Below are positions 1-64,000 of a stretch of 64,000 nt of DNA, in pieces. The position numbers and the translations under genes are program-made. The notes beneath the pieces were generated by a model, which saw nothing but the letters and a program-made list of their open reading frames with translations, was not told where the DNA came from and did no database searches. The DNA is from Archangium violaceum (GTDB lineage Bacteria > Myxococcota > Myxococcia > Myxococcales > Myxococcaceae), in contig NZ_CP069396.1 in NCBI RefSeq assembly GCF_016887565.1, positions 7,236,001 through 7,300,000 on the forward strand, given 5' to 3'. How positions within the stretch are numbered: position 1 is the stretch's first letter; each line of letters starts with the position of its first letter.

Positions 1-2749
1 ACCAGTTGGAGAGGGCGTCCACCAGCGCCACCAGCCGCTGGGCGGCCTCGTAGACCTGGTAGGTGTCCAGCGACCGGGTGACGTCGCGCAGGGCGAGCTG
101 CACCTCGGAGAGGATCCACCGGTCCAGCACGGTGCGCTGCTTCGGCTCGCGCCAGCCGGTGCTCTTGCGGATGGCGAGCCAGGGCACCTCGGAGGAGTCC
201 GGGTTGCCGCGGGCCGGCGAGAAGCCGTCGATGTTCGCGTAGATGGTGAAGAACGAGTAGACGTTGCGCAGCTTGACCTGGAAGTCCTTCTGCAGGAGCC
301 GCACGTTGCTCAGCGAGTGGCGCGTGTTGGACCAGGTGGGGCTGGCGGCGAAGAAGAACCAGCGGAAGGCGTCCGCGCCCGGGGCCCGGCTGGCCGGATC
401 CTTGAGCACCACGCGCTCGGTGAGAGCCAGCCGGGGCACCTCCACCGGCATGACGTCCGCGCCGCGCGCCGAGGGCGCCACGCCCAGCGCCTCCAGGTCC
501 TTCTTCGCCAGCAGCACCACGCGCCGCTTGAGCTTCTTGTGCACCTTCACCGTGAGGGTGAGGGCCTTGTCCGCCGCGTTCGGACGGAAGATCTGCACCT
601 TCGAGCCCTCCTGGATGTCCAGACCCTCTAGGTCCTCGCGGGCGATGAGCGCCTCGCCAGCCACACCGGGGACACCCGCCGCCTTGTCATCCAACACGGC
701 GAAGTCCATCCGCACCTCGTCGAGGATGATCTCCGGCGGGGTGTAGTTGCCCTTGGACTTGGACTCCTTCTTGCCCTCCTTGTCGGAGACGTGGCCCAGG
801 ACGATGCAGCTCTTGTACGGAATGGGCCAGCCGCGCTCGGGGGTGAGGCCCTCGCGCCGCTGCGTCTCCTCGTCGAAGACGAGCGTGCTGATCATCAGCA
901 GCGAGTAGAACCAGCCACGCGTCTGGTCGATGGCCTCGGAGATGAAGTCGGCGGGGAAGGCCTGGGCGAACTTCTCGCGCGAGCCGGGCGCGTGGGGGTA
1001 GCCCCACTGGGCGAAGGGCATGCACCCCGAGTCGAACCACACGTCCACGACCTCGGGCACGCGCACGAAGCGGCCGGGGGTGCCGGGCTTCTCGTAGGTG
1101 ACCTTGTCGATCCACGGCTTGTGGACGATGAGGTGCTCGGCGCTGGTGGCACCGGGCTTGCGGGCGATGAAGGCCTTGAGCTCGGCCTCCACGGCGGCCA
1201 GGTTGCTGCCGGGCTTCTCGCGCAGGGCCTGGAGCGAGGAGATGGCCTCCACCTCGCCCGTCTCCGAGTGCACCCAGAGCGGCAGGGGCGTGCCCCAGTA
1301 GCGCTCGCGGGAGAGGGCCCAGTCCACGTTGTTGGCGAGGAAGTCGCCGAAGCGGCCCTCCTTGATGTGCTCGGGGACCCAGTTGACGGCGCGGTTGTTG
1401 GCGATGGCCCTGTCCTTCACGGACGTGGTGCGGATGTACCAGGCGGGCCGGGCGAACTGGATGAGCGGGTCGTCATCCGCGCGCCAGCAGAACGGGTACT
1501 CGTGGCGGTACTGCTCGACGAGGAGCATCCGGCCGCGCTCCTTGAGCTCGCGCTGGATCTCCTTGTCCGCGTCCTTGACGAAGCGGCCGGTGAGCTGGGG
1601 GAAGTCCTCGGAGAAGGTGCCGTCCGGGCGGATGGCGCAGAACATCTCCAGGGCCTCGGGCTTCGCGAAGCGGGTGCGCTCGTGGCGGAAGGCCTCGTAG
1701 TCGTCCTCGCCGAAGGCCGGAGCGACGTGGACGATGCCCGTGCCGCTGGAGAGGGTGACGAAGTCCGCGCCGATGACGCGCCAGGCGGGCGTGTCCGAGC
1801 CCCCGCCCGCGAGCGGCAGCTCCGTGTTGCCCACGCGCTGGAAGTACACGTCATAGGGAGGCGAGTAGCGCAGACCCACCAGCTCGCTGCCCTTGCGCGT
1901 CTGGAGGACGGGCAGGTCCTTCTTGAGCTTCTTGGCCAGCTCCTCGCGCAGGGCGGCGGCGATGATGAGCTTGCGGTCACCGGCGTCGACGGTGACGTAG
2001 TCCACCGTGGGGTTGACGGCGGCGAACATGTTGGACGGGAGCGTCCAGGGCGTGGTGGTCCAGATGAGGAGCGCGGTGTCGGGCGAGTCGCGCAGGGGGA
2101 AGGCGACATAGGCGCTGGGGTCGTCCACGGTGCGGTAGCCCATGCCGACCTCGCCGGAGCTCAGCGCGGTGCCACCCTGGGGCCACCACCAGACGATCTT
2201 GTGCCCCCGATAGAGCAGGCCCTTGCGGAACAGCTCGGCCAGGGCCCACCAGACGCTCTCCACGTAGCCGCGGTGGTAGGTGACGTAGGCATCGGGGAGG
2301 TCCACCCAGAAGCCGATGCGCTCGGTCAGACGCTCCCACTCGTTGGTGTAGCGGAAGACGGACTCGATGCAGCGCTCGGTGAAGGGCTCCACGCCGTAGC
2401 GCTCGATCTCCGCCTTGCCGTGGATGCGCAGCTCCTTCTCGACCTCGACCTCGACGGGGAGGCCGTGGGTGTCCCAGCCGGCCTTGCGGGGGACGCGGTA
2501 GCCGCGCATGGTCTTGTAGCGCGGGAACAGGTCCTTGATGACACGGGTAAGGACGTGGCCGTTGTGGGGCAGACCGTTGGCGGTGGGCGGACCCTCGTAG
2601 AAGACGAAGGCGGGAGCGTCGTCCCGGCCCTGGAGCGTCTGCTCGAAGATCCTGCGCTCCTTCCAGAAGGCGAGGATGCGGCGCTCGTCGGCGGGAAAGT
2701 CGATCTCGTTGGGAACGGTGGCGAACAGGGGGCCGGTGGACTGGGACAT
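1..2749 (-). CDS. ileS: Isoleucyl-tRNA synthetase, 3' end cut by window
   Basis: Class I synthetase that charges tRNA-Ile in the cytoplasm. About 916 codons are visible, and the C-terminal anticodon-binding part continues beyond base 1. The N-terminus has EGPPTANGLPHNGH (HIGH-type motif, here HNGH) followed by IKDLFPRYKTMRGY. The editing-domain stretch TTTPWTLP and WALSRERYWGTPLPLW are clear. The KMSKS loop reads KESKSKGNY near residue 661. GADAFRW normally follows about 20 residues later, but here it comes about 128 residues later (near residue 789), so roughly 105 extra residues sit in frame between them. Some zinc-site cysteines of related enzymes are absent (CWRADDD). The overall sequence resembles the Thermus/eukaryote-like IleRS branch. 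The start ATG at 2749 gives the usual short leader. Housekeeping assignment is secure; the insert is unusual. Confidence 0.96.
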   Translation of the reverse strand, partial: MSQSTGPLFATVPNEIDFPADERRILAFWKERRIFEQTLQGRDDAPAFVFYEGPPTANGLPHNGHVLTRVIKDLFPRYKTMRGYRVPRKAGWDTHGLPVEVEVEKELRIHGKAEIERYGVEPFTERCIESVFRYTNEWERLTERIGFWVDLPDAYVTYHRGYVESVWWALAELFRKGLLYRGHKIVWWWPQGGTALSSGEVGMGYRTVDDPSAYVAFPLRDSPDTALLIWTTTPWTLPSNMFAAVNPTVDYVTVDAGDRKLIIAAALREELAKKLKKDLPVLQTRKGSELVGLRYSPPYDVYFQRVGNTELPLAGGGSDTPAWRVIGADFVTLSSGTGIVHVAPAFGEDDYEAFRHERTRFAKPEALEMFCAIRPDGTFSEDFPQLTGRFVKDADKEIQRELKERGRMLLVEQYRHEYPFCWRADDDPLIQFARPAWYIRTTSVKDRAIANNRAVNWVPEHIKEGRFGDFLANNVDWALSRERYWGTPLPLWVHSETGEVEAISSLQALREKPGSNLAAVEAELKAFIARKPGATSAEHLIVHKPWIDKVTYEKPGTPGRFVRVPEVVDVWFDSGCMPFAQWGYPHAPGSREKFAQAFPADFISEAIDQTRGWFYSLLMISTLVFDEETQRREGLTPERGWPIPYKSCIVLGHVSDKEGKKESKSKGNYTPPEIILDEVRMDFAVLDDKAAGVPGVAGEALIAREDLEGLDIQEGSKVQIFRPNAADKALTLTVKVHKKLKRRVVLLAKKDLEALGVAPSARGADVMPVEVPRLALTERVVLKDPASRAPGADAFRWFFFAASPTWSNTRHSLSNVRLLQKDFQVKLRNVYSFFTIYANIDGFSPARGNPDSSEVPWLAIRKSTGWREPKQRTVLDRWILSEVQLALRDVTRSLDTYQVYEAAQRLVALVDALSNW

Positions 2750-3156
2750 GGCGGCCGAGTGATAGCACCTGCCGCGCCCGGGTGTAGGCCCTTTCGTGAC
2801 GGCCCGGCGCCCGTGTCCACCCTGCATCACCTTGGTCCTACCCTGGCTCGCGAACACGGGCTGAAGGTTTTCGGCGCCGCCATGCACCATGAGTGTCCCC
2901 GAATCGGCACAAGGTGCGTCCCTCCTTCGCCGACATGCTCACCCCCCTGCGCTATTCCTGTCTGCGTGCCACCATTTCCGCAAACCCACAGGACAAACAG
3001 GGTCGACAAAACCTCCTCCTGTTACTGCCCGGCTCCTTGAAGGCAGTCGCTTGAGCTTCGACCAAAGTGCGAAACTCGAACCAAGCTCACGTGCGAAGCG
3101 CGGGGGCACAGCGCCACTCCTTGACACTCGCCCACTGTCGTGTTTCCATCACAAGC
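2750..3156. other. Divergent intergenic spacer between ileS and the GH45 gene
   Basis: About 407 bases without a convincing gene. It must carry the ileS promoter (minus strand) and the promoter of the GH45-like gene (plus strand). Composition shifts from typical high GC near ileS to a more mixed composition near 3000-3150, consistent with the edge of an inserted segment. I see no integrase, tRNA or direct repeat marking the boundary. Confidence 0.5.
3121..3149 (+). promoter_or_regulatory. Candidate sigma-70-type promoter for the GH45-like gene
   Basis: A perfect TTGACA at 3121-3126 is followed after 17 bases by TTCCAT (3 of 6 matches to TATAAT) at 3144-3149. Transcription would begin about 3156, essentially at the ATG at 3157. 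The message would then be leaderless, or translation would begin at the in-frame ATG at 3196. No Shine-Dalgarno is evident before either start. Confidence 0.35.
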
Positions 3157-3924
3157 ATGCTAAACATTGGTAACGGGATTACCCTTCGGCGAACGATGAT
3201 TGTAATGACGGCGCTCGTCCTCTTGCCCGGCTGCAGCGTGATCGCTCCTGAGGCGGAGGCCGCAACATCGCCATCTTTTACTTATTTATCCGCTTCAGCA
3301 AATGGCAAAACGACCCGCTACTGGGATTGTTGCAAGCCAAGCGGTTCGTGGCCTGGAAAAGCTTCAGTCAAAACTGGTCCGGTCAAATCTTGCGCCAAAG
3401 ACGGCAAAACAGCGATCGATCCGAATCAGCTAAGCGGTTGCCAGGCTGGTGGCACCAGTTTCATGTGCGAGTCGCCTCAACCGTGGACTGTGAATGAAAA
3501 GCTATCGTATGGATTTGCCGCGGCGAATTTGGTCGGCAAACCGGAAAGCGATACGTCTTGCGCTTGTTACGCATTGCAATTCACCAGCGGACCCGTGAGC
3601 GGCAAGACGTTCGTGGCCCAGGTGGTCAACACAGCATCGGATTTAGGTTCGAACCAATTCGCTTTACTGATTCCTGGCGGTGGTGTTGGTCTTTTTAACG
3701 GTTGTCAGGCCCAATATAATGCTCCAGCCGATGGTTGGGGGGCCAGATACGGCGGTATCAGCAGTCAAGCCGAATGCTCCAAGTTGCCGGCCGCTTTACA
3801 GGCAGGTTGTAACTGGCGATTCGGTTGGTTTCAAAACGCGGATAATCCTACCGTGACCTTCCGTCGGGTCAAATGTCCAGCGGAAATCACTGCAAAGACT
3901 GGTTGCGTCCGCAAGGATGAATGA
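3157..3924 (+). CDS. GH45 endoglucanase-like exported protein lacking the catalytic acid
   Basis: 255 residues. The N-terminal hydrophobic segment ends in LVLLPGC, a possible lipobox, or is cleaved later near AEAATS. The mature part has the GH45 signature TTRYWDCCKPS, whose Asp is the catalytic base, then CACYALQFTSGPV, DLGSNQFALLIPGGGVG, RYGGISS and WRFGWFQNADNP, in the same order as fungal Cel45A. Compared with Humicola Cel45A (from memory), the catalytic acid in NHFDLNIPGGG is Ala here (NQFALLIPGGG). The two cysteines that pair there (KPSC and the first C of CCACY) are both replaced (KPSG and SCACY). The gene has much lower GC than its neighbours (two sampled 60-base lines are 52% and 45%) and uses TTA codons, so transfer is likely. 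The start is uncertain: 3157, 3196 or an upstream GTG at 3067. The fold assignment is strong; cellulase activity is doubtful. Confidence 0.88.
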   Translation: MLNIGNGITLRRTMIVMTALVLLPGCSVIAPEAEAATSPSFTYLSASANGKTTRYWDCCKPSGSWPGKASVKTGPVKSCAKDGKTAIDPNQLSGCQAGGTSFMCESPQPWTVNEKLSYGFAAANLVGKPESDTSCACYALQFTSGPVSGKTFVAQVVNTASDLGSNQFALLIPGGGVGLFNGCQAQYNAPADGWGARYGGISSQAECSKLPAALQAGCNWRFGWFQNADNPTVTFRRVKCPAEITAKTGCVRKDE

Positions 3925-3971
3925 GGGGATATCAGGGCGGGTTCCCGCGACAAGGAGGTGCACGGTCGCGA

Positions 3972-3997
3972 GGGAGGAGTCCTACCAGACTCCTCCC
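3972..3997. terminator. Hairpin between convergent genes
   Basis: GGGAGGAGT (3972-3980) and ACTCCTCCC (3989-3997) form a perfect 9-bp stem with an 8-base loop. It lies in the short gap between the stop codons of the GH45-like gene and the leftward gene at 4021, where it could end both transcripts. There is no clear T-run. Confidence 0.5.
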
Positions 3998-4020
3998 CAT
4001 TCCACCGTGAGCACCTCACC

Positions 4021-5898
4021 TCAACGCAGGCGGATGCCGTCGAGCACCAGCGGCTGCTTGGACCCCTGTTGCTTCCAGAGGTTCACGAGCACCGAATCCG
4101 CCGGATCGTTCTGGTTGACGAGCGCCTCGAGCTGCATGCCCTTCTGCACGAGGTCGGCCTCCGCCTTGGACAGGAGCACCGGTTCCGCCTGGAAGGTGTG
4201 CTTCTTCATGGGCCCGACATCCTTGCACGTCTTGCGGAAGACGGGCCGGACGCTCCGGCCCACGACGCTGAAGCGCAGGAACTCGTCGCTGTTCTCACAC
4301 ACGACATCCCGGTAGGTTTTCGTGAACTTCTTGAAGGTGATCCACACGCCTTCCGGGGTCTCGCGCTTCGACACCACCACCGCGGGCATTTCCTCGACAT
4401 TGCCGATGGTCGAGATGGAGGCCTGCATGCCTCGCACCTGTTCCGCCAGATCGTTCGAGGCGCTCTGGGTCTCGGGCACCTGGGGCAGGTCGTCGATGGC
4501 CTCCCAGTTGGGGATGGCCTGCACGCGTTGCTCCTTCGTCGGCAGATCCCGCTTGGCCTGCCACCGCGCATTCAGGCGCGCGTAGAAGACCTTTTCCTCC
4601 TCGGTCACCCGGCGCGAGCCCTTGATGAGGTTCTCCGCCTCCAGCTTCGCGCGCGCGAGGTGGCCGCGCACCAGGTAACAGGCGGTGAGCGCCTCGGTGA
4701 TCTGGTACCCGAGGGGATGGCCGGTGCGCAGCTCTCGCACGCCCTGTTCGTCCTTCGGCTGGAGCTCGGCCTCGAGTGAGGCCCGCAGGGAGAGCAGCTT
4801 CTCCTCGCAGTCGGCGGGCATCCCCTCGTGAGCCCCGCGCCGCAGCGCCTCGGCCGTCATGGGCTCCAGTGTCCGCAGCGCCTCCGCGTAGCGCACGAGG
4901 AACTCGGCGTGAACGCGGCGCGCCGCGTCGGCCGAGTCGCGGAAGATGGCCTTCATCCGGGGAGCCTGTGCCTCCAGCCGCGTGAAGGCGGCCACCACCT
5001 CCTCCCGCGCCTCGAGCGTGCGTTGCGCGACGTACACGAGGTTCGCCTTCTCCCAGGCGCGTCCGGGGAAGACGGCCTCGGAGGCCGCCTCGACCTCGGC
5101 CTGCGTGGGGACCGTCGTCCCCAAGGCTTCGGCACAGTGGACATAGGTGCCATAGGAGTCAGGCACCTTCCACTCGGTGGAGGCGTAGCAGTGGAACATC
5201 AACGCCAGGCGGTAGAGCGTGCCTCGGGGAGAGTCGGACGCCCCCGTCTGGAGTTCCCGGGCGAGAAGCCGGCGCGGGTCCCCCTCGGGGAGCTTTCCGC
5301 TCCACAGTTGGTACTTGCTGAAGGAGGGGTCCACCCCCTCCACGTCATAACCACAGGCGAGTCTCGCCAGGTAGTCGTCCGGGCCGGCATGATCGAAAGG
5401 GCTGCCGTTCGACGAACGCTGGAAGAACATCCCCCACGTGATGCGGCCAGAGGCGGGGCTCGGCTGCCCGGAGATGTGCGCGGCGCCCTTGTTCTTCTCG
5501 GGCTGGATTCCCGCTGCCGCATCCCATTCGTCCGTGGTCCGGCAGCGTTTTGGCTTCGCCTCCCAGCGCGCGCTCACCGACTTCTTGTCCCCGCCCGGGC
5601 TCGTCGCCGCCACCGCATCCTCCGCGGCCTGCATCAGCCGCTTCGCCTCCTCGTAATCACGGAGGACGTCCGCGTACCCGGGCAGCTCCCGCATCGCGGG
5701 GGCCATGTTCCCCCGGATGCAGACCTCCTCGATGGTACGGAACATGGAGGCGCCCTCGGCGGGGCCGCCCTTCTGCAATCGGCGCACGGCGGTTCGCGCG
5801 TCTTGCTGGCACATCGAGAGCATGCCCTGGGGGTCCCCCGCGCGAGCCACGGTGGAGACCGCGAGCGACGCGACGAGGAACAGGGGAATGTGTTTCAC
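4021..5898 (-). CDS. Exported protein of unknown function
   Basis: About 625 residues. I chose the GTG at 5898 because it is preceded by AGGAG at good spacing and gives a clean signal peptide (KHIPLFLVASLAVSTVARA). The mature protein is hydrophilic and mostly helical in appearance, with no membrane segments. Scattered cysteines (MLSMCQQD, EEVCIRG, KRCRTTD, HCYAS, ADCEEK) suit a periplasmic or secreted location. A stretch from about residue 100 to 200 (DEWDAAAGIQ...GRITWGMFF) looks globular. The C-terminal third has an ITFKKFTKTYRDVVC segment that could be a small beta domain. I do not recognise the family. It is transcribed alone, divergent from the DUF418 gene across a 183-base gap and convergent with the GH45-like gene. 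Confidence 0.8.
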   Translation of the reverse strand: MKHIPLFLVASLAVSTVARAGDPQGMLSMCQQDARTAVRRLQKGGPAEGASMFRTIEEVCIRGNMAPAMRELPGYADVLRDYEEAKRLMQAAEDAVAATSPGGDKKSVSARWEAKPKRCRTTDEWDAAAGIQPEKNKGAAHISGQPSPASGRITWGMFFQRSSNGSPFDHAGPDDYLARLACGYDVEGVDPSFSKYQLWSGKLPEGDPRRLLARELQTGASDSPRGTLYRLALMFHCYASTEWKVPDSYGTYVHCAEALGTTVPTQAEVEAASEAVFPGRAWEKANLVYVAQRTLEAREEVVAAFTRLEAQAPRMKAIFRDSADAARRVHAEFLVRYAEALRTLEPMTAEALRRGAHEGMPADCEEKLLSLRASLEAELQPKDEQGVRELRTGHPLGYQITEALTACYLVRGHLARAKLEAENLIKGSRRVTEEEKVFYARLNARWQAKRDLPTKEQRVQAIPNWEAIDDLPQVPETQSASNDLAEQVRGMQASISTIGNVEEMPAVVVSKRETPEGVWITFKKFTKTYRDVVCENSDEFLRFSVVGRSVRPVFRKTCKDVGPMKKHTFQAEPVLLSKAEADLVQKGMQLEALVNQNDPADSVLVNLWKQQGSKQPLVLDGIRLR

Positions 5899-6081
5899 GA
5901 GATGAAGGTCTCCTTGAGGGTTCAGGAGCACAATGCCATTCCCGATGGGAGGACGGACGGAAATCAGGCGGAGCGATCTCCTCCCAAGAGCGCGTGTCCC
6001 CTCGTCACGAACTTGCTCGCAACCCGGCTCGCACCGTGAGTGCGGCGATCGCCGGACTCCGTGTTCGGCTAGTCTCGTCGC

Positions 6082-7320
6082 GTGACTGAATCACATCCGC
6101 ACGTCCCCGTCCCCGCATCGGCCGACGAACGCCACGAGCTGATCGATGCCCTGCGCGGATTCGCGCTCGCTGGCGTGCTGATGGTCAACCTGGCGTCGCT
6201 CACGCTCTACGAATTCCTCCCCGAACCGGCTCGCGCCGTGCTCCCCACCGCGGGCTTCGATGGGGTGGCGATGCGCGGAATGGAGTTGCTGGTCAACGGC
6301 AAGTTCATCACCCTGTTTTCGCTGCTGTTCGGACTCGGGTTCGCGCTCCAACTGGAACGTGCCGAAGCGCGCGGCGCGGACGGCCTGCCGCGTTACGTGC
6401 GGCGCCTGCTCGTGCTGGCGGGCATGGGGCTGGTCCACGGCTATTTCGTCTGGTGGGGCGACATCCTGCTGACGTATGCGGTGGTGGGCCTGCTGATGGT
6501 GCCGGTCCGCCGCGCCTCCGATCGTGTGCTGTTGATCAGCGGTCTCGTCATCACGCTGCTGCCACCACTCCTGTCGCCTTGGATACGCGCATGGCTGCCA
6601 GAGATGCCCAGACAGCCGGAGGTCTATGCGGGTGCGCTGCGGGCGTTCTCGTCGGTGTCGTGGCCGGACACGCTGCACGAGAACATCCGCGTCGCGAGCT
6701 GGGCGCGCGTCTCCAACTGGCCGTTGGTGTTCTTCGTGCTGGGTCGCTTCCTCCTGGGCTACTGGGCCGGGCGTCGCGGCTTGTTGCAATACCCGGAGCG
6801 CCATCAGGCGCTGCTCCGCCGCGTCTTCTGGTGGAGCCTCGCCATCGGTATCGCGGTGACGTCGCTGTCCTTCGTGCAGGCCGCGTTGCGCGAGTCCTAT
6901 CCGCTGTTGGACCGCGAAGCCGGCAAGCTCGTCATCCGCGTGCTGTTGCGTGTGGGTCCGCTGGCGTTGGGCATTGCGTATGCCACTGGCTTCGCACTGC
7001 TGTTCCCACGACCCGCCTGGAAGCGGCGACTATGCGTCCTCGCGCCGGTAGGCCGCATGGCGCTCACGCACTATCTGACGCAGAGCGTGCTCGGCGTGGC
7101 GTTTTTCTACGGGATTGGCGTCGGCATCGGTCCGCGCTGGGGCGTGGCCGGCTGGTGGGGAGCGTGGGCCGTCATCTTCGCCGCACAGCTCCTCATCAGC
7201 CATTTCTGGCTGGCGCGTTTCCGTTATGGACCGATGGAATGGCTCTGGCGCTGGTTGACGTACGGACGACGGCCGGAGCTGCGACGTCATGCGGCGACGG
7301 CATTGTCCGGCGTGGACTGA
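6082..7320 (+). CDS. DUF418 family membrane protein
   Basis: 412 residues from a GTG start. The N-terminus DALRGFALAGVLMVNL is typical of the DUF418/YeiB family. It is followed by about eight to ten hydrophobic segments, including FITLFSLLFGLGFALQLER, GMGLVHGYFVWWGDILLTYA and a C-terminal APVGRMALTHYLTQS block, which is also family-typical. These inner-membrane proteins resemble acyltransferase-3-like folds, but no activity is established. It stands alone; the next gene converges on it. Codon use is slightly less GC-biased than in the housekeeping genes nearby. Start choice rests on the family N-terminus, because no strong Shine-Dalgarno is seen. Confidence 0.88.
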   Translation: MTESHPHVPVPASADERHELIDALRGFALAGVLMVNLASLTLYEFLPEPARAVLPTAGFDGVAMRGMELLVNGKFITLFSLLFGLGFALQLERAEARGADGLPRYVRRLLVLAGMGLVHGYFVWWGDILLTYAVVGLLMVPVRRASDRVLLISGLVITLLPPLLSPWIRAWLPEMPRQPEVYAGALRAFSSVSWPDTLHENIRVASWARVSNWPLVFFVLGRFLLGYWAGRRGLLQYPERHQALLRRVFWWSLAIGIAVTSLSFVQAALRESYPLLDREAGKLVIRVLLRVGPLALGIAYATGFALLFPRPAWKRRLCVLAPVGRMALTHYLTQSVLGVAFFYGIGVGIGPRWGVAGWWGAWAVIFAAQLLISHFWLARFRYGPMEWLWRWLTYGRRPELRRHAATALSGVD

Positions 7321-7369
7321 GGTCCATTCACGGGAGACACGAAAACGCTGAGCGGGAGTTGGCGGATGC

Positions 7370-8017
7370 TCAAGCACCCTCGCCATTCATCTGCTTGCGC
7401 ATGGCCTCTCGCTGCTGGAGCAATTTCTCGCGCTCCTGCGAGATGAGCTCCCGTGCCCGGGGCTTCTGCGCATCGGTGAGTTGCGCCTCCGCCTCGTTGT
7501 AGGCGCGGGTGTCGTTGTCCTGCATCTCGTGCATCGCGGACCGGGCCTGCGCCATCCGCTCGCGCATCGCCTCCCTGTTCTGGCCGCTGCCCTCATGTCC
7601 ACCGCCCTCGGCGCCCGGGCCGCCCCTGCCACCACCCATTCCGCCCATCCCACCACCCATTCCTCCTCCCATGTGACCGCCCCCCATTCCTCCTCCCATG
7701 CCGCTACCGCCCCTGCCGCCCCTATGACCACCGCCCCTGAACCCTCCGCCCTCTCCCCTGCGGCCGAAGGACTCCGCGACCTTCTTCTTGAGCGGGGCGT
7801 TCTCCGCCTGGAGCTGCTCGTCCCGCTTCTGCAACCAGCCAATCTGCTCGGTGGTAAGAGCCAGCTCGGCGCGGTGCTCGATCAGCACGGCCAGGGAGGA
7901 TTTGATCTCGGGCGGTGCCTGGGGGCCGTGCTCGGGCGGGCGTTGGGCAGTGTCGGCTCCGGCGCAAGCGGCAAGCGAGATTGCCAGGCACAAGCACAAC
8001 AACATCTTTCGCTGCAT
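7370..8017 (-). CDS. Gly/Met/His-rich lipoprotein with LTxxQ-like helical parts
   Basis: 215 residues. The signal peptide ends in the lipobox SLAAC, so the protein is probably lipid-anchored. A helical segment (LIEHRAELALTTEQIGWLQKRDEQL) resembles the LTxxQ motif of Spy/CpxP-type periplasmic proteins. It is followed by a 60-residue glycine-rich tract (about residues 88-147) studded with Met, His and Arg (GMGGGMGGGHMGGG). A second helical part, ending in LTDAQKPRARELISQEREKL, repeats the LTxxQ flavour. The Met/His-rich tract suggests metal binding, but that is inference. It is transcribed alone, with a 348-base region upstream. It could be a stress chaperone or metal sensor; I know of no exact match. 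Confidence 0.8.
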   Translation of the reverse strand: MQRKMLLCLCLAISLAACAGADTAQRPPEHGPQAPPEIKSSLAVLIEHRAELALTTEQIGWLQKRDEQLQAENAPLKKKVAESFGRRGEGGGFRGGGHRGGRGGSGMGGGMGGGHMGGGMGGGMGGMGGGRGGPGAEGGGHEGSGQNREAMRERMAQARSAMHEMQDNDTRAYNEAEAQLTDAQKPRARELISQEREKLLQQREAMRKQMNGEGA

Positions 8018-8365
8018 GGGATCTCTCCGAAACGAGGGGCTTCGCCCCGAATCCGCCGCGCTCCGCGGGCGGGAGCCGTGGACATGTTGCCCTCACGGTA
8101 TTTCGGGCAGGTGTTGGCACGGTGAAGGGTTCGTTTCGGAAGATTTCCGGCTCACCTCCGTGCCAGACGGCTTCACGGACGAGCCGACAGGGCTACCGCC
8201 CCCCCTGTCCCGCTACCGCAGACTGTCCAGAAGTCAACAGTTCTCAACAGAACGAGTCATCCACACAAAGATCGGCCCACTGGCCCGCGGGCTGCTGTTC
8301 CGCAGCAGCCTCGCGGGATCCACAAATGCGGCGCACCACTCGCGGAGCTACTGGGGCGACGATTC
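8018..8365. other. 348-base intergenic region
   Basis: No open frame here looks coding. It is the upstream region of the leftward Gly-rich lipoprotein gene and also holds the end of the leftward gene pair at 8366-9374, including the hairpin at 8284-8317. I see no strong promoter consensus. Confidence 0.45.
8284..8317 (-). terminator. Hairpin downstream of the 8366-9374 gene pair
   Basis: Arms CCCGCGGGCTGCTG and CAGCAGCCTCGCGGG pair over 14 positions with one bulged base and a 5-base loop. It starts about 49 bases past the stop codon of the leftward gene at 8366. There is no T-run, so this could be a transcript 3' end stabiliser rather than an intrinsic terminator. Confidence 0.45.
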
Positions 8366-8767
8366 TCACGGTGATTCGGGGTCCTCCTTCCATTCTTCAT
8401 CCGTTTCCAATTCTTCCGGGAGAGGCGCCACCATGAGCCTCAGCTTTCCTGTCACTTCAACAGCCATGAAGCCCTTGCCAGCGATCTTCACACGTTCGGA
8501 GTCCTTGGCATTCCCGCTGGCAAGCCACTGGTCCGCTTCCGCTCGCGTCGCGAACTCGTGAGACACTTCGACCGTGAATGACGTATCGGAGAATCTTTTA
8601 TAATACCTGGCAAAATCATCCTCCTTCTTGTTGTCACGGATATAGAGCATCGCAGCCTGAGCAAGCTTGAATGCCTCCCTCTCTTTCGATCCCTCCGCAT
8701 GACTCTCGATGAAGGGATTCAGAACGAGGAGCATTTCCTCCAAATCGAAGTCTGAAGTGGATGCCAT
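8366..8767 (-). CDS. Small acidic cytoplasmic protein, partner of the lipoprotein upstream
   Basis: 133 residues from the ATG at 8767; a TTG four codons earlier is possible. The protein is acidic with no signal peptide or membrane segment. It reads as alpha/beta: an N-terminal helical part (DFDLEEMLLVLNPFIESH), a central helix (AFKLAQAAMLYIRDN) and a beta-rich end (VKIAGKGFMAVEVTGKLRLMVAPLPEE). It follows the lipoprotein gene by 25 bases and is surely co-transcribed. Codon use is visibly less GC-rich than in most of the window. The pairing of an exported or anchored protein with a small acidic cytoplasmic partner is the layout of toxin/immunity or modification pairs, but nothing in the sequence proves that. 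Confidence 0.75.
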   Translation of the reverse strand: MASTSDFDLEEMLLVLNPFIESHAEGSKEREAFKLAQAAMLYIRDNKKEDDFARYYKRFSDTSFTVEVSHEFATRAEADQWLASGNAKDSERVKIAGKGFMAVEVTGKLRLMVAPLPEELETDEEWKEDPESP

Positions 8768-8792
8768 ATCATCACCCAATTCTGCTATCAGC

Positions 8793-9374
8793 TCACAGTG
8801 GAGCCAAGATCAGCGCGCCACCCGCTGCTATGGCAACGACGTAAGGGGCAGCAGCCACGCCCGCGACGATGACGATCGTTCCAACCGCAACCTCGGTCTT
8901 GTGCTCCCTGAGCCAGTCGAGCGCAGCGTCGATAGTTGGAAAATGAAGTTCCTTCCTCTGTAACTCCTGACGCTCCAGTTCCTCCTGTTCTTTGACGCAC
9001 CTCATGAACTCTTCGCGGCACGTTTTGGTACAGTGTTCATGGTGCTTGCCAGAGCCCTTATCGATGCTCGAAATGTTGGGCTTCCGTCTCCAGCATGTTC
9101 TGAAGCACTTCTTTTCCATTTCGCTACAGTAGGCGTCAGCGCCAGCCCCGCCTGTTCCGCCCTCGACGCTGGAGCCAACTCCGCTCGCGTCCTCGGAAAT
9201 GACGTAGACATTGCGCTCTGGCGGCTGTGTGTGGGCACATCCGAGGCTGGTCGTTGCCACAGCGATCAGCAGAGCCACCCATCTCGTCAGACCTACAGGG
9301 TGCATCGCTCCCGCCATGCCGAGCAGGATCCGCGAAGCCCGCCAGCCGGAACGGCCGAAATGGCGGTAGAGCAT
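8793..9374 (-). CDS. Cys-rich lipoprotein with C-terminal hydrophobic segment
   Basis: 193 residues from the ATG at 9374, which has a strong AAGGAGG six bases upstream. An internal ATG at 9305 would give a more standard-length signal. The lipobox is SLGC after a hydrophobic stretch. The mature part has a cysteine-rich helical block (CSEMEKKCFRTC, HCTKTCREEFMRC) likely to form disulfides. An FPTIDAALDWLREHKTEVAVG segment follows, leading into a long Ala/Gly/Val hydrophobic C-terminus. The block plus hydrophobic end recalls lipoproteins expanded in Myxococcales, some of which are contact-dependent toxins of the Sit type; this is a resemblance only. It is co-transcribed with the acidic partner at 8366 and divergent from the muramidase gene. 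Confidence 0.75.
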   Translation of the reverse strand: MLYRHFGRSGWRASRILLGMAGAMHPVGLTRWVALLIAVATTSLGCAHTQPPERNVYVISEDASGVGSSVEGGTGGAGADAYCSEMEKKCFRTCWRRKPNISSIDKGSGKHHEHCTKTCREEFMRCVKEQEELERQELQRKELHFPTIDAALDWLREHKTEVAVGTIVIVAGVAAAPYVVAIAAGGALILAPL

Positions 9375-9547
9375 CGTCCCCCTCCTTGTCAACGGCCCTC
9401 GCGCCCACCTCGGGCCGGGGCGAGCCCAGGTCTAGAACGACCGACCTCGGCGGAACCAGCCGCATGTCCTGGTGCCGTTCACCAGGAGGCATCGCCTTGC
9501 CCGATCCACCCCCCTCACGTGTCCCATGGAAAAAGAGGCGACGATCC

Positions 9548-11266
9548 ATGGGAAATCACGACGTAACCCGGTTCACCGGAGCAGCCACCCCCCTCACCGC
9601 CCAGGGCATCCAGTCCTGCGCCGACAAACTCTCCGTACACCCCGCCGAGCTCTGGGCTGTGCTCCAGATCGAGACCCAGGGCTGTGGCTTCTTCGCGGAC
9701 CGCCGGCCCGCCATCCTCTTCGAGCGCCACGTCTTCAGCCGTAGGACCCACGGCCGCTACGACACGCAGGCCCCCGACATCAGCAACCCCCAGGCAGGAG
9801 GCTATTCCTGGGGGGCCGCCGAGTACGAGCGGCTCGAACGGGCCCTGGCGCTCGACGAGCGGGCCGCGCTCGAGAGCGCCTCGTGGGGTCTCGGCCAGGT
9901 GATGGGGTACCACGCCAACGACCTGGGCTACGGCTCCGTCGAGCAGTTCGTCAGCCGGATGATGGCCTCCGAGGACGAGCAGCTCGCGGCCATGGCGGCG
10001 TTCATCCAGCACAACGGCCTGGACAAGGCCCTGCGCGACCATGACTGGGCCGCGTTCGCTCACGGCTACAACGGCGCGGGCTACGCGAAGAACCAGTACG
10101 ACAAGAAGCTGGCGGCGGCCTACCAGCACCTGTCCACCCACTCCTTGCCGGACCTGAGCGTGCGCGAGGGCCAGCTCCTGCTCACGTTCCTGGGCTTCGA
10201 TCCGGGCACCGTGGATGGCGCCTTCGGAGCGCACACCAAGGCGGCCCTGAACCGGTTCCAGAGCCAGCATCAACTGCCCACCACCTCCGGCTTCGACCCG
10301 GCCACCCTCGAGCTGCTGCGGCAGCAGCTCGCCGGTCCGCTGCGGAGCATGGCGCTCCCCCCTCGGCAAGATCCCGTGGCCCCCACGCCGGTCCCCGCGC
10401 CAGCCCTCGCGCTGGCCACACGCCCCCCTTCGCCGGTGGTGAGAAGCACCGAGGCCACGGCGCTGGCACCCGCCGAGCCCGCTCCGCCAGAGGTGCTCGC
10501 GAAGGTGGACGCCTCGCCGCTTCCCTCACGGCTGTCCGAGCAACTCGGTCAGCGACTCGCTCAGCCGCTCAGCAAGGACGTCCAGAAGGAGCTCGCCAGC
10601 CTTTTGACGCTGCGCGACAAGGCCGCACCGATCCTCGGCCCCACGGCCGTCCAGTCCATCGACCTGGGCCTCACGGCGCTGCTGTCGGAGCAGCCCAACC
10701 TCGCGTTCGTGCGGGGCATCCGCCTGCGCGTCGCCTCCGCGCTCGCGGACCAGCTCTACCCCCTGCGCCCACTCCCCCTCCTGCGGTCCAACTCGCCCGC
10801 CACGCAGGTGGTGCTCGGGCTGGGGCTGCTGCTGCTCGTCTCCCACGGAGCGGCCGCCTTCGTGCATCAGGTGCTGACCAGCGAGAGCACCCTGCTCTTC
10901 GGTCTCCCCGTCCGCATGCTGTTGCTGGTGGGACTGTGCGGCGCCATGGGCAGCGTGGTGAGCATCCTCATGCGGCTCGCGGATCTCGACAAGCCGCGAG
11001 GCGCCAGCCGCACCTCCATGGTGATGTTGGGTTTCTTCAAGCCCGTCATCGGCATGTACAGCGCGATCTTCTGCTTCACGTTGCTGAAATCAGGGCTGCT
11101 GCCCCTCAAACCGGCGAATCCGGAATCGGAGATGTACCTCTACATGGCGGTGTGCTTCCTGGTCGGCTTCAGCGAGCGGCTCGCGCAGGACATGTTCGCC
11201 CGCGCGGAGGAGAGCCTCGTCGCGGCCGCCGGCGGAGAGAGGCCCGCCCCCCCTTCGCCTCGCTGA
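9548..11266 (+). CDS. N-acetylmuramidase / peptidoglycan-binding protein with C-terminal membrane domain
   Basis: 572 residues. Residues about 15-185 match the N-acetylmuramidase family (PF11860): WAVLQIETQGCGF with the likely catalytic Glu42, RPAILFERHVF, SWGLGQVMGYH and FAHGYNGAGYAKN. Residues about 202-262 are a PG_binding_1 domain (LLLTFLGFDPGTVDGAFGAHTKAALNRFQ). A Pro/Ala-rich linker follows, then a helical region, then four hydrophobic segments near 418-440, 449-476, 491-515 and 528-550. There is no N-terminal signal peptide. A phage-type lytic module fused to a C-terminal membrane domain is uncommon. The start ATG at 9548 follows a GAGG-containing leader. It is the first gene of a co-directional group with 11341 and 12586. 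Possible roles are prey-wall attack or envelope remodelling. Confidence 0.88.
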   Translation: MGNHDVTRFTGAATPLTAQGIQSCADKLSVHPAELWAVLQIETQGCGFFADRRPAILFERHVFSRRTHGRYDTQAPDISNPQAGGYSWGAAEYERLERALALDERAALESASWGLGQVMGYHANDLGYGSVEQFVSRMMASEDEQLAAMAAFIQHNGLDKALRDHDWAAFAHGYNGAGYAKNQYDKKLAAAYQHLSTHSLPDLSVREGQLLLTFLGFDPGTVDGAFGAHTKAALNRFQSQHQLPTTSGFDPATLELLRQQLAGPLRSMALPPRQDPVAPTPVPAPALALATRPPSPVVRSTEATALAPAEPAPPEVLAKVDASPLPSRLSEQLGQRLAQPLSKDVQKELASLLTLRDKAAPILGPTAVQSIDLGLTALLSEQPNLAFVRGIRLRVASALADQLYPLRPLPLLRSNSPATQVVLGLGLLLLVSHGAAAFVHQVLTSESTLLFGLPVRMLLLVGLCGAMGSVVSILMRLADLDKPRGASRTSMVMLGFFKPVIGMYSAIFCFTLLKSGLLPLKPANPESEMYLYMAVCFLVGFSERLAQDMFARAEESLVAAAGGERPAPPSPR

Positions 11267-11340
11267 TGTCGGGGACCCGCGGGGATTGCCCGAAAGAAAT
11301 CCCCACGGGTCTCACCTTCCGACCCGCCAGGAGGCCGCTC

Positions 11341-12561
11341 ATGCCCAAGAAGCCAAACCCCTACGTGGCTCGCAATTACACCCACCTCCAGCTCATCACC
11401 TGGGAGCACTTCACCTCGGAGCTGACGAAGCCGGGGGACGAACCCGAGCTCAACCCCACGCGACCCAACGAGAAGGACCCCAACAAGCCCATCCCGATCT
11501 TCACCAACAACATGCGGCTCGACGAGCGGACCCGGCTCAAGCGTCTGCTCGGGGTCGTCGAGCTCGCACGCCAGAAGCTCGCGAACACCGACGACAGCAA
11601 GACCCTCAAGATCTTCCTGGCGCCCGAGTTCACCTTCCGGCCGGACAAGAACGACACCGACGAAGCGCAGGAGAAAGGCATCGGCCCGGGTGCCACCTAC
11701 ACCCGGGATGCCATGACGCAGATCCTCACCACGCTGCGCGAGATGTTCAGCGACGAGAAGTACCGTGACTGGTTGTTCGTGCCCGGAACCATCTTCTGGA
11801 GCGAGCCCGTCAAGATCGGGCTCGTCAACGACTACGTCTTCTTCAACACCGCCCTCATGTTCAAGGGCGGGGCGACGAACGCGCCCTTCACGTGCATCCA
11901 CAAGCACGCCGCCGCGCTCTCCGACAAGGCGGACCCGCAGAAGAGCGCCGAGAAGAATCCGCTGTTCAAGGACATCCTCGGAAAGAAAGAGGACAGGAAG
12001 TTCAACGTCCTCGACACGGATGACATCCGGTTCGGTCTCGAGATCTGCCTCGACCATGGCGCGAGGATCCTCAAGGACGCCGTGATGCGGGACTACTACG
12101 TGAACGAGCAGAACGAACACCCCTTCGTGGACGTCCACCTGCTCGTGGCTTGCGACAAGGCGGTGGAGCCGCGCAACCTGGCGATCACCGAAGGTGGTTA
12201 CTTCATGCGGGTGGACGGTTCCCCCAGCGTGGCGGGTGTCTCCAAGCAGCCGACTCCTGGCTACGGGCTGATCCCCGGCAAGTCCTCGAGCATCTTCCGC
12301 GGTGTCACCCAGGACGAGATGCCAAAGGAATACGCCAAGGACTCCCAGAAGCTCGTGGACATGATCCCGGAGGACGAGGACAACCCCGTGTACATCTCCC
12401 ACTACGACGCGAACGGTCAGAGCATGCTCGAGCCCCTCTGGAAGGAGAACCTCAAGGACCACGGCGCGTTGGAGACGTGGGCCATCGGCACCCAGTCGCT
12501 CGTGGCCTACAAGCGGCAGCCATTCCAGCCATCGAAGAAGGTCGGTCGGAAGGGTCCCTGA
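11341..12561 (+). CDS. Nitrilase-superfamily (carbon-nitrogen hydrolase-like) protein
   Basis: 406 residues, starting at an ATG with AGGAGG six bases upstream. The Glu-Lys-Cys triad of the nitrilase fold can be placed: Glu96 in FLAPEFTF, Lys188 in CIHKHAA, and Cys236 in FGLEICLDHG. Further family cues are LFVPGTIFW before the Lys and VDVHLLVACD after the Cys. The protein has no signal peptide and is longer than typical omega-amidases because of extra loops between the motifs. The substrate cannot be read from sequence; amide or nitrile hydrolysis, or an N-acyl transfer, would fit the family. It lies 74 bases after the muramidase gene and 24 bases before the 1275-residue gene, suggesting one transcript. 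Confidence 0.8.
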   Translation: MPKKPNPYVARNYTHLQLITWEHFTSELTKPGDEPELNPTRPNEKDPNKPIPIFTNNMRLDERTRLKRLLGVVELARQKLANTDDSKTLKIFLAPEFTFRPDKNDTDEAQEKGIGPGATYTRDAMTQILTTLREMFSDEKYRDWLFVPGTIFWSEPVKIGLVNDYVFFNTALMFKGGATNAPFTCIHKHAAALSDKADPQKSAEKNPLFKDILGKKEDRKFNVLDTDDIRFGLEICLDHGARILKDAVMRDYYVNEQNEHPFVDVHLLVACDKAVEPRNLAITEGGYFMRVDGSPSVAGVSKQPTPGYGLIPGKSSSIFRGVTQDEMPKEYAKDSQKLVDMIPEDEDNPVYISHYDANGQSMLEPLWKENLKDHGALETWAIGTQSLVAYKRQPFQPSKKVGRKGP

Positions 12562-12585
12562 CAATCCCAGCCAAGGTGAGATGAC

Positions 12586-15500
12586 ATGAACAGCCAGGAT
12601 TTGAAGAATGCTCTCCGGAGCGTGGATGGCAAGGTTGTCACCAGCGCCGGTACCCTGACCTCGAACATCGACAGCCTGCTCGTCGACTATTATGGCAACC
12701 AACCACTGGTCATCACCGCCGCCGAGTCCGCGCCGGACAGTGGTCCCAACCAGGTGCGCGTTTCCGGCCGCTCCAACTTCATGCAGGTTCCGGATCTCCC
12801 GGTCGACGCCCGCTTCTCCTGTCTCACCGACGGCGACGTCGGAGCGGCAGTCGGGTATCAGCTCATCGGAGACGCTCCCGGGCCGGACCGCTGGAAGTTC
12901 TCGCGCAGCCTTCCCGGGCTCCCCAGGGTCCTCAACCACGACACCCGAGTGATCCAGCCGTATGACGGCAGCTCCCCGACGCCCGTCGATCATCTCGCGG
13001 GGCAGCTCCCCTACCTCGACTCGCTGAACCTGTACGACGCCCGCCTCGTGGTGGCGAGCGAGCCGCAGGATCTGGAGCAGGCGGGGGTCCGGCTCGAGCG
13101 CGGCATCAACTTCATCGGCAAGCTGCGCCCCGCGGGAATTCTGGGCGTCCTGCTCAACACCTTCGGCTACGGCGAGCCCCTGACGCTGAGAGGGATGATC
13201 CGCATTCCCAAGGAGTCCGACGTCACCCTGCCCCTCAACCCCCGCGAGTGGCCCTGGCAGCGCCAGGACGTGCCCGGCGTGCTCCTCGAGGCCGCGCTGG
13301 GCCAGGGCGGCACCCTCGGCAAGGTCCGCTTCGACAACCCGAGACTCCGCATCTACAGCCCGCACGACACGAAGTGGCTGCGTGAGAACCCCGGCTTCCA
13401 GCCGCTCGTGGCCTATACCGGCACCCTCGCCGTGCCGAGCGCCGGCATCGGCATCGACGTGACCGCGACCAGCCGCTGGGGCGTGGACGAGCTCACGTTC
13501 TTCGGCGACGTCCACGGCGTCTCCCTGGCGAAGCTCGCCGAACTCGCCGACCTCGCTGGCGGCGACGACCTCGCGCAGTACCTGCCCGAGGAGCTCCAGA
13601 AAGCGGGACAGGCGCTCGGCAAGCTGGCGCTGACCTACGTCACCCTGTCGCTCGGCGTGGGCAGCCGCGGGCTGTACGTCAGCTCCGTCAGCTTCACCAT
13701 CGGCATGCCCGACTGCCGCTGGAAGATCTGGGGCGACCACCTCGCGGTCCGCGACCTCTCGTGCCAGTTCTCCATCACCGACCCGTTCGGCCAGCGCAAG
13801 GTCTCGCTCGACGTGGGCGGCATCATCGACATCGAGGGCGTCCCGTTCAGCGTCCGCGCCTCGAACGCCAACGACTTCACCGTCTACGCCCGAATGCTCG
13901 GCGGGCAGACCCTCCCGCTGAGCCGGCTCCTCAAGAGTTACGCGCCGGATCTCCCGCCCCCCGCGGACCTGACCATCGACAGCATGAACGTCACGGTCGC
14001 TCCAGGCTCCTTCTACAGCTTCTCCGCGGCGCTGGCCGGGCGCCCGAATGAATGGGTCATCGATGTCGGGCCCCAGAAGCTCAAGATGCAGGACGTCGCC
14101 CTCCGCCTGAGCTGCCTTCAGGGCGGCAAGGTGACCGGCGACTTCGAGGGAAACATCGCCTTCGGCAAGAGCCGCATCTCGGCCCGCTACAGCCACCCGG
14201 GTGAGTTCGCCATCCGCGGCAACTTCCCGGAGGTCCACCTCGACGAGCTGATCAACGGCCTGTGCGACCAGAAGGCGCCGCTGCCCGCGGGCTTCGACGT
14301 CACCCTGAAGAACTCGTCGGTGCTCATCCGGAAGCAGGGCAACGGCTACGTCTTCCAGCTCGCCACCGCCCTCGAGGGCGTGGGCCTCTTCGCCTTCGAG
14401 GCCAGCAAGACCGGGGCGCAGTGGGGCTTCGCCGCGGGAATGGATCTGGGCCCCGCCCGGCTCTCGAGCCTGCCCGGCCTCTCCGCGCTCAAGTCGGTCG
14501 AGGACATCGTCCGGCTGCAGAAGCTGCTCCTGGTGATCTCCACCCAGGACAACGCGAACCTCCAGTTCCCGGACCTCGCGCAATTCAACGCCCCCCAGCT
14601 CGGCACGCAGAAGCTGGCCCTGCCCGCCCAGACGAGCGGCGTCGGCAAGGGCCTGACGGCCTTCGCCGAGTGGCAGCTCGATTCGAATGACAGGCAACAA
14701 GGCCTGCTCATGAAGCTCCTCGGGGTCGGCGGTACGCAGCGCGTGGCGCTCGCCATCGGAGATAACCCGGCGAAGGAGTCGAAGCTCTTCTTCGGGCAAC
14801 GGACCCGGATCCAGGGGCAGCCGTTCGACTACCAGCTCGGCGTCATGCTCACCAATGGCAAGGCGAGCTTCTTCCTCACCGGCTCGTTGACGGCGAAGAT
14901 CCAGGGCCAGCCGCAGACCTTCGATGTCACCACCCTGTTCGTCCCCGGTGGCGCGTTCATGTCCGCGACCATGAAGGGCGCGACGGCCGTCAATTGCGGC
15001 CCGTTCAAGCTGAGCAACCTCGCGATGCAGATCGGGGTGAACTGGGGCGGCATCCCCAGCCTCGGGATCGCCGCGACCATCGACGTGAAGAACTTCCAGT
15101 CATCGGTGGCTGTGTTCTTCGACTCGACGGACCCCTCGCGCAGCCTGGTGGCGGGCTCGATCAGCAGCCTGACCGCCAAGGACGTGATGGACACGCTGGT
15201 GGGCGGTGGCCTCAAGACGCCGATCGACGAGGTGCTCAAGGGCATCGCCATCAAGGGCACGCACCAGTTCTCCATCCCGGGCAACCTCGCCAGCGAGCTC
15301 GATGGCCTGGTCTTCGACAAGGTCTCGTCCGCGTTCGCCGCCGCGAAGGTGACGATCCCCTCCTCGTCGAACCAGCTCACGCTGGTGGTGAACAAGAAGG
15401 GCGCGTCGTGGCACCTGACGGACCTCACCACGATGCGGCACTACGAGCTCGAGCTGCAGGGGGACAAGATCCAGGTGCGGATCGCCCCGCAGTTCTACTT

Positions 15501-16413
15501 CGCGCCCCAGCCCACGTTCATCGGCACCATCCAATACCCGCAGAGCTACTACCTCAACGCCGCCATCTCGTTCGCCGGCTTCGATGCCTCCGCCACGATC
15601 GACATCTCGCAGAACAAGGGCTTCTCCGTGGACGCGCAGATGGACAAGATCGTGCTCGTCGACGAGCGGTTCTTCTCGATCGCGGCCGCCCAGGGCGGCG
15701 GTGGCCCGAAGATCTCCATCTCGACGTTCTTCCAGCCCGACCAGCCGGTCGCGGAGTTCCGGCCGCCCCATTTCTATATCAACGGCGGCCTGACGATGTT
15801 CGGCCTCAAGCGCTCCCTCTTCGCCAGCGTGACCGTCAACGGCGTCGAGTTCGAGCTGAAGGGACCGCTCGCGCCTGGCGTGAACTTCGACGTCGACGCA
15901 CGGTTCGGCAAGAGCGGCCTCGAAGCGGGCGGGACCGTCAAGGTGGGCATCGGCACCATCGACCTCGGCCTGCTCGGCAAGGCGAAGGTCAACACCAACA
16001 TCGAGGCCCACATCGAGATCGATATCGACAGCAAGAACGTCGACATGATGCTGGAGTCGAGCTTCGAGTTCGCTGGCGAGGGCTTCAAGATCGCGAAGTT
16101 CAGGCTCGACGCGACCCCCGACGCGTTCACGAAGCTGCCCGAGGTGCTGTCGAAGAAGGTCGAGGCCGCGCTGCGCGACGCCTTCAATGACGCGACGAAG
16201 TGGACCAACGCCGTCAACAAGGGCGTCATGGAGGGGGTGAACGACACCGAGAAGGTGTTCAAGGATGTCTACAAGAAGAGCGAGAAGGAGGCCAAGGCGC
16301 TCGCCAACACCATGAACAAGGGCGTGAATCAGGCGACCAAGGCCGTCGAGAACGTCGCCAAGGACGTGGGCAAGAGCACCAAGAAGGCGTTCAAGAAGGC
16401 GAAGTTCTGGTAA
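12586..16413 (+). CDS. Very large beta-rich protein with lysine-rich helical tail, unknown function
   Basis: 1275 residues with no signal peptide and no clear transmembrane helices. The body is built of alternating hydrophobic/polar strands with recurrent phrases of the type 'short strand, Asp/Gly turn, strand' (for example FSVRASNANDFTVYARMLGG, FDYQLGVMLTNGKASFFLTG, SYYLNAAISFAGFDASATID). It looks like a repetitive beta-solenoid or lipid-transfer-like groove rather than an enzyme. The last 85 or so residues switch to an amphipathic Lys/Ala/Glu helix (KSEKEAKALANTMNKGVNQA, STKKAFKKAKFW) reminiscent of LEA or apolipoprotein helices. It begins 24 bases after the nitrilase-like gene. I do not recognise the family. 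An intracellular scaffold, membrane-binding or lipid-handling role is speculation. The intact 3.8-kb frame and neighbour-like codon use show that it is a real gene. Confidence 0.85.
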   Translation: MNSQDLKNALRSVDGKVVTSAGTLTSNIDSLLVDYYGNQPLVITAAESAPDSGPNQVRVSGRSNFMQVPDLPVDARFSCLTDGDVGAAVGYQLIGDAPGPDRWKFSRSLPGLPRVLNHDTRVIQPYDGSSPTPVDHLAGQLPYLDSLNLYDARLVVASEPQDLEQAGVRLERGINFIGKLRPAGILGVLLNTFGYGEPLTLRGMIRIPKESDVTLPLNPREWPWQRQDVPGVLLEAALGQGGTLGKVRFDNPRLRIYSPHDTKWLRENPGFQPLVAYTGTLAVPSAGIGIDVTATSRWGVDELTFFGDVHGVSLAKLAELADLAGGDDLAQYLPEELQKAGQALGKLALTYVTLSLGVGSRGLYVSSVSFTIGMPDCRWKIWGDHLAVRDLSCQFSITDPFGQRKVSLDVGGIIDIEGVPFSVRASNANDFTVYARMLGGQTLPLSRLLKSYAPDLPPPADLTIDSMNVTVAPGSFYSFSAALAGRPNEWVIDVGPQKLKMQDVALRLSCLQGGKVTGDFEGNIAFGKSRISARYSHPGEFAIRGNFPEVHLDELINGLCDQKAPLPAGFDVTLKNSSVLIRKQGNGYVFQLATALEGVGLFAFEASKTGAQWGFAAGMDLGPARLSSLPGLSALKSVEDIVRLQKLLLVISTQDNANLQFPDLAQFNAPQLGTQKLALPAQTSGVGKGLTAFAEWQLDSNDRQQGLLMKLLGVGGTQRVALAIGDNPAKESKLFFGQRTRIQGQPFDYQLGVMLTNGKASFFLTGSLTAKIQGQPQTFDVTTLFVPGGAFMSATMKGATAVNCGPFKLSNLAMQIGVNWGGIPSLGIAATIDVKNFQSSVAVFFDSTDPSRSLVAGSISSLTAKDVMDTLVGGGLKTPIDEVLKGIAIKGTHQFSIPGNLASELDGLVFDKVSSAFAAAKVTIPSSSNQLTLVVNKKGASWHLTDLTTMRHYELELQGDKIQVRIAPQFYFAPQPTFIGTIQYPQSYYLNAAISFAGFDASATIDISQNKGFSVDAQMDKIVLVDERFFSIAAAQGGGGPKISISTFFQPDQPVAEFRPPHFYINGGLTMFGLKRSLFASVTVNGVEFELKGPLAPGVNFDVDARFGKSGLEAGGTVKVGIGTIDLGLLGKAKVNTNIEAHIEIDIDSKNVDMMLESSFEFAGEGFKIAKFRLDATPDAFTKLPEVLSKKVEAALRDAFNDATKWTNAVNKGVMEGVNDTEKVFKDVYKKSEKEAKALANTMNKGVNQATKAVENVAKDVGKSTKKAFKKAKFW

Positions 16414-16491
16414 CGGAACATGCTCCGAGCGGCCGGGCTCCGCTATCCTGCGAGCCTCCATCGCCGGATTCACTCCAGAGACGAGGCCTCC

Positions 16492-17367
16492 ATGAAGAAT
16501 GTCATCGAACGAGCTTCCTTCGCGATGAGTCTGACGCTGGCCGCGCTCCTCCTGTCGTCGTGCACCGCCGCTCCCCCCGTGCGGGGTGCCATCGAGTCCC
16601 GGTATGCGGAGCCCGGCCCCCTGGCGATCGGAACGGAGCTCATCACGAACGACCGGGGTGAGGCGCTCTATCAGACGTACTTCCCGGAGCCCCTCACCAC
16701 CGGGCATCCCGTCATCGTCTGGGGAAACGGGACCGATGCACTGCCCTCGAACTACGATGCCCTGCTCCGCCATCTGGCGTCCTGGGGCTTCGTGGTCATC
16801 GATACATTCGAGACCCACACCGGAACCGGAGCCGAGATACTCGCCGCCGCCCGCTACCTGGTTTCACGGCATGAGACGCCCGGTTCCCGCTTCTCTGGCA
16901 AGCTCGACGTCCGGCGAATCGGCGCGGCCGGACACTCGCAAGGCTCCACCGGGGTCATCAACAGTCATACGAACTTCGAGGCCGGAAGTCTCATCACGAC
17001 CGTGGTGTCCATCGCGCTGCCCGCCCTCCGCTGGTGCGACCCCGAGGACAAATACGACACGTCCCGGCTCGCCATACCCTTCCTGATCCTGGGAGGCACC
17101 GGGGATGGAATCATCTCCCCAGCGGCCGACAACCAGCGGGCCTTCGATCGAACCGCTCCGGGTGTTCCCGCCGCCATGGCCATTGCCTCGGGGGCCAGCC
17201 ACAACGAAATCCAGGGTGATGGCGGCATGCACCGGGGATACCTGACGGCCTGGATGCGTTACTGGCTCGCCCAGGACGGCGAGGCGAGGGCCGCCTTCGC
17301 GGGGGACATGCCCGAGCTCGCCCATCATCCGGGATGGCTACACGTGGCGCTCAAGAACCTCGAGTAG
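16492..17367 (+). CDS. Alpha/beta hydrolase lipoprotein
   Basis: 291 residues starting at the ATG that follows ACGAGG. The signal peptide ends in a lipobox-like LLSSC, so the enzyme is probably lipid-anchored or exported. Catalytic elements are visible: the nucleophile elbow GAAGHSQGSTG, an acid in LILGGTGDGIISP, and the His in GASHNEIQGDG. The layout resembles dienelactone-hydrolase-like esterases and the bacterial cutinase/PET-hydrolase group (GHSQGG in those), and it has a Trp-rich C-terminus. It follows the 1275-residue gene by 78 bases and may be read through from it. The substrate is unknown; an ester is likely. Confidence 0.85.
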   Translation: MKNVIERASFAMSLTLAALLLSSCTAAPPVRGAIESRYAEPGPLAIGTELITNDRGEALYQTYFPEPLTTGHPVIVWGNGTDALPSNYDALLRHLASWGFVVIDTFETHTGTGAEILAAARYLVSRHETPGSRFSGKLDVRRIGAAGHSQGSTGVINSHTNFEAGSLITTVVSIALPALRWCDPEDKYDTSRLAIPFLILGGTGDGIISPAADNQRAFDRTAPGVPAAMAIASGASHNEIQGDGGMHRGYLTAWMRYWLAQDGEARAAFAGDMPELAHHPGWLHVALKNLE

Positions 17368-17478
17368 GAAGGTGCCGCGCCCTCAAAATTCGAGATGTAA
17401 CGGAATTCCCCTTGTGTCAGTGCCTCCCCGTACGATGAGATGATCCGGAAAAATACTCCTCCATCAAAAAGGAGACAC

Positions 17479-19176
17479 ATGAACAGATTACATGCGGTGA
17501 AGGAGTTCGTGCGGAGTCTGGCGGTGCTGGGCCTGGCGTTGGTGGGAGCTCCCACCCTGGCCGCGACTCCCTTCCAGGAAGGAATGGTGAGCATCACGCT
17601 GGATGACGGGTGGCCCTCGCAGTACACGGCGGCACGCCCGGTGCTGAACCAGCACGGCATCCACGTCACCTACTTCCTCGTCACCGAGGGCATCCGCAAC
17701 GGGTGGACGGGCTTCATGACGGTGCCTCAGGTCCAGACCGTCATCGCCGAGGGCAACGAGATCGGCTCCCACACGATGAACCACTCGGATCTGACCACCC
17801 TGTCCGCGGCGCAGGTGCAGTCGGAGCTGAGCGGCTCGCAGGCGTGGCTGAAGTCGCAGTTCGGCCTGGCGTCGGTGCCGGCCTTCTCCTCGCCCTATGG
17901 GGCCTACAACGACAGCGTGCTGGCCACCGTCAAGCAGTACTACGGCAGCCACCGCACGGTGAACGGCGGCCAGAACTTCCGGGACACCAACATCTTCCAA
18001 CTCCGGTCCTATGACGTGAATACCAGCGTCACCCTGGACGACGTGCGCACGTGGCTCGACAAGGCCGCCGCCGACAAGAGCTGGGTCATCCTCACCTTCC
18101 ACCAGTTCGTGAGCGGCACGCCCACCCAGTCGACGGAGATCAACATCGACCAGTTCTCGCAGATCCTCGACTACATCCAGGTCAAGGGCCTGCGCACCGT
18201 CTCCGTGTCCGAGGGCGTGGCGTTGACCGAGGGGCGCACGGAAGAGCCCGTGGGTGACACACCCGTCTATGACGACGGCATGGGCAATGCCTTCGCGGAC
18301 TGGAGCTGGGCCACGCACGACCTCGATGATCGCACCGTGGTGCACAGCGGACTGTCGTCCCTGTCCGTCCAGCTGGGTGGCTGGAATTCCCTCTACTTCC
18401 ACCACACCTCTGGACTCGATGCGAGCCTGTATCAGTCCATCGAGCTGTGGGTGAACGGCGGCAGCAGTGGCGGCCAGGGTGTGCGGCTGGCGTTCTATGA
18501 CGGCTCCCAGTACATCGGCTCGACGCGGCTGGACACGGTGCTGGGTCACCCCATCCTGGCGGGCACCTGGCAGCGGGTCGTCGTCCCGCTCAGCTCCGTG
18601 GGACTGAGCTCCGGCACCGTGCGCGACATCTACATCCAGGACGATACCGGCGGGAGCCAGGGCACCCTCTACCTCGACGACATCCGGCTGATCCGCTCGA
18701 ACGCGCAGCCCCCGCCGCCTCCGCCGACCCAGCCCTTCGCCCTCTACGCGGATGCGCTCGCCTCCGGGTTCAATGATTGGAGCTGGGCGGTGCACAACCT
18801 GGCGCAGAGCTCCATCGTCCACGCGGGCACGTCGGCCATCTCCGTCGAGCTGGACCAGTGGTCGGCCCTCTTCTTCCACAGCGATAGCACCATCGACCTG
18901 AGCCGGTACAAGTCCATCGAGCTGTGGGTGCACGGAGGCACCTCCGGCGGGCAGGTGGCGCGGTTGGTGTTCAACGGCGACTCCGGCCTGCTCGGGGAGA
19001 TCCGTCTGGACGAGACGCTGGGCCACGCCATCCAGCCGGGCACCTGGCAGCGGGTCTCCATCCCGTTCAGCCTGCTGGGCTTGAGCTCGGGCTCGCTCCG
19101 GGAGATCTACATCCAGGATCAATCGGGCGCGGACCAGGGGACCCTCTACATCGACGACATCCGGCTGCTCCCCTGA
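17479..19176 (+). CDS. Secreted polysaccharide deacetylase with two C-terminal carbohydrate-binding-like modules
   Basis: 565 residues. The ATG at 17479 is preceded by AAAAAGGAG. A signal peptide ends near APTLAA. The NodB-type catalytic domain (about residues 30-250) has TLDDGWPS (catalytic Asp and metal Asp), GSHTMNHSD (the two metal His) and ILTFHQF (motif 5 His). Motif 3 reads FSSPYGAY, with Ser where Arg is common. Two modules of about 140 residues follow. They share phrases such as DWSWA.H.L, SIELWV.GG.SGGQ, GHPI/AIQ.GTWQRV and GTLY.DDIRL, and a Pro-rich linker separates them. The modules look like jelly-roll carbohydrate-binding domains. The enzyme probably removes acetyl groups from an extracellular N-acetyl or O-acetyl glycan. 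It is followed by a strong hairpin at 19187-19233. Confidence 0.92.
   Translation: MNRLHAVKEFVRSLAVLGLALVGAPTLAATPFQEGMVSITLDDGWPSQYTAARPVLNQHGIHVTYFLVTEGIRNGWTGFMTVPQVQTVIAEGNEIGSHTMNHSDLTTLSAAQVQSELSGSQAWLKSQFGLASVPAFSSPYGAYNDSVLATVKQYYGSHRTVNGGQNFRDTNIFQLRSYDVNTSVTLDDVRTWLDKAAADKSWVILTFHQFVSGTPTQSTEINIDQFSQILDYIQVKGLRTVSVSEGVALTEGRTEEPVGDTPVYDDGMGNAFADWSWATHDLDDRTVVHSGLSSLSVQLGGWNSLYFHHTSGLDASLYQSIELWVNGGSSGGQGVRLAFYDGSQYIGSTRLDTVLGHPILAGTWQRVVVPLSSVGLSSGTVRDIYIQDDTGGSQGTLYLDDIRLIRSNAQPPPPPPTQPFALYADALASGFNDWSWAVHNLAQSSIVHAGTSAISVELDQWSALFFHSDSTIDLSRYKSIELWVHGGTSGGQVARLVFNGDSGLLGEIRLDETLGHAIQPGTWQRVSIPFSLLGLSSGSLREIYIQDQSGADQGTLYIDDIRLLP
18271..19173 (+). repeat. Two tandem copies of a carbohydrate-binding-like module
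   Basis: Copy one runs about 18271-18693 and copy two about 18751-19173, within the deacetylase gene. Each begins near a DWSWA motif and ends with GTLYxDDIRL. The copies are clearly homologous but diverged, so this is an old duplication. Confidence 0.8.
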
Positions 19177-19186
19177 GGTAGCACCC

Positions 19187-19233
19187 AGGCCTCGGGTCGC
19201 CGCGCGGCAGCCATGCCACGGGCCCCGAGGCCT
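19187..19233 (+). terminator. Hairpin after the deacetylase gene
   Basis: AGGCCTCGGG (19187-19196) and CCCGAGGCCT (19224-19233) are perfect 10-base inverted repeats 10 bases past the stop codon, around a 27-base GC-rich loop. There is no T-run. Confidence 0.55.
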
Positions 19234-19490
19234 CATGGTCCAGGCGAACCTGGAGACTGGCCCCCCAGCAGCCGGGCGTGCGCCTCCGCATCGCCCTCCG
19301 AGCCCGTTGCGCTCACGGCTGTCCAGGAGGCCACATTGTATTCCAGCGTGGAACCTCCACTCGTCAACGACGAGTGAATCCGCCCACCACGACGGGAATG
19401 TGAGCAGGGATTTCTGGCTGGCTGACACTGGACGGATTCAATCCCTCTCCTCACCCTCATGTCTCAACATCAGGCATGCGAGGTAGAGGA
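19234..19490. other. Intergenic leader upstream of the ELWxxDGT lipoprotein
   Basis: Together with the hairpin before it this is a 314-base gap. It contains a compact inverted repeat, CACTCGTC-AAC-GACGAGTG, at 19358-19376, which could be an operator or a leader hairpin for the downstream gene. No further gene is supported. Confidence 0.4.
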
Positions 19491-21065
19491 ATGGGTTCAG
19501 GGCGCGGCGTGGTACTTCTCTGCTCGATCATCGTGGGCTGCGGCGGAACCGGAACAGGTACGGGAGGAAGCGGAGATACCGGCCAGGAGAACGAGCCACC
19601 CATCGAGAGCGCCCCCTCCGGGGGAGACGGAGAGCGGACGGGGGCTCCTCCGGTCCCCACCGCGCCCCCGACGCCGTCCACCCCCTCGGGTGCTTCTCCG
19701 ACGCTGGGGACGGCCCACCTCGTCAAGGACATCTTCCCGCCCTTCAACGCCTCGCCCTGGACCGGGTTCGGTCCGGGGCTCCTGGTGGACTTCCAGGGCC
19801 GCCTCTTCTTCGCGGCCTTCTTCGAGGACGGGCGGACCGGCCTGTGGACGAGCGATGGAACCGAGGCCGGCACCGTGCAGGTGAAGGACTTCCCCGCGTT
19901 CCAGGACACGGGCGTGAAGGAACTGACGCCCCTGGGCAATCGGCTCTTCTTCGCCGCGGGTGACGCCGCCCACGGCCAGGAGTTGTGGGTCAGCGACGGC
20001 ACCCCGGGTGGCACGCGGCTGGTGAAGGACATCGCCCCGGGTGCGGGCAGCTCGTCGCCCTTCGCGCTCACGCCCGTGAACGGCTCCCTGCTCTTCTTCT
20101 GTTTCCGCCCCGAGACCGCGACGTCGCCCGGACGCACCGAGCTGTGGCGCACGGATGGCTCCGAGGCCGGCACCGTGCTCGTGCGCGACATGGGGCCCGA
20201 CTCGTCCCTGAGCGCCTCGCGGGTACGCGTGGGCGACACGCTCTTCTTCTCCTTCACGGACGCGGCTCACGGCACCGAGCTGTGGAAGACGGACGGCACC
20301 GAGTCCGGCACGGTGATCGTCAAGGACATCCAACCCGGCGCCGCCCACTCCTATCCGTCTCAACTCCAGGCCCTGGGCTCGTCGGTCTTCTTCTTCACCT
20401 TCACCCCCACCCAGGGCCGCGAGCTGTGGCGCACGGATGGCTCCGAGGCCGGCACGACGCGCGTCCGGGAGATCTCCGCGGGCCCGGAGGGTCCCACCGC
20501 CAGCCTCCTGCCGGGAAACACGGACGGCAATCTCTACCTCACGCTCTCCGAGCCGTCGGATCAGCTCATGCGCCTGTACGCGCTGGAGCCGGACGGCGCC
20601 GGAGCCGTCCAGGAGCGGCTCGTCACGACCCTGCCCAACACCTACGCGCAGCAGGCCGACGCGCTCCCCTACATCACCACCTCCACCCGCGCGGGTGGCA
20701 AGCTCTTCTTCGGCCAGGCCCTGTCCTCACCGGGCCCCAGTCCCCGGGACGTGCAGCTCTGGGTGACGGATGGGACGGCCGCGGGCACCCGGATGCTGTC
20801 CCGGCCCCTGAGCAGGTCGGACGAATTCACGACCGGGCTCCACGCCCTGGATGACCGCATCCTCTACAGCAGCACGAGCGACGCCGAGGGTCTGGAGCCC
20901 TGGGTGAGCGATGGGACGGCCGCGGGCACGCACCTGGTGCAGGACATCACCCCCGGCGCCTCCTCGTACCCCCACGACTTCACCCGAGTGGGCTCCTCCG
21001 TCTTCTTCGTCGCCACGGACAGCCTCCATGGCAGCGAGCTCTGGGTACTCCCGCTGGAGGACTGA
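19491..21065 (+). CDS. Lipoprotein with ELWxxDGTxxGT repeats
   Basis: 524 residues from the ATG at 19491; an ATG 15 bases earlier is also in frame. The signal peptide leads to a lipobox ending SIIVGC. A Gly/Pro/Thr-rich linker of about 60 residues follows. The rest is built from repeats of about 50 residues carrying LW.TDGT.AGT..V.DI, FF.A and G.ELW. I count at least seven recognisable copies, for example GLWTSDGTEAGT, ELWVSDGTPGGT, ELWRTDGSEAGT, ELWKTDGTESGT and LWVTDGTAAGT. This ELWxxDGT family is common in myxobacteria and is predicted to form a beta-propeller on the cell surface. No enzyme motif is seen. It probably mediates binding; the partner is unknown. Confidence 0.88.
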   Translation: MGSGRGVVLLCSIIVGCGGTGTGTGGSGDTGQENEPPIESAPSGGDGERTGAPPVPTAPPTPSTPSGASPTLGTAHLVKDIFPPFNASPWTGFGPGLLVDFQGRLFFAAFFEDGRTGLWTSDGTEAGTVQVKDFPAFQDTGVKELTPLGNRLFFAAGDAAHGQELWVSDGTPGGTRLVKDIAPGAGSSSPFALTPVNGSLLFFCFRPETATSPGRTELWRTDGSEAGTVLVRDMGPDSSLSASRVRVGDTLFFSFTDAAHGTELWKTDGTESGTVIVKDIQPGAAHSYPSQLQALGSSVFFFTFTPTQGRELWRTDGSEAGTTRVREISAGPEGPTASLLPGNTDGNLYLTLSEPSDQLMRLYALEPDGAGAVQERLVTTLPNTYAQQADALPYITTSTRAGGKLFFGQALSSPGPSPRDVQLWVTDGTAAGTRMLSRPLSRSDEFTTGLHALDDRILYSSTSDAEGLEPWVSDGTAAGTHLVQDITPGASSYPHDFTRVGSSVFFVATDSLHGSELWVLPLED

Positions 21066-21087
21066 CCTCCCCAGATGAGCAGGCCGC

Positions 21088-21225
21088 TCAACGCGGCCAG
21101 ACCATCACCCAGACCCAGACCGGCGACCACAGGGTCGCGGGGCTGGGGGTACGGACGGCCGCGGGTTGAGGGCCACGGCGCTTGCGGAACTCGTCGAGAT
21201 GGATGACTTCGGCAGCCTGGTTCAT
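21088..21225 (-). CDS. Possible 45-residue small protein
   Basis: An open frame of 45 residues begins NQAAEVIHLDEFRKRRGPQP and ends in a Trp/Val-rich tail (TLWSPVWVWVMVWPR). The basic start and the hydrophobic, aromatic end suggest a short membrane-associated peptide. AGGAAG lies 13 bases before the ATG, which is long spacing. It sits between two convergently or divergently placed lipoprotein genes. The HLDEFRKRR phrase is reminiscent of small conserved myxobacterial proteins, but I cannot confirm that. Confidence 0.4.
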   Translation of the reverse strand: MNQAAEVIHLDEFRKRRGPQPAAVRTPSPATLWSPVWVWVMVWPR

Positions 21226-21487
21226 GGCGGACACCGCTCTTCCTGAGGTGGCTCGCGCCACCGTCCCCGATGGGGAACACTCACTGTTATCGGAGGGAGG
21301 CGTCCGCCAGTTGCGCGGATTTTCGTCCGTCCCAGCGGATGGCCCCGCTCCGGCGCTCCTCGAGACACGTTCACCCGGATCGTAACTTTCTGGCAATTCC
21401 CCTTGCTCTCTCAAATAACTGTCGGCAATCCTGCGAAAGCTCGAATTAACGAGAACTCAACGAGCGACCATTTCGCGGGGGCCATTC

Positions 21488-24400
21488 ATGAGGGGAAGAG
21501 CGGTAAGAGCGAGCGCCATCATCGGGGCACTGGCGCTGATGACCACGGCATGCGGAAAGCCGGGGGCGCAACAGGAAGGGGCCCGGGGAGTCGCGGGCCA
21601 GGCCCTGGAGTCGGGTCCTGACTTCGTGGTGAAGGCGGTGAGCGGCCCGGCCAGTGCGAGGCAGGGGCAGTCCTTCACCGCCTCGGTGACGGTGTGCAAC
21701 CAGGGCACGGAGCCCGACAGCACGGAGGTGGAGTTGTACCTGTCCTCCGACGAGGTCATCACCCCGCCGGTGCCCCCCAATCCATCCGACGACCTGCCCC
21801 TGGGGCGCCTCTACACCCACTATCTCCAGCCGGGCCAGTGCCAGACGCTGTCGATGCGGACCTCCGCCGCGACTCCCTCGGATGGCACCTGGTACCTGGG
21901 TGCCGCGGCCGATCCGGACAACCAGCGTTCCGAGCTCCTCGAGGACAACAACACCCGGGCGAGCAACCGCATCGGCATTGGCGACAGGCCTGACTTCGTG
22001 GTGACTGCGGTGAGCGGCCCGGCCAGTGCGAGGCAGGGGCAGTCCTTCACCGCTTCGGTGACGGTGTGCAACCAGGGCACCCGGCCCGATAGCACGGAGG
22101 TGGAGCTGTACCTGTCCTCCGACGAGGTCATCACCCCGCCGGTGCCCCCCAATCCATTCGACGACCTGCCCCTGGGGCGCCTCTACGCCGACTATCTCCA
22201 GCCGGGCCAATGCCAGACGCTGTCGATGCGGACCTCCGCCTCGACTCCCTCGAATGGCACCTGGTACCTGGGTGCCGCGGTCGACCCGGACGGTCAGTTC
22301 CCCGAGCTCTTCGAGGACAACAACACCCGGGCGAGCAACCGCATCGGCATTGGCGACGGGCCTGACTTCGTGGTGACGGCGGTCACGGGCCCCGCGAGCA
22401 CTCGGCCGTGGAGCTCCTTCATCACCTCGGTGACGGTGTGCAACCAGGGCACTCGGCCCGACAGCACGGAGGTGGAACTGTACCTGTCCTCCGACGCGGT
22501 CATCACCCCACCGGTGCCTCCTGATCCGTCCGACGACCTGCCCCTGGGGCGCCTCTACTCCGACCATCTCCAGCCGGGCCAGTGCCAGACGCTGTCCATG
22601 CAGGCCTCGTCTTCTTCGGATGGCTCCTGGTACCTGGGTGCCGCGGTCGACCCGGACAACCAGCGTCCCGAGCTCCTCGAGGACAACAACACCCGGGCGG
22701 ACAACCGCATCGGCATTGGCGACAGGCCTGACTTCGTGGTGACGGCGGTCACGGGCCCCGCGAGCGCTCGGCCGTGGGACTCCTTCACCACCTCGGTGAC
22801 GGTGTGCAACCAGGGTACTCGGCCCGACAGCACGGACGTGGAGCTGTACCTGTCCTCTGACGACCTCCTCTCCCCGCGGACCCCCGACTCGCCTCCCGGC
22901 GACATGCTCCTGGGCGGCATGTCCACCGACGACCTCCACCCGGGCCAATGCCAGACGCTGTCCATGCCCTCGTCGGCCTCGGTGCCAACGGATGGTGCGT
23001 ACTACCTGGGCGCGGCGGTGGACCCGATGAACCACCGCTTCGAGCTCATCGAGGACAACAACACCCGGGTGGGTAGCCGCATCGGCATCGGCGACAGGCC
23101 GGACTTCGTGGTGTCCGAGGTCTCGGGTCCCGCGAGCGCTCGGCCAGGGGATTCCTTCACCGCCTCGGTGACGGTGTGCAACCAGGGCACCCGGCCCAAC
23201 AGCACGGACGTGGAGCTGTACCTGTCCTCCGACGACCTCCTCTCTCCGCGGACGATCGACTCTCCTCCGGGCGACCTATTGCTGGGCGGCATGTCCACTG
23301 ACGACCTCAACGCGGGCCAATGCCAGACGCTGTCCATCCCCGTGTCGACCTGGGTGCCGAGGGACGGTGCGTACTACCTGGGCGCGGCGGTGGACCCGAT
23401 GGACCACCGCTTCGAGCTCCTCGAGGACAACAACACCCGGGTGGGCAGCCGCATCGGCATCGGCGACAGGCCGGACTTCGTGGTGTCCGAGGTCTCGGGT
23501 CCCGCGAGCGCACTGCCAGGGGACCCCTTCACCACCTCGGTGACGGTGTGCAACCAGGGCACCCGGCCCAACAGCACGGAGGTGGAGCTGTACCTGTCCT
23601 CCGACGACCTCCTCTCCCCCCGGACGAGCGACTCTCCTCCAGGCGACATATGGCTGGGCGGCATGTCCACCGACGACCTCAACGCGGGCCAATGCCAGAC
23701 ACTGTCCATCCCCGTGTCGACCTGGGTGCCGAGGGACGGTGCGTACTACCTGGGCGCGGCGGTGGACCCGATGGACCACCGCTTCGAGCTCCTCGAGGAC
23801 AACAACACCCGGGTGGGCAGCCGCATCGGCATCGGCGACAGGCCGGACTTCGTGGTGTCCGAGGTCTCGGGCCCCGCGAGCGCTCTGCCAGGGGACCCCT
23901 TCACCGCCTCGGTGACGGTGTGCAACCAGGGCACGCGGGCTTCGAGCACGGAGGTGGAGCTGTACCTGTCCTCCGACGCCATCCTCTCCCCCCGGACCCC
24001 CTACTCCCCTTCAGGTGACATATTCCTGAGCTTCGAGCACACCGACGACCTCAACGCGGGCCAATGCCAGACGCTGTCCATCCCCGTGTCGGCCTGGGTA
24101 CCGATGGACGGTGCGTACTACCTGGGCGCGGCCGTGGACCCGATGGACAACCGCTTCGAGCTCATCGAGGACAACAACATCCGGGTGGATAGCCGCATCG
24201 GCATCGGAAATGAGCCGGACTTCGTGGTGACCGAGCTCTCGGGCCCCACGAGCGCTCTGCCAGGGGATTCCTTCACCGCCTCGATGACCGTGTGCAACCA
24301 GGGCACGCAGAGCGGCAGCACGGAGGTGGAGCTGTACCTGTCCTCCGACGCCCTCATCACCCCGCGGACGCCCTACTCTCCTCCCGGCGACATGCCCGTG

Positions 24401-25330
24401 GGCATCGAGTACACCGACTACCTCTATCCGGGCCAATGCCAGACGCTGTCCATCCCCGTGTCGGCCTGGGTGCCGAGGGACGGCGCGTACTACCTGGGCG
24501 CGGCCGTGGACCCGATGGACAACCGCTTCGAGCTCATCGAGGACAACAACACCCAGGTGGGCACCCGCATCGGCATCGGCGACGGGCCGGACTTCGTGGT
24601 GTCCGCGGTGAAGGGCCCCACGAGCGCTCGGCAGGGAGACCCCATCACCACCTCTGTGACCGTGTGCAACCAGGGCACGCAGAGCGGCAGCACGGACGTG
24701 GAGCTCTACCTGTCCTCTGACGCCCTCATCACCCCGCGGACGCCCTACTCGCCGCCCATCGACCAGTCCATGGGCGGCGCGGCCACCAACACCCTCTACC
24801 CGGGCCAATGCCAGACGCTGTCCATCCCCGTATCGGCCTCGGCGCCAAGAGAGGGTGTGTACTACCTGGGCGCGGCCGTGGATCCGATGGACAACCGCTT
24901 CGAGCTCATCGAGGACAACAACACCCGGGTGGGCACCCGCATCGGCATCGGCGAAAGGGCGGACTTCGTGGTGTCCACCGTGGCGGCGCCCACGCGCCTC
25001 CGGATGAGCCAGCAGTTCACGGCTTCGGTCAAGGTGTGCAACCAGGGCACGCTGGATGACAGCACGAACGTGGAACTGTACCTGTCCTCCGATACCCTCA
25101 TCTCCCCGCCCTCGCCCTACGGGCCGCCCTCGGATCAATTCCTGGGAAGCGTCTCCACCAACCGCCTCAACCCGGGTCAATGCCAGACGCTGTCACTGTC
25201 GGTCCAGGCCTCGGCCCCCTACGCGGGAGCCTGGTACCTGGGCGCCGTGGCCGACCCGTTCGACGACCGTTTCGAGTTCTTCGAGGACAACAACACGAAG
25301 GCCAGCGCGGTCATCTCCATCACGCCGTGA
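21488..25330 (+). CDS. Lipoprotein with ten tandem CARDB repeats
   Basis: 1280 residues. The signal peptide ends in a lipobox-like MTTAC, so the protein is a surface or periplasmic lipoprotein. After a short linker the protein consists of ten CARDB-type Ig-like domains of about 124 residues. Each runs PDFVV..V.GP.SA, VTVCNQGT...ST.VELYLSSD, GQCQTLS and YYLGAA.DP...FEL.EDNNT. Each repeat has two cysteines (VCNQG and GQCQT), suggesting one disulfide per domain. No enzymatic domain is present, so the protein is likely a long adhesive or spacer rod. Repeats 5, 6 and 7 are nearly identical at the DNA level, indicating recent duplication or conversion. A strong terminator hairpin follows. Confidence 0.92.
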   Translation: MRGRAVRASAIIGALALMTTACGKPGAQQEGARGVAGQALESGPDFVVKAVSGPASARQGQSFTASVTVCNQGTEPDSTEVELYLSSDEVITPPVPPNPSDDLPLGRLYTHYLQPGQCQTLSMRTSAATPSDGTWYLGAAADPDNQRSELLEDNNTRASNRIGIGDRPDFVVTAVSGPASARQGQSFTASVTVCNQGTRPDSTEVELYLSSDEVITPPVPPNPFDDLPLGRLYADYLQPGQCQTLSMRTSASTPSNGTWYLGAAVDPDGQFPELFEDNNTRASNRIGIGDGPDFVVTAVTGPASTRPWSSFITSVTVCNQGTRPDSTEVELYLSSDAVITPPVPPDPSDDLPLGRLYSDHLQPGQCQTLSMQASSSSDGSWYLGAAVDPDNQRPELLEDNNTRADNRIGIGDRPDFVVTAVTGPASARPWDSFTTSVTVCNQGTRPDSTDVELYLSSDDLLSPRTPDSPPGDMLLGGMSTDDLHPGQCQTLSMPSSASVPTDGAYYLGAAVDPMNHRFELIEDNNTRVGSRIGIGDRPDFVVSEVSGPASARPGDSFTASVTVCNQGTRPNSTDVELYLSSDDLLSPRTIDSPPGDLLLGGMSTDDLNAGQCQTLSIPVSTWVPRDGAYYLGAAVDPMDHRFELLEDNNTRVGSRIGIGDRPDFVVSEVSGPASALPGDPFTTSVTVCNQGTRPNSTEVELYLSSDDLLSPRTSDSPPGDIWLGGMSTDDLNAGQCQTLSIPVSTWVPRDGAYYLGAAVDPMDHRFELLEDNNTRVGSRIGIGDRPDFVVSEVSGPASALPGDPFTASVTVCNQGTRASSTEVELYLSSDAILSPRTPYSPSGDIFLSFEHTDDLNAGQCQTLSIPVSAWVPMDGAYYLGAAVDPMDNRFELIEDNNIRVDSRIGIGNEPDFVVTELSGPTSALPGDSFTASMTVCNQGTQSGSTEVELYLSSDALITPRTPYSPPGDMPVGIEYTDYLYPGQCQTLSIPVSAWVPRDGAYYLGAAVDPMDNRFELIEDNNTQVGTRIGIGDGPDFVVSAVKGPTSARQGDPITTSVTVCNQGTQSGSTDVELYLSSDALITPRTPYSPPIDQSMGGAATNTLYPGQCQTLSIPVSASAPREGVYYLGAAVDPMDNRFELIEDNNTRVGTRIGIGERADFVVSTVAAPTRLRMSQQFTASVKVCNQGTLDDSTNVELYLSSDTLISPPSPYGPPSDQFLGSVSTNRLNPGQCQTLSLSVQASAPYAGAWYLGAVADPFDDRFEFFEDNNTKASAVISITP
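21620..25330 (+). repeat. Ten tandem repeats of about 372 bases
   Basis: Repeat units begin at the GACTTCGTGGT motif at 21620, 21992, 22364, 22730, 23102, 23474, 23846, 24218, 24590 and 24962. The period is 372 bases except for one 366-base unit (22364-22729). Units starting at 23102, 23474 and 23846 are the most alike. The first and last units are the most diverged. Confidence 0.95.
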
Positions 25331-25341
25331 GCCGGTGACAA

Positions 25342-25370
25342 AGGGAGGGGCTCGGACCGGGCCCCTCCCT
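25342..25370 (+). terminator. Terminator hairpin after the CARDB gene
   Basis: AGGGAGGGGC (25342-25351) and GCCCCTCCCT (25361-25370) form a perfect 10-bp stem with a 9-base loop, 11 bases past the stop codon. CCTCATGTTG follows, so the T-tract is weak. Confidence 0.7.
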
Positions 25371-25416
25371 CCTCATGTTGTGCGGCACGCGGGAAGCCGA
25401 GTAAGAAAGCCGGAAC

Positions 25417-25722
25417 ATGAGGTCCGCCGAGGTCATCATCTTCGAGGGGGCTGATCCACGGGAGTTCTCGCGCGTGGATGCCGTCGCCAGGGAACTGGCC
25501 CTGGAGGGCCTGGCCGGATACCCCGGCTTCGAGAGCATGTCCGTCTACGAGGATGCCTCGCTCGGCACCATCCACCTCTTCATGACGTTCGCGACGGAGC
25601 GTGACCGCCTGGGTGCGAATGCGGCGCTCGAGCAGCTCTCCCGCGTCGTGGCCCTCGCCTCGGGCGCGAAGAAGATGCGTCGCATCGTCTGCAACGTCTT
25701 CAGGGCGCCCAAGCACGTCTGA
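25417..25722 (+). CDS. Small cytoplasmic protein of unknown function
   Basis: 101 residues with no signal peptide. The pattern VIIFEGAD..EF, a helix, LAGYPGFESMSVYEDASLG, IHLFMTFATERDRLGAN, a helix and RIVCNVF suggests a beta-alpha-beta ferredoxin-like fold, as in dimeric alpha-beta barrel (ABM-like) proteins. GYPGFESMSV resembles the stretch preceding the central strand in that superfamily. This is a fold guess only. It lies between the CARDB terminator and a convergent exported protein gene, and probably has its own promoter. Confidence 0.65.
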   Translation: MRSAEVIIFEGADPREFSRVDAVARELALEGLAGYPGFESMSVYEDASLGTIHLFMTFATERDRLGANAALEQLSRVVALASGAKKMRRIVCNVFRAPKHV

Positions 25723-25734
25723 CGGGGCGGAGTC

Positions 25735-26202
25735 CTAGAACGCCGCGTACCCGGCCAGGGCAATGCGCGCGATCTCGCTCCGGAGCGTGTCTTCCGTCTG
25801 TTCGCGCGCCCAGTTCAGGTGGAGCTCGAGGCTGTGGCCTGCTTCCACGTTGCCCGCGATCAGTGCGCCCTGCTTGATGTTCGCGAAGACCTCCTCGAGC
25901 CGATACCTGTCCAGCCGGCGAACCTTGCCCATCACCAGATCGACGAGGTAGTCGACCTCGCCGTTCACCACCGCGTCGGTCTGGCCCCGGGCCCAGCGGC
26001 GGTGCGCTTCCAGATCCGTGGCCGACCTGCCATCAGCCACCTGCCACGCGTTCTTGACGTAGGCGAACACGTTGGCCCGCTGCTCCTGGGTGATCTCCGG
26101 CCCTCCCGTGAGGAACCACGTCTGCGCCCGTGCATTTCCCGTGAAGAAGAACATCACACCCAACACGAGGAGACGCGCGGCGAGATTGCGAAACGAGACC
26201 AT
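25735..26202 (-). CDS. Small exported protein of unknown function
   Basis: 155 residues from the ATG at 26202, preceded by an AGGATGG-type site. The signal peptide is RNLAARLLVLGVMFFFTGNARA. The mature protein is helical and contains a duplicated phrase, LEAHRRWARGQTDAVVNGEVDYLVDLV and LELHLNWAREQTEDTLRSEIARI. Each has an H..WAR.QT core, so it seems to be an internal tandem repeat. No Cys pairs or enzyme motif are seen. It is convergent with the 101-residue gene, with 12 bases between them. I do not recognise the family. Confidence 0.75.
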   Translation of the reverse strand: MVSFRNLAARLLVLGVMFFFTGNARAQTWFLTGGPEITQEQRANVFAYVKNAWQVADGRSATDLEAHRRWARGQTDAVVNGEVDYLVDLVMGKVRRLDRYRLEEVFANIKQGALIAGNVEAGHSLELHLNWAREQTEDTLRSEIARIALAGYAAF

Positions 26203-26520
26203 GATCCATCCTGCTTTCTTGTCTGTATGGGTTACGGGGATGCCGCGCATCGGCCCTTGCCGCCGCGGACGGAAACCCTCCAGAGCATCCGGAGTGCCAG
26301 GAGCCTCCGGCCGGGGAAAGCGCCCTGATTCCAGGGGCTTGTGCTCATGGGCACCCAAGAGGGCCCTCGGGCGCGGAGGAGAACGTGCCAGGACTGGCAC
26401 GCGCACGCCCCTTCCCTCGGGTCACGCCTGTCATGGCGGAGTTGCCGGGCACGGCGCCGCCGCCACCCCGCCTCGAGCGCCAGGAATCCACCCTCCGATG
26501 CTCGTGCCCACCGCCCTGAT
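26203..26520. other. 318-base intergenic region with a perfect palindrome
   Basis: There is no credible gene. It contains an inverted repeat with 8-base arms and a 2-base centre (CGTGCCAG-GA-CTGGCACG, 26384-26401), about 180 bases upstream of the exported-protein gene and about 120 bases past the stop of the leftward CDF gene. It may be a regulator-binding site, or a weak terminator for the CDF gene. Confidence 0.45.
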
Positions 26521-27510
26521 TCAGTGCACCTCGCCCAGATGGGCGTAGGTCTCGCTCTCGATCTGGATGGTGGTGTGATCGATCCCGAACCGGTCGAAGA
26601 GCTCGTGCTTCACCGCGGTGAGGATCTCATCGTTGTTGCAGACCATGGGGTCCGCCACCACCAGGTGCGCCGAGAGCGCGTACATCCCGCTGGCGATGGT
26701 CCACACGTGCAGGTCGTGCACGTCGCGCACCCCCTGCACCTTGAGCAACAGGTCCTTCACCGCCGACAGGTCCACGTGCGAGGGCACCGCCTCGAGCAGC
26801 ACGTCCACCGCGTCGCGCACCAGCCGCACCGAGCCCACCACGATCACCACCGAGATGAGCACGGAGATGAGCGGGTCCACCACGTACCAGCCCGTCAGCC
26901 ACATCACCCCGGCCCCCACCAGCACGCCCACGCTGGAGAGCGCGTCACCCAGCACGTGCAGGAAGGCCCCGCGCACGTTCATCGAGTGCGTGTTGTGCAG
27001 GAAGGCCAGCGCCCCCAGGTTGGACAACAGGCCGATCGTCGCCACCACCGCCATGGGCCCCAGCTGCACCGGGGCCGGCGAGCGGAAGCGCTCCCAGGCC
27101 TCCACCAGGATGACGACGGTGATCCCCAGCAGCAGCACGCCGTTGAGCAGCGCGCTGAGGATCTCCATCCGGTAGTAGCCGTACGTCTTCTTCAGATCCG
27201 CCGGCTTGCCCGAGAACCACAGCGCCAGCAGGCTCAGCCCCAGCGCGCTGATGTCCGTGAACATGTGGCCCGCGTCCGACATCAGGGCCAGGGAGTTGGT
27301 GAGGTAGCCGCCCACCGCCTCGGCCACCGCGATGGTGCCCGTCAGCGCCAGGGCGAAGAGCAGCCGACTGCGATCCTTCCTCCGCTCCTCCTTCATGGAA
27401 GGCGGCAGACGTTTCGCGGGTTTGCCATGACCATGCCCCCCGCACGCCTCGCCGTGCGCGTGGTCATGGTCATGCCCTGACTCGCCATGGGTGTGAGGAG
27501 AAGTAGTCAC
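26521..27510 (-). CDS. Cation diffusion facilitator (Zn-type) exporter
   Basis: About 329 residues from a GTG at 27510; upstream TTG or GTG starts are possible because the Shine-Dalgarno is poorly placed. The N-terminal tail is His-rich (HTHGESGHDHDHAHG, CGGHGHGK), typical of Zn2+-handling CDF proteins. Six membrane segments follow. The two intramembrane metal sites are complete: MSDAGHMFTD (HxxxD) and HVLGDALSS (HxxxD). The C-terminal cytoplasmic domain has VHDLHVWTIASGMYALSAHL and GIDHTTIQIE, the usual CDF metal-binding dimer domain. The gene exports Zn2+ or a similar divalent ion by proton antiport. It is divergent from a PocR/sigma-54 activator gene. Confidence 0.93.
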   Translation of the reverse strand: MTTSPHTHGESGHDHDHAHGEACGGHGHGKPAKRLPPSMKEERRKDRSRLLFALALTGTIAVAEAVGGYLTNSLALMSDAGHMFTDISALGLSLLALWFSGKPADLKKTYGYYRMEILSALLNGVLLLGITVVILVEAWERFRSPAPVQLGPMAVVATIGLLSNLGALAFLHNTHSMNVRGAFLHVLGDALSSVGVLVGAGVMWLTGWYVVDPLISVLISVVIVVGSVRLVRDAVDVLLEAVPSHVDLSAVKDLLLKVQGVRDVHDLHVWTIASGMYALSAHLVVADPMVCNNDEILTAVKHELFDRFGIDHTTIQIESETYAHLGEVH

Positions 27511-27577
27511 GAGCGGGTGGTGTGCGAACACTCCTCCACGGATAAACGGCAACCGGCTAGAGTCCAGATACCCCAGT

Positions 27578-29209
<1,632 letters not shown>

Positions 29210-29213
29210 GCCC

Positions 29214-30152
29214 ATGAGCCATTATTTCCGGCAGGACTACCTCACCGTGCCCGATGGGGCCTCGCTGTACTACCAGGTGCAGGGCGAGGGCGAGCCGGGA
29301 ATGGTGCTGTGCGACGGCCTGGGCTGTGATGGCTTCGTCTGGAAGTACCTGGCGCCCTACCTGGAGCAGCGCTACCGCGTCCTGCGCTGGCACTACCGGG
29401 GCCACGGCCGCTCGGGCCTGCCCCGGCAGCGCGAGCGCATCGGCATGCTCTACACCTGTGACGACCTCAACCGGGTGATGGATGCCGCGGGCGTTGACCA
29501 GGCCGTCCTCTTCGCCCACTCCATGGGCGTGCAGGTGGCGCTCGAGTTCCACCGCCGCTACGCCGAGCGCGTGCGCGGGCTCGTCCTCCTGTGCGGCAGC
29601 TACGGCACCCCGCTGGACACCTTCCACGACGGCAACTGGCTCAAGCGGCTCTTCCCCCTCATCCGCCTCACCGTGGAGAGCTTCCCCCAGCCCGTGGCCC
29701 GGATGACCCGCGCCCTGCTCAGCACCGAGCTGGCCATGCAGGTGGCACTCTCCGTGGAGCTCAACCGATCTCTGCTCGCCAAGAGCGATCTCGTCCCCTA
29801 CTTCACCCACCTGGCCAACATGGACCCGGTGGTCTTCGTCCGCACCCTGGAGTCCGCCTCCCACCACAGCGCCTGGGACCACCTGCCCCACGTGGACGTG
29901 CCCACCCTCATCATCGCCGGCGAGCACGACAAGTTCACCCCGGCCTGGCTCTCGCGCCGGATGGCCGCCCACATCCCCGACGCCGAGTTCATGATGGTGC
30001 CCCAGGGCACCCATGTCGCCCCCCTGGAGCACAAGGAGCTGGTCGAGCTCCGGGTGGAGCGCTTCCTGCGCGAGCACCTGCCCGCGGCCCCTCCGGCTCC
30101 GTCCGGAGTGGAAAAGCCCGAGCTGGATGTCGCCTCTTCGCCTACCCGGTAG
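29214..30152 (+). CDS. Alpha/beta hydrolase
   Basis: 312 residues, cytoplasmic. Catalytic triad: Ser in FAHSMGVQ, Asp in IAGEHDKF and His in VPQGTHVAP. The oxyanion region is LCDGLGCDGFVW, and WHYRGHGRSGLP is the classic strand-loop. It is closest in feel to haloperoxidase/esterase-like hydrolases of the AB_hydrolase_1 family. The ATG follows the activator stop codon by 4 bases, so the pair is co-expressed and the activator's ligand may be related to the substrate. The C-terminus has a short Pro/Ser-rich tail. The substrate is unknown. Confidence 0.88.
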   Translation: MSHYFRQDYLTVPDGASLYYQVQGEGEPGMVLCDGLGCDGFVWKYLAPYLEQRYRVLRWHYRGHGRSGLPRQRERIGMLYTCDDLNRVMDAAGVDQAVLFAHSMGVQVALEFHRRYAERVRGLVLLCGSYGTPLDTFHDGNWLKRLFPLIRLTVESFPQPVARMTRALLSTELAMQVALSVELNRSLLAKSDLVPYFTHLANMDPVVFVRTLESASHHSAWDHLPHVDVPTLIIAGEHDKFTPAWLSRRMAAHIPDAEFMMVPQGTHVAPLEHKELVELRVERFLREHLPAAPPAPSGVEKPELDVASSPTR

Positions 30153-30204
30153 GCAGTAAAGCCAGGGGGGCCGCCCCCGTTCGCGCACCTTTCTTCCAGC
30201 CACG

Positions 30205-30233
30205 TTGCAGGTGGAAGACCCACGGCATATAAG
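30205..30233 (+). promoter_or_regulatory. Candidate promoter for typA
   Basis: TTGCAG (30205-30210) is followed by a 17-base spacer and TATAAG (30228-30233). The -10 matches 5 of 6 consensus bases and the -35 matches 3 of 6. Transcription would start near 30240, giving a leader of about 107 bases before the ATG at 30347. Confidence 0.5.
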
Positions 30234-30346
30234 CGCCCGCCCTCCGCGTTCCTGTGAGGTTCACACAGGGTCCCCTACGCGGGGCCTGGGCGCCTTTGCC
30301 CTTCACGATTTCCTCCGCCGGGAGTGCGCTCCGGCCCGCCTCGCTC

Positions 30347-32188
30347 ATGATTGCCCGAGAGAACATCCGCAACGTCGCCATCGTCGCCCACGTCGACCAT
30401 GGCAAGACCACCCTTGTCGACCACATGCTCCGCCAGGCGGGCATCTTCCGCAGCAACGAAGCCGTCACCGAACGGGTGATGGACTCCAACGACCTCGAGC
30501 GCGAGAAGGGCATCACCATTCTCGCGAAGAACACGGCCGTCACCTACAAGGGAAAGCAGATCAACATCATCGACACCCCGGGTCACGCGGACTTCGGTGG
30601 TGAGGTGGAGCGCGGCCTGCGCCTGGTGGATGGCGTCATCCTCCTGGTGGACGCGGCCGAGGGTCCCCTGCCCCAGACGCGCTTCGTGCTCAGCAAGGCG
30701 CTGGGCATGGGCCTGAAGACGGTGCTCGTCATCAACAAGATCGACCGCCAGGACGCCCGTCCCAAGGAGATCCTGGATCAGGTCTACTCGCTCTACATCG
30801 ACCTGGGCGCGGACGATCAGCAGCTCGAGTTCCCGGTCCTCTATACGATCGCCCGCCAGGGCCAGAGCTCGCCCTCGCTGGAGCAGCCGGGCAAGAGCCT
30901 GGAGCCGCTGTTCGAGGCGATCCTCTCGCACATCTCGCCCCCGCCGGCGCCGACCCAGGAGCCGCTGCAGCTGCTGGTGGCCAACCTGGACTATGACGAC
31001 TACGTGGGCCGCCTCGCGGTGGGCCGCGTGCAGGCCGGCCGCCTGACGCCGAACATGCCCGTGGCGGTGATGCGGGACGGCGGCAAGGTGGAGCAGGGGA
31101 AGATCGTCAAGCTCTACGGCTTCCAGGGCCTGAAGCGGACGGAGATCCCGGACGCGGGTCCGGGAGAGATCGTCTCCATCGCGGGAATCGAGGCCATCTC
31201 CATCGGCGACACCATCGCCGACGTGGAGAAGCCGGTGGCCCTGCCGCGCATCACCGTGGACGAGCCCACGATGATGATGATCTTCAAGGTCAACGACGGG
31301 CCGCTGGCGGGCAAGGAAGGCAAGTACGTCACCAGCCGCAACCTGCGCGAGCGCCTGTACCGCGAGGCCTACCGGAACGTGTCCATCCGCGTGGAGGACA
31401 CGGAGACGCCGGACGCCTTCCGCGTGGTGGGCCGTGGCGAGCTCCAGCTGGCGGTCATCATCGAGACGATGCGCCGCGAGGGCTACGAGCTGACGGCGTC
31501 GAACCCGGAGCCGGTGACGAAGACGATCGACGGCCAGGTGCACGAGCCGATGGAGCTGCTCTTCTGCGACGTGCCCGAGGGCAGCGTGGGCGCGGTGACG
31601 GAGCGGCTGGGGCCCCGCAAGGGCCGTATGACGGACATGGCGCAGCTGGGCGGTGGGCGTACGCGCCTGCAGTTCCGGATTCCGGCGCGTGGCCTCATCG
31701 GCTTCCGCTCGGAGTTCCTCACCATCACGCGGGGTGAGGGCATCATGAGCAGCCAGTTCGACGGATACGAGCCGTGGTTCGGCTACATCCCGAAGCGGGC
31801 CAACGGGGCGATCGTGTCCGACCGCCTGGGCGAGACGGTGCCGTACGCGCTGTTCAGCATCCAGGAGCGTGGCCAGCTGTTCGTGGGAGCGGGCGTGACG
31901 GTGTACGAGGGGATGATCATCGGCGAGCACGCGCACCCCTCGGAGCTGAACGTGAACGCCTGCCGCGAGAAGAAGCTGACGAACATCCGAGCGGCGGGCC
32001 GCGACGAGAACGTCATCCTGACGCCGCCGCGCGAGATGGGGCTGGAGAAGGCCCTGGAGTGGATCGCGGACGACGAGCTGGTGGAGGTGACGCCGAAGTC
32101 GGTGCGCATGCGCAAGAAGGCGCTGAGCTCGGGCGAGCGCTACCGTGCGGATCGCGATCGCAAGCGCGAGGAGCGCGGCGAGGCGTAA
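30347..32188 (+). CDS. typA: Translational GTPase TypA/BipA
   Basis: 613 residues, normal length for the family. The GTPase domain has AHVDHGKTTL (G1), EREKGITI (G2), DTPGHADFGGEVER (G3) and NKIDRQDARP (G4). Domain II and the EF-G-like domain III are followed by the TypA-specific C-terminal domain (GYEPWFGYIPKRANGAI, TNIRAAGRDENVILTPP). It binds the ribosome and helps 50S assembly or stress translation. It is a single gene with its own predicted promoter. A repeat-derived hairpin follows the stop codon. Confidence 0.97.
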   Translation: MIARENIRNVAIVAHVDHGKTTLVDHMLRQAGIFRSNEAVTERVMDSNDLEREKGITILAKNTAVTYKGKQINIIDTPGHADFGGEVERGLRLVDGVILLVDAAEGPLPQTRFVLSKALGMGLKTVLVINKIDRQDARPKEILDQVYSLYIDLGADDQQLEFPVLYTIARQGQSSPSLEQPGKSLEPLFEAILSHISPPPAPTQEPLQLLVANLDYDDYVGRLAVGRVQAGRLTPNMPVAVMRDGGKVEQGKIVKLYGFQGLKRTEIPDAGPGEIVSIAGIEAISIGDTIADVEKPVALPRITVDEPTMMMIFKVNDGPLAGKEGKYVTSRNLRERLYREAYRNVSIRVEDTETPDAFRVVGRGELQLAVIIETMRREGYELTASNPEPVTKTIDGQVHEPMELLFCDVPEGSVGAVTERLGPRKGRMTDMAQLGGGRTRLQFRIPARGLIGFRSEFLTITRGEGIMSSQFDGYEPWFGYIPKRANGAIVSDRLGETVPYALFSIQERGQLFVGAGVTVYEGMIIGEHAHPSELNVNACREKKLTNIRAAGRDENVILTPPREMGLEKALEWIADDELVEVTPKSVRMRKKALSSGERYRADRDRKREERGEA

Positions 32189-32190
32189 CC

Positions 32191-32286
32191 CACCCCTCTC
32201 CCACCGGGAGAGGGACGGGGTGAGGGTACCGGACTCAATGGGGTTCCGGTCACCCTCTCCCTCTGGGAGAGGGCCGGGGTGAGGGT
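32191..32286. repeat. Pair of REP-like palindromic elements
   Basis: Two copies of a CCCTCTCCC-nnn-GGGAGAGGG hairpin lie at 32194-32214 and 32253-32273. Both are followed by a CGGGGTGAGGGT tail. Between them, ACCGGA and TCCGGT also pair, so the whole unit can fold into a larger structure. A related hairpin occurs at 54094-54117. The unit follows typA and may end or stabilise its transcript. Confidence 0.75.
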
Positions 32287-32361
32287 CTACGGGCCCCCAC
32301 TCGCGGCCCTCTTGGCGTTAAAAGGTCCACGAGACACACCGCCACCCTGGGGAACGAGGAA

Positions 32362-33729
32362 ATGGAAGCAACCGATGGGCTGCCCACGCCGCGCAGATAC
32401 TGGGCGATCTCCGCCATCGTGCTCGCGATCACCATGGCCGTGCTGGACGGAGCGATCGCCAACGTGGCGCTGCCGGCCATCGCGAGGGATCTGCGCGCCT
32501 CACCGGCCGCGTCGATCTGGGTGGTGAACGCCTACCAGCTGGCCATCGTGGTCTCGCTCCTCCCCTTCGCCTCGCTGGGGGACATCGTGGGCTACCGCCG
32601 GGTGTTCCAGTCGGGCCTGCTGGTGTTCACGCTGGCCTCATTGGGGTGCGCGCTGTCGGGCTCGCTGGTGGGATTGACGCTCGCGCGAATCCTCCAGGGC
32701 TTCGGAGCGGCGGCGATCATGAGCGTCAACGCCGCCCTCGTGCGCTTCACCTACCCGAATCGACTGCTGGGACGGGCCATTGGGATCAACGCCCTGGTGG
32801 TCGCGCTCTCCTCGGCGATCGGTCCCACGGTCGCATCGGCCATCCTCTCGGCGGGGTCGTGGCCCTGGCTGTTCGCGATCAACCTGCCCATGGGGTGCAT
32901 CGCCCTGCTCATCGCGAACCGGGCGCTGCCGCACACCGAGCGCTCGCGCCACCCCTTCGACCTGACGAGTGCGCTGCTCAATGCCGTGACGTTCGGTCTG
33001 CTGATCATCGGCGCCGAGAGCATGACGACCGGCTCGCGCCTGGGCGCCCTGGCACTGGCCGGAGGCCTCGCCGCGGGGGTGGTGCTGGTGCGGCGGCAAC
33101 TCTCACGGACCTCGCCGCTCGTGCCGGTGGACCTGCTGCGGATCCCGGTCTTCGCCTTCTCCGTGACGGCCTCCATCTGCTCCTTCTCGGCGCAGATGCT
33201 CGCCTTCGTCTCCCTTCCCTTCTACTTCCAGGATGTCCTGGGGCGCAGTCAGCTGGAGACCGGACTGTTGATGACGCCCTGGCCGGTCGCCGTGGCGGTG
33301 ATGGCGCCCATCGCGGGACGGCTGGCGGATCGCTTCTCGGCGGCGATCCTGTGTGGTGTGGGCTCGGTCATCCTGTCGATGGGGCTGACGCTGCTCGCGC
33401 TGCTGCCGCCGCATGCGGCGAGCAGCACCATCGTCTGCGGCATGGCGCTCTGTGGCGTGGGCTTCGGGTTCTTCCAGTCACCGAACAACCGCGCGATGAT
33501 CTCCGCGGCGCCGAAGGCACGAAGTGGCGGCGCTGGCGGCATGCAGGCAACGGCCCGGCTCCTGGGACAGACGTGCGGCGCGACCCTGGTCGCCGTGGCC
33601 TTCAGGACTTCCTCGAGCCATGGGCCCACGGTGGCCCTGGGGGTAGGTGCTGGCTTCGCGGCCACGGCGGCCGTGGTCAGCACCTTCCGTCATCATCGGC
33701 AGGTCGACGTCCAGGTGACAGGCAGGTAA
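32362..33729 (+). CDS. MFS multidrug exporter, DHA2-like
   Basis: 455 residues with about 14 hydrophobic segments. Motif A appears as GDIVGYRRVFQSG, and motif C-like residues appear in ALSSAIGPTVASAIL. The N-terminus (VLAITMAVLDGAIANVALP) is characteristic of the EmrB/QacA drug:H+ antiporter family. GAGGAAATG provides the ribosome site. It probably exports a toxic or self-made compound. It is followed 4 bases later by a DUF2721 gene and is likely co-transcribed with it. No dedicated regulator is adjacent. Confidence 0.92.
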   Translation: MEATDGLPTPRRYWAISAIVLAITMAVLDGAIANVALPAIARDLRASPAASIWVVNAYQLAIVVSLLPFASLGDIVGYRRVFQSGLLVFTLASLGCALSGSLVGLTLARILQGFGAAAIMSVNAALVRFTYPNRLLGRAIGINALVVALSSAIGPTVASAILSAGSWPWLFAINLPMGCIALLIANRALPHTERSRHPFDLTSALLNAVTFGLLIIGAESMTTGSRLGALALAGGLAAGVVLVRRQLSRTSPLVPVDLLRIPVFAFSVTASICSFSAQMLAFVSLPFYFQDVLGRSQLETGLLMTPWPVAVAVMAPIAGRLADRFSAAILCGVGSVILSMGLTLLALLPPHAASSTIVCGMALCGVGFGFFQSPNNRAMISAAPKARSGGAGGMQATARLLGQTCGATLVAVAFRTSSSHGPTVALGVGAGFAATAAVVSTFRHHRQVDVQVTGR

Positions 33730-33733
33730 CGCC

Positions 33734-34138
33734 ATGGAGCTGACGCTCACTACCCCCGGGCTGCTCTTTCCAACGGTGTCGTTGCTTCTCCTCGCCTTCA
33801 CCAACCGTTTCCTCGCCATCGCCGCGCTGATCCGGAACATGTACGCGCAGTACAAAGCAAACCCCGATCCGCTGCTCCTGCCGCAGATCGAGAACCTGAA
33901 GATCCGCGTACGGCTCATCCGCGACATGCAGTTCCTGGGCGTCTCCAGCCTGTTTCTCTGCGTCGTGTGCATGCTCCTGCTCTTCGCGGGAATGACGCGA
34001 GCGGGAGAGTACGTCTTCGTCGGCAGCCTGCTGCTGATGCTCGGCTCGCTGGCCCTCTCCATCTGGGAGATCCAGATCTCCATCCGAGCGCTACAGATTC
34101 AGTTGGGGGATCTGGAGGTAGAAAAGCAGAGGAAGTGA
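33734..34138 (+). CDS. DUF2721 family membrane protein
   Basis: 134 residues with three hydrophobic segments (LLFPTVSLLLLAFTNRF, MQFLGVSSLFLCVVCMLLLF, YVFVGSLLLMLGSLALSIWE). The patterns LIRNMYAQYK, LRIRLIRDMQ-like and EIQISIRALQIQL match DUF2721. Function is unknown in the family. The start is 4 bases after the MFS exporter stop codon, suggesting coupling. The C-terminal helix is charged and cytoplasmic. Confidence 0.85.
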   Translation: MELTLTTPGLLFPTVSLLLLAFTNRFLAIAALIRNMYAQYKANPDPLLLPQIENLKIRVRLIRDMQFLGVSSLFLCVVCMLLLFAGMTRAGEYVFVGSLLLMLGSLALSIWEIQISIRALQIQLGDLEVEKQRK

Positions 34139-34155
34139 GGAGAGGGCCGGCCCGC

Positions 34156-35610
34156 TCAGCGCTTGGAGCCTCCGTGCAGCCGCAGGTTCTCCCGCCACAG
34201 CTCGGGGGTCCACCCATCCCGCTCCATGCGCTCGCGGCGTGCCTGGGGAATCTCCTCCCAACGAAGCCGCTGCTCCTGCTCGGGCAGGGCCCCGAAGAGC
34301 GTGCCGTGCTCCGTCGAGGCGACGTCCCGCGCACGCTCGGTCCGTGCCCCCTGCATGCCGAAGCCCAAGCCCAGCTTCACCTCCCCGTCCTCCCCCAGCT
34401 TCCGCCCGAAGCTCACGCCGCCTCCGAACGTGCCCTCCTTCTGGTTGAACTCGGCGTAACCACCGAAGCCGCCCCCCGCCGGCAGCTCCATGCGCACGCT
34501 GCCCTCCGAGTCAGCGCTGATCCCCACTGACATCGGGTCCGTCTTCCCCAGCGACTTCGGCGCGTGTTCCAGCCCCACCGACCACTTGGGCTCCCCCGAC
34601 TCCGAGAACTCGGCGCCCACGTTGACGACCCCTTTGGTGATCTCCGCGCCTCCCTTCGGCGACCATTTCATCTGGCCATCCTGGGTCAGGGTCATCTCCG
34701 CGCCGGCCTTGAAACCCACGCCCGCGATCTCGGCCTTGAGCTCCACCTCGGCCTTGAACCAGAAGGAGCCCGGCCTCAGCCGGCCACTGAGATCCGCCAT
34801 GCGCTTGGACACGGCGTCATAGGCGACGTTGCGCGTGTCGTTCCCGGGGACGCGGCTCCAGCTCTCCCGGAAACGCTCGGCGTCCGGATGGGGATGAACC
34901 AGGCCGTCACTGACCTTGGCGAGCGCCACGGGCTCCCCCAGTGCACGGATCTCCAGCAGGCTCTTCGCCCGCATGACCTGCTCGGAGTACCGCTTCACGT
35001 ACGCTTCATGGGCGTCGTGATAGGTCCTCTTGGCCATCCGGTTCGACTCGTGGACGAGCTCTCGAACGCACGAGGGCAGCCTCGCATCGTTCCTGTGGAT
35101 GGCCGGAACATCCGGTGGAGCGAACGGCGCTGGCGGCGCCTTCCTTCCAGGCTCGCTCGAGATGTAGCCCTTGCGCTCGGCTTGGAGCAGGAAGGCCGAA
35201 CGCGCCTCCGGCCCCATCCGCTCCGCGTACTTCGCGAGCAGCCCGTCCTTCTCCATCCGCGCCAGCGTCCGTGCGTAGTCACCCGCGGGCAGCTTCTCCA
35301 GGTGCTCGTGCACCCCGCGCACGTCCGCGTCCGTGATGGCCCAGTCCTTCCAATCCGTGTGCAGGCGGGTCCGGACGTCCGCGTAGGCCGCCGTCAGTCC
35401 TCTCCCATCCTCCGAGGGCCCCGCGCCCGGCATCCATGCACGCGGCTGTTCCACCGGTCCTCGATACGTCTCGACCTGATTCTTCTGGGCCGTACCGGCC
35501 GGGGTCTCCTGCCTGCCCGACACCCGGGAGGGTGAACCTTCCGACTCCGAGTGTGGGACCGTCAGGTCCGTGGCCAGCGGGTGGGACTCGCGCCGCGATA
35601 CCGAGCTCAT
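34156..35610 (-). CDS. Cytoplasmic protein of unknown function with disordered N-terminus and beta-rich C-terminus
   Basis: 484 residues from the ATG at 35610, preceded by GGAGGCG. There is no signal peptide. The first 80 or so residues are low-complexity Ser/Pro/Gly/Thr. Residues about 80-260 are helical and charged (LHTDWKDWAITDADVRGVHE, EAYVKRYSEQVMRAKSLL). The C-terminal region (about 270-440) is a run of short Gly-containing strands (FKAEVELKAEIAGVGFKAGA, GGFGGYAEFNQKEGTFGGGV) that resembles a beta-sandwich or barrel. It ends with a basic Arg/Trp helix. The architecture would suit an effector or secreted toxin-associated protein, but no catalytic motif is visible. It is convergent with the DUF2721 gene. 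Confidence 0.75.
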   Translation of the reverse strand: MSSVSRRESHPLATDLTVPHSESEGSPSRVSGRQETPAGTAQKNQVETYRGPVEQPRAWMPGAGPSEDGRGLTAAYADVRTRLHTDWKDWAITDADVRGVHEHLEKLPAGDYARTLARMEKDGLLAKYAERMGPEARSAFLLQAERKGYISSEPGRKAPPAPFAPPDVPAIHRNDARLPSCVRELVHESNRMAKRTYHDAHEAYVKRYSEQVMRAKSLLEIRALGEPVALAKVSDGLVHPHPDAERFRESWSRVPGNDTRNVAYDAVSKRMADLSGRLRPGSFWFKAEVELKAEIAGVGFKAGAEMTLTQDGQMKWSPKGGAEITKGVVNVGAEFSESGEPKWSVGLEHAPKSLGKTDPMSVGISADSEGSVRMELPAGGGFGGYAEFNQKEGTFGGGVSFGRKLGEDGEVKLGLGFGMQGARTERARDVASTEHGTLFGALPEQEQRLRWEEIPQARRERMERDGWTPELWRENLRLHGGSKR

Positions 35611-35884
35611 TCTTTCGCCTCCGAGAGAAATGCCGGTGCGAGCCCTGTGCAATGCCGGCTCCACCGCCACTTCACTCGGAGCGCACGGTGCCCGCTCCCG
35701 CGTCCCCGTCCCTCGGAGGGGATAGCTGTCTCACCGAGTGGACAGGTCCCCTACCTCTGATTCCACCCCCTGGAGCAGCAGGTGGACCCCCGGCATCTAC
35801 CTCCCGGGTGTCGCACTCTGTTAGAACGTAAGGGCCGGTACCCCCGAGACCGCGAGCGCGAGGCCCCCCAGGGAGCGCACACCC

Positions 35885-37171
35885 ATGGACGACACCTGGC
35901 TCAACTGCCCCCACTGCGGACTCAAGCACCGTCCAAGGGCCCAGGGCCTCTGCCCCCGCTGCGGCCGGACCTCGAGTGCCTCCCGCGCGTCCGCCACGTC
36001 CATCCCGGCCATTCCGGTGGCCCCCAGCATTCCCGTGGCCCGGGCCGCTCCGGCCAGGTCCTCCGTGTCCGTGCCCCGCGCTTCGGCCCTGGAGCACGTC
36101 CCCACCGTGGAGCACATCCCTCCGATCCCGCTGGAGCACCTCCCCACCCGGGAGCACCTCCCCTCGCTGGAGTCCGCTCCGGCCCGGGAGCGCACCCAGC
36201 CCGAGGCCCAGCCCCAGGCCGATTCCTCCAACACGGGCGTGCTCCAGCTCGGCGGCGGCATCCTGCTGCTCAATGCGGTGCTCCACCTCTTCGAGTTCCT
36301 CTTCCTGCCCTCGGTGTCGACGGATGCGTCGCTCCGGGCCGCCCAGCTCGCGGGGACGCTCGTCGGCGTGGGCCTCGACCTGCTGCTCGGCGTCAGCTTC
36401 CTCCGCGGCAAGGGCCAGCTGCGCACCCTGGCGCTGATCCGGCTGGTGGTGGGCATGTTCCTGTTCGGAGGCATGAGCCTCTACCAGGCCCAGTACCTCT
36501 TCACGCTCGTCGTGGTCGCCTTCTCCTGCGGCGTCCTGGTGCTCATCTGGGGCAAGCCCTCCGCCTTCCTCGCCGGTGTCGGCCTCACCGCCGTGCTCCT
36601 CGGCGTGGTCGTCGAGCTCTTCGGCTTCCACCGGCTCGCCGAGACCCAACCCCTGGCCGACCGGGCCAGGATCGCCCTGCGGCCGGACCTCGAGGGACGC
36701 CGGCTCGGGGAGGACGTGTCCATCGTCGGAGACCGCCACGCCTACAAGCTGCGCGTTCCCTCCGACGGCTGGTACCGCCGCAAGGCGGAGGTGGCCCGCG
36801 TCTCGGACTCCCACATCGACCTGTGGTTGACCCAGCCGGATGGGAACGCCCACCTCTCGGTGTCCGTGCGCGACTGGAGCGACTCGAACGCGGCGGACCT
36901 GCGCGAGGCCCGAGACGAGGCACTCGAGGGGCTCAAGCGCCAGTACCCCGGCTTCCAGGTCAGTGAGACCTCGGACAACGGCACCCGGCTCGAGGACCCC
37001 ACCATCGCCACCCTCAACGGCGGCGCGACCCGGAGCGGCCAGCCCTTCCTCTTCGAGGTGTCACTCCACAAGGCGGGTAACACGCTCCTGCGGGTCACCG
37101 CCTTCGCGCCCAGCGGCAGCTTCGAGGCGCTCCACCTGCGCGGAGCCACCCTGGGGCTGCGGGCCAACTAG
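35885..37171 (+). CDS. Zinc-ribbon membrane protein of unknown function
   Basis: 428 residues. The N-terminus is a zinc ribbon, CPHCGLKH...CPRCG (residues 8-26). A Pro/Ser/Ala/Glu-rich linker of about 85 residues follows, then five hydrophobic segments between about 118 and 250. The C-terminal soluble domain of about 160 residues (DGWYRRKAEVARVSDSHIDLW, FEVSLHKAGNTLLRVTAFAP) looks like an alpha/beta domain. The zinc-ribbon/linker/membrane layout is common in myxobacterial proteins of unknown role. It is divergent from the gene at 34156 across 274 bases and convergent with the MarR gene. Confidence 0.8.
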   Translation: MDDTWLNCPHCGLKHRPRAQGLCPRCGRTSSASRASATSIPAIPVAPSIPVARAAPARSSVSVPRASALEHVPTVEHIPPIPLEHLPTREHLPSLESAPARERTQPEAQPQADSSNTGVLQLGGGILLLNAVLHLFEFLFLPSVSTDASLRAAQLAGTLVGVGLDLLLGVSFLRGKGQLRTLALIRLVVGMFLFGGMSLYQAQYLFTLVVVAFSCGVLVLIWGKPSAFLAGVGLTAVLLGVVVELFGFHRLAETQPLADRARIALRPDLEGRRLGEDVSIVGDRHAYKLRVPSDGWYRRKAEVARVSDSHIDLWLTQPDGNAHLSVSVRDWSDSNAADLREARDEALEGLKRQYPGFQVSETSDNGTRLEDPTIATLNGGATRSGQPFLFEVSLHKAGNTLLRVTAFAPSGSFEALHLRGATLGLRAN

Positions 37172-37190
37172 CGCTCGCTCTCCCGCCAGG

Positions 37191-37613
37191 TCAGCTCGAG
37201 GAGCCCGCCTCGGTGGCGCACTGCCCCTGCGTCAGCCCCGCCTGAAGCTTCTCCAGCAGGCGCTTGAGCTCCCGCATCTCCGAGGGCGTGAGGTGCTGGC
37301 TCGCCTCCTCGTCCAGCCACAGCCCCGCCTCTCGCAGCACCGAGATGTCCGCGTGGCTGGCTTCGGTCACCTCCAGGCGTACGCAGCGGCGATCCTCCCC
37401 CGCGCAGCGCCGGACGAGCCCCTCCTCTTCCAACCGATCCACCATCCGGCTCACCGCCGGTGCATCCATCAACAAGCGCTCGGCCAGCGCCGCCTGGGTG
37501 CGCACCCCCTCCTCGATGACCTTCAGGGCCACCAGTTGCTGGAAGGGCCGGCGCGTCCGCCCGCTCACCCGGCGAGAAATCAGCCGGTGAATGGCGCGTC
37601 GCACAGATGCCAT
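37191..37613 (-). CDS. MarR-family transcriptional regulator
   Basis: 140 residues. The winged-helix core is clear: QAALAERLLMDAPAVSRMVDRLEEEGLVRR as recognition helices, and CAGEDRRCVRLEVTE as the wing. I prefer the ATG at 37613 (GGAG just upstream) to the one at 37631, because the predicted promoter would start transcription near 37633. It is divergent from a tripartite efflux operon. A perfect 11-bp inverted repeat lies between them, so the protein most likely represses both itself and the pump until a ligand binds. Two Cys (RRCAGEDRRC) flank the wing and might sense oxidants; that is inference. Confidence 0.92.
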   Translation of the reverse strand: MASVRRAIHRLISRRVSGRTRRPFQQLVALKVIEEGVRTQAALAERLLMDAPAVSRMVDRLEEEGLVRRCAGEDRRCVRLEVTEASHADISVLREAGLWLDEEASQHLTPSEMRELKRLLEKLQAGLTQGQCATEAGSSS

Positions 37614-37648
37614 TTGCTCCGGGAGCGTCATTTGACGTAACAATGCTT

Positions 37649-37673
37649 GTGGTTGACAACAATTGTCAACCAC
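37649..37673. promoter_or_regulatory. MarR-type operator palindrome
   Basis: GTGGTTGACAA and TTGTCAACCAC are perfect 11-base inverted repeats around a 3-base centre. The palindrome overlaps TTGACA -35 elements on both strands, in the gap between the MarR gene and the efflux operon. Confidence 0.8.
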
Positions 37674-37681
37674 ACCATTAC
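37653..37681 (+). promoter_or_regulatory. Candidate promoter of the RND efflux operon
   Basis: TTGACA at 37653-37658, a 17-base spacer, then CATTAC at 37676-37681 (3 of 6). A mirror-image TTGACA with a CATTGT -10 serves the MarR gene on the minus strand (37669 down to 37640). Both -35 boxes lie inside the palindrome, so one bound dimer would block both. Confidence 0.45.
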
Positions 37682-37763
37682 AGCGAATACATCCCGTGTG
37701 CTGACCGTTCAGGGGGGCATGGAGCAGCACACTTGAAGTCCAAAGTTTCTGGCACCCACCTGT

Positions 37764-39155
37764 ATGCTCCTCAGACCCACATTCCTCCTCGCGGTGCTCC
37801 TCGCGGCCCCCGCCCTGGCACAGCAGCAGGATCCGCTCGTGCCGCCGCCGCCCCTGTTCCAGCCGCAGGTGGATGATCCGATGCTCATCCCCGCGCCCCC
37901 CGCCACCCGGCAGGTGGGGACCTGGGATGAGGCGCTCGGGCTGGTGCGCGAGCGCTCCACGGACCTGCGCACCGCGCAGGCCAACGTCCAGCGCGCCGAG
38001 GGCCGGTGGCGCCAGGCGCTGTCGCTGCTGCTGCCCAACGCCCGCGTGTCGGCGGGTGTGGCCTACGACATCCTCAACCCCAACAACCCCATCGGGCTCA
38101 CGGGCGCGCCCGTCGCCGCGCAGCCCGGAGCCGAGCGCCAACCCACCGTGCCCCTCGGCAGCGGGACGGTGTCGGTGACGCAGTCGGTGGTGGACTTCGG
38201 CGCCTGGCGCGGGCTGGCGTCTGCCGACAAGGCCGAGGACAGCGCCCGGGCGAACCTCGAGGACGTGCAGCGCCGCCTCACCCTGGGGCTGGCGCGCACC
38301 CTGGTGGCCACCGTGGCCGCCGAGCGCACCGCGGAGATCAACCGCGTGGGCCTGCGCCGGGCGCTCGAGCGCGCCGCGCTCACCCAGCGCTCCTTCGAGC
38401 TGGGCGCGGGCACTCAGCTGGACGTGGTGCGCGTGCGCCAGGACGTGGAGGTCGCGCGGCAGGCGCTCATCTCCGGTGACGAGCAGCTGCACCGCGCTCG
38501 CGAGGCGCTCGGCCTGTCCCTGGGCTTCCCCCAGGAGGTGGGCGTGAGCACGTCCTTCAACCTCCAGGGGCTGGTGGAGCAGACCCGCGCCACCTGCGCG
38601 CCGCTGAAGGCCCTGAGCGAGCGGCCGGACCTGGAGGCCGCGCGCACCAATCTGGAGTCGACGCGCGAGAGCAGGCGCCAGGCTTCCGCCGGCTACCTCC
38701 CCTCGCTCGGCCTCACCAGCGGATTGAACGCGCTCACCACGGATCCCGGCCCCGGGCGGGTGGCCACCTGGAGCATCGCCGCCGTGCTGTCGGTGCCCAT
38801 CTGGGAGGGCGGTCTGCGCGGCGGTCTGGTGCGTGAGCGCGCGGGCCTCGAGCAGCAGGCGGCCGAGTCGCTCGAGCGCACCCGGCGCGAGGTGGACGTG
38901 GAGGTGGTGCGCGCCCGGCGGAGCGTGGAGGTGGCCGAGTCGCTGGTGAAGACGGCGACCGAGTCACGGGAGCTGGCCGCGAAGACGGACCAGCTTACCC
39001 GGCGCGCCTATGAGGTAGGCCGCGGCAGCAGCCTGGAGCTGGTGCAGAGCGGTGCGGCCCTGCGACAGGCGGAGCTGTCGCTGGCCCTGCGTGAATTCGA
39101 ACTGGTCCAGGCACGCCTGGACGCATTCTTGACGGAGGCCCGGTGCGACTGGTGA
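37764..39155 (+). CDS. TolC-like outer-membrane efflux protein
   Basis: 463 residues with a signal peptide (LLAVLLAAPALAQ). The paired OEP repeats are visible: long helical coiled-coil parts (SADKAEDSARANLEDVQRRL and ERTRREVDVEVVRARRSVEV) and two beta-barrel stretches (NARVSAGVAYDI, PSLGLTSGLNAL). The protein forms the outer-membrane exit duct of the pump. Its end overlaps the adaptor gene by 13 bases, so the two are translationally coupled. It is regulated by the MarR operator upstream. Confidence 0.92.
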   Translation: MLLRPTFLLAVLLAAPALAQQQDPLVPPPPLFQPQVDDPMLIPAPPATRQVGTWDEALGLVRERSTDLRTAQANVQRAEGRWRQALSLLLPNARVSAGVAYDILNPNNPIGLTGAPVAAQPGAERQPTVPLGSGTVSVTQSVVDFGAWRGLASADKAEDSARANLEDVQRRLTLGLARTLVATVAAERTAEINRVGLRRALERAALTQRSFELGAGTQLDVVRVRQDVEVARQALISGDEQLHRAREALGLSLGFPQEVGVSTSFNLQGLVEQTRATCAPLKALSERPDLEAARTNLESTRESRRQASAGYLPSLGLTSGLNALTTDPGPGRVATWSIAAVLSVPIWEGGLRGGLVRERAGLEQQAAESLERTRREVDVEVVRARRSVEVAESLVKTATESRELAAKTDQLTRRAYEVGRGSSLELVQSGAALRQAELSLALREFELVQARLDAFLTEARCDW

Positions 39156-40306
39156 GAAGGGTACGCCCCCTGAAGGCGATCGTGATGGGAGTGTGGGGTG
39201 CCGCGCTGGTGATGGGCGCCTCGGGTTGCGGCAACAAGCCGGCGGCCAAGGCGCCGCCGCCCGCGCGTGAGATCGAGGTGGTCCAGCTCGCGCCGAGCGA
39301 GGTGCGGGATACCGGCGAGTACCTCGGCACCTTGATGTCGCGCCAGAGCGTCAACGTGCTGCCCCAGGTGGCCGGTAACGTGCGCCGCATCCACGTGCGC
39401 CCCGGCCAGAAGGTGGAGGCGGGAGATCCGCTCATCGACGTGGACGCGCGCGAGGAGACCGCGGCGCTCGAGAGCGCCCGGGCCCAGCGCACCTCCTCGG
39501 AGGTGAACCTGGAGCAGGCGCGCCGGACGCGTGCCCGCATCGAGTCCCTCTATAAGGAGGGCCTGGCGAGCGCCCAGGAGCTGGAGCAGTCGCGGGCCCA
39601 GGTGGAAGCGCTCGAGGCCTCCACGCGCGCCGCCGCCGCCAATGAGACCCAGCGCGAGGTGCAGCTGCAGTTCCACGCCGTGCGCGCCCCCTTCGCCGGT
39701 ACGGTGGGCGACGTGCTGGTGCGCGTGGGTGATTTCGTGAGCGCCACCACGCCCCTGACCAGCGTGGCCCAGGCGGACGTGCTCGAGGTGAGCGTGGCGG
39801 TGCCGTCCGAGCGCGCCCGCTCGCTGCGGCCCGAGACGCCGCTCGAGGTGCTCGATTCGAGCGGGAAGGTGCTGCTCACCAGCACCGTCTTCTTCATCGC
39901 GCCCCAGGCGGATCCCCGCACCCAGCTGGTGGAGGTGAAGGCCGCCTTCCGCAACACCGTGGGCCTGCGTCCCAGCGAGCTGGTGCGCGCGCGCCTCGTC
40001 TACTCCACCCGCAACGCCCTGCAGCTGCCGGCGCTCGCGGTGGTGCGCCAGAGCGGCCAGCCCTTCGCCCTGGTGGTGACGGACAAGGGCGGCCAGAAGG
40101 TGGTGGAGCGCCGCCCCATCAAGCTCGGAGCGCTCGGAGAGCTGGCCTACGTGGTGGAGAGCGGGCTGAAGGAGGGCGAGCAGGTGGCCGTCACCTCGCT
40201 GCAGGCGCTGCGTGATGGGGCGCCGGTGAAGGTGAAGGGCACGGTCGCCCAGGCCGGAGCACAAGCAGGGACCGCTGGCGGTGGAGCCGCCGGGGGCAGC
40301 CGTTAG
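39143..40306 (+). CDS. RND periplasmic adaptor (membrane fusion protein)
   Basis: 387 residues from a GTG that lies inside the end of the TolC-like gene. The N-terminal hydrophobic segment ends in a lipobox (GASGC). Biotinyl/lipoyl halves flank a helical hairpin: VAGNVRRIHVRPGQKVEAGDPL and RAPFAGTVGDVLVRVGDFVS, with ARIESLYKEGLASAQELEQ between them. Beta-barrel and membrane-proximal domains follow. The C-terminus is Ala/Gly-rich. It links the inner-membrane pump to the TolC-like duct. Confidence 0.93.
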   Translation: MRLVRRVRPLKAIVMGVWGAALVMGASGCGNKPAAKAPPPAREIEVVQLAPSEVRDTGEYLGTLMSRQSVNVLPQVAGNVRRIHVRPGQKVEAGDPLIDVDAREETAALESARAQRTSSEVNLEQARRTRARIESLYKEGLASAQELEQSRAQVEALEASTRAAAANETQREVQLQFHAVRAPFAGTVGDVLVRVGDFVSATTPLTSVAQADVLEVSVAVPSERARSLRPETPLEVLDSSGKVLLTSTVFFIAPQADPRTQLVEVKAAFRNTVGLRPSELVRARLVYSTRNALQLPALAVVRQSGQPFALVVTDKGGQKVVERRPIKLGALGELAYVVESGLKEGEQVAVTSLQALRDGAPVKVKGTVAQAGAQAGTAGGGAAGGSR

Positions 40307-40338
40307 GCAGCAGCAGAGAGAATGAGGGCTCCAACGCC

Positions 40339-43488
<3,150 letters not shown>

Positions 43489-43495
43489 GCTCGAG

Positions 43496-43529
43496 GCCCC
43501 TCTCCCCGGCTCACACGCCGGGGAGGGGC
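43496..43529. terminator. Bidirectional hairpin between pump and carotenoid operons
   Basis: GCCCCTCTCCCCGGC (left) pairs with GCCGGGGAGGGGC (right) around TCACAC, with a 2-base bulge. It overlaps the last codons of the leftward gene at 43511 and follows the pump stop codon by 7 bases. It would serve both convergent transcripts. Confidence 0.6.
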
Positions 43530-45058
43530 AGGCCGGCCAGCAGCCCTCTCCTGGGCACGGACCAGATCTCCTCGCCCTGGGCTCCCCAACCCGCCAGCAG
43601 GTGGTTGGCCGCCATGAAGCCCGAGGTGGCGGCCCGCTCCATCAGGGCCGTGGGAATGGGCAGGCGGACGAAGTCGCCAGCGAGCGCCACCCGAGGAGAG
43701 GGTGTCTCCACCGTGGGTCGCTCCCGGAAGGAGCCCGGGGCGAACGCGGGGCAGTCCTGGCGAAGCAGGAACCGCTCCTCGAGCACTCGCGCACCGGCGA
43801 GCTCCGGGTAGAGCTGGTGCAGGGCCCCGAGGAGCTCGCGCCGCACCTGCGCCTCGTCGGCATCCTGCGGCAGGCCATAGGCATGGAGCTCGACCACCGA
43901 GCCGCCCGTCCGCGCCGCCCAGCGCCGGCTCTCGCCCTCGAAGAGATGGTAGAGCGAGATGTTGTCGATCACCCCCATCCCCGTGGTGCCCACGAAGGGA
44001 TGGCGGCCCGGCGCCGTCGGGCGATCCATCCACAACCGCCAGACCGCGAACGGCGAGGTCAACGCGAGCGCCATCACCTTCGCGCGCCATTCCTTGTCGA
44101 GCAGCTCCGGTGAGTCCGTGACGATCCGCTGGAGCGCGGGCACCGGGGTGGCGAGCACCACCGCGTCCGCCTCGATGGCTTCCCCTCCTTCCACCCGGAT
44201 CCGGAACCGGCCGTCCACGCACGGAGTCACCGCCGTGACCGACTGGCCGAGCTGGAACCGCACGCTCCTCTCCTCCAGGTAACGGCGCAGCGGGAGCCAG
44301 AGCGCGGAGGCGAATGACTCGTCGAGCACGTCGAAGATCAGACCCTCCGGATTCCCCATGAAGTAGAAGTGGAACATCATCAGCAGTTCGGCCGCCGACA
44401 TCTCCTCCTCCGGGTTGAAGAAGGAGTGGGAGAAGACATCGAAGAGCATGCGCCGGGCATGGGGCGGAAAACGCAGCGAGTCCAGGTACTCGCGCGCCGT
44501 GCGGTGATCGAACGCGGCGTACGTCCGCTCCATGTCGAAGGCCAGCATCGCCAGACCGGACCGGACATCGATGTGGCGCAGATCCATCAGCCGCAGCGAG
44601 GAGGTGCGGCGAACGAGACCGATGAGGTTGAAGGGCGGGAGCGCGGGAAGGTTGGAGAAGGACTCCACGCTGCCCCCGGGACCGAGGATGGGGTAGTCCT
44701 CCAACGCGCGCAGGCGCTCCAGCCGGGGATCCACACGGCGCAGCAGCGCCCGCAGGTTGTAGTACTGGCGGAAGAAGGCGTGGAAGCCGCGCTCCATGTC
44801 GAAGGGCTCGCCGTCCGACAGGCGATCCCTCCAGCCCGCCACCCGGCCACCAAGGAACGGCTCGCGCTCGATGACGGTGACACGGACGCCGCGCTCCGCC
44901 AGGACGGTAGCGGTCGCCATGCCCGCCAACCCGCCGCCCACGATCGCCGCGCGACGACCCTCTGGCGCACGCGCGAGCCGGGCCCGGGGAGAGGAAGCGA
45001 GCCGCTCGGGGGAGAGACGCCCGATGGACAGCTTCGGCAGCTCGAGCGGCAGGCGCAT
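43511..45058 (-). CDS. crtU: FAD-dependent carotene desaturase/methyltransferase-like (CrtU/CruE type)
   Basis: 515 residues. The N-terminal FAD/NAD site reads AAIVGGGLAGMATATVLAERG with the following acidic strand end VIEREPFLGGR. The block ERGFHAFFRQYYNLRALLRR, the SFFNPEEEMSAAELLMMFHFY stretch and FAVWRLWMDRP are features I associate with CrtU/CruE enzymes. Those turn beta-ionone rings into aromatic phi or chi rings (isorenieratene, chlorobactene, synechoxanthin). The C-terminal FAD part is RVALAGDFVRLPIPTALMERA. GGAG precedes the ATG. It is 12 bases downstream of a CruA/CruP-type gene, which strongly supports a carotenoid role. Alternatives are a hydroxysqualene dehydroxylase or another CrtI-fold oxidase. 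Confidence 0.75.
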   Translation of the reverse strand: MRLPLELPKLSIGRLSPERLASSPRARLARAPEGRRAAIVGGGLAGMATATVLAERGVRVTVIEREPFLGGRVAGWRDRLSDGEPFDMERGFHAFFRQYYNLRALLRRVDPRLERLRALEDYPILGPGGSVESFSNLPALPPFNLIGLVRRTSSLRLMDLRHIDVRSGLAMLAFDMERTYAAFDHRTAREYLDSLRFPPHARRMLFDVFSHSFFNPEEEMSAAELLMMFHFYFMGNPEGLIFDVLDESFASALWLPLRRYLEERSVRFQLGQSVTAVTPCVDGRFRIRVEGGEAIEADAVVLATPVPALQRIVTDSPELLDKEWRAKVMALALTSPFAVWRLWMDRPTAPGRHPFVGTTGMGVIDNISLYHLFEGESRRWAARTGGSVVELHAYGLPQDADEAQVRRELLGALHQLYPELAGARVLEERFLLRQDCPAFAPGSFRERPTVETPSPRVALAGDFVRLPIPTALMERAATSGFMAANHLLAGWGAQGEEIWSVPRRGLLAGLPLPGV

Positions 45059-45070
45059 GGGTATCTCCGG

Positions 45071-46525
45071 TCAGGGTGAGAGGGGCCGAGGGAGCAACAC
45101 GCGGGAGAGCCCTCCCAGCCACCGGGCGACGGCGAGCGGGCCGAAGCCCGCGAGCGTGAGGGCATCCCTGTAGACCCGGGGCCGCATCCACGCGATGTGC
45201 TGGAGGAAGCGCACGAAATCGGGCCCGGACATCTGGTCCTTGAGCAGCGACGCGTAGACTTCATTGCCCAGCTCGTGGAGCGCGGCGAAGGCGGTGTCCA
45301 GGAGCCGGTTCACCTCGTCGCGGCGCTCCGGCTCGCGCGGAGGCTCGGCCATGAAGAGCGCCAGCGCCCCGGTCACCGAGTGCAGCGGAGTGTCATGGAC
45401 GATCGACCCGAGCGGGAAGCGATTGCTCGCGAGCGCGGCGGCGAGGGCCATCGACCCGGGGAGGAACGAGCGCATCATCGCACCGAAGCCACAGTAGGTG
45501 AGCGGCGAGTGACGTGCGGCCGCATCGCCCACCAGCACCACGCGGCGCCCTGGAGCACTCGGAGGCGGCACCAGCCTCGACCAGCCCGGGATGTAGCCGA
45601 ACGTCGGCCGGAGCAGACGTGGCTCACCCCGCTTGTACCGTCCGAGCCGCTCGAAGAACCGCCCGTAGAGCTGGAGCAGCGCATGCTGCCGGATGCACCG
45701 CGCCCGCGCGTAATAGAACAGGTAGATCGTCGCCTCGCCCGGACGCCCGGGAAACCCTTCCCAGATGTGCTGGCGCCCGTCCTCCACGCCCTCGGTCGTC
45801 ACCAGGATGTCGCCCACCCGGGGATCCAGCTCGTCGGGCGCGGTGCCCTCCTTCAATCCACCGAGCACGCCCCCGACCGTGGGACAGAGGAGATCCGCGG
45901 TCGCATGGGGACTGGAGATGCCCCGCGCGTCGAGCAACACACGGGCCGTCACCTCGGATCGTCCGCCCCCGGTCCGATCGAACAGCAGGCGCACCGCCTC
46001 GGGACCCTCACCCACGCCCACCAGGGAATGTCCGTCATGGAAGGCGACGCCGCGCCGCTCGGCACGAAGGCGGCTCTCCGAGAGGAGCAGGCCGGCATCG
46101 ATGGCATGATCGAGCACGCCCCGGACCGGATACTCGCCGCCACCATGCCAGCGGCAGATGCCCCGCTCGTAGCGGGCGACGATGAGCGATTCCACTTCCT
46201 CCGGCCGGAAGAGGCCACTCTGCGTCAGGGGTGCGAGCTCGGAGCCGCTGATGTTCCACTCGCGATGCGACACCGCCGCCCGGCCGCGCTCGAATACCCC
46301 GACCTTCAGGCCGAGCCCGGCCAGCACGGGCGCGAACAGCAGCGACAGACCGCCGCCCGCGAGCACCACGTCGAAGTCCGGGCGGATGCCCCTGCCGATC
46401 GCGCGCACGCAGGGAGCCTCGACCGGAGGGCGGACACGCTCCGCGTCGAGCCGTTCCAAGCGGTCGAGCAGCTCGGGCCCTCCCGCCTCGCGCACCCGGG
46501 CCTTGATCTCCTCGAGTCCCAGCAC
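45071..46525 (-). CDS. CruA/CruP-type lycopene cyclase homolog
   Basis: 484 residues from a GTG with AGGAGG five bases upstream. The FAD-binding start is DVVLAGGGLSLLFAPVLAGLGLKVGVFERG. The block HREWNISGSELAPLTQSGL resembles the CruA/CruP signature in phototrophs (EWNISRxEL). A second dinucleotide-binding motif is RRVVLVGDAAARHSPLTYCGFG. CruA enzymes cyclise lycopene; CruP is its paralog in oxygenic phototrophs. The gene lies between the ABC1 kinase gene and the CrtU-like gene with 10- and 12-base gaps, so the three are one operon. The substrate ring type cannot be read from sequence. Other FAD monooxygenases of the UbiH/geranylgeranyl reductase fold are the alternative. Confidence 0.72.
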   Translation of the reverse strand: MLGLEEIKARVREAGGPELLDRLERLDAERVRPPVEAPCVRAIGRGIRPDFDVVLAGGGLSLLFAPVLAGLGLKVGVFERGRAAVSHREWNISGSELAPLTQSGLFRPEEVESLIVARYERGICRWHGGGEYPVRGVLDHAIDAGLLLSESRLRAERRGVAFHDGHSLVGVGEGPEAVRLLFDRTGGGRSEVTARVLLDARGISSPHATADLLCPTVGGVLGGLKEGTAPDELDPRVGDILVTTEGVEDGRQHIWEGFPGRPGEATIYLFYYARARCIRQHALLQLYGRFFERLGRYKRGEPRLLRPTFGYIPGWSRLVPPPSAPGRRVVLVGDAAARHSPLTYCGFGAMMRSFLPGSMALAAALASNRFPLGSIVHDTPLHSVTGALALFMAEPPREPERRDEVNRLLDTAFAALHELGNEVYASLLKDQMSGPDFVRFLQHIAWMRPRVYRDALTLAGFGPLAVARWLGGLSRVLLPRPLSP

Positions 46526-46534
46526 GGCACCTCC

Positions 46535-47857
46535 TCAGCCACCCGCCCTCGTGGAGGGCCCTGACAGCGTGCGCTCGAGCAATCGCAGGTAGACGGACCG
46601 GAAATCGCCTCGGGCCCCCAATGCTCGCAGGTTCTGCGCGCAGCCGCCCACCGCGCGCCCGAGCATCACCGCCTCCGCGGGCGGACGGACGCGCAGGAAG
46701 TCACCGGCCCGGCGCAGACCCAGCGCCCGCATGTCCGGCACCGAGGTGTCCCGCGCGTAGTCGTAGACATTCGTGCGCAGGGGCCGGGTGGCGATCTCCA
46801 GGATCTCCGAGAGTAGACTCCGGGCGGTGGCCTCGTCGGTGTCCACCTCGAAGCCCGCGGCGCGGACCCCGGCCAGCGCGTCGTAGGAGAGCCCGAGCAT
46901 CTCCGATCGCAGGAAGGCACGGATGGCCTCGACGAACTCGGGGCGGAAGGTCTTCACGCATCCGAAGTCGAGCAGGGCCAGCCGTCCCTCCTCGGTGACG
47001 AGGAAGTTGCCCGGATGAGGATCCGCGTGGAGCAGCGCCGCGGAGAAGAAGGGACCGTGCACGGCGCGGATGAGCAGCTCGCTCACCCGCCAGCGCGCGC
47101 TCGCATCCGGCCCGGAGTCGATGAACTGCTGGAGCGTCCTGCCGCGCACCCGGGTCAGACAGAGCACACGGTCCGATGAACGCTCCGGGACCGGAAGGGG
47201 AACGATCAGATCCGGCTCGGGCGAGAGGACCTCCGCGAAACGGCGGGCCCGTTCCGCCTCGAGAACGTAGTCCGTCTCCCGCACCACCTCACTGCGAAGC
47301 TCATCCACGTAGCGCCGGCCATCGAGCAGCTTCGTGGTCAGTCCCGCCGCGCGGGCCAGGGTGGAGAGGTTGTCGAAGTCGGACTCGACCGCCTCGGCGA
47401 TGCCGGGATACTGGACCTTGACCACCACCTCGCGGCCGTCCTCCAGACGTGCGGCATGCACCTGCCCGAGCGAGGCGGCGGCCAGGGGCTCACGCGAGAA
47501 CTCGGCGAAGAGCCGCTCGGGCGGCGCGCCGAGCTCCGCCTCGATGATCCGCGCGATCTCCTCCGCCGCGATGGGGGGTGCCTCGCTCTGCAGGCGGGCG
47601 ATGATCCCCCGCAGCTCCGGAGGGAGTGCATCCACGTCCATCGAGAGCGCCTGGCCGAGCTTCATCGCGGCGCCCTTCATCTCGCCCAGGACATGGGCGA
47701 AGTGACCGAGGGTGGAACGATCGAGCGCCTCCGTCTCCGCGCCCGCCATCTTGCGGACGGCGCGCCACGCCAGCCCCGCCGATCCCCGAGCGGAGAGCGC
47801 GGCCACCTTGCCGATCCGGGCCAGACGGCCACGGGGCGGGTTTCCGGACTTGGACAT
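46535..47857 (-). CDS. ABC1/AarF/UbiB-family atypical kinase
   Basis: 440 residues from the ATG at 47857; a TTG three codons earlier is possible. The ABC1 family hallmarks are present: the KxGQ motif (MKLGQALSMD), the Ala-rich loop replacement AAASLGQVHAA, VVKVQYPG, LHADPHPGNF and LLDFG. These proteins bind ATP and control isoprenoid lipid pathways such as ubiquinone, and plastid homologs affect carotenoid stores. It is the first gene of the operon with the CruA/CruP-like and CrtU-like genes, so a role in handling or regulating carotenoid lipids is likely but inferred. It has no strong transmembrane anchor. Confidence 0.9.
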   Translation of the reverse strand: MSKSGNPPRGRLARIGKVAALSARGSAGLAWRAVRKMAGAETEALDRSTLGHFAHVLGEMKGAAMKLGQALSMDVDALPPELRGIIARLQSEAPPIAAEEIARIIEAELGAPPERLFAEFSREPLAAASLGQVHAARLEDGREVVVKVQYPGIAEAVESDFDNLSTLARAAGLTTKLLDGRRYVDELRSEVVRETDYVLEAERARRFAEVLSPEPDLIVPLPVPERSSDRVLCLTRVRGRTLQQFIDSGPDASARWRVSELLIRAVHGPFFSAALLHADPHPGNFLVTEEGRLALLDFGCVKTFRPEFVEAIRAFLRSEMLGLSYDALAGVRAAGFEVDTDEATARSLLSEILEIATRPLRTNVYDYARDTSVPDMRALGLRRAGDFLRVRPPAEAVMLGRAVGGCAQNLRALGARGDFRSVYLRLLERTLSGPSTRAGG

Positions 47858-47976
47858 GGAGTTCAAGATAGGAGCGCGCGCTCCCCACCGCTAGCGAGGC
47901 ACGACCAGGCGAGCGCGATATCCCCGTGACATGCCGTTCCGCTCGTTCTCCTTCTCGCTCTTCACTGACTGCCAGC

Positions 47977-49116
47977 TCAACGCACCCAGCGGAGGGCCGC
48001 CGCCGTGGCGGGCCCCACGCGCACCTCGTCCAGCGACTCGGGCAACCGCCCCTGCCCTTCTCCCAGCGGAACCTCGCCCACCATGACCTCGGCGGCGGGC
48101 TGCGGGTAGAGGGGCTGACGCGCGGGCTCCACCAGCCCCTCGGGGACGCGCGCATGGCCCTGCTCATCGTAGGCATCCGCCGCGCCGAGACAGTGGAACA
48201 GCTCGTGGGCCACGGCCGTCAGCTCCAGGGTGAGCTCGGTATCCTCCAGCACCCCGCGCACCAGGCCCACCGAGCCACCTGCCTCGGCCATGCCCTCCAC
48301 GAGGCGCTCGCCCCCCTCCCCCGCCGGCTCCAACACCACGTAGATGCGAGCATCCAGCCCGAGCGAATCCAGACCGGCGGCCTCGTCCACGGCGGCCAGG
48401 CCGCGAGACAGCGCCCACGCATGCCGGGCCCGCGCCACCAGCGAATTCCCGGGAGCCGACAGCTCCAGCCCGGCCGCGGACTGGGGTCCGGTCAGGACGA
48501 AACGGACCGGCGGGTCCACGTTCACACCGTGGCGGCGGGCCTCACTCCCGAGCCATGTCTCCAGCCGGACCACGCCGTCGCGCCAGGCCTGGTGCACCTC
48601 GGGTTTCACCTCGCCGCGGGAGAGCAGCACCACCGCCACGCTCAAGGGCCGGTCCCACTCCAGGCGGGTCTCCCGGAGGCGGTTGCGAGAGGTGCCCCAG
48701 AACACCACGAGCACCAGGACGACGAGCAACACGGACACGCGCAACCACTTGGCCCGCGTACGGCGCGCTCGGAGGGAGGCACACCGGGCACAGAGCGCCT
48801 CGCCCTCCGGGCTCCTGCACAGCACGCACACCAGCTCGCGGCAGTCCGCGCACGGTGCCTCCGGGGCCAGGGTCGGATGGCTGCTACACACGGCGCTGCC
48901 ATGACCCGCGACCGCCACCGGCTCGCAGCTCACCCCGTGCTTCCGGAGGGACTCCACCAACCGCTGTGCCTCGACCGCCTCCAGGTCCCGAGGCAGGACG
49001 CGATCCTCGGACAACAGCTGGCGAGCCGCCTCCAGGGGAACCTGGAAGGCGCGCGCCAGCACCATCGCGGCCCCTCGGGAGTCGGAGGCCGCCACCCTGA
49101 CCCGGACGCCGCTCAC
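47977..49116 (-). CDS. Membrane-anchored zincin-like protein with zinc-ribbon and L7/L12-like N-terminus
   Basis: 379 residues from a GTG whose bases overlap the TGA of the upstream gene, so translation is coupled. Residues 1-70 (GAAMVLARAFQVPLEAARQLL, LRKHGVSCEPV) resemble the ribosomal L7/L12 C-terminal fold used in some myxobacterial membrane proteins. A Cys/His cluster follows (CSSHPTLAPEAPCADC, CVLCRSPEGEALCARC), a B-box-like zinc site. One membrane helix (VSVLLVVLVLVVFWG) precedes an extracytoplasmic domain with HELFHCLGAADAYD: His304, Glu305, His308 and Asp314. This matches an extended HExxHxxGxxD zinc-protease site. Protease activity is inferred. Confidence 0.8.
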   Translation of the reverse strand: MSGVRVRVAASDSRGAAMVLARAFQVPLEAARQLLSEDRVLPRDLEAVEAQRLVESLRKHGVSCEPVAVAGHGSAVCSSHPTLAPEAPCADCRELVCVLCRSPEGEALCARCASLRARRTRAKWLRVSVLLVVLVLVVFWGTSRNRLRETRLEWDRPLSVAVVLLSRGEVKPEVHQAWRDGVVRLETWLGSEARRHGVNVDPPVRFVLTGPQSAAGLELSAPGNSLVARARHAWALSRGLAAVDEAAGLDSLGLDARIYVVLEPAGEGGERLVEGMAEAGGSVGLVRGVLEDTELTLELTAVAHELFHCLGAADAYDEQGHARVPEGLVEPARQPLYPQPAAEVMVGEVPLGEGQGRLPESLDEVRVGPATAAALRWVR

Positions 49117-50045
49117 CCCGGTCTCTGGAGCTGGAAGCCGATGCGCGGGAAGTGCACCACGACCTCGCCCGCGCGCGGATCCACCCGGCGGATCGCGATC
49201 TCATCCGGGCGCGACAACACGAGCTCGCCTTCCACGGGATCGACGCCGTAGTCCGTCGCCGCGACCGTGACACGCTCGCCGCGCGCGATGCCATGCAGAT
49301 CCAGGAAGGCCTCCCCTTCGGTGGATGCGGGCTTGCTCGAGGCCGCGAGCGCGACGGCCTCGCCGCTCGTCATCTTGTCGAACGTACCGTTCCCCAGGGC
49401 CTGGACACGATCCAGCCAGGCCGTCACGTGGCGGTACGGCTCGAGAATGTCCGAGACCGGGGGCGCGCTCCGCACGAACCAGAGCGAGTGGTAGACGGAG
49501 AAATCCGCGATGCTCGTGGCCTTCCCGAGCAGCCAGGGCCGGCCATCCGCGAGCTGGGCCTCGAACTGCTCGAGGTACAGCCGCAGTGCCCCGGTCGCTT
49601 CCGGGATCGCGATGCTCCGCGCATTGCCGCGAAAGGCCGTGCGGTCGGCCACGAACGCCTTGATGTGCTCCGGCTTCATCCCGGCGAACCGGGTCTGGAG
49701 ACCCGCCGGCTGGAGGGTGTACGGGATCGCCGTCCAGAACAGGGTCGAATCCGCCCACTGCGCCAGCAGATGCGCCGTTCCGGCGGATTCAGCCGGATAC
49801 AGGGTCGGCGTTGGCGCGAGCCGCTCCAGCACGTCCGCGATCAGCGCCGTGTCGCAGTAGATGTCCGCGCCGATCTGCAACAGGGGCGTCTTGCGATAAC
49901 CACCCGTCAGCGCGATCACGTCCGGCTTGGGCATGATCACCGGGATGTGGACCGAGGTCCACCGCAGGCCCTTGAAGCCGAAGATCGCCCGGATCTTCTC
50001 GGAGAAAGGAGAGCTTGGATAGTGATGGAAGACGAGTTGGGACAC
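49113..50045 (-). CDS. Glutathione S-transferase-like protein with C-terminal extension
   Basis: 310 residues from the GTG at 50045 (AGGAGCC six bases upstream). The thioredoxin-fold N-terminal domain has FHHYPSSPFSEKIRAIFGFKG, GYRKTPLLQIGADIYCDTAL and ERLAPTPTLYP. The all-helical GST C-terminal domain includes WLLGKATSIADFSVYHSLWFV. About 80 residues then extend past the normal GST end, forming a beta-rich piece (GERVTVAATDYGVDPVEGEL, IAIRRVDPRAGEVVVHFPRIG). That extra domain is unusual. The stop codon overlaps the start of the zincin-like gene, so the two products are made together. The gene is divergent from the histidine kinase gene. Confidence 0.88.
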   Translation of the reverse strand: MSQLVFHHYPSSPFSEKIRAIFGFKGLRWTSVHIPVIMPKPDVIALTGGYRKTPLLQIGADIYCDTALIADVLERLAPTPTLYPAESAGTAHLLAQWADSTLFWTAIPYTLQPAGLQTRFAGMKPEHIKAFVADRTAFRGNARSIAIPEATGALRLYLEQFEAQLADGRPWLLGKATSIADFSVYHSLWFVRSAPPVSDILEPYRHVTAWLDRVQALGNGTFDKMTSGEAVALAASSKPASTEGEAFLDLHGIARGERVTVAATDYGVDPVEGELVLSRPDEIAIRRVDPRAGEVVVHFPRIGFQLQRPG

Positions 50046-50280
50046 GAGGGCTCCTCGGGTTGGCATCTCGAACGAGGAGATATCGCATCGAAGCGCGAAT
50101 GGCGCTCCCCCTCCCTCTCCCACATCATCCAGAGGGGCCTGGCGAGCAATCCCAGGTCAAGCCCGTCTGCTTGGACGAGGGGCCAGCGCTTGCGGACCCG
50201 TGCACACGCCCAAAACTTCCGTTGAAGGACCTCCAATGTCCGTCGGGTCATGGGACTCCCGGGGGAGAGAGGGGCGACCC

Positions 50281-53200
50281 ATGACAGAAGCACAGACCGA
50301 TGCACACTCGTCCGAGGGTCTGTCTGACGATCTGCTGCGGCACCTTCACGGGGCCATCCTCTGGGAAGCGGATGCCGCGACGGTCCGGCTCTCGTTCGTC
50401 AGTGCGTCGGCCGCGGAGATGTTCGGCCATCCCGTCCAGCACTGGGCGGTCGAGGCGGACTTCCTGAAGAAGCACGTCCACTCCAGGGACTGGGGTCGCT
50501 TCCTGGAAACGCTGTACCGGGCGGCCGCCGAGGGCGGCGTGCATACGTGCGAGCACCGGATGCACAGGGCCGATGGCTCGACGCTCTGGGCCCAGACCAC
50601 CATCCAACGCAGCAGGCGCTCGAATGGCGTGCTCCTGGTGGCCGGGCTGACCGTCGACGTCTCCAGGATCAAGGAGCGGGAGCTCGCCCTCGGCGAGACC
50701 GAAGCACATTTCCGGCTGCTCGTCGAAAACCTCCGCGACTACGGCGTGTTCATGCTGTCGGCCGACGGGACCGTGGAGAGCTGGACCCCCGGTGCGCAAC
50801 GCCTCAAGGGTTATCGGGCCGATGAGGTCCTCGGTGCTCCGCTCTCGCGCTTCTTCCCTCCCGAGGAGATCGCGAAAGAGACGCCCCAACGGCTCCTGGA
50901 CAAGGCCGAGTTGGAGCGTGAGGCGGAGTACGTGGGCTGGATGCTCCGCAAAGGCGGCACGCCCTTCTGGGCGAGCTTGACCCTGAGCGCCATCACCGAC
51001 GATCGAGGACGCCTTCGAGGCTTCTCGAACGTGGCGAAGGATCTGACCCAGAGCAAGAAAACCGAGCAGGCGCTGAGAGAGAGCGAAGAGCACTTCCGGC
51101 TGCTCGTCGAGAGTCAGGACTACGGCGTGTTCATGGTGTCTCCCACGGGAGCCGTCGAGACATGGAACCGCGGTGCCCAGCGGCTCGAAGGCTATCGGGC
51201 CCACGAAGTCATCGGGTCCCCGGTCTCCGTGCTCTTTCCTCCCGACGTGGCCGGGAACGGCCTGCCCGAGCGTCTCCTCATGGAGGCCGCGCGGGTGGGA
51301 CGTGCCGAATACGAGGGCTGGCTCGTCCGCAAAGGCGGAGAGGACTTCTGGGGGCTCCTCACGATCAGCGCGGTGGAGGATGAAGGTGGCCGCCTCCGGG
51401 GCTTCTCCATTCTCGCGAGGGATGTCACCCAGCGAAAGCGAACGGAGCAGGAGCTCCGAAGGAGCGAGGAGTACTTCCGGCTGCTCATCGGGAGCGTTCA
51501 GGATTACGGCGTGTTCATGCTGTCCACGCGGGGAACCGTCGAGAGCTGGAATCAAGGTGCGCAGCGGCTCAAGGGTTACCGCGCCCAGGAGATCATCGGC
51601 TCGCCCATCTCACGCTTCTTCCCTCCCGAGGAGATCGAGAAGCACACGCCGGAGCGGCTCGTCGAGCAGGCGCTCTTGAAGGGCAGTGCGACCTATGAAG
51701 GTTGGATGGTGCGAAAGGGCGGTGACCGGTTCTGGGCGCTCGCCACCCTCAGCGCGGTGGAAGACGCGCAGGGCAACCTCCAGGGCATCTCCAACGTCGC
51801 CAAGGATCTGACCGAGCGCAAGAAGACCGAGGACACGCTGCGCGAGAGCGAGGAACAGCTCCGGCTGCTGATCGACAGCCTCCAGGACTACGGCGTCTTC
51901 ATGCTGTCCCCGGACGGGCGTATCGCGAGCTGGAGCCCAGGGGCGGAACGGATGAAGCGGTACAAGGCGGAGGAGATCATCGGGGTGTCGGTGACCCGTT
52001 TCTTCCGCCCCGAGGAGTTGAAGAAGGGGATCCTCGAGAACCTGTTGCGGCGCGCGGAGACGGAGGGGCGCGCCGAATTCGAGGGCTGGATGGTCCGCAA
52101 GGGAGGGAGCACCTTCTGGGCCAGCCTCATCCTGAGCGCGGTGAGGGATCGCGAGGGCCGCCTGCACGGCTTCTCCAACGTGGCCAGGGACCTGACGGAG
52201 CGCATGCGGGCCGAGCAGGCCATGTCCTTCTTGTCCGAGGTCGGCACGGTACTGGCCGGATCGCTCGACTACCACACCACCTTGAACACGGTGGCCCGGC
52301 TGGCGACGCGAGCCCTGGCCCAGACCTGTGTCGTCGAGATGCTCGAGGACAGCCTCCTCCACCCCGTCGCGGTCGCGCATGTCGACCCGGATCTGGAGCA
52401 GCTCGTCCAGAAAGCGATGCGGAGCATCCCCAACGAACCGCAGAAGGGGCATGGAGTCGCGCGCGTCGTTCAGACCGGGCAATCGGAGTTGCTACCGGAC
52501 CTCTCCGACGTAGGCTGGATCGCGGAGGCGCTCGGGCTCGCGGAGCCCACGCTCCTGAGCGACCTCGGAGCGCAGTCGTATCTGTGTGTTCCACTGACGG
52601 CGCGTGGCAAGACATTTGGCGCGATGGTCCTCGTGGCCAATCCTGGCAGGAGCTACGACTCGGAGGATCTCCGTCTGGCCGAGGAGCTCGCCCGCCGCGC
52701 TGCCCTCGCCATCGACAACGCACGGTTGTACGAACAGGCCCAGACCGCCGTTCGCATACGGGAGGAAATCCTGGCGGTCGTGTCGCATGATCTCCGCAAC
52801 CCCCTGACCATCATCCGGACAGGGGCCGCGCAGCTCCTCAGTGATGCACGCGGGGCCGAGCCGCGAGTGAAGACGCCCCGGATCATCGAGAGGATCGGGC
52901 GCGCGGCCGAGCGGATGATCCACATGATCCGGGATCTGCTCGACTTCTCCAGCATCGAGGCGGGGCAGCTCCGGATCGAGGTCGCGGCGCACACCGCGAA
53001 CGGGATCGCGACGGAGAACGTCGAGATGCTGCAAGCCATCGCGGCCGAGAAGGGGGTTCGACTCGAGAAGGATCTCGAACCGTCGAACCTGAAGGTCCGG
53101 TGCGATCGCGACCGCATCATGCAGGTCCTGTCGAACCTGGTCGGCAACGCGATCAAGTTCACGGGTGAGGGCGGCTCCGTCGTGGTGCGGACCCGAGGCG

Positions 53201-53433
53201 AAGACGATCGGGTCGTCTTCAGCGTCAGCGACACGGGCCCCGGCATCGCCGAAAAGGACCGGGCGCATATCTTCGACCGTTATTGGCAGGCGAACAGGAG
53301 TGCCCGAGACAGCTTCGGGCTCGGCCTCGCCATCACCAAGGCGCTCATCGAGTCCCATGGAGGGAAGATCTGGATCGACAGCACGGAGGGACAGGGCACC
53401 ACGTTCTTCTTCACGCTACCGCGCGACGGATGA
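50281..53433 (+). CDS. Soluble PAS/GAF sensor histidine kinase
   Basis: 1050 residues from the ATG at 50281; an ATG at 50236 with AAGGA is also plausible. There are no transmembrane segments. Order: one diverged PAS (about 10-125), four tandem PAS copies (about 137-650), GAF (about 650-815), HisKA with the phospho-acceptor His836 (AVVSHDLRNPLTII), and HATPase (NLVGNAIKFT, DTGPGIAEKD, FGLGLAITK). There is no receiver domain. The PAS copies each contain DYGVFMLS, W..GA.R..GY.A.EV/I, FF.PEE, WM.RKGG..FWA and GFSNVA.DLT. The output response regulator is not encoded adjacently, so it is an orphan kinase. Signal unknown; redox or small-molecule sensing is typical. Confidence 0.93.
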   Translation: MTEAQTDAHSSEGLSDDLLRHLHGAILWEADAATVRLSFVSASAAEMFGHPVQHWAVEADFLKKHVHSRDWGRFLETLYRAAAEGGVHTCEHRMHRADGSTLWAQTTIQRSRRSNGVLLVAGLTVDVSRIKERELALGETEAHFRLLVENLRDYGVFMLSADGTVESWTPGAQRLKGYRADEVLGAPLSRFFPPEEIAKETPQRLLDKAELEREAEYVGWMLRKGGTPFWASLTLSAITDDRGRLRGFSNVAKDLTQSKKTEQALRESEEHFRLLVESQDYGVFMVSPTGAVETWNRGAQRLEGYRAHEVIGSPVSVLFPPDVAGNGLPERLLMEAARVGRAEYEGWLVRKGGEDFWGLLTISAVEDEGGRLRGFSILARDVTQRKRTEQELRRSEEYFRLLIGSVQDYGVFMLSTRGTVESWNQGAQRLKGYRAQEIIGSPISRFFPPEEIEKHTPERLVEQALLKGSATYEGWMVRKGGDRFWALATLSAVEDAQGNLQGISNVAKDLTERKKTEDTLRESEEQLRLLIDSLQDYGVFMLSPDGRIASWSPGAERMKRYKAEEIIGVSVTRFFRPEELKKGILENLLRRAETEGRAEFEGWMVRKGGSTFWASLILSAVRDREGRLHGFSNVARDLTERMRAEQAMSFLSEVGTVLAGSLDYHTTLNTVARLATRALAQTCVVEMLEDSLLHPVAVAHVDPDLEQLVQKAMRSIPNEPQKGHGVARVVQTGQSELLPDLSDVGWIAEALGLAEPTLLSDLGAQSYLCVPLTARGKTFGAMVLVANPGRSYDSEDLRLAEELARRAALAIDNARLYEQAQTAVRIREEILAVVSHDLRNPLTIIRTGAAQLLSDARGAEPRVKTPRIIERIGRAAERMIHMIRDLLDFSSIEAGQLRIEVAAHTANGIATENVEMLQAIAAEKGVRLEKDLEPSNLKVRCDRDRIMQVLSNLVGNAIKFTGEGGSVVVRTRGEDDRVVFSVSDTGPGIAEKDRAHIFDRYWQANRSARDSFGLGLAITKALIESHGGKIWIDSTEGQGTTFFFTLPRDG
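50695..52220 (+). repeat. Four tandem PAS-domain repeats
   Basis: Repeat units of about 383 bases begin near 50695, 51085, 51466 and 51850 within the histidine kinase gene, each opening with a FRLL (or LRLL) helix and closing with DLT(Q/E). They are much more alike than ordinary PAS domains, so recent internal duplication is likely. Confidence 0.85.
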
Positions 53434-53466
53434 GGTGGTGCCACGGCTTCAGCTGTATCCAGCCCC

Positions 53467-53478
53467 CTGAGCGCTCAG
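53467..53478. terminator. Short palindrome between convergent genes
   Basis: CTGAGCGCTCAG is a perfect 12-base palindrome in the 41-base gap between the histidine kinase and the leftward barrel gene, overlapping the latter's stop codon. It has no loop and no T-run, so any terminator role is weak. Confidence 0.25.
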
Positions 53479-54071
53479 AAGGTGTACTTCACGCGGGGGA
53501 AGAGGGCGAACGTGGAGATGTTGGGCCCGATGATGTAGCGGGCCATGAAGTCCGCCCCCACCGAGAAATGGTCCATCGGCGTCGCGTACTCGATGCCAAT
53601 GCCCAGTCCCGCGTTCGGGGCGGTCATCGACTGCCCCGGGTCCCCACTGCCCACCGGCGCCGGATCCATCCGCGTGAGGCCCGCGGCCACCTTCGGCATC
53701 AGGTAGAGGCGCTCGGCCAGCGGCACCATGTACGCCGCCGTCACGTCGCCGAACGACACCGTGAAGTTGTCGGACATGCTGCACACGTCCGAGTCCGGCA
53801 GGTACCCGGCGAAGCAGTTCGCCGCCGACGCGCCCAGGCCGAAGTGCACCCCCAACGACACCTTGTCCGTCAGGTCGTACCCCACGCCGAGCTGCAGGTA
53901 CGTCTGCGCGTTCGAGTAGATGTTCTCGCCACCCAGCGTGAAGAACGTCCCGATGTCGGCCTCGGTGAAGAAGCCGCGGCGAACCTCGAGCGGGACACCC
54001 TCGGGCGGCGTGGCCGCGAGGACAGGGGTGGGCAGCAGCGCGAGCACGGCGACCAGCAGCGGCTTCCTCAT
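53475..54071 (-). CDS. Outer-membrane beta-barrel protein, NfsH/GltH-like position
   Basis: 198 residues. The signal peptide is PLLVAVLALLPTPVLAA. The mature protein is a series of amphipathic strands (YLQLGVGYDLTDKVSLGVHFGLG, FTVSFGDVTAAYMVPLAERLYL, GLGIGIEYATPMDHFSVGADFM) ending FPRVKYTF, with the C-terminal Phe of an outer-membrane barrel. It is the last gene of the leftward Nfs/Glt-type cluster, at the place of NfsH/GltH. A hairpin with a T-run separates it from the FHA gene upstream, so its expression may be lower. No strong Shine-Dalgarno is seen. Confidence 0.78.
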   Translation of the reverse strand: MRKPLLVAVLALLPTPVLAATPPEGVPLEVRRGFFTEADIGTFFTLGGENIYSNAQTYLQLGVGYDLTDKVSLGVHFGLGASAANCFAGYLPDSDVCSMSDNFTVSFGDVTAAYMVPLAERLYLMPKVAAGLTRMDPAPVGSGDPGQSMTAPNAGLGIGIEYATPMDHFSVGADFMARYIIGPNISTFALFPRVKYTF

Positions 54072-54093
54072 GGAGACGACCCTCTAAAAAAGA

Positions 54094-54117
54094 CCCTCTC
54101 CCCATCAGGGGAGAGGG
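54094..54117 (-). terminator. Hairpin with T-run between FHA gene and barrel gene
   Basis: CCCTCTCCCC and GGGGAGAGGG form a perfect 10-bp stem with an ATCA loop. Read on the minus strand it is followed within two bases by six Ts. It shares its core with the REP-like elements at 32194-32273. It lies only 22 bases upstream of the barrel gene's ATG, so it may act as a partial terminator inside the operon. Confidence 0.65.
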
Positions 54118-54154
54118 GTTCCACACGTTGAGAACTTCCTTGGGACGCGAGCGA

Positions 54155-56059
54155 CTACTCGTTACCCGCCGGCGAGAAGAGCCAGGGGTACGTCACCGCC
54201 ACCACGCCACCGCCCTTGGGCTCGGGGAACTTCCAGCGGCGGATACGCGAGAGCATGCAGCTCTCCGCCGTGGAGTTGTTCAGCGTGGTCTCCGTCACGT
54301 TCGCCTCCGACACACCACCCGCCGGGTCGATCGTGAAGGCCACCGCCACCTTGCCGGCGAGGCTCGGGTTCTTGTTCAGCTCGGTCTCGTAGCAGTACTT
54401 GATCTCGTTCTGGTGGCTCCGGATGATCTTGGCGATCACATCCTTGTCCAGACCGCCGATGACGGTGGTCTTTCCGGGGACGATCTTGGTGATCGACTTG
54501 CCGCGGCCCGTCAGGTCGATGCCGCCGCCGTCACCCGCGCCGCGACCATTGCCCTTGGTGCCCAGGCCACCCAGGCCCAGCGCCGTACCGCCGCCGCCCG
54601 TGCCCTGGCCACGCGAGCCGAGCCCGCCCACGCCCTGCGCGTCACCCAGGCCCGCGCCGCTCTTGAGGCCACCCAGGGCGTTGTTGATGCCCGTGCCCAG
54701 GCCGCCCGGACCGAAGACCTCCGACGCCCCACCCTTCAGTCCCTTGAAGGCGCCGAGGAGGCCCACCTTGCCCACCACCTGGCGATCCTTCTCGCGCTTC
54801 GTCTTGTCGACGACGGGCGTGCCCGGCTTGGAGGGATCGGCCTCGGCCTTCTTGGCCTCCTCCTTGCCGAACTTGCCCTCCTCGCCCTTGGCCTTGGCGC
54901 CTTCCTCCGCGCCCTTGGCCTGGAAGCGCTTCACGTCGATGGGCTTCGTCGGCTTGACCAGCAGCTTCGCCACCCGCTGCTGGCTCTGGAAGATGTCGTC
55001 GTCGGACGGCTTCTCGGAGCGCGGCGTGAGCAGGATGGCCGTCAGCAGCGCGCCGGCCGCCACCAGGGTGATGCCGGCGATCTTGAACCAGGTGAAGTCC
55101 GCCTCTTCCAGCGTGTTCACCGCCACGGCCGGCGACGGCTTCACGTAGCGCACCACGAAGGTGAGCGTGCCGAGCGACACCTCCGCCCGATCGTGCAGGC
55201 CGAGCGTGTACGCGTGCTCCCCGCCCGACGCCGTCAGCTTGCCTTCCGCGCGAAGGCTGTCCTTCGTCCGCACGTCCCCGTTGCGCGTGACGATGACGCC
55301 CGCGCTCTGGGGAACATGCAGCTCGTACAGCTCACCGCGAGCCACCGCCAGCACGTGCCGCGCTCCCACCTCGGAGTCGAACACGTGGAAGAAGTTCTTC
55401 TTCGCCTCGCCGATGGTGACCGGCACGGCGTCCCGGAAGTGTTGCACCCCCAGGATCTGATCGCCCCAGAGCAGACACACCTGGAGCACCTTCTCGTCCT
55501 TGGTGGGCTGCGCCTCGGCGGGCAGCGGCTCCTGCATGTGCGGCGCGACCCGGGGCCGGGCCTGCCGGACCTGCTGGGCCTGTTGAGCCGGGAAGACCCG
55601 GGCCCGCGGCCCCGGAGCCGTCCGGTTGCGCAGGCCCGGAGGCACCATGGGCTGAACCGGTTCCGGGGCCCTCGGTACCAGCACCGAGCCCTGCAACGTC
55701 GCTCCGTTCACCTCCGCACCCGCGGGCGGCGGAGGCAGGCCCTCATCTCCGAAGAGCACCTCCACCCGCGAACCACCCACCATCAGCACGTCACCCGACG
55801 CGAGCGTCCTCGGACCCACCACCCGCTGACCGCCCACCTGAGTGCCACTCTCGCTGCCCAGATCGATGGCCGTCACCGAACCGGTGGACTCCACCTTCAA
55901 CATCACGTGAAGGTTCGAGACCCTCGGATCCGGGATCTTCACCGCCGCCTGCGCACCCGACCCCACGATGACGCTCTCGGACTCGGACACCGCTTCCTGC
56001 ACGGTCCCGTCCGGCCCGGTGATACGCAGCGTCAATCCGTTCTTCTTCCCCGCCGCCAT
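54155..56059 (-). CDS. FHA / TM / TonB-C-like envelope protein, NfsG/GltG type
   Basis: 634 residues from the ATG at 56059 with GGAGGAGG-type Shine-Dalgarno. Residues about 8-100 are an FHA domain (VIVGSGAQAAVKIPDPRVSNLH, DLGSESGTQVGG). A Pro-rich linker and a second beta domain follow (about 180-310). One membrane helix (WFKIAGITLVAAGALLTAILL) precedes a long Lys/Glu and Gly-rich periplasmic region. The end is an AgmX/PglI-type TonB-C-like domain (IIRSHQNEIKYCYETELNKN, SCMLSRIRRWKFPEP). This domain order is that of GltG/NfsG in myxobacteria, which link cytoplasmic phosphoprotein signals to the envelope complex powered by the AglRQS-type motor. It sits in the cluster at the G position. Confidence 0.85.
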   Translation of the reverse strand: MAAGKKNGLTLRITGPDGTVQEAVSESESVIVGSGAQAAVKIPDPRVSNLHVMLKVESTGSVTAIDLGSESGTQVGGQRVVGPRTLASGDVLMVGGSRVEVLFGDEGLPPPPAGAEVNGATLQGSVLVPRAPEPVQPMVPPGLRNRTAPGPRARVFPAQQAQQVRQARPRVAPHMQEPLPAEAQPTKDEKVLQVCLLWGDQILGVQHFRDAVPVTIGEAKKNFFHVFDSEVGARHVLAVARGELYELHVPQSAGVIVTRNGDVRTKDSLRAEGKLTASGGEHAYTLGLHDRAEVSLGTLTFVVRYVKPSPAVAVNTLEEADFTWFKIAGITLVAAGALLTAILLTPRSEKPSDDDIFQSQQRVAKLLVKPTKPIDVKRFQAKGAEEGAKAKGEEGKFGKEEAKKAEADPSKPGTPVVDKTKREKDRQVVGKVGLLGAFKGLKGGASEVFGPGGLGTGINNALGGLKSGAGLGDAQGVGGLGSRGQGTGGGGTALGLGGLGTKGNGRGAGDGGGIDLTGRGKSITKIVPGKTTVIGGLDKDVIAKIIRSHQNEIKYCYETELNKNPSLAGKVAVAFTIDPAGGVSEANVTETTLNNSTAESCMLSRIRRWKFPEPKGGGVVAVTYPWLFSPAGNE

Positions 56060-56104
56060 AGTGGCTTCCTCCTCCTCCCTTCCGTCCCGTCCCATGCCCG
56101 CCCG

Positions 56105-56389
56105 CTAGAGGTTGTCGACCGACTTCTGCAGCTCGGGGTTGAAGTTGTCCCGGACCCGGATGAGGCTCTGGAAGTCTGTCTTCTTGCGGTTGAGGACGTA
56201 GGAGCCCTCCGGCTTGGTGAGCTCGCCCTCCACCGCCATGTCCGTGAAGTCGATGTTCGTCTTCTTCCGGACGACGACCTTGTCCTCTTCCTGGATGACC
56301 TTCACCTGGGTCTGCGAGTCCTGCTCCTCGGCAACCGCCGTCCCCGCCCACAACGCCACCACCGCCACTGCCGCTGCCAGTCGTCTCAT
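56105..56389 (-). CDS. Small exported protein, NfsF/GltF-like
   Basis: 94 residues: signal peptide (LAAAVAVVALWAGTAVA), then a polar periplasmic part rich in Lys, Glu and Asp (VIQEEDKVVVRKKTNIDFTD) and a short C-terminal helix. AGGAGG precedes the ATG. It has the length and position (between the TPR lipoprotein E and the FHA protein G) of GltF/NfsF. No enzyme motif is present. It probably is a small periplasmic component of the complex. Confidence 0.75.
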   Translation of the reverse strand: MRRLAAAVAVVALWAGTAVAEEQDSQTQVKVIQEEDKVVVRKKTNIDFTDMAVEGELTKPEGSYVLNRKKTDFQSLIRVRDNFNPELQKSVDNL

Positions 56390-56459
56390 GTCAGGCCTCC
56401 TCGTCGGATGGGACAGCGGGTCCCAGGTGAGGTTCCCCCCAGCTCCCTTGCACGCCCTG

Positions 56460-56554
56460 CACCAACGTGCTGGTTGGTGGAATCCCGCGAAATCTCAAAG
56501 GCACGCACCCACCGCTGCCATCGAGGACCCTAAAGAGTGGAAAAATTTTCCCAC
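56460..56554 (-). promoter_or_regulatory. E-F intergenic hairpins
   Basis: The 178-base gap between the E and F genes has CACCAAC...GTTGGTG (56460-56479, 6-base loop) and a near-perfect 18-base palindrome with an A/T core, centred on AAAAATTTT (56537-56554). The A/T core is striking in this GC-rich DNA. It could be a terminator for the upstream genes, or a promoter/operator for F-G-H. Confidence 0.4.
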
Positions 56555-56567
56555 CCGGGTCGGTAGG

Positions 56568-58022
56568 TTATTCGGTCTTCGGAGCCTCGGCCGGAGGCTC
56601 GCCCGCCGGGCTGCCTTCAGCCGTCGAGGGCTCTCCGGCCGGCGCGGGCGTGGACTCCTGAACAGGCGCGGTGTCCTGAGCAGACGTTGAATCCTGAGCG
56701 GGATTCGCCTCCTGAGCGGGCGCGCCCTCCTGCTGCGCCGCCTGATCCGACACCTTGTCCAGCAGCGAACCACTGCCGCCGACGGCCTCCGGATTCGACT
56801 GCTTCTCCTCGGGGGCGGCCGCGGGCTGAGGCTGACCGCTCTTGCGCATGGCCGCGATGCCCTGGAGCTTCGCGTCGATCATCTGCTTGTCCTGCGCGCT
56901 CGTGGTGCCCAGGTCCTTGCAGCGCGCGAGGAAACCCTCGGCCTTGTCCCAACCGGTCTTCTCGACGGCGTAGGCCCAGCCCGCGCCGCACAGGGCCTCG
57001 GGTTGATCCGCGCGCAGCGCGAGCACCTTCTCGAAGGCCTCGCCCGCCTTGAGTCCCTTCTGCGGCTCCCTGCCCTTCTGTCCGTCCAGCGCGTAGGCGT
57101 AATAGAGCCACGCCTCATGAGAGCCGGGCTCCAGCTCGACGGCCTTGGAGAAGGAGCGCTCGGCGCCGGCGTAGTCGCGCCAGGCCAGCGCCAGGGCGCC
57201 GATGTTGAGATGGCCGGGAGCGAAGCGCTCGTCGAGCGACACCGCCTTCTGGAACTGGACGAGCGCGCGGGCCCGATCGTCCAGCTTCAGGTAGATCATC
57301 CCCAGGTTGTTGTAGATGCCGGGGTCCTTCTCATCGAGCTTGCGCGCGTTGGCGAGCACCAGCTCCGCGAGCCGGTACTTCCCCTGGTCGTAATAGACGA
57401 GCGCGAGGTTCTTGTACGCCTCGGCGTCCTCCGGATGGCGAGCGAGCACGCGGCGGGCGGTGGCCTCGGCCTGCTCGTGCTTGCCCGCGAGCCGGTAGGC
57501 CACGGTGAGGTTGTTGAGCAGCGAGGCATCATGCTCGCGGCCCGGCGTCTTCAATCCGCCCTCGTAGAGCTCGATGGCCTCGGTGTACTTCTCCTGGAGC
57601 CGGTAGAGCCGGCCCAGGTTGAGCAGCGTGGGCACGTGACCCGGCTCGAGGAAGCGCACCTTCTCGTAGGCGGCCTGGGCGTCCGCGAGCCGGCCCTGGC
57701 GCTCGGCGATGAAGCCCAGGTTGAACTGGGCATTGAGGCTCTGGGGCGCGAGCTCCAGCACCTGGCGGAAGCCCGCCTCGGCCCTGGCGAAGTCGCCCGC
57801 GTCGAAGGCGGCGACGGCCTCGGCGAAGCGCTCCCGGGCCTGCCTGTCCTTGGCATTGAGAGACTCGGGAGCGGGCGTGGGCGCGGCGGCGGCCGGAGCC
57901 GCTGGAGCCGGAGCCGGAGCCGGGTTGGCGGTGGCCACCGGCGCGGGCTTCACCTGCGAGGTCGTCGCGCACGCGGCGGTGAGGGCCAGCGTGGCTGCGG
58001 CGAGGGTGCGGCGGAACGCCAT
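56568..58022 (-). CDS. TPR lipoprotein, NfsE/GltE (AglT)-like
   Basis: 484 residues from the ATG at 58022 (AGGGAGGACG upstream). The lipobox is LTAAC after RRTLAAATLALTAACA. A Pro/Ala-rich tether leads to about ten TPR-like repeats (for example FAEAVAAFDAGDFARAEAGFRQVLELAP, PGIYNNLGMIYLKLDDRARAL, GHLNIGALALAWRDYAGAERSFSKAVELEPGS). The C-terminal 90 residues are low-complexity Pro/Ala/Ser/Gln. The architecture matches the AglT/GltE lipoprotein of the gliding complex and its paralog NfsE of spore-coat assembly. It is probably anchored in the outer membrane facing the periplasm. Confidence 0.85.
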   Translation of the reverse strand: MAFRRTLAAATLALTAACATTSQVKPAPVATANPAPAPAPAAPAAAAPTPAPESLNAKDRQARERFAEAVAAFDAGDFARAEAGFRQVLELAPQSLNAQFNLGFIAERQGRLADAQAAYEKVRFLEPGHVPTLLNLGRLYRLQEKYTEAIELYEGGLKTPGREHDASLLNNLTVAYRLAGKHEQAEATARRVLARHPEDAEAYKNLALVYYDQGKYRLAELVLANARKLDEKDPGIYNNLGMIYLKLDDRARALVQFQKAVSLDERFAPGHLNIGALALAWRDYAGAERSFSKAVELEPGSHEAWLYYAYALDGQKGREPQKGLKAGEAFEKVLALRADQPEALCGAGWAYAVEKTGWDKAEGFLARCKDLGTTSAQDKQMIDAKLQGIAAMRKSGQPQPAAAPEEKQSNPEAVGGSGSLLDKVSDQAAQQEGAPAQEANPAQDSTSAQDTAPVQESTPAPAGEPSTAEGSPAGEPPAEAPKTE

Positions 58023-58066
58023 GAACGTCCTCCCTGCGGAATCCCTTGGATGCATGTGAGTCACCT

Positions 58067-61000
58067 TCACGGCCGCACCTCCCCCGAGGCGGAGGACGGC
58101 ATGAGCGAAGCCTCGGTCGAGGGCTGCTCGGGAGCCGCCGGAGCGGCGGGGGCTGGAGTGGCGGGCGCCGGAGTGGCACCGGCCTGGCTGGTGTCCGGGA
58201 GGCCCGGCTCCTTGGCCACGTCGGCGGTGACGAAGAACTCGCTGCCGCGGAAGGGAACCTGGCGCACCTGCGCGTAGGCCCCCGGGTGGTAGCGGTTCAC
58301 CTGCTCCTGCGCGGCCAGCGTCCACTCGTTGTAGAGCGCCAGTTCATAGGCCTTGCTCAGCGCCTTTTCGAGCGCCTCGCTGGCCTTGTCCTCCAGAGGG
58401 AGCGCGAGGTTCTCCAGCTCGCTGCGGTACATGGCGAGCTGCTCCTCGTCGAGCCCCGCCGGATCCGGCGACTCGAGGATGTTGCGCGCGAAGTCCGAGT
58501 AGGCGAGGCCGACGCGGGTGAGCGCGGCGATGCCCCACTCGCCCGAGCCGGTGGCCAGCACGTCCGTATAGGCCTTCTCCAGCTTCTGGATGGACTGCTG
58601 CTTGGCGGCCAGGTCGCGCCGGATGGTGGCGACGCTCTTGAACTTGATGCCCACGTAGCGCTGCCAGTCGTACTCCACCGCGAGGAAGCGAGCATGGCCG
58701 TAGGCGTTGAGGAGCTCCGGCCGCTGCTTCTCCTCCGGAGACAGCCGGGCCCAGCCGCGGACGAGCTCCTCGTGCACGCGCTCGATGTTGCGCGCGTCCT
58801 TCACCTTCCGGTACGCGAGCAGCTGCTGGTAGCGAGCCAGGTACACCTGGCCGGCCGCGGTGCGGGAGTCCTTCCCATACGTCTCGGTGAAGGATTCGAA
58901 GGCACGCGCCGCCTCGGCCCACTTGCCGTCCTTCTCGTGGACGAGCGCGATGTTGTAGGCGATCTGCGGCACGTCCGGCCGGTCCTTGAAGCGCGTGAGG
59001 TACGCGCGGTAGGCGGTGATGGCCTTGTCGGACTCGCCCACGCCCTCCCACCAGAGGCCGGCGTTGAAGAGGGCATCGGCCACCCAGGCCTCGGCCTCGG
59101 TGAGCAGCTGGCGGCGCTCCGCGTCCCTGCTGGCCCGGGCCTCGTCCGTGCTCGGCGTGTCGCTGGACTTGGGCTCCTTCGCCTTCGCGTCCTTCACATC
59201 CTTCGCGTTCTTGCCCTTCTTGGACGAGGCCTTGGCCTGCTTGTCCTTGCCCTGCTGGGGCGCGAGCGCGCGGGTGGCGGCGTCATGGGTGTCCACGAAG
59301 GCGGCGTACATGGCGGCGGCCTTGCGGAACTCGGCGAGCTTCTCGTAGAGGCGCGCGAGCGTGTAGCGGACCTTGGGCTCGAAGATGCTGCCGGAGTAGT
59401 CCGAGAGGACGCGCTCGCCGGCCTGCACGCCGCGGTCGAGCTGCCCGGCCTCCTGGAAGATGACCATGGCGGAGGTGAGCGCCCGGTCGGCGTTCTCCGA
59501 CTTCGGGAACTCCTTCACGTAGTCGAGGAACAGCTCGGCGGCCTTCGCCGGGTTCTTCTCCTTCTGGTAGACGACCTCGTGGATCCACTTGTACTGCGAG
59601 CCCTCGACGACGCGGGCCACGCGAGCGGCGAACTCGGGACTGGGCTTGAGCAGCTTCTCGTTGGCGAGGAACTGCCGTGACAGCTTGTTGAGCTCCAGCC
59701 ATTCCTCGCGCGACTCGAGCACGTACATGGTGAGGTCGGCGGCGTCACGCGAGCGCCGCTCGGCGGGGAACTTGTTGATGATCTCCCCGAAGCGCCGGGC
59801 CGCGTCCACGTAGTGGTGCCGATCGTAGACGATGAGGGCGGCCTGGTAGCGCAGGTCGATCTCGTCCGGGTTGTCCGGGTAGAGCTTGTTGTAGGTGTCG
59901 CAGGCGGCCACCAGGCGCTCCTCGAAGCGCGAGAGCGGCTCCTCGGCCTGATCGGTCCCCTTCTTGGTGAGGCGGCCCTTCTTCTCCACCTGGCCCTTGG
60001 ACTTGTTCTCGTCGACCTTCTGGCCGTCCTTGAGCTCCGTCTTGGCGAGCTGGCCGCGCTCGATCTTCACGAGCTTGTCGTAGGCCATGATGGCCGCGAA
60101 GGACGCGTTCTTGCGGTACTGCTCGTTGGTCACCTCGCGGGCCGAGTCCCGGTCGGGGACCTGGAAGGCCACGACGGCGTCGTACTGGACGGCGGCGGCC
60201 TCCCACTCCTCCAGGGCCCAGAGGATCTCCGCGTAGAAGAACCGCATGTTGAAGGCGGAGTCGGAGATGAACTCGGGGTCGTTGCTGGAGGCGAAGGTGT
60301 CGACGTACTGCTTGTAGATGTCGCGGGCGAGCCGGTACGTCTCCACCTGGCGCGTCTTCTGCGCCTCCTGGTGGTAGTCCGTCACCATCACGCGCATGGC
60401 CTCCTCGGTGACGCCGAAGGCATTGCGCAGCACCGGCTTGTTGCCGGCGTTGGCCTGCCACCACTCGCCGCCGGGCCGGTACAGCTCCACCATGCGCTTC
60501 ATCTCCGCGCGCACCTGGTCGCGCTTGCGCAGACCCTCGAAGGACTTGACGATGGACTGCTGGTATTCCGGCGCGCCGGGGCCCATCGGCTTGTCCTGGA
60601 TGAGCGTGCGGTACGTCTCGATGGCGCTGTCGTACAGACCCACGTCCATGAGCTGCACGGCCATCTTGGAGATCAGCCGCTCCTGCCGCTTCTCGGGAGC
60701 CTTCTGCTTGAAGTAGGCGATGCCGTCCTTCGCCCGGTCCAGCTTGACGTAGAAGACGATCACGTCGTTGAGCGACTCGGTCTTGAGGTCACCCAGCTCC
60801 TCACCGCGCTCGCCGGCGTAGTCCACCACCTCGTGCAGCTTGGCGAGGCCCTCGTCGTAGGCACCCGCGTTGTAGTCGCACCACGCCAGCTTGTAGACGG
60901 CGTAGGCATACACCTTGGGCACCTTCGACTCGCGCGCCTTCTCGTAGTACTCGCGCGCCTCCTTCAGCTTGTTGTTGTCGAAGTAGTGGTTGCCCAGCTG

Positions 61001-61759
61001 GACGTAGGTGTCTGGCACGAACTGCGACTGGGGGTACTCCTGGATGAGCTGGAGGTAGCGCTTCACCGCGTCGTCGCGCCGGCCGAGCTCCTGCAGGTTG
61101 TAGCCCAGGTAGAAGAGGATCTCGTCGCGCTGCGGCCACTCCGCGTAGCCGCTCAGCAGCTCCTCGTAGATGCGCATCGTCTCGGCGCGGTAGCGCTCGC
61201 TGTCGCGGTGATCCTCCTTGGGCGCATCCACCTTCTCGCCCCGGGCGGTGGCCGCGTCATGGGCCTTCTCCGCGGCCAGGTAGCGGTTCATCTCCTGCTG
61301 GTAGAGGTACTTGGACTTTTCCCAGTAGAGCTCGGCCAGGCGGTAGAGCATGTCCGCCCTGCGGTGCGAGCCCTCCTGCAGCTTGGGAATGAGGCGCTTG
61401 AAGCCCTCGATGGCCTCGTCGCGCTTGCGGTCCGCGAGCCCGTCCTTCTTCTCGTCGGCGATCCGGGGCGCGTTGGCCATGGACGAGGGACCCATGCGCG
61501 CGGGGCCCATGCGCGCCGGCCCCTCGCGCTCCTTGCCCTCGGACGCGGGGCGCTTCGCCTCCTTCACGTCCTTGGAATCCTTGGCCGCCTTCGCATCCTT
61601 GGCCTCCCGAGCCTCCGGACGCGGGGTGTCCTGGCGCTTGGAATCACGCTGCACCGCTGCCTTGGAGGGCTTCCGAGACGGCTGTGCCGCCTCCCCTGCC
61701 CCGCCCGCGGTGAGCGCCACTCCCACCGCCAGCGCACCGAAACGAAGGACCGCCTTCAT
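58067..61759 (-). CDS. Large periplasmic TPR protein, NfsD/GltD (AgmU)-like
   Basis: 1230 residues from the ATG at 61759 (AGGAGCTCGC). A signal peptide (VLRFGALAVGVALTAGGAG) is followed by a Lys/Ala/Glu/Arg low-complexity segment. The body is mostly TPR or TPR-like helices (for example YLAAEKAHDAATARGEKVDAP, YAYAVYKLAWCDYNAGAYDEG, LWWEGVGESDKAITAYRAYL, QIAYNIALVHEKDGKWAEAA). A second Lys-rich low-complexity insert lies in the middle, and the C-terminus is Pro/Ala/Ser-rich. Length and architecture match AgmU/GltD and NfsD. It probably is a periplasmic scaffold. The start is separated from the C gene by a hairpin region of about 280 bases. Confidence 0.85.
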   Translation of the reverse strand: MKAVLRFGALAVGVALTAGGAGEAAQPSRKPSKAAVQRDSKRQDTPRPEAREAKDAKAAKDSKDVKEAKRPASEGKEREGPARMGPARMGPSSMANAPRIADEKKDGLADRKRDEAIEGFKRLIPKLQEGSHRRADMLYRLAELYWEKSKYLYQQEMNRYLAAEKAHDAATARGEKVDAPKEDHRDSERYRAETMRIYEELLSGYAEWPQRDEILFYLGYNLQELGRRDDAVKRYLQLIQEYPQSQFVPDTYVQLGNHYFDNNKLKEAREYYEKARESKVPKVYAYAVYKLAWCDYNAGAYDEGLAKLHEVVDYAGERGEELGDLKTESLNDVIVFYVKLDRAKDGIAYFKQKAPEKRQERLISKMAVQLMDVGLYDSAIETYRTLIQDKPMGPGAPEYQQSIVKSFEGLRKRDQVRAEMKRMVELYRPGGEWWQANAGNKPVLRNAFGVTEEAMRVMVTDYHQEAQKTRQVETYRLARDIYKQYVDTFASSNDPEFISDSAFNMRFFYAEILWALEEWEAAAVQYDAVVAFQVPDRDSAREVTNEQYRKNASFAAIMAYDKLVKIERGQLAKTELKDGQKVDENKSKGQVEKKGRLTKKGTDQAEEPLSRFEERLVAACDTYNKLYPDNPDEIDLRYQAALIVYDRHHYVDAARRFGEIINKFPAERRSRDAADLTMYVLESREEWLELNKLSRQFLANEKLLKPSPEFAARVARVVEGSQYKWIHEVVYQKEKNPAKAAELFLDYVKEFPKSENADRALTSAMVIFQEAGQLDRGVQAGERVLSDYSGSIFEPKVRYTLARLYEKLAEFRKAAAMYAAFVDTHDAATRALAPQQGKDKQAKASSKKGKNAKDVKDAKAKEPKSSDTPSTDEARASRDAERRQLLTEAEAWVADALFNAGLWWEGVGESDKAITAYRAYLTRFKDRPDVPQIAYNIALVHEKDGKWAEAARAFESFTETYGKDSRTAAGQVYLARYQQLLAYRKVKDARNIERVHEELVRGWARLSPEEKQRPELLNAYGHARFLAVEYDWQRYVGIKFKSVATIRRDLAAKQQSIQKLEKAYTDVLATGSGEWGIAALTRVGLAYSDFARNILESPDPAGLDEEQLAMYRSELENLALPLEDKASEALEKALSKAYELALYNEWTLAAQEQVNRYHPGAYAQVRQVPFRGSEFFVTADVAKEPGLPDTSQAGATPAPATPAPAAPAAPEQPSTEASLMPSSASGEVRP

Positions 61760-61971
61760 GCGAGCTCCTGAGGTGGGCTCGAGGGAATGGAGGGCGCCCG
61801 GCGACCGGCTCTCACCGTCCGCGTCCCGCCCCATCGCCTCCCTGACCACCCACCGAAAGGGACGGTTGAAAGTAGACGCGCACTGTTGGAATGAGAAGTG
61901 CTCCACCCCCGAGGATCCATGCGTTTTCACTCGGATTGGCACACCGATGTTCTGGGATTGAACACGCACGA

Positions 61972-62010
61972 AGGGGCGGCACCCGGCGCATGCTGCGCGG
62001 GCCCGCCCCT
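61972..62010 (-). terminator. Hairpin between the C and D genes
   Basis: AGGGGCGG (61972-61979) and CCGCCCCT (62003-62010) are perfect 8-base arms, with an internal GCGCA/TGCGC stem-loop between them. It lies 28 bases past the stop codon of the C gene (reading leftward), so the B-C and D-H parts may be separate transcripts. The remaining sequence to 61760 must then carry the D promoter; I see no strong consensus there. Confidence 0.5.
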
Positions 62011-62038
62011 GGTGTCCTTCACCTGACGTGTCTGGCGT

Positions 62039-63574
62039 CTACTTGCCCTGGAGCTTCGCCGGGCAGCCACGCTTGAGCGTGTATTGGTAGTAGCCGATCT
62101 CGTCGCGCCAGAACTCGCCCTGGAACTTCCAGTAGTTCCAGGACGCCCCCGGCATCTTCGGCCGGTAGATGGACTGGCTCTTGAGCAGCGCCTTCTGATC
62201 CACCCCGGCCAGCAGCAGGTCCTTCTCGTCGAGCGCCGTCTGCACGCGGATGATCTCCGCCTGATCCGCGAAGGTGCGCAGGTTCTGCGCGGCCTCCTGG
62301 AGGCGGCTCTTGGCGAACCTGCCGCCGATCTGCATCAGCGTGCCGCGCACCTGCTCGAGCGAGGACACCGTCTCCGGCACCAGGCCCGTGCCGCGCCAGA
62401 CGCCCAGCTCGTTGGCCATGCGCTTCTCCGCGTCCACCTGGGCGATCATCCGCATCACGTCCTGGATGCGCTCGTTGTCGCGGATCCACAGATAGATGGG
62501 GCCCGGCAGCCGCCGGTTCTCCGCCGCCACCAGGTTGTAGGCGCTCAGCAGATCCAGCTCCTCCCCGGCGAACGGCTCGAGCTGCTTCGCCATCGGCTCA
62601 TACAGCGTGTCGTAGGCCGCCAGCGTGGTCTTCACCTCGTCGAAGAGGCAGCTGTAATAGTAGACGGTCGCCTTGAGGATCCACGACTCGGGCTGGAAGG
62701 CGCCCTCGAACTGGGGCGCGTGCAGCGCCTGGAGGCTGCCCAGCGCACCGCCGAAGTCCTCGCCCTGGAAGCGGGCGAAGCCATTCTCGAAGAGGGCCTG
62801 ATCCCAGAAGCGGCCGTAGCGCGGCACGGCCTCGTAGGAGGAGATGGCCGGCGGGTACTCGTGGCGGCCGTAGTGCAGACGCCCCATGCCCAGCAGCGCG
62901 AGCTGCTTCACCTCGTCATGGGCGATCTGCGGACCCTTGGCATCCAGGGCGCCCCGGAAGGCGGCCAGGGCGGCGGCGTCCAGCGTGTCCGCCTCGGCGG
63001 GACGGCCCGGGAAGTGGGGATCCGCCAGCACCACGCCCAGCAGGTAGCGGGCACGGGCATAGACGCGGCTGTCGGGCGGCACTGCCTCCAACAGGGCGCG
63101 AGCCTCCTCGAAGCGACCGCGGCGCTGGCTGATGGTGCCCACCATGTAGTTGATGCGGGCGAGCACCTCCTTGGGCAGCTTCACCCACCGGTCCCGCACC
63201 TCGGGCGTGTAGGCCTTGTCGAGGATGTTGGGCACGAGGTTCTGCTCGTTCAGCTTCTGCTGCACGTCCACCAGCCCCTCCAGCGCCTGGAGGTAGTTGG
63301 GATGGCTGGGGCCGGCGTTGACGATCTGCGCGTAGGTGACGAGCGCGCTGACGGGCATGTCCTTCCGGGCGAAGGTCTGCGCCAGGTAGTACTCGGACTT
63401 GGCGCGCACCTCTTCGTCGGCCGCCTTGGCGGACAGCTCGAAGAAGCGCGGCGCGGCGGCGTCCAGCTGGCCCGCGTTGAAGGCCGCGAGCGCCTGATTG
63501 TAGGCGTTCACGTCCTGCGCGGAGGCGGCCAGCGGCGCGAGGACAAGAAAGGTAGCGAGCAGGAGTCGTTTCAT
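62039..63574 (-). CDS. Periplasmic TPR protein, NfsC/GltC-like
   Basis: 511 residues with a signal peptide (RLLLATFLVLAPLAASAQ). The N-terminal half holds several TPR-like repeats (YNQALAAFNAGQLDAAAPRFFELS, SEYYLAQTFARKDMPVSALVTYAQI, RARYLLGVVLADPHFPG). The C-terminal half is helical with conserved-looking aromatic/Cys content (YYYSCLFDEVKTTLAAYDTLYE, YYQYTLKRGCPAKLQGK). This is the architecture of GltC, which in M. xanthus interacts with outer-membrane barrels GltA/GltB, and of NfsC. It starts 9 bases after the stop codon of the barrel gene upstream. Confidence 0.83.
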   Translation of the reverse strand: MKRLLLATFLVLAPLAASAQDVNAYNQALAAFNAGQLDAAAPRFFELSAKAADEEVRAKSEYYLAQTFARKDMPVSALVTYAQIVNAGPSHPNYLQALEGLVDVQQKLNEQNLVPNILDKAYTPEVRDRWVKLPKEVLARINYMVGTISQRRGRFEEARALLEAVPPDSRVYARARYLLGVVLADPHFPGRPAEADTLDAAALAAFRGALDAKGPQIAHDEVKQLALLGMGRLHYGRHEYPPAISSYEAVPRYGRFWDQALFENGFARFQGEDFGGALGSLQALHAPQFEGAFQPESWILKATVYYYSCLFDEVKTTLAAYDTLYEPMAKQLEPFAGEELDLLSAYNLVAAENRRLPGPIYLWIRDNERIQDVMRMIAQVDAEKRMANELGVWRGTGLVPETVSSLEQVRGTLMQIGGRFAKSRLQEAAQNLRTFADQAEIIRVQTALDEKDLLLAGVDQKALLKSQSIYRPKMPGASWNYWKFQGEFWRDEIGYYQYTLKRGCPAKLQGK

Positions 63575-63583
63575 GGCGCGGGC

Positions 63584-64000
63584 TCAGAAGAGGTAGGAGA
63601 AGCCGGCGTAGAAGCTGACGTTGTTGAGCACGTCCGAGGAGGGATTGCCGACCAGGTCCTTCCCCAGGACGATGTCCTCGCGGTAGTTCTTGTGCGTCTT
63701 CGGGTCCACGCCGTCGAAGCGCTGGTACTGGCAGCTGCCGCTCAGCCCCAGCTCCGAGAAGGGCCGGCCCGTGCCCCGGCCGTCCTCCAGCTTCTGGAAA
63801 TCCTGCAGGTCGCACCCGTCCACGCGATCCACGCGGGCCGTGTAGACGAGGTCACGCACCTCCAACCGCACGGCCATGGAGTCGCCGAACTGCACGCGGA
63901 AGCCACCGCCCACCGAGCCGAGGAACTTCGTGCCCGTGTCACCGAAGCGCGCCGGGACGGTGAACTGCTCGCCGTCCACCTCGTTGGTGACGTCGGGCCG
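63584..64000 (-). CDS. Outer-membrane beta-barrel protein, NfsB/GltB-like, 5' end beyond window
   Basis: The last 138 residues of a gene whose start lies outside the window. The visible part consists of outer-membrane strands (FLGSVGGGFRVQFGDSMAVRLEV, NNVSFYAGFSYLF) with a polar insertion containing two Cys (GCDLQDFQKLEDGRGTG, GSCQYQRFDG). It ends in Phe, as barrels do. It is directly upstream of the C-like TPR gene, the place of GltB/NfsB. The next gene upstream, if the pattern holds, should be a second barrel (A). Confidence 0.78.
   Translation of the reverse strand, partial: RPDVTNEVDGEQFTVPARFGDTGTKFLGSVGGGFRVQFGDSMAVRLEVRDLVYTARVDRVDGCDLQDFQKLEDGRGTGRPFSELGLSGSCQYQRFDGVDPKTHKNYREDIVLGKDLVGNPSSDVLNNVSFYAGFSYLF

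Follow-up and report, generated by a model that had tools for sequence, protein, structure and literature searches.

Introduction

GH45 glycosidases act by inversion. Their catalytic acid is an Asp, and in subfamilies A and B the base is an Asp too (excerpts of PMC10909974). GH45 is listed among the families unique to cellulase activity in an excerpt of the PMC12093494 study, and it was found in 128 of 409 fungi versus 31 of 16,401 bacteria according to an excerpt of PMC13084967; one bacterial GH45 has been noted among the GH45s of springtails in excerpts of PMC6509783. The same excerpts describe natural members with a changed acid: the beetle protein DVI4, in which it is Val, was inactive on the substrates tested, and the weevil proteins SOR3-5, in which it is Glu, are active xyloglucanases.

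Acid-less GH45s are thus already known in beetles, and the protein described here is a bacterial variant; among the matches listed in searches of open-licence papers, there was no bacterial pseudo-GH45. The gene lies in a stretch of 64,000 nucleotides, the whole of which we call the window. An earlier note on this DNA had recognized an open frame for a GH45-like protein without its catalytic acid, and had offered three functions for it: a non-catalytic glucan-binding protein, an expansin-like wall loosener, or an enzyme using another residue.

Results and discussion

An intact gene with the predicted fold of Cel45A

The reading frame is intact, as noted earlier, and encodes a hydrophobic N-terminus followed by a single domain (Table 1). 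Its start ATG is matched by an ATG in 12 of 14 other copies in an alignment extended upstream, the exceptions being those of genomes G072 and G023. The protein is presumably secreted, judging from its N-terminus, where the predicted model has low pLDDT across residues 1-40; the lipobox-like LPGC run in the putative signal peptide, with Pro at -2, departs from the usual lipobox pattern. Upstream, TTGAC at the position of the CTTGACACTC element is common to 11 of the 15 GH45 copies compared. A consensus promoter scan gave no plus-strand site and likewise did not report this element, and Rfam at gathering score had no matches in 2500-4500.

Table 1. Features of the GH45 gene and its upstream region, by position in the window.
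Feature	Position	Strand	Basis or remarks
Possible -35 region, CTTGACACTC element upstream of start	3120..3129	+	sequence
GH45-like CDS	3157..3924	+	255 aa, ATG to TGA
Putative N-terminal signal peptide	3157..3261	+	judged by eye: RR, hydrophobic run, AEA/ATS
Asp57 = Cel45A Asp10, catalytic base, kept	3325..3327	+	alignment
Gly63 at Cel45A Cys16, half of lost disulfide	3343..3345	+	alignment
Ser134 at Cel45A Cys86, other half of lost disulfide	3556..3558	+	alignment
Asp162 = Cel45A Asp114, assisting residue, kept	3640..3642	+	alignment
Ala169, codon GCT, at Cel45A Asp121 (catalytic acid position)	3661..3663	+	alignment

The GH45 assignment held up in both sequence and predicted structure. Pfam returned Glyco_hydro_45 (PF02015) at 240 bits, against a curated cut-off of 27; the sole further match with E no greater than 1 was a weak one to Smim3, under its own cut-off. 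In the structural comparison, the GH45 match takes up residues 48-255 of 255. An AlphaFold2 model built from 70 rows has a mean pLDDT of 88 and overlays Cel45A (4ENG), the comparison that the earlier note had proposed, with Z 34.9 and an rmsd of 0.9 Å over 204 residues. The relatives found in the PDB are eukaryotic subfamily A cellulases, the springtail enzyme 5h4u first, then those of Thielavia, Neurospora, Melanocarpus, Humicola and others.

The catalytic acid is replaced by alanine

In a phmmer search against the PDB, SDLGSNQFALLIPGGG aligned gap-free through the motif with SDLNGNHFDLMIPGGG of springtail 5h4u and GDLGSNHFDLNIPGGG of 1l8f, which places Ala169 at Asp121 of Cel45A, the position of the catalytic acid. 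The equivalents of Tyr8, Asp10, Lys13, Trp18, Ala74 and Asp114 are all retained, Lys13 and Trp18 being residues that we take to have active-site roles, and Asp162 sits within a DLGSN loop that matches the fungal loop; at Cel45A position 112, Ala replaces Gly. The protein is therefore a GH45 by sequence and, on the predicted model, has the subfamily A double-psi barrel fold; of the catalytic set it has the assisting residue and, as the earlier note had read it, the base but not the acid.

The gap-free alignment puts no acidic residue of the protein in the Asp121 column. Within residues 46-250, Glu105 is its sole acidic residue missing from all 13 clade rows compared, and it is distant from Ala169 in sequence.

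The acid changes repeatedly within one clade

Searching the 96 genomes of the window's GTDB family for GH45 uncovered a eukaryote-type clade with repeated change at the acid, which had been overlooked before. This clade occupies 17 places in 15 of the 96 genomes, its proteins being about 53-86% identical to one another. It appears to be restricted to one bacterial family, which we take to be Myxococcaceae since two of the family's ORFs match those of named records, of Myxococcus and Corallococcus, exactly. For comparison outside the clade we drew on named genomes (the best 80 of the 110 loci with related sequences), and we set both groups side by side in an alignment, A1, of 69 of the non-redundant rows plus P0001. 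Counts over 14 clade rows exclude the truncated G023 copy and two fragments; L018 and L019 duplicate L011 and L014. The search seed peptides included TRYWDCCK, so the conservation of Tyr8, Asp10, Cys11, Cys12 and Lys13 in the outside rows is inflated; the acid motif was not among the seeds, and its column is unaffected.

Outside the clade, the acid is Asp in 105 of 105 rows (78 loci, from the best 80 of 110), including 56 of 56 in A1, where the Asp114 position is Asp in 47 of the 56 and Gly in nine. The 15 clade copies that cover the acid have Asp in eight, Glu in four, Ala in two and Ser in one, so that seven depart from Asp and three have no carboxylate at all. The base Asp10 is retained in all 14 copies that cover it (G023 is without that part). 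Asp114 is replaced in five copies, by Asn, Pro, Ala, Ser or Gly, and only five of the 14 copies covering all three sites have the full Asp10/Asp114/Asp121 set; one of these five, G003_B, carries an in-frame TAA just upstream. The acid-less G064 copy, with Ser121 and Ala114, has lost Asp114 too.

By parsimony, the acid changed at least four times within the clade: twice to Ala, once to Ser and once to Glu. Thirty-nine columns reach 96% identity or more across the 56 rows of A1 from outside the clade, and 27 of them are unchanged in the 14 clade rows; most of the fold has thus been held while the catalytic positions and two cysteine pairs moved. The acid column is the most changed of the 39, followed by three columns with three changes each (Tyr8, Cys12 and a Gly near Asp114), but it was picked because of the finding, and minus the window's own change its three changes are level with those of the next columns. 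For four A-clade rows whose branching order the tree does not settle, the parsimony count and the codon model below used an order chosen arbitrarily; the four acid changes are independent of it. The Ala codon is GCT in the window and GCC in G073, beside GAT or GAC in the Asp-bearing relatives, which points to independent one-base changes. A sequencing error as the source of Ala169 is countered indirectly, the genome being in one contig and G073 having an Ala codon of its own.

The four Glu121 copies (L008, L010, L012 and L011, of G060, G069, G072 and G061) form a sublineage in which Tyr8 is replaced by Ala or Asn and Ala74 by Arg as well; L018, from a Myxococcus record whose species name begins "llanfairpwll", has exactly the ORF of G061. 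By analogy with weevil SOR3-5, these copies are candidate retuned enzymes, possibly xyloglucanases.

The earlier note had also observed that two cysteines are lost together. In Cel45A, Cys16 and Cys86 presumably pair as a disulfide. Both are absent from 14 of 14 clade rows and present in 56 of 56 others in A1, so that this loss, confirmed here, is a trait of the whole clade, unconnected with loss of the acid, a point that the first reading had missed. The cysteines at positions 59 and 95 are lost together in the seven A-clade rows. Cysteines are thus lost pairwise in the clade.

A likely import from a eukaryote

In a maximum-likelihood tree of 37 rows, the 15 clade rows grouped with three fungi and a springtail, the four eukaryotic sequences included, across a branch of length 0.75 with support 100/100; on its other side were the 18 other bacterial rows, other Myxococcota among them. 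The window protein is 61% identical to the springtail sequence, 57-58% to the fungal ones and 38-49% to the 18 other bacterial rows. The gene has 53% GC and, in its mature part, a GC3 of 0.53, in a window of 67.6% GC; two long predicted genes just downstream have GC3 of 0.83-0.89, and the other clade copies 0.58-0.87. Taken together, the tree, the composition and the patchy distribution suggest that the clade's GH45 was likely imported from a eukaryote.

The surroundings of the gene differ among the 14 loci compared, save for those of G060, G069 and G072, which are syntenic; lacking common neighbours elsewhere, we avoid the term orthologue. Four A-clade copies (L118, L119, L124 and L125) share a stretch of about 0.9-1.0 kb, which holds the gene plus a little DNA upstream of it, at 86-93% DNA identity, with adjoining flanks that are unlike, as if the stretch had moved as a compact cassette.

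Positions 2813-8375 of the window, with the GH45 gene, an unassigned gene for 636 aa and a DUF418 gene, look like an accessory stretch. They had no blastn match in a 10.5 kb piece next to the ileS gene of G004, a genome with an IleS 98% identical across 919 compared residues, and blastn hits from G003, G005 and G006 stop at 2769-2805. The single GH45 of G004 is located elsewhere, and the DNA flanking it has only weak matches in G000. A second low-GC stretch, 8401-9000 (54-55% versus 67.6%), holds two short minus-strand ORFs and is possibly foreign too.

Other candidate glucanase genes in the same genome

The genome has a second GH45 copy (L001, G000:C1:11133059-11133655), which keeps the acid, has Asn for Asp114 and is without two cysteine pairs. 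The two copies show complementary active-site changes, and neither of these over-cut-off GH45s has the complete Cel45A set. A third GH45-like place, L115, is a weak match (E 2.9e-4). Other candidate cellulases in the genome are two GH6 places and one GH9, and PF03330 barrels occur at five places.

A probable glucan binder, weighed against decay

We think it likely that the product of the window gene is secreted, folds properly as a GH45, has lost hydrolysis through the change of its acid to Ala and binds beta-1,4-glucan uncut. With Ala in place of Asp121, there would be no side-chain proton to give, and in an inverting glycosidase without its acid the leaving glycosidic oxygen would stay unprotonated; the cleft being intact in the model, a beta-1,4-glucan would be bound and not cut. 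Ala cannot act as an acid; hydrolysis would be lost and binding retained. EG27II is, we assume, a GH45 of the snail type with D137 as its catalytic acid. PDB entry 5xca is, by its title, a crystal of the EG27II D137A mutant with cellobiose, which indicates that a GH45 with Ala for the acid is able to fold and bind. A useful inactive form is plausible by analogy with another cell-wall family, GH28, whose pseudoenzymes matter more to beetles than their active kin (excerpts of PMC6549527). The first of the three functions proposed earlier, glucan binding without catalysis, is thus compatible with our results; that it was selected for is a possibility.

A rival to which we give nearly an even chance concerns that last point. 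It holds that the gene is a decaying import of no lasting use, which lost its acid by drift and is en route to a pseudogene, any residual binding having no selected role. Decay and glucan binding agree on inactivity and differ on selection, so the probabilities assigned to them overlap. As decay would have it, Ala and Ser at the acid are confined to terminal branches, and no two species share either by descent. Occurrence is patchy, at 15 of 96 genomes, in surroundings that mostly differ. Four clade copies (L015, L016, L017 and L014) are broken, those of G002 and G033 as fragments, G003_B by its in-frame TAA, and that of G023 by loss of its N-terminal part including the base; the usual N-terminus is also missing from the G072 copy.

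Rates of codon change bear on both readings. A codon model of 15 copies, which assumes one base composition though GC3 spans 0.53-0.87, gave an omega of 0.354 overall. The Glu121 clade, at 0.17 (versus 1, p about 4e-35), is strongly constrained. On the window's tip, omega was 0.56, a value that differs significantly neither from 1 (p=0.13) nor from that of the rest (p=0.18) and tells little on its own, and two tips with Asp121 but an altered Asp114 had 1.0, as decay would allow; against it, the two other acid-less tips had 0.54, below 1 (p=0.019). The broken copies G003_B and G023 jointly still gave 0.29, so omega says little about recent loss.

Conserved columns are harder to reconcile with decay. 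The window protein changed at one of 63 columns that are invariant in the other clade rows (G023 uncounted) and the eukaryotic ones, where about 10 changes would be expected if no part of its tip branch had been under constraint (P 0.0004); this points to constraint over most of the protein's history. If only the last quarter of the branch was unconstrained, the P for one of 63 is 0.24, and loss of the acid may be recent. Changes in the clade also cluster in a handful of columns, that of the acid among them, with 27 of 39 conserved columns fixed, whereas aimless decay should strike the core too.

The glucan-binder reading can be widened to the clade: GH45 genes would have been imported from soil eukaryotes and then altered time and again by selection at the acid, giving secreted glucan binders that do not cut where it is Ala or Ser and retuned enzymes where it is Glu, with the rest of the fold fixed. 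It would amount to one enzyme family being naturally disarmed, over and over, in bacteria. We regard this wider account as rather unlikely.

Continued catalysis, the third of the functions proposed earlier, strikes us as improbable. Here Asp162 (Asp114 of Cel45A) or some other residue would donate the proton, perhaps with an altered substrate preference. Asp162 is kept in its fungal-type loop and might support slow hydrolysis, and the active weevil xyloglucanases with Glu suggest that the site tolerates some change (excerpts of PMC6509783). An Ala, however, has no side-chain proton, and the Val of inactive DVI4 argues in the same direction. The acid-less G064 copy has lost Asp114 as well, no compensating rare acidic residue was found in the acid-less copies of G064 and G073, and in the window protein the search for one gave Glu105 alone, far off in sequence.

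Wall loosening of the expansin or loosenin type, without hydrolysis, we consider very improbable: the double-psi barrel is common to both (when structures were compared, expansins scored about Z 8) and a Stigmatella aurantiaca expansin is reported to have Leu at the position equivalent to Asp82 of BsEXLX1 (excerpt of PMC5072189), but in expansins, loosenins and swollenins it is the acid Asp that is retained and the base that is missing (excerpts of PMC10909974), changes of that Asp inactivate expansins (excerpt of PMC5072189), and the window protein, with Ala169 at this functional Asp, also has no second, beta-sandwich (CBM63) domain in Pfam at E up to 1, its GH45 match filling residues 48-255.

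Implications and comparison with known systems

GH45 hits in myxobacteria are scored as cellulases, yet 7 of 15 clade copies are non-Asp at the acid and 3 of 15 are carboxylate-less. Because close relatives changed the acid several times independently, some bacterial "cellulase" labels of GH45 type may be wrong. The clade is also a natural series, with Asp, Glu, Ser and Ala at the acid and Asp, Asn, Pro, Ala, Ser and Gly at the assisting residue, which suits tests of the GH45 versus the expansin versus the loosenin mechanism, and of how imported enzymes are remodelled.

The closest described systems are Humicola insolens Cel45A and its subfamily A relatives (4ENG, 5glx, 1l8f and 5h4u), at 53-60% identity over the domain. 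The window protein has the same predicted fold, motif order, Asp10, Asp114 and cleft residues; it is unlike Cel45A in having Ala at Asp121, one cysteine pair gone and Ala for Gly at 112. The Glu121 copies of G060, G069, G072 and G061 belong to the same clade and are changed at the same residue, but they keep a carboxylate, are changed at Tyr8 and Ala74 as well and are the more constrained by omega, three of them at syntenic loci. Expansins and loosenins are alike in the barrel and, in the excerpts cited above, the reverse in the active site, keeping the acid and lacking the base; the S. aurantiaca expansin is another myxobacterial barrel protein in which the equivalent residue is reported to be replaced. 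The nearest parallel in history is that of the beetle GH45s DVI4 (acid to Val) and LDE9 (base to Asn), which were horizontally acquired, as the clade here probably was, and lost a catalytic Asp (excerpts of PMC6509783). The beetle proteins belong to insect multigene families, whereas here one or two copies per bacterial genome have had one residue changed repeatedly across species.
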